This document shows, piece by piece, positions 1 to 33,066 of a stretch of 33,066 bases of DNA. A model generated the notes under the pieces. The model was not told the DNA's origin. It searched no databases and was given only the letters and a program-made list of their open reading frames with translations. The stretch is from Armatimonadota bacterium (GTDB lineage: Bacteria; Sysuimicrobiota; Sysuimicrobiia; Sysuimicrobiales; Kaftiobacteriaceae), in assembly GCA_031081675.1 (NCBI GenBank), contig JAVHLZ010000002.1, positions 1 to 33,066 on the forward strand. Direction: 5' to 3'. A program made the translations under genes and the position numbers. The stretch's first letter is position 1. Every line of letters begins with the position of its first letter.

Positions 1-2
1 CT

Positions 3-395
3 CTAGAATGGGACGTCGTCGTCGCCCTCGGCGGCAGGAGGCTCCGCCTCCGTCGCCACCGCCTCCGCCCCGGGAGCCTTGCGGTCCAGGAAGCGCACGG
101 CGTCGGCCACCACCTCGGCGACCTTGCGCTTCTGCCCGTCCTGAGTCTCGTAAGACCGGATCTGCAGGCGACCCTCCACCGCCACCAGCCGCCCCTTGCT
201 GAGGTGCTGGCTCACCTGCTCGGCCAGCCGCCGCCAGGCCACCACGTCGATGAAGTCGGTGCCGCGCTCGCCCTGCTGGTTGACGAACGGCCGGTCCACG
301 GCCAGGGTGAAGCTGGCCACCGGCTGCCCGCTGGGGACGTAGCGCAGCTCCGGGTCACGGGTCAGCCGACCGATGAGAATGATGCGGTTGTACAC
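3..395 (-). CDS. ssb: Single-stranded DNA-binding protein SSB
   Basis: SSB coats single-stranded DNA during replication, recombination and repair and recruits partners through its acidic C-terminal tip. The 130-residue product starts MYNRIILIGRLTRDPELRY, the usual opening of the OB fold, and contains FIDVVAWRRLAEQV and KGRLVAVEGRLQIRSYE, both typical of the family. It ends in the acidic tip DDDVPF. The start is GTG and the stop TAG lies at 3-5, so the gene is complete. It begins 6 bases after the rpsF stop, which gives the standard rpsF-ssb order; rpsR, normally next, would lie beyond the window edge. The linker is short and rich in Ala and Glu. Identity is secure. Confidence 0.97.
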   Translation of the reverse strand: MYNRIILIGRLTRDPELRYVPSGQPVASFTLAVDRPFVNQQGERGTDFIDVVAWRRLAEQVSQHLSKGRLVAVEGRLQIRSYETQDGQKRKVAEVVADAVRFLDRKAPGAEAVATEAEPPAAEGDDDVPF

Positions 396-401
396 GCCTG
401 C

Positions 402-743
402 CTACGCCTCCGCCGGCTGGGCGGCCCGCGCGCCCGCCGCAGCCGCCTCGGGGACCTTGCCCACCGCGGCGGTGACCATGGCGCGCAGCACGTCCTCGGT
501 CAGCGCGACCGCCCGCTTGATCTCGGCCACCTTCTGCGGGTCCAGGGAGAAGCGGACGTGCACGTACACGCCCTCCCGGTACCGGCGGATGGGGTACGCC
601 ATCTTGCGCTTGCCCCAGACGTCGGTGGCCTCCACCTGCCCGCCGTGCTCCTGGATCCGCTGGGCGATGCGGTCCATCACCGCCCGCTGCGCATCCGGCT
701 CCAGGTCTGGCCGGATGATGTACACGAGGTCATAACTCTTCAC
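402..743 (-). CDS. rpsF: 30S ribosomal protein S6
   Basis: S6 binds the central domain of 16S rRNA together with S18. The 113-residue product has the family opening KSYDLVYIIRPDLEPDAQ and the core segments VWGKRKMAYPIRRYREGVYVH and ALTEDVLRAMVT, followed by an Ala-rich tail. I chose the GTG at 741-743 because a GGAGGA Shine-Dalgarno (749-754) sits 5 bases upstream. The frame stays open far upstream, but that extension is low-complexity and overlaps ychF. A promoter with a perfect TATAAT and a hairpin leader precede the gene, so it heads the rpsF-ssb-(rpsR) operon. Confidence 0.97.
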   Translation of the reverse strand: MKSYDLVYIIRPDLEPDAQRAVMDRIAQRIQEHGGQVEATDVWGKRKMAYPIRRYREGVYVHVRFSLDPQKVAEIKRAVALTEDVLRAMVTAAVGKVPEAAAAGARAAQPAEA

Positions 744-748
744 GCCGC

Positions 749-754
749 TCCTCC
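749..754 (-). promoter_or_regulatory. rpsF ribosome binding site
   Basis: GGAGGA on the minus strand lies 5 bases before a GTG codon. It fixes the rpsF start at 743 and excludes the much longer open frame that continues upstream. Confidence 0.8.
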
Positions 755-762
755 GGGAAGGC

Positions 763-782
763 GCCCCCGCCGGTGCAGGGGC
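763..782 (-). promoter_or_regulatory. rpsF leader hairpin, candidate S6:S18 autoregulatory element
   Basis: In the minus-strand leader GCCCCTGC pairs with GCGGGGGC, giving an 8-bp stem (one T-G pair) around the loop ACCG. Hairpins presenting a CCG trinucleotide in rpsF leaders are known in many bacteria as binding sites for the S6:S18 complex, which represses its own mRNA. What is seen is the hairpin, its CCG loop and its place between promoter and Shine-Dalgarno; the regulatory role is inference. Confidence 0.45.
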
Positions 783-797
783 TGTCTGAGCCAACCG

Positions 798-803
798 ATT
801 ATA
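798..803 (-). promoter_or_regulatory. rpsF promoter -10 box
   Basis: The minus strand reads TGCTATAAT, a perfect -10 hexamer with an extended TGn element. The region 17 bases upstream is GC-rich and has no good -35, which an extended -10 can offset. Predicted transcription starts near 790, giving a leader of about 45 bases before the rpsF GTG. Confidence 0.7.
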
Positions 804-806
804 GCA

Positions 807-823
807 CCCGCCCGGCGGGCGGG
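807..823 (-). terminator. GC-rich hairpin between ychF and the rpsF promoter
   Basis: CCCGCCC and GGGCGGG form a perfect 7-bp stem with a 3-base loop, immediately upstream of the rpsF -10 box and downstream of the ychF stop at 866. No T-run follows, so it is at best a weak intrinsic terminator. It could also hinder readthrough from ychF or affect promoter use. Confidence 0.35.
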
Positions 824-865
824 GGAATAGCCGCCCCGGCAGGGGACGCTGCGCGGGCCTCGCCG

Positions 866-1957
866 TCAGACCGCAAACCGGAACAGGATCACGTCCCCGT
901 CGCGCACCACGTAGGACCGGCCTTCCAGGCGCACCAGACCCCGCTCCCGCGCCGCCGGCAGAGACCCGGCGGCCACCAGTTCGTCCCAGCCCACCACCTC
1001 GGCGCGGATGAACCCCCGCTCCATGTCGGAGTGGATGCGCCCGGCCGCCTGCGGCGCGGTGGTCCCCGCCGGCACCGGCCAGGCCCGGACCTCGTGGGAG
1101 GCGGTGGTGAAGAACGTCACCAGCCCCAGCAGGCGGTAGGCCACCCGGACGAGCTGCTGGAGGCCCGGCTCCGTGACCCCGTACGCCGCCAGGACCTGCG
1201 CGGCCTCGTCGGCGGCCAGGGCGGCCGCCTCCATCTCCAGCCGCGCCGACAGGACCACCACCGGAGCCTCCTGCTCCTGGGCGTACCGCCGCACGGGGTC
1301 CGCGCTGGGAGCGTCGGGCAGGTCGTCGTCGGCCACGTTGGCCACATACACCACCGGCTTGGCGGTGAGCAGCCGCAGCGGCCGCAGGACCTCGTCCCGG
1401 CGGGGGTCGGGAGGCAGCCGCCGGATCGGCACGCCCCGCTGAAGGGCGTCCCGCACCTGCTCCAGCACCTCCGCGGCCGCACCCGCCGCCGGATCGCGCA
1501 GGCGCGCACGCGACCGCACCCTCTCCCACTCCCGCTCCACGGTGGCGAGGTCGGCCAGGGCCAGCTCCAGGTCCACGACCTCCAGGTCCCGCCGGGGATC
1601 CGGCGCGCCGTCCACGTGGGGGACGTCGGGGGCGGCAAAGCACCGCACCACGTGGGCCAGAGCGTCCACGTCGCGGATGTGGGCCAGGAACTGGTTGCCC
1701 AGACCCTCGCCACGGTGCGCGCCCCGCACCAGGCCCGCGATGTCCACCACCTCCACGGTGGCCGGCACCACCCGCGCGGGGCGCGTGACGGCCGCGATGG
1801 CTTCCAGCCGCGGGTCGGGCACCGGCACCACGCCGCGGTGGGGCTCGACGGTGGTGAACGGGTAGGGGGCCACGGCGACGGCGGCCCGCGTGAGGGCCAC
1901 AAAGAGGCTGGACTTGCCGGCGTTGGGCAGGCCCACCAGACCCACCGACAGGCCCAT
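866..1957 (-). CDS. ychF: Redox-regulated ATPase YchF (OBG-type)
   Basis: YchF is a universally conserved OBG-family P-loop NTPase that binds ribosomes and hydrolyses ATP rather than GTP. The 363-residue product has the P-loop GLPNAGKS at residues 9-16, the G3 segment DIAGLVRGAH from residue 72, and NVAD near residue 206 where GTPases carry NKxD, in line with ATP preference. The C-terminal TGS domain includes LVTFFTTASHEVRAWPV and IHSDMERGFIRAEV. Length matches the family (about 363-367). The ATG at 1957 gives the conserved N-terminus, although no clear Shine-Dalgarno precedes it. ychF just upstream of rpsF is the common Bacillota order. Confidence 0.97.
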   Translation of the reverse strand: MGLSVGLVGLPNAGKSSLFVALTRAAVAVAPYPFTTVEPHRGVVPVPDPRLEAIAAVTRPARVVPATVEVVDIAGLVRGAHRGEGLGNQFLAHIRDVDALAHVVRCFAAPDVPHVDGAPDPRRDLEVVDLELALADLATVEREWERVRSRARLRDPAAGAAAEVLEQVRDALQRGVPIRRLPPDPRRDEVLRPLRLLTAKPVVYVANVADDDLPDAPSADPVRRYAQEQEAPVVVLSARLEMEAAALAADEAAQVLAAYGVTEPGLQQLVRVAYRLLGLVTFFTTASHEVRAWPVPAGTTAPQAAGRIHSDMERGFIRAEVVGWDELVAAGSLPAARERGLVRLEGRSYVVRDGDVILFRFAV

Positions 1958-2003
1958 GGTCAGGGTGAGGGCATCCGCGGCCGGACGTCCGCCCGGGCCA
2001 CCC

Positions 2004-5000
2004 TCAGCCGCGCACCTGCCCGGCCGCGGGTCGGACCACGTGCACCCGGTTGCCTCCCGAGCGCTTGGCGCTGTACTGGGCGCGGTCCACGGCGTCCACC
2101 AGGCTGTCCACGGTGGCGCCGTCCTCGGGGCTGGCCGCCACCCCCACGCTGAGGGTCACCGGCGCAGGGGTCGTCCCGCCCAGCAGGAAGGGATAGGCCT
2201 CCACGGCCCGGCGCAGCCGCTCGGCGATCTCGGCCGCGGCCTCCTTGGTGGTGTTGGGCAGGACGATCATGAACTCGTCGCCGCCGTAGCGGGCCACGAT
2301 GTCCCCGGCCCGGCTGCCCCGGCGCAGCAGGTCCGCCACCACCCGCAGGACTTCGTCGCCGCGCTGGTGGCCGTAGGTGTCGTTGTAGCGCTTGAAGCTG
2401 TCGATCTCCAGCATGATCACCGCCAGGGGCTGGCCGTCCCGGCGGCAGCGCTCCAGGGTGCGCTCCAGGGTCTCGTGCAGGTAGCGGTGGTTGTACAGTT
2501 CGGTGAGGCCGTCGGTGATGGCCAGGTGCTTGGTGCGCTCGAACAGGCGCGCGTTCTCGATGGCGATGGTGGCGTAGCCCGCCAGGGCCGTGAGCACCCG
2601 CAGGTCCCTCTCGCCGAACGCCCCCCGGCGGGGGCTTTCCACGTTGAAGACGCCGATGACCCGCCCCTCGCTGATCAGCGGCACGGCAATCTCGCTGCGC
2701 ACCTGGTCGTTGACCCCGATGTACCGCGGGTCCCTGCGCACGTCGGCCACGATCTCGGGCTTGCCGGTGCGGGCCACCCACCCGGTGACTCCCTTGCCGG
2801 CCGGGATCCGGTAGCCGCGGGTGCCCGGCGCGTAGCCGTAGATGGCCTCCACCACCAGGTCGCCGCTGCGGTCGTCCAGCAGCAGGAGCGCCCCCTGCTC
2901 GTATCCGAAGGCCTGGCAGGTGACCTGCACCAGGCTGTTGAGGACTGCGTCCAGCTCCAGGCTGGCGCTGGTGGCCTTGGCGGCTTCATAGAGGACCGTG
3001 ATCTCGTCCCGGGCCCGCCGGGCTTCCTCGAACAGGGTCGCGTTGCGCAGCAGGATCCCCAGCTGGCCGGCCAGGGACTGCAGCAGGTCCACGTCGGCCT
3101 CGGTGAGGGCCTGGGCGGCGTCGGCCTCCACGTCCAGCACCCCCAGGACCCGCCCCTCCGCCTCGATGGGCACCGCCAGCTCGCTGCGCACGGCGGGGTC
3201 GGCCATGATGTAGTCCCGGTCGCGGGTGACGTCGGGCACCAGGACCGGTCGGCCGGTGCGGGCCGCCCGGCCCACAATCCCCTTGGTGATGTGGATCTTC
3301 TCGTGCACGTCGGGGTAGCCCACCTGGGCCTGCAGGATCAGGTACTCTCCGTCCAGCCGGTGGATGCTCACCCGCGAGTACCCGAAGGCCTGGGCCACCT
3401 CCTGCACGATCCGGCGGAACATGTCCGGCAGGTCCAGGGTGCCGGTCACCGTGGACAGGATGCGGTTGGTCAGGTCCACCTCGGCGGCCCGCCGCTCGGC
3501 CTGCTGCAGCAGGGCGATGTTCCTGACCGCGATGGCCGCCTGGTCGGCCAGGGCCTGGGCCAAACGCAGGTCCTCGGCGCTGTAGGGACGCACCCGGTTG
3601 TGGTACAGGGCCAGGACCCCCAGAAGGTCCCCCCGGTGCAGCAGCGGCAGGAAGGCCAGAGTCTTGATGGACCGCGACACCTCCTCCAGGGCCGACAGGC
3701 CGTCGCCCAGGATCTGCTCGCGGACGGCCCGCAGCCGGGGATCGGCGTCGGCGTCGAGGACCACCGTGGGCTCCCGGACGCTCAGGGGCAGGCCGCTCAC
3801 CGGCCCCCGGGCGCGGGCGGCGCCGCGCAGGGCCGCCACGTACTCGGCGGGCAGGCCGTGGGCGTGGATGTCCACGAGACCGCTCTGCTCGTTGCCCAGG
3901 AAGACGGCGCACCGGTCGGCGTCCAGGACCTGTCGGGCGCCGTCCATGATGGCCGCCACCACGTCGGCGAAGGTCCGGCTGGCCGCCACCGCGTTGGCGA
4001 CCCGCTGGAGGGTGGTCAGGCGGTCGAGGCTGCGCCGGGTGGCTTCGAACAGCCGGGCGTTGTCGATGGCGGTGGCGACCTGCGCGGCGATGGTCTCCAG
4101 CAGCCGGGCGTCGCCCCCGGTGTAGGCTCCCGGGGCGTCGCTGTGCACCGCCAGCAGGCCCACCGCCTGGTCCCCCCGCAGGACCGGCACCACCAGGGTG
4201 GAGAGCGGCCGCCCGCGCGGGCGGTCTCCGGGCAGCAGATCGGGCGCGTCGGCCGCCCCGGCGGACGCCGAGAGCAGTCGGGGGACGGCACCCGTCAGCA
4301 GGTCCCGGACCTGCGGCGTCAGCGGCACCATCCGGGGCGGCACCCGGCGCCCGCCGTCCACCACAAACTCGTAGGACAGGGCCGACCGCTCGTGGTCGTA
4401 GAGGGCCACGCAGAAGGCGTCGGCGGGCATCACGGCGGCCACGGCCTCGTACATCGAGCGGTACAGCTGCTCCAGGTCCAGGGTGACCGACGCCCGCCCG
4501 ATGCGCTCGACCACCTCCAGCTCCCGGCGAGCCTGCTCCCGCGCGGTGTGGAGCATCAGGATGTAGCCCGTCAGCAGCAGGGGGACCGTGAGGACCACCG
4601 CGCTCACCGGCAGGGCGTGCCCGTAGATGAGGGCCAGGACCAGCCCCAGGGTGGCGAAGGCCAGGTTGTTGACCGCCTCCCACGCCACGTTGACCCCGAA
4701 CACCTCCAGGAAGGCCACGCGGCGGGCGCGGCTCACCATCAGGCTGACCCCCGCGCTGCTGACCAGGATGTGGGCGGCCACGGCCGCGAAGAAGGCGCCG
4801 AAGAAAATCGGGTCCGCCCGCCCGGCGTACAGGGGACCGGGCGGCCATCCCACCCGGGGATCCAGGGCGGTGAAGGTGGCGCCGGACGCCAGCACCGCCA
4901 GGATCGACAGGCCGCTGATGAAGGCGGCGGTAGACAGCGGGCGGCGGTGCAGCACCCCGGTCCCCACGATCGCCCCCACAGCCATGGTGAGGGCTGCCGG

Positions 5001-5213
5001 CGCGGGGCCCAGGATCAGCAGGGCGGCGGCGGATACCGCCAGCCCGGCGGACTGGTACCCGCCGCGGGGCAGGGGCACCAGCAGCCACTCGGTGGCCACG
5101 GCCAGCAGTGCGAACGCGGCCAGCAGTTCCGGGGCCGGCAGCGGGCTGAACCGCAGCAGGCTCACCAGCGCCGCCCATCCGGCCAGTGCCACGGCCCAGG
5201 CGTAGAGATTCAT
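2004..5213 (-). CDS. Membrane-anchored four-GAF diguanylate cyclase
   Basis: Predicted c-di-GMP synthase of 1069 residues. Residues 1 to about 225 are hydrophobic, with several likely membrane spans. Four GAF modules follow (roughly 235-395, 400-565, 575-735, 745-900), then a GGDEF domain (about 905-1060). The last two GAFs are alike: both carry VGRAARTG or VTGWVARTG, then VRSELAVPI or VRSEIAVPL, suggesting tandem duplication. The catalytic motif GGDEF is intact at 977-981 and an inhibitory I-site RxxD (RAGD, 968-971) lies five residues before it. The metal-ligand motif reads LEIDSFKRYND where LDID is usual, an Asp-to-Glu change. The gene sits between a DUF951 gene and ychF. The ligand sensed is unknown. 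The Shine-Dalgarno is weak. Confidence 0.9.
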   Translation of the reverse strand: MNLYAWAVALAGWAALVSLLRFSPLPAPELLAAFALLAVATEWLLVPLPRGGYQSAGLAVSAAALLILGPAPAALTMAVGAIVGTGVLHRRPLSTAAFISGLSILAVLASGATFTALDPRVGWPPGPLYAGRADPIFFGAFFAAVAAHILVSSAGVSLMVSRARRVAFLEVFGVNVAWEAVNNLAFATLGLVLALIYGHALPVSAVVLTVPLLLTGYILMLHTAREQARRELEVVERIGRASVTLDLEQLYRSMYEAVAAVMPADAFCVALYDHERSALSYEFVVDGGRRVPPRMVPLTPQVRDLLTGAVPRLLSASAGAADAPDLLPGDRPRGRPLSTLVVPVLRGDQAVGLLAVHSDAPGAYTGGDARLLETIAAQVATAIDNARLFEATRRSLDRLTTLQRVANAVAASRTFADVVAAIMDGARQVLDADRCAVFLGNEQSGLVDIHAHGLPAEYVAALRGAARARGPVSGLPLSVREPTVVLDADADPRLRAVREQILGDGLSALEEVSRSIKTLAFLPLLHRGDLLGVLALYHNRVRPYSAEDLRLAQALADQAAIAVRNIALLQQAERRAAEVDLTNRILSTVTGTLDLPDMFRRIVQEVAQAFGYSRVSIHRLDGEYLILQAQVGYPDVHEKIHITKGIVGRAARTGRPVLVPDVTRDRDYIMADPAVRSELAVPIEAEGRVLGVLDVEADAAQALTEADVDLLQSLAGQLGILLRNATLFEEARRARDEITVLYEAAKATSASLELDAVLNSLVQVTCQAFGYEQGALLLLDDRSGDLVVEAIYGYAPGTRGYRIPAGKGVTGWVARTGKPEIVADVRRDPRYIGVNDQVRSEIAVPLISEGRVIGVFNVESPRRGAFGERDLRVLTALAGYATIAIENARLFERTKHLAITDGLTELYNHRYLHETLERTLERCRRDGQPLAVIMLEIDSFKRYNDTYGHQRGDEVLRVVADLLRRGSRAGDIVARYGGDEFMIVLPNTTKEAAAEIAERLRRAVEAYPFLLGGTTPAPVTLSVGVAASPEDGATVDSLVDAVDRAQYSAKRSGGNRVHVVRPAAGQVRG

Positions 5214-5246
5214 GTCATCCGACCCTGTGCCCCGCCCGCCCCGGGC

Positions 5247-5483
5247 TTACTCTCCGCCGGGGTCGGAGGAACGCTCGTCCCCGGCCTCTGCCTGGGGCCG
5301 GCTGATGAACCTGCGGATGCGCCGCTCCAGCCGGGCGCGCTCCATCAGCACGTAGCGCCCGCATCCCTGGCAGCGGATGCCCACGTCGGCCCCCAGACGC
5401 TCGATGGTCCAGCGGTCGCTCCCGCAGGGGTGGGCCTTGCGGGTCTGGATCACGTCGCCGATGTAGAGCTTGAGAACAGGCAT
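5247..5483 (-). CDS. DUF951 family small protein (YyzM-like)
   Basis: A 78-residue protein of DUF951, a family of unknown function known mainly from Bacillota. The N-terminal half shows the family pattern: LYIGDVIQTRKAHPCGSDRW, then IERLGADVGIRCQGCGRYV. Cys20, Cys38 and Cys41 with His18 could form a small zinc site. The C-terminal tail (RSSDPGGE) is unconserved. The ATG at 5483 gives the family start; the open frame upstream overlaps the neighbouring gene and was ignored. In Bacillus subtilis the homologue yyzM adjoins the ychF homologue yyaF; here the diguanylate cyclase gene stands between them. Function remains unknown. Confidence 0.85.
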   Translation of the reverse strand: MPVLKLYIGDVIQTRKAHPCGSDRWTIERLGADVGIRCQGCGRYVLMERARLERRIRRFISRPQAEAGDERSSDPGGE

Positions 5484-5518
5484 CTCCGGTCCGCCGGCAG
5501 GCGGGTCTTCCCCCTTCC

Positions 5519-7015
5519 CTACCGTACCAGGGTTTCCACCGGCGCGTAGTCGTCGGTGAGGACGGGGACGTCGTCCACACGGATCGGCCCCCGGTACAGG
5601 TCTCCCACCGCCTCCTCCCACCCGTCCACCGTCACACCGGGATCCGCGCGGGCCCGGGCGGCCCGGTCGCGCAGGTCCGCCGGACCGAGCCGCGGGCGGT
5701 CGGTGGCCACCAGGATGATGTTGCGCAGGGCTTCCCGGATGTCGAACCGGTCCCACTCCACGGGGAACACGTACACGGTCGGGAAGACCTCGGCCAGGGT
5801 CCGGTAGACCGCCCGGAACAGTCCGCTGCGGGGGCCATCCAGCGCCCCGATGACGTTGCTGGCCAGGACGCCTCCGGGCCGCAGGCGCGCCCGGGCCAAT
5901 GCGAAGAACTCACGGGTGGCGAGGTGGAAGGGGATGGTGTCGATCAGGTAGGCGTCCAGCAGGATGATGTCATAGCGCTCTGCGGAGCGGGCCACGAACA
6001 GCCGGCCGTCCTGGGCCAGCAGGCGCAGCCGGCCCCCGGCAGGCACGGCAAAGTAGCGGCGGGCCACCTGGATCACGGCGGGGTCGATCTCCACCACGTC
6101 GATGGTCATCCCCGGGTAGTCCTCGTAGTAGCGGGTGGGCACCGTACCGCCGCCCAGCCCGACCATCAGGACCCGGCGGGCATGGGGCGCGAACAGCACC
6201 GGCAGGTGCATGTAGTCGGCGTACGGGAACACCGTCCGCCGCGGGTTGCTCAGGTCCAGACCGCTCTGCCAGTAGTTGTCCAGCTTCAGGTAGCGGATGC
6301 CCCCCTCGTCGGTCACGGTGATGCGGTGGTAGACCGTGTCCTGGAGGTACTGCAGCCCCGCCGGCGCGGGCGCCGGACCGCGCACGGCCGGCACCCCCAG
6401 CAGCACCGCCGCCGCCAGGGCCGCTGATCCTGCCGCCACCACCCGGCGGGCCGCCAGCCAGATGGCCACGCCCAGCGCCAGCAGAACACCCCCCAGCCCG
6501 TGGACGATGGCGGGAACGGTCCACAGGTGCAGCACCACGAACGAGGCCAGCAGGCTGCCGGCGATGCTGCCGGCGGTGGAGACGGCGTACAGGGCGCCGG
6601 CCACTCCTCCCAGCGTGGCGGCGTCGCGCGCCCGCAGGCGGACGGCATACGGCGATGCCATCCCCATCACCACGCCCGGCGGGCCGAACAGGACCAGGCA
6701 GGCCACCAGGGGCCCTGCCCGCGGCCCGAGGTCTGCGGCCTCCACTGCATCCAGCACCCCCGGCGCCAGCAGGGGGATGGGGAAGACCAGGGCGCCCGCG
6801 GCGAACATGACCGCCGCAAAACCGGTGGTGGTGGGCCAGCGGTCCGCCACCCGCCCCCCCAGGGCGTACCCTGCGGCAAGGGCGGCCAGGAACGTCCCGA
6901 TCAGGCTGCCCCAGACGTAGATGGAGTTGCCGAAGGTGGGGGCCACGATCCGGCTGGCCAGGATCTCCAGGGCCAGCAGGACCGCGCCGCTGGTCAGGAC
7001 GCTCAGGGCGAGAAT
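5519..7015 (-). CDS. Membrane spermidine-synthase-like protein, probable ATT start
   Basis: Predicted membrane protein fused to a class I SAM-dependent, spermidine-synthase-like domain (498 residues from an ATT start). About six to seven hydrophobic helices fill the first 200 residues. The domain then shows YLKLDNYWQSG, the SAM loop VGLGGGTVP, the acidic VVEIDPAVIQVARRYF, and LLDAYLIDTIPFHLATREFF. The aminopropyltransferase signature DSTDP is not present, so polyamine synthesis is not assured. The first conventional start (GTG at 6946) would remove most of the conserved first helix (LALEILASR). The frame is open upstream, and an AGGAGG lies 6 bases before an ATT at 7013-7015. It follows clpB by about 50 bases in the same direction. 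Confidence 0.8.
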   Translation of the reverse strand: MLALSVLTSGAVLLALEILASRIVAPTFGNSIYVWGSLIGTFLAALAAGYALGGRVADRWPTTTGFAAVMFAAGALVFPIPLLAPGVLDAVEAADLGPRAGPLVACLVLFGPPGVVMGMASPYAVRLRARDAATLGGVAGALYAVSTAGSIAGSLLASFVVLHLWTVPAIVHGLGGVLLALGVAIWLAARRVVAAGSAALAAAVLLGVPAVRGPAPAPAGLQYLQDTVYHRITVTDEGGIRYLKLDNYWQSGLDLSNPRRTVFPYADYMHLPVLFAPHARRVLMVGLGGGTVPTRYYEDYPGMTIDVVEIDPAVIQVARRYFAVPAGGRLRLLAQDGRLFVARSAERYDIILLDAYLIDTIPFHLATREFFALARARLRPGGVLASNVIGALDGPRSGLFRAVYRTLAEVFPTVYVFPVEWDRFDIREALRNIILVATDRPRLGPADLRDRAARARADPGVTVDGWEEAVGDLYRGPIRVDDVPVLTDDYAPVETLVR

Positions 7016-7021
7016 GGGGAC

Positions 7022-7027
7022 CCTCCT
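7022..7027 (-). promoter_or_regulatory. Shine-Dalgarno supporting an ATT start
   Basis: AGGAGG on the minus strand lies 6 bases before ATT (7013-7015), the in-frame codon heading the conserved first helix of the spermidine-synthase-like protein. No ATG, GTG or TTG occurs in frame between the clpB stop and 6946. Confidence 0.6.
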
Positions 7028-7067
7028 CTGGGGGCTGCGCCCGGCCCTCCCCGCGGGGCCGCGCCGG

Positions 7068-9695
7068 TCACGACGCCGCCGCCGCCACGGGCTCCCGCAC
7101 CGTGATCTGCAGCCCGCCGTCGGCGTAGTCCACCACGGCCGTCTGGCCAGCGCGCAGCTGGCTGGCCAGGACCAGGCGGGCCAGAGGGTTCTCCACCTCG
7201 CGCTGGATCACCCGGCGCAGCGGCCGCGCGCCGAAGTCGGGGTTGTAGCCCTCCCGGGCCAGGTAGTCGCGGGCCGCGTCGGTGACCTCCAGGGTGATGT
7301 GCTGGTCCCGCAGCCGGGCGGCCAGGTCGCGCAGCTGCAGGTCCACGATCTGCCGGATGTGCTCGCTGGTCAGCGGCCGGAAGACCAGAACCTCGTCCAC
7401 GCGGTTGAGGAACTCGGGGCGGAAGGTCCGCCGCACCTCGTCCAGGACCTGCACCCGGGCCATCTCGAACTGGGCCGCGTCGGCCGGGTTCAGATGCTGC
7501 AGGTACCGGCTGCCCAGGTTGCTGGTCATGATGATCACGGTGTTCTTGAAGTCCACCGTCCGCCCGTGGCCATCGGTCAGCCGCCCGTCGTCCAGGATCT
7601 GCAGGAGCAGGTTGAACACATCGGTGTGGGCCTTCTCCATCTCGTCGAACAGCACCACCCGGTACGGCCGCCGCCGCACCGCCTCGGTGAGCTGGCCGCC
7701 CTCCTCGTACCCCACGTATCCCGGGGGCGCCCCGATGAGCCGGCTGACGGTGTGCCGCTCCTGGTACTCGGACATGTCCAGGCGGATCAGGGCGTCCTCG
7801 TCGTCGAACAGCTGAGCCGCCAGGGCCCGCGCCAGCTCCGTCTTGCCGACGCCGGTGGGCCCCAGGAAGAGGAACGACCCGATGGGCCGTCGGGGGTCTT
7901 TGAGGCCGGCGCGGGCGCGGCGGATGGCGTCGCTGACGGCGCGCACCGCCTCGTCCTGGTCCACGATCCTCTCGTGCAGCCGCTGCTCCATCTCCAGGAG
8001 CTTGCGCATCTCCCCCTCCAGCAGCCGGGTGACGGGAATGCCGGTCCACCGGCTCACCACCTCGGCCACGTCCTCGGCGCCCACCTCCTCCTTCAGCAGC
8101 CGCTGGGCGGTCGGGATCTGGGCCAGGGCCGCCTCCTGGGCCGCCAGCTGGCGCTGCAGTTCGGGCAGCACGCCATAGCGCAGGCGGGCGGCGGTTTCCA
8201 GGTCGGCCCGCCGCTCGGCGTCCTCGATCTGGTGCCGGGTCTGCTCGATCTGCTCCTTGATCTGCCGCACCGCGGCGATGAGCTTCTTTTCCTGCTCCCA
8301 CTGTTGGCGCAGGCCGTCGCTGCGCTCCCGCAGGCCGGCGATCTCCCGCTCCAGCTGTTCCACCCGCTGCCGGCTGGCCGGGTCGTCCTCCCGGCGCAGG
8401 GCCTCGCGCTCGATCTCCAGCTGCATGATCCGCCGGTCGATCTCGTCCAGTTCGGTGGGCTTGCTGTCGATCTCCATCCGCAGGCGCGCGGCGGCCTCGT
8501 CGATGAGGTCGATGGCCTTGTCGGGCAGGAAGCGGCCGCTGATGTAGCGGTCCGACAGGGTGGCGGCGGCGATGACGGCGGCATCGGTGATGCGCACGCC
8601 GTGGTGGACCTCGTAGCGCTCCTTCAGCCCCCGCAGGATGGAGATGGTCTCCTCCACCGAGGGCTCGCCGACGTACACCGGCTGGAAGCGGCGCTCCAGC
8701 GCCGCGTCCTTCTCGATGTGGGTGCGGTACTCGTCCAGGGTGGTGGCGCCGATGGTCCGCAGCTCGCCGCGGGCCAGCATGGGCTTGAGCATGTTGGAGG
8801 CGTCGATGGCGCCCTCGGCCGCCCCGGCCCCCACCACCGTGTGCAGCTCGTCGATGAACAGGATGATCTGGCCCTGACTGTCGCTGACCTCGCGCAGCAC
8901 GGCCTTCAGGCGCTCCTCAAACTCTCCCCGGTACCTGGCTCCCGCCACCAGGGCCCCCATGTCCAGCTGCACGACGCGCTTGTTCTTCAGGCCCTCGGGC
9001 ACGTCGCCGCGGACAATGCGCTGGGCCAGCCCCTCCACGATGGCCGTCTTGCCCACGCCCGGATCGCCGATGAGCACGGGGTTGTTCTTGGTGCGACGCG
9101 ACAGGACGTGGATGACCCGCCGGATCTCGTCGTCGCGGCCGATGACCGGGTCGAGCTTGCCCGCCGCCGCCAGCGCCGTGAGGTCCCGGCCGTAACGCTC
9201 CAGGGCCTGATAGGTGCCCTCGGGGTGAGGGGTGGTCACCCGCGCCCGGCCCCGGATCTCCTGCACGGCCCGGTACAGGCCGCCCAGGCTCACGCCGGCC
9301 TCCTCCAGGAGCCGCGCGGCGCCGCCGTCCCGCACCCGGGCCAGGCCCAGCAGCAGGTGCTCGGTGCTCACGTAGTCGTCCCGCATGCGGGTGGCCTCGT
9401 CCTGGGCCACCTCCAGGGCCTGGCGCAGCCGCGGGCTGATGAGCAGGCCTTCGGCCGGCGGGCCGCTGACCCGGGGCTGGCGCTCCAGTTCGGCGCGCAG
9501 GCGCCCGCGCAGGGCCGCCACGTTCACGCCGGCCCGGGCCAGGACCTGGGGGACGATCCCGTCGGCCTGCTCCACCAGGGCCAGCAGCAGGTGCTCGGTG
9601 TCCATCTGCGGGTGCTGGTGGGTGCGCCAGATCTCCTGGGCGCTCAGCACGGCTTCCTGCGCCTTCTCGGTGAACCGGTCAAACCGCACGGCCAT
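7068..9695 (-). CDS. clpB: ATP-dependent disaggregase ClpB
   Basis: ClpB is the Hsp100 hexameric disaggregase that, with DnaK/DnaJ/GrpE, threads aggregated protein through its pore. The 875-residue product has the Clp N domain (residues 1-145, two repeats each with TEHLLL), NBD1 with Walker A GDPGVGKT at 210-217 and Walker B ILFIDELH, a coiled-coil middle domain (about 400-525) that separates ClpB from ClpA/ClpC, and NBD2 with [14 protein letters not shown] and [11 protein letters not shown]. The ATG at 9695 is favoured over the GTG at 9701 because GGGAGG lies 7 bases before the ATG but only 1 base before the GTG. It follows dnaJ by 15 bases and belongs to the hspR-led unit. Confidence 0.97.
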
Positions 9696-9710
9696 GGCCA
9701 CCCCTCCCGC

Positions 9711-10667
9711 CTAGCGGCACCCCATCGCCGCTCGCGGGTTGTCCCGGCGCAGCCGGGCCAGCTCCTCGTACAGCTGTCGCTCCCGCGGCGTGAGGTCCGT
9801 CGGCAGCACCACCTTCACCCGCACCAGCTGGTCGCCACGCCCGCCCTCGCGGCGGGGCATACCCAGGCCGCGCAGGCGGAACGTCTGCCCGTTCTGGGTG
9901 CCCGGCGGCAGGACCATCTCCACCTTGCCGTCCAGGGTGGGGACCTCGATGCGGGCGCCCAGGACCGCCTCCGACGGCGTCACGGGCACCTCGACCAGGA
10001 TGTGATCATCCTGACGCACGAACAGCGGGTGGGACTGGACCTGCACCACCAGGTACACATCCTGCCCGTCCAGCGCCCCGGGGAGCCGGATCCGCTGGCC
10101 GTCCCGCACCCCGGGCGGGATGGAGACATCGAACCGGCGCGAGGTGCCATTCAGGTGCACCACCACCGACTTGCGGGTGCCGGCGAACGCCTCCTCCAGG
10201 GTGATGGACACGGCCGCGGTGGGCTCCGCTGGCGCGGCGGCACCCTCCTGCACGCCGACCCGCCGGCGGCCGGGCCTGCCCGGCCGCCGGGACCCCAGGA
10301 AGTCGGCGCCGAAGAACCGCGCGAAAAAGTCGGAGAAGCCCATCCCGGCCAGCAGGTCCTCCAGGTCCAGGCCCTCCCCGAAGGTGACCGTCCAGCCGCC
10401 GGGAGCGCCCGGCGCGCCGAACAGCTGCTGCCAGTCCACTCCCCCGCGGCGGTAGGCGTCGTACATCTGGTCGTAGCGGGCGCGCCGTTCGGGATCGCCC
10501 AGCACCTGGTAGGCCTCGTTGATCTCCTTGAACTTCTCCTCGGCCTCCCGGGTCTTGTTGATGTCGGGGTGGTACCGGCGGGCCAGGCGGCGGAAGGCGG
10601 CCGCGATGGTCTTCTGATCGGCGTGGCGATCCACGCCCAGGATCTGGTAGTAGTCCTTGAACTCCAT
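9711..10667 (-). CDS. DnaJ/CbpA-type Hsp40 co-chaperone without zinc finger
   Basis: A type II (class B) Hsp40 that stimulates DnaK ATPase and delivers substrates. The 318-residue product has a J domain opening MEFKDYYQILGV with the HPD motif at residues 33-35, a Gly/Phe-rich linker, and the two-barrel C-terminal substrate domain (VSITLEEAFAGTRKSV, IPPGVRDGQRIRLPG, RGLGMPRREG). None of the four CxxCxGxG zinc motifs of classical DnaJ occurs. I chose the ATG at 10667 because it gives the standard J-domain start; a GTG at 10676 is in frame. It starts 20 bases after grpE and is the only DnaJ in the operon, so it likely serves as the main DnaK partner. Confidence 0.93.
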   Translation of the reverse strand: MEFKDYYQILGVDRHADQKTIAAAFRRLARRYHPDINKTREAEEKFKEINEAYQVLGDPERRARYDQMYDAYRRGGVDWQQLFGAPGAPGGWTVTFGEGLDLEDLLAGMGFSDFFARFFGADFLGSRRPGRPGRRRVGVQEGAAAPAEPTAAVSITLEEAFAGTRKSVVVHLNGTSRRFDVSIPPGVRDGQRIRLPGALDGQDVYLVVQVQSHPLFVRQDDHILVEVPVTPSEAVLGARIEVPTLDGKVEMVLPPGTQNGQTFRLRGLGMPRREGGRGDQLVRVKVVLPTDLTPRERQLYEELARLRRDNPRAAMGCR

Positions 10668-10687
10668 CCCCGCCACCGCCTCCGCCG

Positions 10688-11266
10688 TCAGCTCCCGGCC
10701 ACCCGGACCCGCGCCGGCCGCAGCACCTCACCGTTCAGCAGGTAGCCCCGCTGCACTTCCTCCACCACGGTGCCGGGAGCCACACCGTGCTTGTCGGGCG
10801 ACACCACATCCACCGCCTCGTGGTAGCGCGGATCGAAGGGCTGCCCCCGGGCGTCCATCGGCCGGACCCCCATGTTGGCCAGCAGGTCCAGGACCTGCCG
10901 GTGGGCCAGCCGGATGCCCTCCAGGATCGCCGCCCCGTCGCTGCCGGCGTGGTCCAGCGCCCGCTCGAGAGTGTCCACCACGGCCAGGATCACCGCCAGC
11001 ATCGCGTGCCGGGTCCGCTGGATGGCATCCTCCCGCTGGCGCGCGGCCTGCTTCTTGTAGTTTTCCAGGTCGGCCGCCGCGTGCAGGAACTGCTGCCAGT
11101 TACGCTCCGCCTCCAGCCGCAGCCGGTCGACCTCCGCGCGCAGTTCGGCGATCAGCTCCTCCGGCGTGCGGGTCTCGGCCGGAGCGGAGGAGGGGACCAC
11201 ACCCTCGCCGGAGGTTCCCTCCGCACTCCCGGCACCCGGACCGGCCTGCTGCCGCGTCTCCTCCAT
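10688..11266 (-). CDS. grpE: Nucleotide exchange factor GrpE
   Basis: GrpE releases ADP from DnaK. The 192-residue product has a disordered acidic N-terminus, a long helix (about 35-95) with AEVDRLRLEAERNWQQFL and DLENYKKQAARQRE, and a C-terminal beta domain with FDPRYHEAVDVV and VVEEVQRGYLLNGEVLRPARVRV, the GrpE signature. The ATG at 11266 is preceded by GGGGAG. It lies between dnaK (15-base gap) and the Hsp40 gene, the usual dnaK-grpE-dnaJ order. Confidence 0.96.
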   Translation of the reverse strand: MEETRQQAGPGAGSAEGTSGEGVVPSSAPAETRTPEELIAELRAEVDRLRLEAERNWQQFLHAAADLENYKKQAARQREDAIQRTRHAMLAVILAVVDTLERALDHAGSDGAAILEGIRLAHRQVLDLLANMGVRPMDARGQPFDPRYHEAVDVVSPDKHGVAPGTVVEEVQRGYLLNGEVLRPARVRVAGS

Positions 11267-11281
11267 GACTCTCCCCAGGCC

Positions 11282-13186
11282 TCAGCGGTCGTCCGCCTTC
11301 TTGTAGTCGGCGTCGATCACGTCCTCGCCCGGCTTCCCGGTGGGGCCGTCCGGCCCCGGCCGCCCCGCCCCGCCGCTGGCCGCCGCCCGGGCGTACATGG
11401 CCTCGGTGAGCTTGAAGCTGGCCTGCTGCAGGTCCTCGATGGCCTTGCGGATGCGGGCCACATCGTCGGTGGCCAGGGCGTCCTTGAGGTCCTTCAGCCG
11501 GGCCTCCACCTGCTGCCGCTCGGCAGCGGAGATCTTGTCGCCCACCTCCCGGAGCATGCGCTCGGTCTGGTAGACGAGGGAGTCGCCCCGGTTGCGGGTC
11601 TCGGCGATCTCCCGCTTGCGGCGGTCCTCGTCGGCGTACCGCTCGGCCTCCTTGATCATCCGCTCCACCTCCTCCCGGGAGAGGGTGGAGGTGCCGGTGA
11701 TCTTGATGGACTGCTCCCGCCCGGTGGCCGTGTCCTTGGCGGTGACGCTGAGGATGCCGTTGGCATCGATGTCAAAGGTCACCTCGATCTTGGGCACGCC
11801 TCGGGGGGCGGGGGGAATCCCGTCCAGGATGAAGCGCCCCAGGGTGCGGTTGTCCCGGGCCATGGGGCGCTCGCCCTGCAGCACGTGGATCTCCACCTGG
11901 GTCTGGCCGTCGGCGGCGGTGGTGAAGATCTCGCTCTTGCGGGTGGGGATGGTGGTGTTGCGGGGGATGAGCACGGTCATCACCCCGCCCAGGGTCTCCA
12001 CGCCCAGGGACAGGGGCGTGACATCCAGCAGGACCACCTCCCGCACCGTCCCGGCCAGCACGCCCGCCTGGATGGCGGCCCCCACCGCCACCACCTCGTC
12101 GGGGTGGACCTCCTTGTTGGGCTCCTTGCCCGTCAGCCGCCGCACCAGCTCCTGGATCATGGGCATGCGGGTGGAACCGCCCACCAGGATGACCTCGTCC
12201 AGGTCCTTCTCGGTCATCTTGGCGTCGGCCAGGGCCTGCTTGAACGGGCCGATGCACCGCTCCACCAGGTCGGCCGTCAGCTCCTCAAACTTGGCGCGGG
12301 TCAGCACGTAGTCCAGGTGCTTGGGCCCGGTGGCGTCGGCGGTGATGAACGGCAGGTTGATGGTGGTCTGGGTGACCGTGGACAGCTCGATCTTGGCCCG
12401 CTCGGCGGCCTCCCGCAGCCGCTGGAGGGCCTGGCGGTCCTGGCGCAGGTCGATGCCGTGCTCGCGCTTGAACTGGTCCGCCAGCCAGTTGACGATCCGC
12501 TCGTCCCAGTCGTCCCCGCCCAGGTGGGTGTCCCCCGAGGTGGCCTTGACCTCGAACACCCCCTCCCCGATCTCCAGGATGGAGACGTCGAACGTCCCCC
12601 CGCCCAGGTCGAAGACCAGGACGGTCTCGGCGCCCTTTTTGTCCAGGCCGTAGGCCAGGCAGGACGCGGTCGGCTCGTTGATGATGCGCAGGACCTTCAG
12701 GCCGGCGATCTCGCCCGCGTGCTTGGTCGCGGTGCGCTGGGCATCGTTGAAGTACGCCGGCACCGTGATGACCGCCTCGGTGATGGTGTCCCCCAGGTAG
12801 GCCTCGGCGTCGGCCTTGAGCTTCTGCAGGATCATGGCGGAGATCTCTTCGGGGGTGAAGGTCCTGCCGGCCGCGGGCAGGTGGACCACCGCCATCCCGT
12901 TGGGCCCCTCCTCCACCTTGTAGGGGACCATCTTGCGCTCGGTCTCCACCTCCGAGTAGCGGCGGCCCATGAAGCGCTTGATGGAGTACACGGTGTTCTC
13001 GGGGTTGAGGATGGCCTGGCGCTTGGCCATCTGGCCCACCAGCCGCTCGCCGGTCTTGGTGAACGCCACCACCGACGGCGTGAGCCGGCTGCCCTCGGCG
13101 TTGGGAATCACCTGCGGCTCGCCGCCGATCACGCAGGCGATCACCGAGTTGGTCGTCCCCAGGTCAATACCCACCACCTTGCCCAT
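11282..13186 (-). CDS. dnaK: Chaperone protein DnaK (Hsp70)
   Basis: ATP-dependent Hsp70 foldase. The 634-residue product opens [17 protein letters not shown] (phosphate 1 motif) and contains [19 protein letters not shown] (phosphate 2), [14 protein letters not shown] (adenosine motif), the substrate-domain start [16 protein letters not shown], an alpha-helical lid, and a C-terminal tail ending with [13 protein letters not shown], close to the EEVD-like bacterial ending. I set the start at the ATG 13186, which has GGAGGGG a few bases upstream and gives the family N-terminus, and dropped eight in-frame residues before it. It lies 41 bases after hsp20. Confidence 0.98.
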
Positions 13187-13227
13187 GGCTGCCCCTCCTG
13201 TCGGCGCCACCCTCCTCCTCGGGCTGG

Positions 13228-13668
13228 CTACTCCACCACTTCCACCTTGACCGCGCGGGGCCGCGCCCGCTCGCTCTTGGGCACCCGGATCTCCAGGATG
13301 CCGTTGCGGTAGGAGGCACGGGCCTTGTCGCCCTGCACCTCTGCGGGCAGGGGAAGGGTGCGCAGGAAGGAGCCGTAGCGCAGCTCCCGCCGGTAGTAGT
13401 TGCGCCCCCGCTCCTCCTGCTCGGCCCGCGCTTCACCCTTGATGGTCAGGGTGTCCTCGGTCACGGTGACGTCCACGTTCTTGGGATCCACCCCCGGCAG
13501 CTCGGCCCGCACCACCACCTCGGTGTCGGTCTCGTACACCTCCACCGCCGGCTGCCACGCGCTCACCGGCGCCCGCGGGCGACGGCTGAAGAACTCCTCG
13601 AACAGCTTGTCCATGGACTCCCGCAGCGACGCCAGGTCGTCGAAGGGGTCCCACCGGATCAGGCTCAT
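13228..13668 (-). CDS. Hsp20/alpha-crystallin small heat shock protein
   Basis: ATP-independent holdase that keeps unfolding proteins soluble for DnaK/ClpB. The 146-residue product has an N-terminal [27 protein letters not shown] typical of bacterial class A Hsp20 (split here: [12 protein letters not shown] then [13 protein letters not shown]), the alpha-crystallin domain (about 40-135) with [15 protein letters not shown] and the closing GILEIRVPK, which corresponds to the GxLxIxVPK signature, and a short charged tail. The ATG at 13668 overlaps the hspR stop (ATGA), and repeated GGAGG motifs precede it within the hspR end. The overlap implies translational coupling to hspR. Confidence 0.96.
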
Positions 13669-13991
13669 GGCAGTCGCCTCCTCCTCCACGCGCGTTCCAC
13701 CACCCAGGAGATGGCGTCCCGGGTCCGCCGGTAGTCCATCCGCTCGGACATCTCCAGCAGCAGGCGCACCCCGGCCAGATTCAGGCCCACCTCCCGGGTC
13801 AGGTAGCGGATCACCCGCACCCGCTCCAGGTCCCGCTCCGAGTACAGGCGCTGGTGGTTGCGCCGCGCCGGCTGCAGGAGCCCTTTCTCCTCGTAGATGC
13901 GCAGCGTCCGCGGGTGCAGGCCCGTCAGGTCGGCCGCCACGCTGATGACATACACCGGGATGTCGTCGCGCCGTCCTCGCACCCGGGCCAT
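13665..13991 (-). CDS. hspR: HspR-type MerR family heat-shock repressor
   Basis: HspR represses chaperone operons by binding HAIR repeats and, in Streptomyces, uses DnaK as co-repressor. The 108-residue product has a MerR winged-helix domain: VYVISVAADLTGLHPRTLRI (helix-turn-helix), YEEKGLLQPAR, then RLYSERDLERVRVIRYL and GLNLAGVRLLLEM. VISVAA and GLHP with INLAGI-like GLNLAG are hallmarks of HspR as opposed to metal-sensing MerR proteins; no metal-binding cysteines occur. Its stop overlaps the hsp20 ATG. Just upstream lies a HAIR-type operator, so autoregulation is expected. In actinobacteria hspR usually closes the dnaK operon; here it opens it. Confidence 0.93.
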   Translation of the reverse strand: MARVRGRRDDIPVYVISVAADLTGLHPRTLRIYEEKGLLQPARRNHQRLYSERDLERVRVIRYLTREVGLNLAGVRLLLEMSERMDYRRTRDAISWVVERAWRRRRLP

Positions 13992-14003
13992 CTCCAGCCC
14001 CCC

Positions 14004-14032
14004 ACCGTACTGCCTGGAAACATCTTTGTCAA
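14004..14032 (-). promoter_or_regulatory. hspR: hspR operon promoter, overlapped by operator
   Basis: The minus strand shows a perfect -35 TTGACA (14032-14027), a 17-base spacer and TACGGT (14009-14004) as a weak -10. Transcription would begin only about 6 bases before the hspR ATG, so the leader is very short or the true -10 differs. The -35 hexamer is part of the inverted repeat described for HspR, so repressor binding would block polymerase. Confidence 0.5.
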
Positions 14033-14057
14033 GATCCTTGACAATGGCATTGTCAAG
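14026..14057. promoter_or_regulatory. HAIR-type HspR operator with an extra half-site
   Basis: Positions 14037-14057 read CTTGACA-N7-TGTCAAG, matching the HAIR layout (CTTGAGT-N7-ACTCAAG in Streptomyces) with two consensus differences per arm; arms are perfect over 10 bp around one central base. A third half-site, TTGTCAAG at 14026-14033, forms a second perfect 8-bp repeat with CTTGACAA at 14037-14044, spacer ATC. The element lies between divergent hspR and trxB and covers TTGACA hexamers on both strands. Confidence 0.85.
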
Positions 14058-14167
14058 GTATCTCGCCGCCAGGAAGCCCGCCGGCCGCCGCCGAAAGCAC
14101 CCACCGCGCCGGCCCCGCGGAATGGCGCCGCCGGGCGCCGGCGTTCTCCCGCACAGGTGAGGTGTCT

Positions 14168-15085
<918 letters not shown>

Positions 15086-15147
15086 GCGGGGGAGCGGGAT
15101 CCGGGACCAGCTTATCCGGGCCCTGATCCCCGGCCAGCGCGGGCGGG

Positions 15148-15486
15148 TCAGCCGACGGCGGCTCCCAGAACCTTTTCCAGCCTCTTTTTCAGTTCGGCCT
15201 TGGGCATGTAGCCCACCACCCGGTCCACCATCTCCCCGCCCTTGAACACGCCCAGGGTGGGGATGCTCATGATGCCGTAGCGGTGGGCGAGGTGGGGATT
15301 GCTGTCCACGTCCACCTTGACCACCTTGACCCGCCCCGCGTACTCACTGGCCAGGTCCTCGACGATGGGCGCGATCATCCGGCACGGGGCGCACCACTCT
15401 GCCCAGAAGTCCACCACCACCGGCAGATCCGACCGCAGGACCTGCGCATCAAAGTCCCGCTCGCTCACGTGCACGACGTTTCCCAT
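15148..15486 (-). CDS. trxA: Thioredoxin
   Basis: Cytoplasmic protein disulfide reductase, substrate of TrxB. The 112-residue product has the active site WCAPC (residues 31-35) instead of the commoner WCGPC, preceded by VVVDFWAEW, the segment VKVDVDSNPHLAHRYGIMSIPTL with the cis-proline Pro76, and FKGGEMVDRVVGYMPK. I set the start at the ATG 15486, six bases after AGGAGG; another in-frame ATG directly abuts that Shine-Dalgarno. trxA and trxB converge, so the pair has separate promoters. Confidence 0.97.
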   Translation of the reverse strand: MGNVVHVSERDFDAQVLRSDLPVVVDFWAEWCAPCRMIAPIVEDLASEYAGRVKVVKVDVDSNPHLAHRYGIMSIPTLGVFKGGEMVDRVVGYMPKAELKKRLEKVLGAAVG

Positions 15487-15570
15487 TGACATCCTCCTGT
15501 GGGCGCCTGCACCCTCACCGGCGTGAACGCCTCCCCGCCCTCGGGGTCTTCCCGGCGGCGACCGCCCCGC

Positions 15571-15576
15571 ATCATA
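15571..15576 (-). promoter_or_regulatory. trxA: trxA promoter -10 box (candidate)
   Basis: TATGAT on the minus strand, five of six matches to the -10 consensus, in an otherwise very GC-rich gap between pit and trxA. No convincing -35 is visible. It would give a leader of nearly 80 bases. Confidence 0.4.
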
Positions 15577-15615
15577 CCACACCCGCCGCCCCGCACCCAC
15601 CCGCCCCGAAGGGAC

Positions 15616-15631
15616 CCCGCCCGGGGGCGGG
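15616..15631 (-). terminator. Hairpin directly after pit
   Basis: The minus strand right after the pit stop reads CCCGCC-CCCG-GGCGGG, a 6-bp all-GC stem with a 4-base loop, followed by a smaller CCC-TTC-GGG hairpin. There is no T-tract, so Rho-independent termination is uncertain, but its place between pit and the trxA promoter fits a transcript end. Confidence 0.4.
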
Positions 15632-15632
15632 C

Positions 15633-16625
15633 CTACAGGGCGGCGCGCAGGACCCAGGTCACCACGGCGGCGAGAAGGGCGCAGACGGGAAAGGTGAGCA
15701 CCCAGGCGGTGACGATCTCCGCTCCCACACCCCACCGGACCGCCGACAGCCTGCGGGTGGCACCCACCCCCATGATGGCGGTGTTGATGGTGTGCGTGGT
15801 GCTGAGGGGAATCCCCAGACGGCTGGCCAGCTCGATGGCGCTGGCGGCGGCCGTCTCCGCCGCGAACCCCTGGTAGGGCTCCAGCTTGGTCAGGCGCAGC
15901 CCCATGGTGTGCACGATGCGCCACCCGCCCAGGGCCGTGCCGATCCCCATGGTCAGGGCGCACACCAGGACGACCCACACCGGGATGCGGAACTCGGGCA
16001 GGACGCCGCCCAGGACCAGCGCCAGGGTGAAGACGCCCATGAACTTCTGGCCGTCGTTGCTGCCGTGGCTGAAGGCCATGAACCCCGCCGACAGCACCTG
16101 CAGTCGGCCGAACAGCCGCCGCACCGATCCCAGGGGCATCCGGCGGAATCCCCAGGTGATGGCCACCATCAGGACAAACCCGCCGCCGAATCCCAGGAAG
16201 GTGGAGAAGGCCAGCCCCAGCAGCACCTTCTGCCACCCCTCCCACAGCAGGACCCGCGGGCCGGCGGTGGCCAGCCCGGCCCCCGCCAGGGAGGCCACCA
16301 GGGCGTGGCTCTCGCTGGTGGGCAGGCCCCGGGTCCAGGCCAGGGTGCTCCACACCACGATGGCCACCATGGCGGCGGCGATGGTGACCGTGTCGATGAC
16401 GGCGGCGTCCACAATCCCCCGGCCGATGGTGGCGGCCACCGCCTGTCCGCTCAGGACCCCCAGCACGTTCAGGACGCTGGCCACCACCAGCGCCTGGCCG
16501 GGGGTCAGGACCCGGGTGCTGACCACGGTGGCGATGGCGTTGGGGGCGTCGGTCCACCCGTTGACAAACTCCGCCGCCAGCACCAGGAGCAGGACGGGGA
16601 TGAGGCCGGCGGGCAGGGGGGTCAC
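15633..16625 (-). CDS. pit: PiT family inorganic phosphate transporter
   Basis: Low-affinity phosphate permease driven by proton or sodium symport. The 330-residue product is strongly hydrophobic with about ten predicted spans. It carries the two PiT repeats: an N-terminal NGWTDAPNAIATVVSTR (residues 22-38) and a C-terminal FSHGSNDGQKFMGVFTLA, matching the GxNDxANA-type signatures, plus PTSESHALVASLAGAG and STTHTINTAIMGVGA, the conserved inner loops. The GTG start at 16625 overlaps the stop of the DUF47 gene (GTGA), implying translational coupling. No long cytoplasmic central loop is present, as in short bacterial Pit proteins. Metal-phosphate or sulfate transport cannot be excluded. Confidence 0.94.
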   Translation of the reverse strand: MTPLPAGLIPVLLLVLAAEFVNGWTDAPNAIATVVSTRVLTPGQALVVASVLNVLGVLSGQAVAATIGRGIVDAAVIDTVTIAAAMVAIVVWSTLAWTRGLPTSESHALVASLAGAGLATAGPRVLLWEGWQKVLLGLAFSTFLGFGGGFVLMVAITWGFRRMPLGSVRRLFGRLQVLSAGFMAFSHGSNDGQKFMGVFTLALVLGGVLPEFRIPVWVVLVCALTMGIGTALGGWRIVHTMGLRLTKLEPYQGFAAETAAASAIELASRLGIPLSTTHTINTAIMGVGATRRLSAVRWGVGAEIVTAWVLTFPVCALLAAVVTWVLRAAL

Positions 16626-17236
16626 AGGTTCTTGGTGTGGATGCTCTCGATCACGTTGGCCACGTCCTCGGCCTGATCGGTGGCCTGCTCCAGCGTCTCG
16701 TAGATCTCCTTCCACTTGATGACCGTGATGGGGTCGGGGGCGTCGGCGAACAGCCGGGCGATGGCGTCCCGCTGCACGTGGTCGGCCAGGTTTTCAAGCC
16801 GGTTGATCTCCTGCACCGGGCCGACGGCCCGGTCGGGCCGCCGGAGGTGGCGGATCGCCTCCGCGATGGCCTCGCACTGGCTGACGATGATGTGGGCCAG
16901 CTCCCGGGCTTCCGGGGTGGAGTGGGGGATGCGGTAGACCGCCAGCCGGGCCGAGGTGGCCTCGATCCAGTCCAGGACGTTGTCCAGCTGCTTGATGAGG
17001 GCGAAGATGTCCTCCCGGTCCAGCGGCGTCACGAACGTGCGGTTGAGGCGGTCGATGACGGCGTGAGCGATGGAGTCGCCCCGGTCCTCCAGCGCCTTGA
17101 TGGCTTCCGCGCGGCGGTCCACATCGCGGTAGTCGTCCAGCAGATCGCGCAGCGCCCGCGCGGCCTCGAGGATCACCTGGGCCGCCTGGTTGAGCAGGTC
17201 GAAGAACGTTTCTTCCCGGGGCAGCACTCTCACCAT
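16622..17236 (-). CDS. DUF47 / PhoU-like Pit accessory protein
   Basis: A 204-residue, mostly helical PhoU-like protein of the DUF47 family (Pit accessory protein). These genes regularly precede pit and are thought to modulate the permease. Visible features are the opening [20 protein letters not shown], the region [35 protein letters not shown] (in parts: [16 protein letters not shown], then [16 protein letters not shown]), which is diagnostic, and [25 protein letters not shown] near the end. The acidic E/D-x-x-D patterns could bind metal clusters as in PhoU. The ATG at 17236 follows a GGGAGGG; an upstream in-frame ATG was rejected as lacking homology. Confidence 0.92.
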
Positions 17237-17342
17237 CGGATCCCTCCCACAGGGGTCTAAGCAGTACCGGTTCGCCGCCGGCGGCCGGGTTCCCCACCCG
17301 CCCCCGGCGTCGCGGCGGGGAACGGGCGACGCCTGGGCGAAG

Positions 17343-17348
17343 TATTCT
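17343..17348 (+). promoter_or_regulatory. -10 box of the M50 protease gene, likely leaderless
   Basis: TATTCT ends 10 bases before the ATG at 17359, and no purine-rich Shine-Dalgarno lies between them (GTATCCATCC). Initiation about 7 bases after the -10 would put the transcript start within a few bases of the ATG, so a leaderless mRNA is predicted. No good -35 is seen near 17320. Confidence 0.5.
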
Positions 17349-17358
17349 GTATCCATCC

Positions 17359-18480
17359 ATGCGCGGCGCCGTGCGGCTGGGCCGGGTTGTCGGGATCCCT
17401 GTGGGCGTGCACTACACGTGGTTCATCGCCCTGTGGGTCCTGACGTGGTCCCTGGCCCGCACCTATTTCCCCACCCGCGCCCCCGGCCTGCCCCCCGACA
17501 CGTACTGGGCGATGGGACTCCTGGCTGCCGTGCTGCTGTTCGGCTCGGTGGTGGCCCACGAGGTGGGGCACGCCCTGATGGCCCGCCGCTACGGCATCCG
17601 CACCCGCAGCATCGTGCTGTTCCTGTTCGGGGGCGTCGCCCACATCGTCCGCGAGCCGCCCACCCCGTCGGCCGAACTGGCGGTGGCGCTGGCGGGCCCC
17701 GCGACCAGCCTCGGGGTGGCCGCCCTGGCCGCGGCGGGCCGGTGGGCGGCGGCGGACACCGCCCTGGGCGCCCTGGCCGGATACCTGGCGTGGGCCAACA
17801 CGGGCCTGGCGGTCTTCAACATGATCCCGGGATTCCCCCTGGACGGCGGGCGGGCGCTGCGGGCGCTGATCTGGAGCGTGACCGGCGACCTCACCCACGC
17901 CACCCGCGTTGCCTCCCGCGCCGGACAGGGGGTGGCGGTGGCGTTCATCGCTGCCGGAATCCTGCTGGCCTTCACCGGCAACGTGGTGGGGGGACTGTGG
18001 TTGTTGCTCCTGGGATGGTTCCTGGACGCGGGAGCCCAGGCCGGGTACCAGCAGGTCCTGCTGCGCCAGGCCCTGGGCGACGTCCGCGTGGCAGACGTGA
18101 TGAGCCGCGCCCTCCACACCGTGGACCCCTCCCTGACGCTGGACGAGCTGATCTCGGAGTACTTCCTTCCCCTCAAGCACGGAGGGTTTCCGGTGGTGTG
18201 GGGGGACCGCCTGCTGGGGATCGTCACCCTGCAGGATGTCAAGGAGATCCCCCGGGAGCGGCGGGCCGTGACCACCGTGCGGGACGTGATGACGCCGCTG
18301 CACCGGCTGCGCACGGTCCGCCCGGGGGCGTCCGCCTACGAGGCCTTCGAGCGCATGACCCAGGACGGCATCGGCCGCGTGCTGGTGGTGGACGACGACG
18401 GCACCCTGGTGGGGATCCTCACCCGCAGCGACCTGCTGCACCTCCTGCGCCTGCGGGAGGAACTGGGGGAGATCCCCTGA
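17359..18480 (+). CDS. Site-2 protease family (M50B) metalloprotease with CBS pair
   Basis: Intramembrane zinc metalloprotease of 373 residues, with about six membrane spans over residues 15-220. The zinc motif HEVGH is at 67-71, and the third ligand region [14 protein letters not shown] (154-167, Asp162) is intact. Two CBS domains follow (about 243-300 and 306-365: [15 protein letters not shown] and [14 protein letters not shown]), probably sensing adenine nucleotides. This fold is the SpoIVFB/Rip3-like branch; members without a known substrate are common across bacteria and archaea. It runs divergent from the DUF47-pit pair and converges on the TPR gene with six bases between stops. Substrate unknown. 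Confidence 0.93.
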
Positions 18481-18486
18481 CCGGCG

Positions 18487-18999
18487 TCACCGCAACAGCA
18501 CGCCCGCCACGATGGCCGCGACGGCCACCACCGCCGGCAGGCAGCCCGGGCGGGTCGGACCGGCGGAAGGTGCGGGGCGGCGCAGGGAGAGGCGGTGGGC
18601 GATCTTGAAATGCCGCACCGCCTCGTCCAGCTGTCCCAGGTGGCGGTACAGCGCCCCCAGGTTCTGGTGAGCCACCCAGTAGTTCGGATCCAGCTCCACG
18701 GCCCGCCGATAGGCAGCCAGGGCCTGGTCGGTCATTCCTTTTTCGCGATAGACGTTGCCCAGGTTGTTGTAGGCCGGCGCGTAGGCAGGCTGGAGCGCCA
18801 CGGCGCGGGTCAGCGCGTCCAGGGCCTCGTCCAGGCGGCCCTGCTGGGCCAGCGCGGCGCCCAGTTTGCTGAGGGCCACCGCCGAGTCGGGAGCCAGGCC
18901 CAGGATGCGGGTGAACACGGCCTCGGCCGCCGCGAAGTCGCCGGCCTGCATCAGCCGGTCGCCCTCGGCCAGCAGGCGGGTGATGTCGGTGTGCTCCAT
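18487..18999 (-). CDS. Tail-anchored TPR-repeat protein
   Basis: A 170-residue protein of four 34-residue tetratricopeptide repeats (about residues 5-140; e.g. PAYNNLGNVYREKGMTDQAL, VAHQNLGALYRHLGQLDEAV), a short Pro/Arg-rich linker, and a C-terminal hydrophobic segment (CLPAVVAVAAIVAGVLL) that would anchor it in the membrane with repeats in the cytoplasm. TPRs bind partner proteins; the partner is unknown. The ATG at 18999 gives the first repeat; an in-frame GTG at 19026 is possible, and neither has a good Shine-Dalgarno. It follows the RNase H-like gene by 45 bases, so it may be the last gene of the lexA unit. It converges on the M50 protease gene. Confidence 0.85.
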   Translation of the reverse strand: MEHTDITRLLAEGDRLMQAGDFAAAEAVFTRILGLAPDSAVALSKLGAALAQQGRLDEALDALTRAVALQPAYAPAYNNLGNVYREKGMTDQALAAYRRAVELDPNYWVAHQNLGALYRHLGQLDEAVRHFKIAHRLSLRRPAPSAGPTRPGCLPAVVAVAAIVAGVLLR

Positions 19000-19044
19000 C
19001 CAGGGGTCCCGCCCTGAAGGTTCCACCGTGGGCGGGCCCGTCCT

Positions 19045-19494
19045 TCAGCGGGCGACGAGCCGCCACAGCGGGAGGGACTCCGCCTCGTCCTCCCCGTCGG
19101 ACGCCTCCTCCCCCTCGAGCGCCCGCCGGGCCGCCTCCAGCGCCGCCGCGCTGGGCGTCTCCAGCCGGCGCACCTCCCGGCGGCGATACGCGTTGAGCAG
19201 AGCCCGGGCCTGGAGGTACAGGCCGATGAGCGCGGGGGGGATGTCGCGGCGGCCGCACAGCTGGCCGGTCAGGTCGGCGTCGTCCACCGACAGGCGGACC
19301 GCCCGGACGCCCATCCGTCGGGCCCGCAGGAGGGCCGCGAGGATCGCCCGGTACAGCGCTTCCTGGCGCGATCCGGAGGAGACGGCCCTGCCCAGCACAG
19401 CCAGAGGAGTTCCGTCGGGAGCCCGGATGACCACGCCCGCCCCCACCCGGACGCCAGCAGTCACGGCCGCCGCCTCCACCTCGGTCCAGATCAC
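19045..19494 (-). CDS. RNase H-fold protein with degenerate active site
   Basis: A 149-residue protein that resembles the RNase HI fold. GVRVGAGVVIRAPDG looks like the first two strands, RQEALYRAILAALLRARRMG like the helix carrying the catalytic Glu (Glu45), and VRAVRLSVDDADLTGQL like the strand with the catalytic Asp (Asp71/72). The first catalytic Asp (TDGS in RNase HI) is replaced by a TEVEA stretch, and the last Asp near the C-terminus is not evident; the tail is acidic. It may be inactive or a nucleic-acid binder. The GTG start overlaps the stop of the preceding small membrane protein (GTGA). The assignment rests on motif reading, not on a search. Confidence 0.65.
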   Translation of the reverse strand: MIWTEVEAAAVTAGVRVGAGVVIRAPDGTPLAVLGRAVSSGSRQEALYRAILAALLRARRMGVRAVRLSVDDADLTGQLCGRRDIPPALIGLYLQARALLNAYRRREVRRLETPSAAALEAARRALEGEEASDGEDEAESLPLWRLVAR

Positions 19495-19688
19495 GGGGCC
19501 CAGTCGGGCACCTCCCAGAAGAGGGCCAGGGCTACCACCGCGGCCAGCAGGAGCAGTTTCACCCCCACCATCTCCCGGTCATCGGCCATCCGCGCCCGCC
19601 ACGCCGCCACGCCGGCGAACACTCCCCGCACGAGCGACCGGCGGGGTCCCGGCCATCCGGCGATCTGCCCGCGGACCAGAACGCTCAT
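19491..19688 (-). CDS. 65-residue single-span membrane protein encoded with lexA
   Basis: I do not recognise a family. The product has a basic N-terminal half (RGQIAGWPGPRRSLVRG), an amphipathic middle and one C-terminal membrane helix (about residues 41-58, VGVKLLLLAAVVALALFW), ending WEVPDWAP. Its ATG overlaps the lexA stop (ATGA) and its stop overlaps the next GTG (GTGA), so all three genes are translationally coupled and it is probably real. SOS operons often encode small membrane cell-division inhibitors (SidA, DivS, YneA types), which makes that role a reasonable guess, but no sequence motif proves it. Confidence 0.6.
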   Translation of the reverse strand: MSVLVRGQIAGWPGPRRSLVRGVFAGVAAWRARMADDREMVGVKLLLLAAVVALALFWEVPDWAP

Positions 19689-20314
19689 CCGGTGCCTCCC
19701 GCGTACCGACGGAGCAGGCCGACCACCTTGCCGATGATCTCAAACTCGCCCCGGATCGGCGGGTAGGCGGGGTTTTCCGGCTTGAGGTACGGGCGGCCAC
19801 CGTCGGCAGCCAGGCGCTTCACGGTGGCTTCCTCCCCGATCAGGGCGACGATCACGTCCCCCACCGCCGCGGTGGGCTGCGACCGCACGACGACCATGTC
19901 CCCGTCGAGGATCCCGGCGCCGGACATGCTGTCCCCCCGCACCGTGAGCAGGAAGCAGTTGTCGTCCTGCCAGCCGACCATCCGGCGGGGAACCGGAATC
20001 ATCTCTTCCACGTTCTCCTGGGCCAGCACCGGGAGGCCCGCCGACACCCGACCCACCAGGGGCAGGTGGGCCACCTCCTCTCCCGACGGCAGCAGGCGCC
20101 GGTCCAGGACCTCCAGAACGCGCATGCGGTCTCCGTGGCGGCGGATGTACCCCTTGCGCTCCAGGGCCAGTAGGTGCTGGTGGACGGTCGACGGGGATCT
20201 CAGGCCCAGGGCCTGGCCGATCTCCCGCACCGAGGGCACGATGCCCCTGGTGCGGATCGAGGATGCGATGTAGTCCAGAACCTGTCGCTGCCTGTCGGTC
20301 AGGGCCGCGGTCAC
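19685..20314 (-). CDS. lexA: SOS repressor LexA
   Basis: LexA represses DNA-damage genes and cleaves itself when bound to RecA filaments. The 209-residue product has an N-terminal winged helix (LTDRQRQVLDYIASSIRTRG, then PSVREIGQALGLRSPSTVHQHL), the Ala92-Gly93 cleavage site in VGRVSAGLP, and the S24 peptidase dyad Ser129 (RGDSMSGAGI) and Lys166 (EEATVKRL). The GTG at 20314 is the likely start: a full GGAGGTGA (20322-20329) lies 7 bases upstream. It heads an overlapping gene string and its promoter holds LexA-type boxes, so it should be autoregulated. Confidence 0.97.
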   Translation of the reverse strand: MTAALTDRQRQVLDYIASSIRTRGIVPSVREIGQALGLRSPSTVHQHLLALERKGYIRRHGDRMRVLEVLDRRLLPSGEEVAHLPLVGRVSAGLPVLAQENVEEMIPVPRRMVGWQDDNCFLLTVRGDSMSGAGILDGDMVVVRSQPTAAVGDVIVALIGEEATVKRLAADGGRPYLKPENPAYPPIRGEFEIIGKVVGLLRRYAGGTG

Positions 20315-20335
20315 GGCGGACTCACCTCCGCACAC

Positions 20336-20363
20336 ATTATAGCGAACATATGTACGATTTCAA
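20336..20363 (-). promoter_or_regulatory. lexA: lexA promoter
   Basis: The minus strand carries -35 TTGAAA (20363-20358), a 16-base spacer and a perfect -10 TATAAT (20341-20336). It is one of the best sigma-70-type promoters in the window. The spacer is occupied by a LexA box. Confidence 0.85.
20343..20356. promoter_or_regulatory. LexA box 1 (lexA operator)
   Basis: CGAACATATGTACG matches the Gram-positive LexA consensus CGAAC-N4-GTTCG with one mismatch and lies exactly between the -35 and -10 of the lexA promoter, the classical autorepression site. Confidence 0.85.
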
Positions 20364-20372
20364 GGGGGTTCG

Positions 20373-20386
20373 CGAACGTAGGTGCG
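20373..20386. promoter_or_regulatory. LexA box 2 (upstream, candidate)
   Basis: CGAACGTAGGTGCG differs from CGAAC-N4-GTTCG at one position and starts 30 bp from box 1, about three helical turns, on the upstream side of the lexA promoter. Paired operators of this kind allow cooperative binding. Confidence 0.55.
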
Positions 20387-20419
20387 GTACGGATGAGGGG
20401 AAGGGCCGATTCAGGGCCC

Positions 20420-21346
20420 TCAGGGAGCCAGCAGGCCTCTAAGAAACTCCCTGTCGGCGTTGCCTCCGCTCACGACGGCCACCGACCTTGGGCGGGCCTC
20501 CGCCAGCGCGGCGGCCACCGAGGCCGCCCCCGAAGGCTCCGCCACGACCTTGACCTCCTCCAGCAGGCGGCGGGCTGCCGCCACGATCCGGTCATCGGAG
20601 ACGGCCACGAACTCGTCCACCAGGCTGTCGGCGATCTGCCAGGTGAGCGTCCCCGGGGCCAGGACCCGCAGGCCGTCGGCGACGGTCTCGGCGCGTTCCA
20701 GGGCCACCGGACGGCCCGCCGCGCGGGACCGCCGGAACCTGTCGGCCCCCGCGGGCTCGACCCCCACCACCCGGGCGCGCGGCCGCAGGGCCTTCACCGC
20801 CACCGCGATCCCCGACAGCAGGCCTCCGCCGCTCACGGGGACGTAGACCACCTCGACGTCGGGATACTGGCGCACGATCTCCAGCCCCACGGTTCCCTGA
20901 CCGGCGATGACCAGCGGGTCATCAAACGGCGGGACCTCGTGCAGCCCGCGGCTTTCGGCCAGCTCCCGGGCCAGGGCCAGGCGCTCCCGGGAGAAACGGC
21001 CCCGCCGGACCAGTTCCGCCCCCGCCGCTTGGATGGCCTGGGCCTTCACCGCCGCCACATCCTCGGGCACGACCACCACCGCGGGCAGGCCGAGCGCCCG
21101 GGCCACGTGGGCCACCGCCGTGCCGTGGTTGCCCGACGACGCGGTCACCACTCCGGCCGCGCACTCATTCCGCCGGGCGAGGACGTGGTTGAAGGCGCCC
21201 CGGACCTTGAATGACCCGGTCACCTGCAGGTTCTCCAGCTTCAGCGCCAGCCCCCCGTTCCAGGGGTGCAGGGGGGTCTGGCGCACATGCGGGGCGATGC
21301 GCGCCCGGGCGGCCTCCACGTCGGCCAGGACCACCGGCAGCGTCAC
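20420..21346 (-). CDS. Threonine/serine dehydratase family (fold-type II PLP enzyme)
   Basis: A 308-residue PLP-dependent lyase of the threonine ammonia-lyase/serine dehydratase group. PLP lysine Lys47 is in TGSFKVRGA, the substrate-contact loop is SSGNHG (70-75), the phosphate-binding loop is SGGGLLSG (172-179), and VVSGGNAD lies near the end. No C-terminal ACT regulatory domain is present, so it resembles catabolic TdcB or 3-hydroxyaspartate dehydratase rather than biosynthetic IlvA. The GTG start overlaps the gcvPB stop (GTGA). Coupling to glycine cleavage suggests a role in serine/threonine breakdown, since serine hydroxymethyltransferase links glycine and serine; this is inference. Serine racemase activity cannot be excluded. 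Confidence 0.87.
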
Positions 21347-22854
21347 GGACGATCCCGCCCCGCGCCGGGGACAGGCTCATCGCGCCGCGGCCGCCAGCGC
21401 AGGTCCGGCTGGCGCGCCGCCCGCACCTCATCCAGCCGGCGGACGGGCGTGGTGTGGGGAGCGGTCCGAACCACGTCGGGAGTGTCCCGCGCCTCCCGGG
21501 CCACGGCGATAAGGGCCTCGGCGAACTCATCCAGGGTGCGCTTGCTTTCGGTTTCGGTGGGTTCGATCATGATGGCTTCCTCAACGATCAGCGGGAAGTA
21601 CACCGTCGGCGCGTGGAAGCCATAGTCCAGGATGCGCTTGGCCATATCCCTGGTGGCCACGCCATACAGCCTCTTCTGGCGCGCCCCCGACAGGACGAAC
21701 TCGTGCATGCACCGGCGGGGGTAGGGGACGTCGAAGTGCTCCCGCAGCCGGGCCGCCAGGTAGTTGGCGTTGAGCACGGCGGTCTCGGCCACCTGCCGCA
21801 GGCCCGCGGCGCCCAGCGACCGGATGTAGGCATACGCCCGCACCAGGTTGGCGAAGTTCCCGTAAAACGCCCGCACCCGGCCGACGGACTGCGGGCGGTC
21901 CTCGTCCAGCACGAACCCGTCGCCGCGCCGCTCGACGGTGGGCACGGGGAGGAAGGGGACCAGGTGGGCCTTGACCCCCACGGCGCCGGCTCCGGGACCG
22001 CCACCCCCGTGGGGAGTGGAGAAGGTCTTGTGCAGGTTCATGTGCATGACGTCGAACCCCTGGTCTCCCGGCCGGGTGACGCCCAGCATGGCGTTGAAGT
22101 TCGCCCCGTCCAGGTACATCTGGCCGCCCCGGCTGTGCACCACCTCGGCGATCTCCAGGATGCGCTCCTCGAACAGGCCCAGGGTGTTGGGGTTGGTCAG
22201 CATCAGGGCCGCCACCGACTCATCCATCGCGTCCCGCAAGGCCCCCACGTCCAGATTGCCCCGGGCGTCGCTGCGCACGGTGACCACCTGGTACCCGCAC
22301 ATGGCCGCGGTGGCCGGGTTGGTGCCGTGGGCCGAGTCGGGCACGATGACCCGGGTGCGGGCCTCGCCCCGGGAGCGGAAGTAGGCGCGGATCATCAGCA
22401 TGCCCACCAGCTCGCCGTGGGCGCCGGCCGCAGGGTGGAAGGTCACCCGGTCCATGCCGCTGATTTCGGCCAGCAGCCGCTCCAGCTCCCACATGAGGCG
22501 CAGCGCGCCCTGGACGTGCTCCGGAGGCGTGTAGGGGTGCACCCGGCAGAAACCCGGCAGCCGCGCCAGATCCTCGTGGATCTTGGGGTTGTATTTCATG
22601 GTGCACGACCCCAGCGGGTACATCCCCTCGTCAATGCTGAAGTTGCGGTGGGACAGCCGGGTGTAGTGGCGCACCACGTCCAGCTCGCTGACTTCCGGCA
22701 GGGCCGGGGGGGTCTCCCGGAGCAGGTGGGCCGGCACCCTCTCCGCCACCGGCCGCACCGGCACGTCGGGATCGGGGAGCGCGCATCCCAGGCGGCCGGG
22801 GGTACTGAGCTCGAAGATCAGGGGCATGTCCCGGCGCGGATCCCGGGCGCTCAT
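21343..22854 (-). CDS. gcvPB: Glycine dehydrogenase (decarboxylating) subunit 2
   Basis: The PLP-bearing half of split P-protein, which decarboxylates glycine and passes the aminomethyl group to the H-protein lipoate. The 503-residue product contains [19 protein letters not shown] (72-90), [31 protein letters not shown], and the PLP-lysine segment [18 protein letters not shown] (Lys276), followed by a glycine-rich loop typical of the family. The ATG at 22854 overlaps the gcvPA stop (ATGA). The Arg/Pro-rich C-terminus (about 30 residues) looks unconserved. A later in-frame ATG (MPLIFE) is an alternative start. Confidence 0.95.
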
Positions 22855-24209
22855 CGGATCCCCTCCAGCGCGGCGGCCAGAGCATCGATCTCGGACCGGG
22901 TGCGCTGCTCGGTGACGCACAGCAGCCACCCGTCGGCCAGCTCCGGGTACCAGCGGCCCAGGGGCAGGCCCCCGAGGATGCGGTGGGCCAGCAGCCGGCG
23001 GTTGACCTCCTCGGGCGGCAGGGGAGTGCGCACCACGAACTCGTTGAACGTCGGGGCGGGAAACGCCACCCGGTAGCCGGGCACCCGCCCCACCACCTCG
23101 CGGGCGTAGGCCGCCTTGTGGAGGTTGAGCTCCGCCACGGCCCGCATCCCCTGCGGCCCGAGGGTGGCCATGTAGACGGCGGCCGCCAGCGCCAGCAGCG
23201 CCTCGTTGGTGCAGATGTTGCTGGTGGCCTTTTCCCTCCGGATGTGCTGCTCCCGCGTCTGCAGGGTGAGCACGAACCCGCGCCGCCCCTCGGCGTCCAC
23301 GGTGGCGCCCACCAGGCGCCCGGGCATGCGGCGGACGAACTCCTGCCGCGTCGCCAGCATCCCCAGGTACGGCCCCCCGAAGTTCAGGTGATTGCCCAGG
23401 GGCTGCCCCTCTCCGGCCACGATGTCGGCCCCCCAGGCCCCCGGAGGCCGCAGCAGGCCCAGGGAGATGGGCTCCGCCACGGCGCAGACCAGCAGCGCCC
23501 CCCGTCGGTGGGCCACCTCTGCCAGGGCGGGGCCATCTTCCAGGCATCCGAAGACGTTGGGGTGCTGGATGATGACCGCCGCGGTGCGCTCGCCGCAGGC
23601 GACCGCCACCGCCTCCAGGTCCGTCACGCCATCCCGCCAGGGCACCTCCCGCACCTCGATCCCCAGGGGCTCGGTGTAGGTGCGCACGGCCTGGCGGTAT
23701 TCGGGGTGCACCGCCCGGCTGATCACGACCTGGTCCCGGCGGGTCAGGTCCCGGGCCATCACCGCCGCTTCGGCGGTGGCCGACGCCCCGTCGTACATGG
23801 AGGCGTTGGCCACGTCCATGCCGGTGAGCTCGCAGAGCAGGGTCTGGTACTCGTAGGCCGCCTGGAGCTCCCCCTGCATGATCTCCGCCTGGTAAGGCGT
23901 GTACGCGGTGAGGAACTCACCCCGTCCGGCCAGATGCCACACCACGCTGGGAATGTAGTGGTCGTAGGCGCCCGCGCCCAGAAAGCACGCCACCCGGTCG
24001 GCGTGCAGGTTTTCCTCGGCGAGGGCCCGGACCGTCGCCCACAGCTCCGGATCGCTGAGGGGCGCCGGCAGGTCCAGGGGGCGCGTCAGGCGCACCGCAG
24101 GCGGAATGTCACCGAACAGGTCGTCCACCGAGGCGACCCCGATCGCCCGGAGCATCTCCTCCCGCTCGGCCTCGGTGGCGGGGATGTACTTGTGCTGACG
24201 ACGCGGCAT
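22851..24209 (-). CDS. gcvPA: Glycine dehydrogenase (decarboxylating) subunit 1
   Basis: The N-terminal-half subunit of two-component P-protein. The 452-residue product opens with [18 protein letters not shown], the family signature, and contains [57 protein letters not shown], and [18 protein letters not shown]. This subunit has the aminotransferase fold but no PLP lysine, as expected. The ATG at 24209 has GGAGG six bases upstream. It follows gcvH by 15 bases. Split P-protein is typical of Bacillota, many thermophiles and archaea. Confidence 0.95.
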
Positions 24210-24224
24210 GGATCGCCTCCTCGA

Positions 24225-24623
24225 TCAGCCCTCCTCGCCCACCAGGCGGGCGTAGTCGTCGGCGCTCAGGAGGCGGTCCAGCTCACCCGGGTCGTCGGGG
24301 ACCACGACGATCATCCATCCCTCGCCGTAGGGGTCGGCGTTGACCAGCTCGGGCCGCTCCCGCAGGGCGGCGTTGACTTCGACCACCGTGCCGCTGACGG
24401 GAGCATACAGGTCGGAGGCGGCCTTGACCGACTCCACCACGCCGAAGGGCTGCATGAACGACACCCGGGTCCCGGGAGCCGGCAGCTCCACGTACACCAC
24501 ATCGGTGAGCCGGTCGGCGGCGTACCGGGTAATGCCCACCCGGACACGCCCCTTCTCCACCCTCGCCCACTCGTGCTCGCGGGAATACCGCAGATCCGGA
24601 GGGATGCGCTCGCGCCTGTCCAG
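24225..24623 (-). CDS. gcvH: Glycine cleavage system H protein, probable CTG start
   Basis: Lipoyl carrier of the glycine cleavage complex (132 residues from the CTG). It shows LRYSREHEWARVEKGRVRVGI, split as LRYSREHEW and VRVGITRYAADRLTDVVYVEL, then the lipoylation site GVVESVKAASDLYAP (Lys67) and GEGWMIVV. The first conventional start (GTG at 24560) would cut off the conserved EHEW segment. Upstream in frame the only plausible initiator is CTG at 24621-24623, four bases after a full AAGGAGGTGA. That Shine-Dalgarno contains the gcvT stop TGA, so translation is coupled. Confidence 0.9.
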   Translation of the reverse strand: MDRRERIPPDLRYSREHEWARVEKGRVRVGITRYAADRLTDVVYVELPAPGTRVSFMQPFGVVESVKAASDLYAPVSGTVVEVNAALRERPELVNADPYGEGWMIVVVPDDPGELDRLLSADDYARLVGEEG

Positions 24624-24627
24624 CGGG

Positions 24628-24637
24628 TCACCTCCTT
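24628..24637 (-). promoter_or_regulatory. Full-length Shine-Dalgarno of gcvH
   Basis: AAGGAGGTGA, a perfect complement to the 16S 3' end, covers the gcvT stop codon and sits 4 bases before CTG (7 bases from the GGAGG core). It decides the gcvH start in favour of the CTG. Confidence 0.75.
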
Positions 24638-25725
24638 CGGTAAAACGGCAGCCGCGTCACCACCGCCTCGGCGCGGCGGCCCCGCACCTCCACCTCCAGG
24701 GCCGTCCCGGGCGCCGCCCACTCGACTCCCACGTAGCCCATGCCGATGCTCTTGCCCACCCACGGTCCGAACGTCCCGCTGGTCACGCTCCCCACCCGCC
24801 GCCCGCCGGCCCACAGCGGGTTTCCGTGGCGGGCAATCACCCGGTCCCGCACCTCGAATCCCACCAGGCGCCGGCGCACGCCCTGCTCCTTCTGGGCCCA
24901 CAGGACCGCCCGGCCGATGAACTCCCCCTTGTCAAACTTAACCGTCCACCCCAGCGGAGCCTCCAGGGGAGTGGTGGTCTCGTCGATGTCCTGACCGTAC
25001 AGCATGTAGCCGGCCTCCAGGCGCAGAGTGTCCCGCGCTCCCAACCCGGCGGGCACAAGCCCCTCCGGACGCCCGCCCTCCAGCAGCGCGGCCCACACCG
25101 CCGGCGCCTGCTCCCACGCGCAGGCGATCTCAAACCCGTCCTCGCCCGTGTAGCCGGTGCGCGACACCAGGCACATCACCCCGGCCACCTCCACGCCGTC
25201 CAGCAGGTGGAAGGACCGCAGGGATCCCACGTCGGCCCGCGTCACCCGCCCCAGCACCGCCGCCGCCCGAGGACCCTGGAGGGCCAGCAGCGCCAGCTCC
25301 GCGGACCGGTTGCGGGCGGTGGCCTGCCGGGTGTGCTCGGCGATCCACGCGAAGTCCGCATCGGTCCGGCTGGCGTTCACCACCATCAGGAAGCGGTCAA
25401 TGCCCAGCCGGAACACCGTGAGGTCGTCCAGGATCCCGCCGGTGGGCGCGCACATGGGCGTGTACAGCCCCTGGCCCACCGCCAGGCGCCCGGCGTCGTT
25501 GGTGATCAGCCGCTGCACCGAGTCCAGGGCGCCGGGCCCGACGATCTCGATCTCCCCCATGTGCGACACATCGAACAGGCCCGCGGCCGTGCGCACCGCC
25601 CGGTGCTCGGCGACGATGCCGGCGTACTGCACCGGCATCTCCCATCCGGCGAATGGCCCCATGCGCGCCCCCGCAGCCACGTGGGAGGCGTACAGGCTCG
25701 TCCGCTTCAGCTCGGTGGCAGCCAT
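24628..25725 (-). CDS. gcvT: Aminomethyltransferase (T protein)
   Basis: GcvT moves the methylene carbon from aminomethyl-lipoyl H protein to tetrahydrofolate and releases ammonia. The 365-residue product (family norm about 365) has LKRTSLYASHVAAGARMGPFAGWEMPVQY near the start (in parts: LKRTSLYASH, GPFAGWEMPVQY), FDVSHMGEIEI, TPTGGILDDL-like PTGGILDDLTVF with the catalytic Asp region, SRTGYTGEDGFEI, and GARDTLRLEAGYMLYGQDID. The ATG at 25725 gives the conserved N-terminus; about 44 in-frame Pro/Arg-rich residues upstream overlap the previous gene and were dropped. It lies 28 bases after the phosphoribosyltransferase gene. Confidence 0.96.
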   Translation of the reverse strand: MAATELKRTSLYASHVAAGARMGPFAGWEMPVQYAGIVAEHRAVRTAAGLFDVSHMGEIEIVGPGALDSVQRLITNDAGRLAVGQGLYTPMCAPTGGILDDLTVFRLGIDRFLMVVNASRTDADFAWIAEHTRQATARNRSAELALLALQGPRAAAVLGRVTRADVGSLRSFHLLDGVEVAGVMCLVSRTGYTGEDGFEIACAWEQAPAVWAALLEGGRPEGLVPAGLGARDTLRLEAGYMLYGQDIDETTTPLEAPLGWTVKFDKGEFIGRAVLWAQKEQGVRRRLVGFEVRDRVIARHGNPLWAGGRRVGSVTSGTFGPWVGKSIGMGYVGVEWAAPGTALEVEVRGRRAEAVVTRLPFYRRR

Positions 25726-25753
25726 GGCCGGGGGCGGGGGCGGCCGCCGTGCC

Positions 25754-26452
25754 TCAGCCGCCCGGCTCACCCGTGGCGTCGCGGCCTGCCGGGCGGGCGG
25801 CGAGGTCCGCGGGCAGCTGGGCGGCCCGGGCGCGCAGGAGGGCGACCACTTCCTCATCGGTGGTCTGCGAGAAGTCCTCGTAGAACTGACCCACGGCGTA
25901 GAACAGGGCCGGCGTGTGCAGGCACACGACCTGGTCGGCCTCCCGCCGCAGCCGCTCCACCGTCTCCGGCGGGGCCACCGGAACCGCCGCCACCAGCTCC
26001 CGCGGCCCCAGGGCGCGGACCGCCCGCAGGGCCGCGATCATGGTGGCGCCGGTGGCCACGCCGTCGTCGACGACGATGGCGGTGGCCCCGGCCACGTCGG
26101 GCAGGGGGCGCTCTCCCCGGTAGGCGTGCATCCGGCGCCGGATTTCCTCGGTCTGATACGCGATCTCCTGGCGCAGGTAGTCGTCGGGGACCCCCAGCGT
26201 GCGCACAAGCCCCTCGTCCAGGTACACGGAGCCGTCATGGGCCACGGCGCCGATGGCCAGCTCCGGATTGAACGGCGCCCGCAGCTTGCGCGGCACCACG
26301 ACGTCCAGCGGGGCGTCCAGCGCGACAGCCACCTGATACCCCACCACCACGCCGCCTCGTGGCACCGCCAGCACGACCGGGCGACGATCCCGGCAGGACT
26401 GCAGGGCCTCCGCCAGCTGCGCTCCGGCTTCCCGGCGGTCGCGGAAGATCAT
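25754..26452 (-). CDS. Type I phosphoribosyltransferase family protein
   Basis: A 232-residue PRTase-fold protein. The PRPP loop IVVDDGVATGAT (126-137) is intact, with PRGGVVVGYQVA (31-42) as the pyrophosphate loop and RKLRAPFNPELAIGAVA as a family-typical segment. This group of stand-alone PRTase proteins (often beside dienelactone hydrolase or stress genes) has no established substrate, so I assign none. The ATG at 26452 gives the usual opening MIFRDRREAG but has no Shine-Dalgarno; a GTG at 26482 is an alternative. It lies between the decarboxylase gene (77-base gap) and gcvT, with no evident link to glycine metabolism. Confidence 0.82.
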   Translation of the reverse strand: MIFRDRREAGAQLAEALQSCRDRRPVVLAVPRGGVVVGYQVAVALDAPLDVVVPRKLRAPFNPELAIGAVAHDGSVYLDEGLVRTLGVPDDYLRQEIAYQTEEIRRRMHAYRGERPLPDVAGATAIVVDDGVATGATMIAALRAVRALGPRELVAAVPVAPPETVERLRREADQVVCLHTPALFYAVGQFYEDFSQTTDEEVVALLRARAAQLPADLAARPAGRDATGEPGG

Positions 26453-26529
26453 GGGGGGAGTCGCCCGGGGCCATCCTTCCACGACCTCCCGCGGTTATCC
26501 TCCGCTGCCGCGGGTCCGCCCGCGGCCCC

Positions 26530-28014
26530 TCAGCGCGCCAGGCCGGCCGCCCGGACCGCAGCGGCCGTGGCCTCCTGGATCAGGTCCCACGCCTGGCGCA
26601 CGTGGCGCTCCGTGGTGCGCAGATTGCCCACCGCCAGCCGCAGGGTCATCCGCCCCCGCAGCCGGGTGTGGGAGAGAAAGGCCCGGCCTGTGGCGTTGAC
26701 GCGCTCGAGGACGTCCGCGTTGAGCCCGTCCAGTGTTTCCGGGCCCACCCGCCCGCGCAGCCCGGCCGGGTGGGCGCGGAAGCAGACCACCGACAGGGGC
26801 GCGGGCGCCATCCGCTCGAAGTCCGGGTGGGCATCCACCCACGCCGCGAACCGCTGCGCCAGCGCGATGTGATCCCGGATGCGCGAGGCGACGCCCTCGG
26901 ATCCGAAGTACCGGATGACCATCCACAGCTTCAGACCCCGGAAGCGGCGGCCCAGCTGGATCCCGTAGTCCATCAGGTCCCGGACGCCCTCCCGATCGCG
27001 CTCGGGGGTCCGCAGGTAGTCGGGTACCAGGCTGAAGGCCCGGCGCAGCACCTCGGGGCGCCGGCAGTAGAACGCGCTGCAATCGATGGGCACGAACAAC
27101 CACTTGTGGGGGTTGATCACCACCGAGTCGGCCCGCGCGCAGCCATCCAGGACCCACCGGTACTCCGGGGCCACCGCCGCCATCCCGGCGTATGCCGCGT
27201 CCACGTGCAGCCACAACCCCTCGCGCTCGCAGACGTCGGCGATGGCCGGCACCGGGTCGATGCTGGTGGTGGACGTGGTGCCGACGGTGGCCGCCACGCA
27301 GAACGGGCGCCACCCCTGCCGCCGGTCCTCGGCAACGGCCTCCGCCAGCGCCTGCGGGTCCATGCGGAAGGCGTTGTCGGTCGGGATCTTGCGCACGCCG
27401 TCCTGTCCCAGGCCCAAGACCAGGGCGGCCTTCTCGACGGAGGAGTGGGCCTGCTCGGACGTGTACAGGCGCAGGCGCGGCCCGCCGGCGAGGCCGCGCA
27501 GCCGCACCGGGTACTCGGCCACCGCCTCCCGGGCGGCGGCGATGGCGCACAGGCTGGCCACCGACGCGGTGTCCATGATCACGCCGAAGAACTCGCCCGG
27601 CAGCCCCACCATCTGCCGCAGCCACCCCAGCGCCACCTCCTCCAGCTCGGTGGCCGCGGGGGAGGTCTTCCACAGCATTCCGTTGACGTTGAGGGCGGCC
27701 GCCAGCATCTCCCCGAGAATGCCGGGCCCGGACCCGGTGATGGCGAAGTAGCCGAAGAACGCCGGGTGGTTCCAGTGGGTGATGCCCGGCAGGATCACCT
27801 CGTCCACATCGCGCAGGATGGCATCGACGGGCTCGCCCTGCCGCGGAGGCGCCGCCGGCAGCCCGCGGGCGATCTCGCCCGGCGCCGTGCGCGCCAGGAC
27901 GGGATACTCTCCCACCCGCTCCAGGTAGTCGGCGATCCAGTCCACCACCCGGTGGGCGGCCCGCCGGAATTCCTCGGCGGGCATATCGCCCGCCGCCCCG
28001 CCGCGGACATCCAT
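26530..28014 (-). CDS. Aromatic-L-amino-acid decarboxylase family (group II PLP)
   Basis: A 494-residue PLP decarboxylase close to the AADC/tyrosine/tryptophan decarboxylases. His190 (AHSSVEKAA), Asp272 (VDAAYAG) and PLP lysine Lys304 (NPHKWLFV) fall within one or two positions of human DOPA decarboxylase numbering (192, 271, 303), as does Tyr333 (human Tyr332), whose retention argues for decarboxylation rather than aldehyde synthesis. HWNHPAFFGYF and LGRRFRGLKLWMVIRYFG are family segments. The ATG at 28014 has GGGAGGGG upstream and lies 12 bases after the HD gene. Substrate (tyrosine, tryptophan or other) cannot be read from sequence. Products would be trace amines. Confidence 0.9.
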   Translation of the reverse strand: MDVRGGAAGDMPAEEFRRAAHRVVDWIADYLERVGEYPVLARTAPGEIARGLPAAPPRQGEPVDAILRDVDEVILPGITHWNHPAFFGYFAITGSGPGILGEMLAAALNVNGMLWKTSPAATELEEVALGWLRQMVGLPGEFFGVIMDTASVASLCAIAAAREAVAEYPVRLRGLAGGPRLRLYTSEQAHSSVEKAALVLGLGQDGVRKIPTDNAFRMDPQALAEAVAEDRRQGWRPFCVAATVGTTSTTSIDPVPAIADVCEREGLWLHVDAAYAGMAAVAPEYRWVLDGCARADSVVINPHKWLFVPIDCSAFYCRRPEVLRRAFSLVPDYLRTPERDREGVRDLMDYGIQLGRRFRGLKLWMVIRYFGSEGVASRIRDHIALAQRFAAWVDAHPDFERMAPAPLSVVCFRAHPAGLRGRVGPETLDGLNADVLERVNATGRAFLSHTRLRGRMTLRLAVGNLRTTERHVRQAWDLIQEATAAAVRAAGLAR

Positions 28015-28026
28015 GGTCCCCTCCCG

Positions 28027-28614
28027 CTACAGCCCCAGCGCGGGCGCCGCCCGCTGCAGCGCCCGCAGGACCGTGGCGATGTGCTCGTCCAGGGGCACGC
28101 CCAGCTCGGCCGCCCCCCGGATCACGTCGTCCCGGTTCACCCCCCGGGCGAAGGCCTTGTCCTTCATCTTCCTCTTCACCGAGTCCACGTCGACCTCGGC
28201 CAGGCTGCGCCCGGGTTTGACCAGCGCCACCGCGATGATGAACCCCACCAGCTCGTCGACGGCGTACAGGGCCCTCTCCATCGGCGTGCGGCGCGGCACC
28301 CCCGAATAGTCGGCGTGGGACAGAATGGCCCGCGTCCACTCCTCGGGCACTTGCAGCCGGCGCAGCTCCTCCACCCCCACAAACGGGTGCCCGGCCTCCT
28401 GGGACGGGCAGCGCTCGTAATCCAGGTCGTGCAGCAGCCCCACCACGCCCCAGGTGTCTTCGTCCTCCCCGAACCGGCGCGCATACTCCCGCATGGCCGC
28501 TTCCACCGCCAGGAGGTGCTTGCGCAGGTTGGCGCTCTGGATCCACCGGCAGACCAGATCCCACGCCTGGTCCCGGCTCAGCCCACCGCCCGGGTGGTGC
28601 GGGTCACCGCTCAC
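28027..28614 (-). CDS. HD-domain hydrolase
   Basis: A 195-residue HD-superfamily phosphohydrolase. The metal residues are visible: His33 (NLRKHLLAVEAA), His62-Asp63 (VVGLLHDLDYE) and a later Asp in YAVDELVGF. This small type (with GLLHDLDYE and HPFVGVEELRRL) is widespread; substrates are likely nucleotides or phosphomonoesters, but none is established. The GTG at 28614 has GGGAGGGG about six bases upstream. It follows parB after a 104-base gap holding an inverted repeat, and may head the HD-decarboxylase-PRTase-gcv run. Confidence 0.88.
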   Translation of the reverse strand: MSGDPHHPGGGLSRDQAWDLVCRWIQSANLRKHLLAVEAAMREYARRFGEDEDTWGVVGLLHDLDYERCPSQEAGHPFVGVEELRRLQVPEEWTRAILSHADYSGVPRRTPMERALYAVDELVGFIIAVALVKPGRSLAEVDVDSVKRKMKDKAFARGVNRDDVIRGAAELGVPLDEHIATVLRALQRAAPALGL

Positions 28615-28668
28615 CGGCTACCCCTCCCAGGCGCCCCGCATGCCCGGATTGTGAGAAGATGACCCCTG

Positions 28669-28686
28669 ATGAACATGTTCGTTCAT
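28669..28686. repeat. Nested inverted repeat upstream of the HD-domain gene
   Basis: ATGAAC-ATGTTC-GTTCAT: six-base outer arms are perfectly inverted, and the inner GAACATGTTC is itself a perfect palindrome. It is AT-richer than its surroundings and lies in the parB-HD gap, 55 bases upstream of the HD start. It looks like a repressor operator (TetR-like sites share this form), but the protein is unknown. Confidence 0.5.
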
Positions 28687-28718
28687 GCGGTCATCGCGGG
28701 CTCCCTGGCAGGCGACCG

Positions 28719-29582
28719 TCAGCCCAGCAGGAGGTCCAGCAGCCTCTGGAGGTCGTCTTCCGACCGATAGGCAAAGACCAGCTTTCCCCGTCGGGTGCCC
28801 CCCACCACGCGGACGTCGGTGCCGTACCGTCTGGACAGGTCCTGCTCCACAGCCCGCAGGTGGGGGTCGGATCGCGCCGGGTGCCGCGGGCGCATTTCAC
28901 GTGAAATAGACGACCGGACCAGGGCCTCGGTCTCGCGCACGGACAGGCCCCGCCGCTCCACCTTCTCCCACACCGCCAGCATTCTCTGGGCACTGCCCGC
29001 TCCCAGGATGGCTCGGGCGTGCCCCTCGCTGATCCTGCCGGCCTCCAGGCTGGCCTGCACGGGGGCCGGCAGCTGCAGGAGGCGCAGGGTGTTGGCCACC
29101 GCCGGCTGGCTCTTGCCGACGCGCTCGGCCACCTGTTCCTGCGTCAGGCCGAACTCCTCGACCAGCCGGCGGTAGGCCCGCGCCCTCTCCAGGGGGGAGA
29201 GATCCTGGCGCTGGAGGTTTTCCACCAGCGCCACCTCCACCGCCTGGCGGTCGTCCAGCTCCCTGATCACGGCCGGGATGGTCTGCAAGCCCGCCGCCTC
29301 CGCCGCCCGCCATCGGCGTTCCCCCGCGACCACTTCGAAGCGGTCCCCCACGGGGCGAACCACGATGGGCTGCAGGACCCCGTGACGGCGCACGGACTCC
29401 GCCAGCTCCGCCAGCTCCTGGGGGTCAATCTCCTGCCGGGGTTGAAAGGCGCCCGGGGAGAGCCTGGACAGCGGGATCTCCGAAGGGCGGTCGGGCAGGT
29501 CAGCCCCGGGGATCAGGGCGCCCAAGCCGCGGCCCAAGGCCCGGCGGCGAGGTTCAGGCGACGGCAGCGGGGATTCCGGCAC
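28719..29582 (-). CDS. parB: Chromosome partitioning protein ParB (Spo0J)
   Basis: ParB binds parS, uses CTP to clamp and spread, and loads SMC. The 287-residue product has an N-terminal RRRALGRGLGALIPG (ParA-stimulating tail), the CTP-binding GERRWRAAEAAG (from residue 88), ENLQRQDLSPLERARAYRRL, a helix-turn-helix LTQEQVAERVGKSQPAVANTLRLLQLP, and a C-terminal dimerisation part. The GTG start at 29582 has GGAGG about 9 bases upstream and lies inside the parA end (29-base overlap). A parS-like palindrome lies within the gene. Confidence 0.96.
   Translation of the reverse strand: MPESPLPSPEPRRRALGRGLGALIPGADLPDRPSEIPLSRLSPGAFQPRQEIDPQELAELAESVRRHGVLQPIVVRPVGDRFEVVAGERRWRAAEAAGLQTIPAVIRELDDRQAVEVALVENLQRQDLSPLERARAYRRLVEEFGLTQEQVAERVGKSQPAVANTLRLLQLPAPVQASLEAGRISEGHARAILGAGSAQRMLAVWEKVERRGLSVRETEALVRSSISREMRPRHPARSDPHLRAVEQDLSRRYGTDVRVVGGTRRGKLVFAYRSEDDLQRLLDLLLG
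28893..28908. promoter_or_regulatory. parS centromere site inside parB
   Basis: The core ATTTCACGTGAAAT (28894-28907) is a perfect 14-bp palindrome. Against the Bacillus parS consensus TGTTTCACGTGAAACA it matches 13 of 16 positions, with the differences near the ends. Bacillus subtilis likewise has a parS within spo0J. No second copy was noticed in the window. Confidence 0.88.
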
Positions 29583-30336
29583 GGGCGCGCACCTCCCTGG
29601 CCAGGCTGACGTATGCCTGAGCCCCACTGGACTGGGGAGCGTAGGTGACCACCGGCTGGCCGAACGACGGCGCCTCCGCCAGGCGCACGCTGCGGGGGAT
29701 GACGGTCTGGTACACCTCGCGGGGGAAGTGGCGGCGGACCTCGGCGGCCACCTGGCTGGCGAGGGCGGTTCGCGGGTCAAACATGGTGAGCACCACCCCG
29801 CCCACCCTCAACTCCGGGTGGAGGCGCCGGCGGACCAGCCCCACCGTTTCCACCAGGCGCGACAGACCCTCCAGCGCGTAGTACTCGCACTGAAGAGGAA
29901 CCATGACCTCGTCCGCGGCCACGAGGGCGTTGACCGTCAGCAGGCCCAGCGAGGGCGGACAGTCCACGAACACGAACTCGTACCACTCCCGCACGGGCCG
30001 CAGCGCATCCCGGAGGCGGAGTTCGCGTGACGGCAGGCTCACCATCTCCACCTCGGCGCCGGCCAGGTCCGGGCTGGAGGGCGCCACATCCACCCCCTTC
30101 ACGGGGGAGGGCACGAGGGCAGAGGACAGGGACACTCCGTGGATCAGGACGTCGTACAGGGATGGCGCCGGCAGGGGCCGGGATATCCCCAGGCCGCCCG
30201 TGGCGTGCCCCTGGGGGTCGGCGTCCACCACCAGCACGCGCAGCCCGTCCAGAGCCAGAGCCGCCGCCACGTTGACGGCAGTGGTGGTCTTGCCCACTCC
30301 CCCCTTCTGGTTGGCCACCGCGACGACCAGTCCCAT
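29554..30336 (-). CDS. parA: Chromosome partitioning ATPase ParA (Soj)
   Basis: Walker-type ATPase that works with ParB in origin segregation. The 260-residue product opens MGLVVAVANQKGGVGKTTTA with the deviant Walker A KGGVGKTT (residues 11-18), and has VLVVDADPQGHATGGLG, FVFVDCPPSLGLLTVNAL (Walker B region) and VPLQCEYYALEGLSRLVET. The start at ATG 30336 gives the standard N-terminus; 53 in-frame low-complexity residues upstream overlap rsmG and were dropped. Its 3' end overlaps parB. Confidence 0.96.
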   Translation of the reverse strand: MGLVVAVANQKGGVGKTTTAVNVAAALALDGLRVLVVDADPQGHATGGLGISRPLPAPSLYDVLIHGVSLSSALVPSPVKGVDVAPSSPDLAGAEVEMVSLPSRELRLRDALRPVREWYEFVFVDCPPSLGLLTVNALVAADEVMVPLQCEYYALEGLSRLVETVGLVRRRLHPELRVGGVVLTMFDPRTALASQVAAEVRRHFPREVYQTVIPRSVRLAEAPSFGQPVVTYAPQSSGAQAYVSLAREVRARAGIPAAVA

Positions 30337-30406
30337 CTGCACACCCACATTCGGTACCGCCCCTGGCGGTCCTCCGGAACAGCCCCCTCCACCAGCCGGG
30401 ACCCCC

Positions 30407-31072
30407 TCACGCCAGAGGACGGCGCCGCGGCACGCCCGGGCGGCGTGGGTAGGTGTCCGGGGTCGGGCGGGCCTTGGGAACGGTGACGACGACACGCCGG
30501 GGGCCCCCGGGAATGGAGACGTCCAGGAGGGTGGGTTTTCCCCCTCCCAGCACCTCCAGCGCCTTCCGGGACCGCTCCACCTCCTCGCCTGCCGCCGGGC
30601 CCTTAAGCAGGACCGCCTTTCCCCCGGGACGGATCAGAGGCAGAAGCAGCTCGGCCAGGACGGGCAGAGGCGCCACCGCCCGCGCCACCGCCACATCGAA
30701 CGTTTCCCTCCGGGTTGCATCCCGCCCGACCGCCTCGGAGGGTTCGGCGATGACCTCGGCGGGCAGGTCCAGCTCCGCACACACCATCTCCAAGAAGGCC
30801 GCCTTCCTCCGCGAGGGCTCCACCAATGTCACCCTCAGATCCGGCCGGGCGATCAGCAGGGGAATGCCCGGCAGACCAGCCCCGCTGCCGACGTCCACGA
30901 CGGCCGACTGGAAGGGGATGTCCGCGCGCAGGCACAGCAGGGAGTCGGCGACGTGAACCCGCGCGGCCTCGGCGGGATCGGCGACGGCGGTCAGGCGCGC
31001 CCGGCGACTCCAGGCTGCGAGAAGATCCAGGTAGCGTTCCAGGCGCGCGAGCTGGCCGTCGTCCAGAATCAC
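30407..31072 (-). CDS. rsmG: 16S rRNA m7G527 methyltransferase RsmG (GidB)
   Basis: SAM-dependent methylation of G527 in 16S rRNA; loss causes low-level streptomycin resistance in several bacteria. Visible are YLDLLAAWSRRARLTAV near the start, the SAM loop VVDVGSGAGLPGIPLLIARPD, VEPSRRKAAFLEMV, VAVARAVAPLPVLAELLLPL and PGGKAVLLKGP. The GTG at 31072 gives 221 residues but has no Shine-Dalgarno; homology suggests a further 10-20 N-terminal residues (RRIRDLAAAVGV...), and the frame is open upstream into jag without ATG/GTG/TTG. The true start is therefore uncertain. The family member mnmE/mnmG usually adjacent is absent here. Confidence 0.93.
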   Translation of the reverse strand: MILDDGQLARLERYLDLLAAWSRRARLTAVADPAEAARVHVADSLLCLRADIPFQSAVVDVGSGAGLPGIPLLIARPDLRVTLVEPSRRKAAFLEMVCAELDLPAEVIAEPSEAVGRDATRRETFDVAVARAVAPLPVLAELLLPLIRPGGKAVLLKGPAAGEEVERSRKALEVLGGGKPTLLDVSIPGGPRRVVVTVPKARPTPDTYPRRPGVPRRRPLA

Positions 31073-31118
31073 CCCGACGGCGGCCGCCAGGTCGCGTATC
31101 CGGCGCCCGAGGGGGCTG

Positions 31119-31763
31119 TCAGGATTCAGTGGCGGAGGCAGCGTCTGCGTCCGTTCGGGGAATGACGACCACGCGACGGGCCTCCCCCTCGCCGCGGCTT
31201 TCGGTGGTCACGGCGGGATGCCCGGCGAGGGCGGTGTGGATCACCCGCCGGTCGGAAGCGGGCATGGGGTCGAGGACAACTTCCCGACCCTCCCTGACCG
31301 CCCGCTCGGCGGCCCGCAGGGCCTGCTCCCGCAGCGCCTGTACCCTCCTCTCCCTGTATCCTCCCGCGTCCACGGTGACCCGGACAGGAGACCGCACCCT
31401 GCGGCTCACCATCAGGCCCAGGAGGAGCTGGACCGCCTCCAGCGTCGTCCCCCGCCGCCCGATCAGCGCTCCCAGGTGCTCCCCGTCCACCGTGACCATC
31501 ACGCCGCCGTCCTGCTCCCTGGCCCTCACCGTGCCCGCCACCCCCAGATAGTCCATCAGCCGCGCCATCATCTGGTGGGCCACGGCTGCCGGGGAGGGCT
31601 TGACCGCCACCCGGACCCGGGCGTCCCTCGCCCCCAGCCCCAGCATCCCTCGGGTACCGGGGTCGAGGACCTCGACCTCCACATCCTCCCTCTCCACCCC
31701 CAGCTCCTCCAGGGCCCGGGCGACAGCCTCTTCCACCGTCCGGCCGGTGACCTCCACCTGCAT
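31119..31763 (-). CDS. khpB: RNA-binding protein Jag/KhpB
   Basis: Jag (KhpB) is a small RNA-binding protein that pairs with KhpA and affects cell elongation and division in Gram-positive bacteria. The 214-residue product has the Jag N-terminal domain (MQVEVTGRTVEEAVARALEE, then VLDPGTRGMLGLG), a KH domain with the GxxG loop IGRRG in LGALIGRRGTTLEAVQLL, and an R3H domain with YRERR and ASDRRVIHTAL. The ATG overlaps the yidC stop by one base (TGATG), so they are coupled, as is usual. Confidence 0.94.
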   Translation of the reverse strand: MQVEVTGRTVEEAVARALEELGVEREDVEVEVLDPGTRGMLGLGARDARVRVAVKPSPAAVAHQMMARLMDYLGVAGTVRAREQDGGVMVTVDGEHLGALIGRRGTTLEAVQLLLGLMVSRRVRSPVRVTVDAGGYRERRVQALREQALRAAERAVREGREVVLDPMPASDRRVIHTALAGHPAVTTESRGEGEARRVVVIPRTDADAASATES

Positions 31764-32458
31764 CACTTCTTCTTCACCCCCCTGGGGCGCTGGGGGAGAA
31801 CCGCGGCGGCCGGGCGCGGAGAGGGCGCGGTACCCGGCCGCCCGACGATGAGCAGGTACTCGACGGCGTACGCGAGGGTGGAGACGATCCAGTACAGCGA
31901 GAGCCCGACCTGGACCTGGGTCGCGAACCAGGCGACCAGGACCGGCATGAACACAAACATGCGCGCCTGCTGGGGGTCGGTGACGGTCAGCCTCTGCTGA
32001 AGGTAGGTGGAGGCCCCCACCAGCACGGGGTAGATCGCGAGGATCGGGCTCTCCCGGATGGCGGCAAAGGTGGGAACCCTGTCCAGGGCCGCTCCCAGGA
32101 ACGTCTCCCCGCCAAACAATCCCTGCCGCCTCAGGGCGATGAACAGGGCCCACAGGACCGGCAGCTGGACCAGCATCGGCAGGCAGCCGGCCAGCGGGTT
32201 GACCCCGTGGGACCGGTACAGATTCATGATCTCGATGTTCATCTGCTGCGGGTTGTCCCGGTACTTCTCCCGCAGCGCCTGCATCTGCGGACCCAGGGCC
32301 TGCATGGCCTTCATGGAGCGCAACTGCTTGCGGGTCAGCGGGTGCAGGGCGAGCTTGATGGCCAGGGTGAGCAGGATGACGGACCACCCGTAGCTTCCCG
32401 TCCACCCGTGAAAGACGTTCAGCAGGGCGACCAGGGCGTCGGCAATGGGGGTCAGCAT
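31763..32458 (-). CDS. yidC: Membrane protein insertase YidC
   Basis: Inserts membrane proteins, alone or with SecYEG. The 231-residue Gram-positive-type product has five likely spans and lacks the large periplasmic domain of Proteobacteria. Diagnostic segments are VILLTLAIKLALHPLTRKQ (with the conserved Arg), MQALGPQMQALREKYRDNPQQMN (in part: LREKYRDNPQQMN), NPLAGCLPMLVQLPVLWALF, and LSLYWIVSTLAYAVEYLL, with a basic tail (RPRGVKKK). No lipobox signal peptide is present. The ATG at 32458 has AAAGGA about 10 bases upstream. Confidence 0.95.
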   Translation of the reverse strand: MLTPIADALVALLNVFHGWTGSYGWSVILLTLAIKLALHPLTRKQLRSMKAMQALGPQMQALREKYRDNPQQMNIEIMNLYRSHGVNPLAGCLPMLVQLPVLWALFIALRRQGLFGGETFLGAALDRVPTFAAIRESPILAIYPVLVGASTYLQQRLTVTDPQQARMFVFMPVLVAWFATQVQVGLSLYWIVSTLAYAVEYLLIVGRPGTAPSPRPAAAVLPQRPRGVKKK

Positions 32459-32495
32459 GGGGGCGTTGTCCTTTCGCCTGCGAGTGTCCGCGCGC

Positions 32496-32705
32496 TCACG
32501 GGACGGGGTCGTACCCGCCGGGATGCCACGGGTGGCAGCGCAGCAGGCGGCGCAGGGCCAGGACCCCTCCCCTCCACGCGCCGTACCGCGCAACGGCCTC
32601 GGCGGCATACGCCGAGCAGGACGGGTAGAACCGGCACCTGGGCGGGAGCAGGGGAGAGATCAGCCTCTGGTAGGCGCGGATCAGTAGCAACACCAGCCGG
32701 GTCAC
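32496..32705 (-). CDS. yidD: Membrane protein insertion efficiency factor YidD
   Basis: A 69-residue amphipathic inner-membrane-associated protein that assists YidC-dependent insertion. It shows the full family pattern: [24 protein letters not shown] (in part: [18 protein letters not shown]), [15 protein letters not shown], and [15 protein letters not shown] with three conserved cysteines. The GTG start has GAGGGG upstream and follows the rnpA stop by 6 bases, the standard rnpA-yidD-yidC order. Confidence 0.95.
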
Positions 32706-32711
32706 GTCCCC

Positions 32712-33066
32712 TCACCTGTCGGGCCCGCCGTCAGCATCCACCACTCCGGCCTGCGCCAACAGCCTGCCCAGGACGCTCACCAACTGCGGGAACGGCCGCC
32801 GGTCTGCCGGCGGGCGAGCCACCACCACCACATCGTATCCGGATCGCATCCGGCCCGCCAGCCGCCGGAGGGCCTCCCGCACCCGTCTCCTCAGGCGATT
32901 GCGCCGCACGGCTCCCCCCGCCGACCGGCCCACGGCGATACCCACGCGCACCCCCGAGTGCCCGCCTGGCCGCACCACCACGCTCACGTCCGTACCCCCC
33001 GTCCGGCGGCCCTCCCGGTAGACCTTCTCGAACTCGGCGCGCCCCCGCAGGGATCCAAGCCGGGGC
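32712..33066 (-). CDS. rnpA: Ribonuclease P protein component (5' end cut by window)
   Basis: Protein subunit of RNase P, needed for tRNA 5' maturation. Within the window 117 residues are visible, entering from the right edge with PRLGSLRGRAEFEKVYREG, the family's N-terminal segment, so only the first few residues and the start are missing. RVGIAVGRSAGGAVRRNRLRRRVREALRR holds the RNR motif (RRNRLRRRVREALR). GYDVVVVARPPA is the C-terminal strand. An internal GTG (32987) would truncate the fold and is not the start. rpmH is expected just outside. Confidence 0.94.
   Translation of the reverse strand, partial: PRLGSLRGRAEFEKVYREGRRTGGTDVSVVVRPGGHSGVRVGIAVGRSAGGAVRRNRLRRRVREALRRLAGRMRSGYDVVVVARPPADRRPFPQLVSVLGRLLAQAGVVDADGGPDR

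Follow-up and report, generated by a model that had tools for sequence, protein, structure and literature searches.

The genes hspR and trxB lie back to back in a Sysuimicrobiota genome, and the DNA between them carries three copies of CTTGACA/TGTCAAG, which raises the question of whether one HspR operator serves both genes or each has a switch of its own. The window, that is, the whole stretch of DNA analysed here, spans 33,066 nucleotides. A first-pass annotation of it had proposed that HspR represses both the chaperone unit and trxB through these repeats. Comparative analysis established, at the sequence level, the architecture of the operator, its conservation, its tie to hspR rather than trxB, and a SigR-type promoter together with a sigma/anti-sigma pair of the corresponding kind. 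The region probably comprises two stress modules placed back to back rather than a single operator that serves both genes: the synteny of two adjoining stress genes may hint at a shared switch, whereas conservation points to separate ones.

Organization of the hspR-trxB region

The minus strand of the region carries, in order, hspR, hsp20, dnaK, grpE, a dnaJ/CbpA-type gene and clpB. On the plus strand, trxB runs divergently from hspR, followed by trxA, which is convergent with trxB. The genes are as follows.

13665..13991, minus strand: hspR, MerR-family repressor; start codon ATG 13991 or, judged from relatives, GTG 13982
13228..13689, minus strand: hsp20, hspR operon
11282..13210, minus strand: dnaK, hspR operon
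10688..11266, minus strand: grpE, hspR operon
9711..10676, minus strand: dnaJ/CbpA-type co-chaperone, hspR operon
7068..9701, minus strand: clpB, final gene of the hspR operon
14168..15085, plus strand: trxB, thioredoxin reductase (TIGR01292, 403 bits; cut-off 343)

The start region of the relatives suggests that hspR may begin at the GTG rather than at the ATG, and its leader is predicted to be very short (window 13980-13991). The nearest named relatives are genomes recovered from metagenomes and belong to the CSP1-3 lineage, a phylum now named Sysuimicrobiota (PMC11604079). A phylum-wide search gave 43 genomes, identical to those from the order-level search. The set of 30 hspR loci consists of the window's own and 29 from relatives, with readable upstream DNA in 29.

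The hspR product matches the MerR-type helix-turn-helix model PF13411 (67.9 bits; cut-off 21.6), and its gene sits in a dnaK chaperone operon. HspR models are its two best matches, despite a score below the NCBIfam HspR equivalog cut-off (NF047375, 88.5 bits versus 105). Because this protein and the sigma factor described below both fall short of the NCBIfam cut-offs, they are named HspR-type and SigR-like, respectively.

A tandem HAIR-like operator

The three half-sites, TGTCAAG at 14027-14033, CTTGACA at 14037-14043 and TGTCAAG at 14051-14057, form two overlapping perfect inverted repeats, exactly as the first-pass annotation had described: a 21-bp repeat of 7-N7-7 geometry at 14037-14057 and a 7-N3-7 everted repeat at 14027-14043. 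TTGACA is found on both strands of this region. A pair of 21-bp operators in tandem, spaced 24 bp from each other, explains both the three half-sites and the everted repeat; one operator of the pair has a worn outer arm.

14037..14057, minus strand: HAIR-like operator site A, CTTGACA-N7-TGTCAAG, perfect (CTTGACAatgccatTGTCAAG); predicted high-affinity HspR site
14013..14033, minus strand: HAIR-like operator site B, CTTGACAaagatgtTTCCAGG, with an intact inner arm and a decayed outer one; overlaps the hspR -35

The centres of the two sites are 24 bp apart, with 3 bp between the sites, and site B has three mismatches to the 21-bp CTTGACA-N7-TGTCAAG pattern. In the whole genome of 2.29 Mb the exact pattern has a single match, compared to ~0.0007 matches expected from base composition. 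A search of the window's genome for the canonical HAIR (CTTGAGT-N7-ACTCAAG), allowing up to two mismatches, gave no match. Like a HAIR, the operator has a 21-bp 7-N7-7 inverted repeat placed before hspR/dnaK, and it recurs at further chaperone genes in relatives (L050, L052 and L057); as the canonical arm CTTGAGT is replaced by CTTGACA, it is termed HAIR-like.

The everted repeat at 14027-14043, being perfect in the window, might itself be a functional site for another dimer geometry or another MerR protein. We consider this highly unlikely, since such a repeat is the automatic product of two operators 24 bp apart, and both 21-bp sites are visible, intact or nearly so, in several relatives (L009, L011, L012 and L014). 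The other MerR proteins of the genome were also rejected as binders; their recognition helices differ and no HAIR lies upstream of their genes. One such MerR-family paralogue (L175, 2902-3273 in G000:C4) lies immediately after a sigma-70-like gene and ahead of small open reading frames, and the same sigma-MerR pair occurs in genome G004 (L177).

The operator follows hspR across the phylum

The search for CTTGACA-N7-TGTCAAG in this genome and its relatives, suggested by the first-pass annotation, revealed the pair with its 24-bp spacing upstream of hspR in 29/29 readable Sysuimicrobiota loci, so that the proposed HAIR geometry with a CTTGACA arm holds well beyond the window. The paired arms score 18-25 of 28 positions at these loci, against a best paired score of 17 among 1,160 first-order shuffles. 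In whole-genome searches the tandem pattern matched 24 of the 43 genomes, and the reversed control pattern none. The operator is present both at the 15 loci with a divergent trxB and at the 14 without one. All matches to the tandem pattern precede hspR save three, each beside a stand-alone hsp20 (L057 in G012, L052 in G015 and L050 in G042), suggesting that in some families the HspR regulon also takes in genes outside the hspR operon. The hspR operon of G012 contains no hsp20, so the tandem site there goes with the relocated chaperone gene. As the pair is kept with or without trxB and also stands before hsp20, the best reading of the repeats is an HspR operator whose arm, CTTGACA instead of CTTGAGT, is specific to the phylum.

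Compared to the HspR/HAIR system of Streptomyces, the Sysuimicrobiota system shares a dnaK operon that includes the gene of a MerR-type repressor, several 21-bp 7-N7-7 repeats per promoter and a CTTGA core common to both arms. The two differ in arm ending (GT in Streptomyces, CA here) and in copy number, where Streptomyces has three copies of CTTGAGT-N7-ACTCAAG before dnaK and the present operator has two at a fixed 24-bp spacing. In addition, hspR heads the operon in the Sysuimicrobiota window. The proteins also differ: the recognition helix is HPRTLRIYEEK in Sysuimicrobiota HspRs and HPQTLRQYDRL in actinobacterial ones, and the Sysuimicrobiota wing is shorter by one residue. These differences fit the changed arm and may underlie it; an arm change that accompanies helix and wing changes lends itself naturally to testing how HspR recognizes its DNA. 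As a positive control, the canonical HAIR was found at actinobacterial loci with related HspRs. The HspR loci of Chloroflexi, Nitrospirota and others (L100-L107) gave no convincing CTTGACA or canonical site, and a literature search returned no match pairing HspR with CTTGACA. The present site thus offers a clear candidate HspR operator sequence for Sysuimicrobiota.

The hspR promoter overlaps site B

Reading toward hspR, the order of elements is site A, 3 bp, site B, its TTGACA, 17 bp, TACGGT and the hspR start. The TTGACA and TACGGT were assigned as the hspR promoter.

14027..14032, minus strand: hspR promoter -35, TTGACA, within site B
14004..14009, minus strand: hspR promoter -10, TACGGT, 17-bp spacer

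TTGACA is found at this position in 27/29 loci, and a TAnnnT follows it by 17-18 bp in 24/29, including all nine of the window's family. Measured against the strict consensus, this -10 is a weak one, and a strict sigma-70 scan did not report it; its assignment is due to its conservation among the loci.

Since TTGACA matches the -35 consensus of sigma-70, and site B does act as a -35, the repeats could in principle be mainly chance-duplicated -35 hexamers with no repressor role. Against this, neither site A nor the TGTCAAG arms are promoter elements, yet both are conserved; the 24-bp spacing is kept from family to family and beside stand-alone hsp20 genes; and shuffled DNA never attains the observed scores. 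We regard chance duplication as extremely improbable. The earlier proposal that TTGACA serves as a -35 on both strands survives on the hspR side only. Across the loci, no conserved -10 follows the copy that faces trxB, and a sigma-70 trxB promoter inside the operator was rejected after a promoter scan also found none.

A probable SigR-type promoter of trxB

Upstream of trxB lies a motif of a different kind.

14119..14145, plus strand: trxB promoter of SigR/SigH type, GGAAT-N19-GTT, conserved; -35 at 14119-14123, -10 at 14143-14145

The motif ends 22 bp before the ATG at 14168, and its -35 lies ~60 bp beyond the operator. It has the GGAAT/C and GTT elements of the SigR/SigH consensus GGAAT/C...GTT at matching spacing and is found upstream of redox genes; trxB is a SigH/SigR target in characterized systems (PMC4803200, PMC3489674). 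A genome search for promoters of this type gave 12 matches, compared to 2 for the control. Among trxB genes adjoining hspR, 9/15 have GGAAT-N18/19-GTT (0.05 expected), including 8/9 in the window's family, where the ninth (G004) reads GTA at the GTT position. For trxB genes apart from hspR, GGAA[T/G]-N17-19-GTT is present in 14/15 (0.10 expected), with GGAAG in place of GGAAT in family f7. A HAIR was found upstream of 0/15 of these genes, with best scores of 7-9 of 14, the level of shuffled DNA. As trxB away from hspR keeps the SigR-type motif and never a HAIR, the two elements appear to be separate, and trxB most likely has its own disulfide-stress promoter.

The SigR-type motif is missing close to the start codon in five hspR-adjacent trxB genes, all of family f5 (genera g9 and g13, and genome G029). 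Genes of this kind include those at L130 and L131 (g9) and at L123 and L126 (g13). The g13 genes have TTGCCT-N17-TACGCT instead, which suggests a change of promoter type.

These data bear on the shared operator of the first-pass annotation, through which HspR would repress both the chaperone operon and trxB and so couple heat shock to disulfide stress. Such an operator would sit well between the divergent genes, as it does in 15/15 adjacent loci, and g9 and g13 have an hspR-adjacent trxB devoid of the SigR-type motif. HspR of Helicobacter pylori, moreover, binds two heat-shock promoters and represses from far upstream (PMC6102357), so that distance alone cannot clear trxB. On the other side stand the absence of a HAIR from all 15 trxB genes away from hspR, the persistence of the operator with hspR at the 14 loci where no divergent trxB exists, the TTGACA facing trxB with its lack of a conserved -10, and the conserved SigR-type promoter of trxB itself; the one paper on HspR regulons that a literature search on both subjects brought up treats HspR/HAIR and thioredoxin reductase apart. 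A shared operator is thus unlikely. The chaperone half of the earlier claim stands, with an HspR-type operator conserved at hspR and overlapping its -35, and the trxB half lacks support. The proposed link between heat shock and disulfide stress through common HspR control is not upheld, because trxB keeps its own promoter and the operator follows hspR.

HspR may still modulate trxB weakly, and narrower forms of its influence on trxB can be considered. Given the far-upstream action of the H. pylori protein and the two f5 genera whose trxB lacks the motif, HspR could affect trxB in some lineages, which we judge improbable. It is likewise doubtful, if slightly less so, that HspR also tunes the SigR-type trxB promoter wherever hspR adjoins trxB; if true, the region would act as one switch for heat and disulfide stress together, in a phylum poorly represented in culture.

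A SigR-like sigma factor with an RsrA-family anti-sigma

A gene for an ECF sigma factor of SigR-like type (L068, G000:C1:34607-35161, minus strand) is present in the genome, with GGAAT-N18-GTT upstream. The sigma factor scores below the SigH_actino cut-off (TIGR02947, 202 bits versus 251.6). The protein encoded downstream belongs to the RsrA family (TIGR03988, 73.6 bits; cut-off 62.5) and carries the HxxxCxxC motif of a zinc anti-sigma. The sigma factor, the anti-sigma and the upstream motif occur across Sysuimicrobiota, and the trxB-type motif precedes 18/20 such sigma genes.

This organization resembles SigR-RsrA of Streptomyces coelicolor and SigH-RshA of Mycobacterium tuberculosis and Corynebacterium glutamicum: an ECF sigma gene followed by a zinc anti-sigma gene, GGAAT-N18/19-GTT promoters, a motif before the sigma gene itself, and trxB as a target, here a putative one. 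Those systems are actinobacterial, whereas the Sysuimicrobiota host is not and its sigma factor falls under the TIGR02947 cut-off. A 2020 survey placed the matching anti-sigma group, AS12, in Actinobacteria only (PMC7406223); the sequences described here indicate a thiol-stress circuit of SigR-RsrA type outside that phylum.

A model of two adjacent stress modules

Altogether, it is very likely that the tandem HspR operator governs the hspR chaperone operon and that trxB is read separately from its own SigR-type promoter. We infer the following scheme. HspR, whose gene heads the hspR-hsp20-dnaK-grpE-dnaJ-clpB operon, would bind the perfect site A as a dimer and from there aid a second dimer onto the degenerate, weaker site B. 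As site B overlaps the -35, HspR bound there would cover it, keep RNA polymerase off and block hspR-dnaK transcription. Heat or misfolded protein would lift this repression. In Streptomyces, DnaK is the co-repressor of HspR and is drawn away by misfolded protein; DnaK may act in the same way here and be titrated by misfolded protein. On the other side of the region, disulfide stress would oxidise the RsrA-type anti-sigma, freeing the SigR-like sigma factor to switch on trxB.

A comparable division of sites is known from Campylobacter jejuni, where HspR has a high-affinity HAIR and weaker flanking HAIRs (PMC7464140). Both systems combine one well-conserved HAIR with poorly conserved ones, of low affinity in C. 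jejuni; they differ in operon make-up and arm sequence, and the cooperativity in the present system is one that we infer.

Other stress-response sites in the genome

Further GGAAT-N18/19-GTT sites lie in G000 at C13:42461 (L172), C21:14144 (L173) and C21:33496 (L085), followed, as judged by eye, by genes for an HtrA-type protease, an RpoD-like sigma factor and a thioredoxin-like protein, respectively; they plausibly belong to a SigR-type regulon. A search for CIRCE-type repeats, for which the reversed control gave none, found sites in G000 at C6:32461, C23:16129 and C9:1745, with 0, 1 and 2 mismatches. Given these sites, HrcA probably runs another part of the heat-shock response, as a branch that coexists with HspR.
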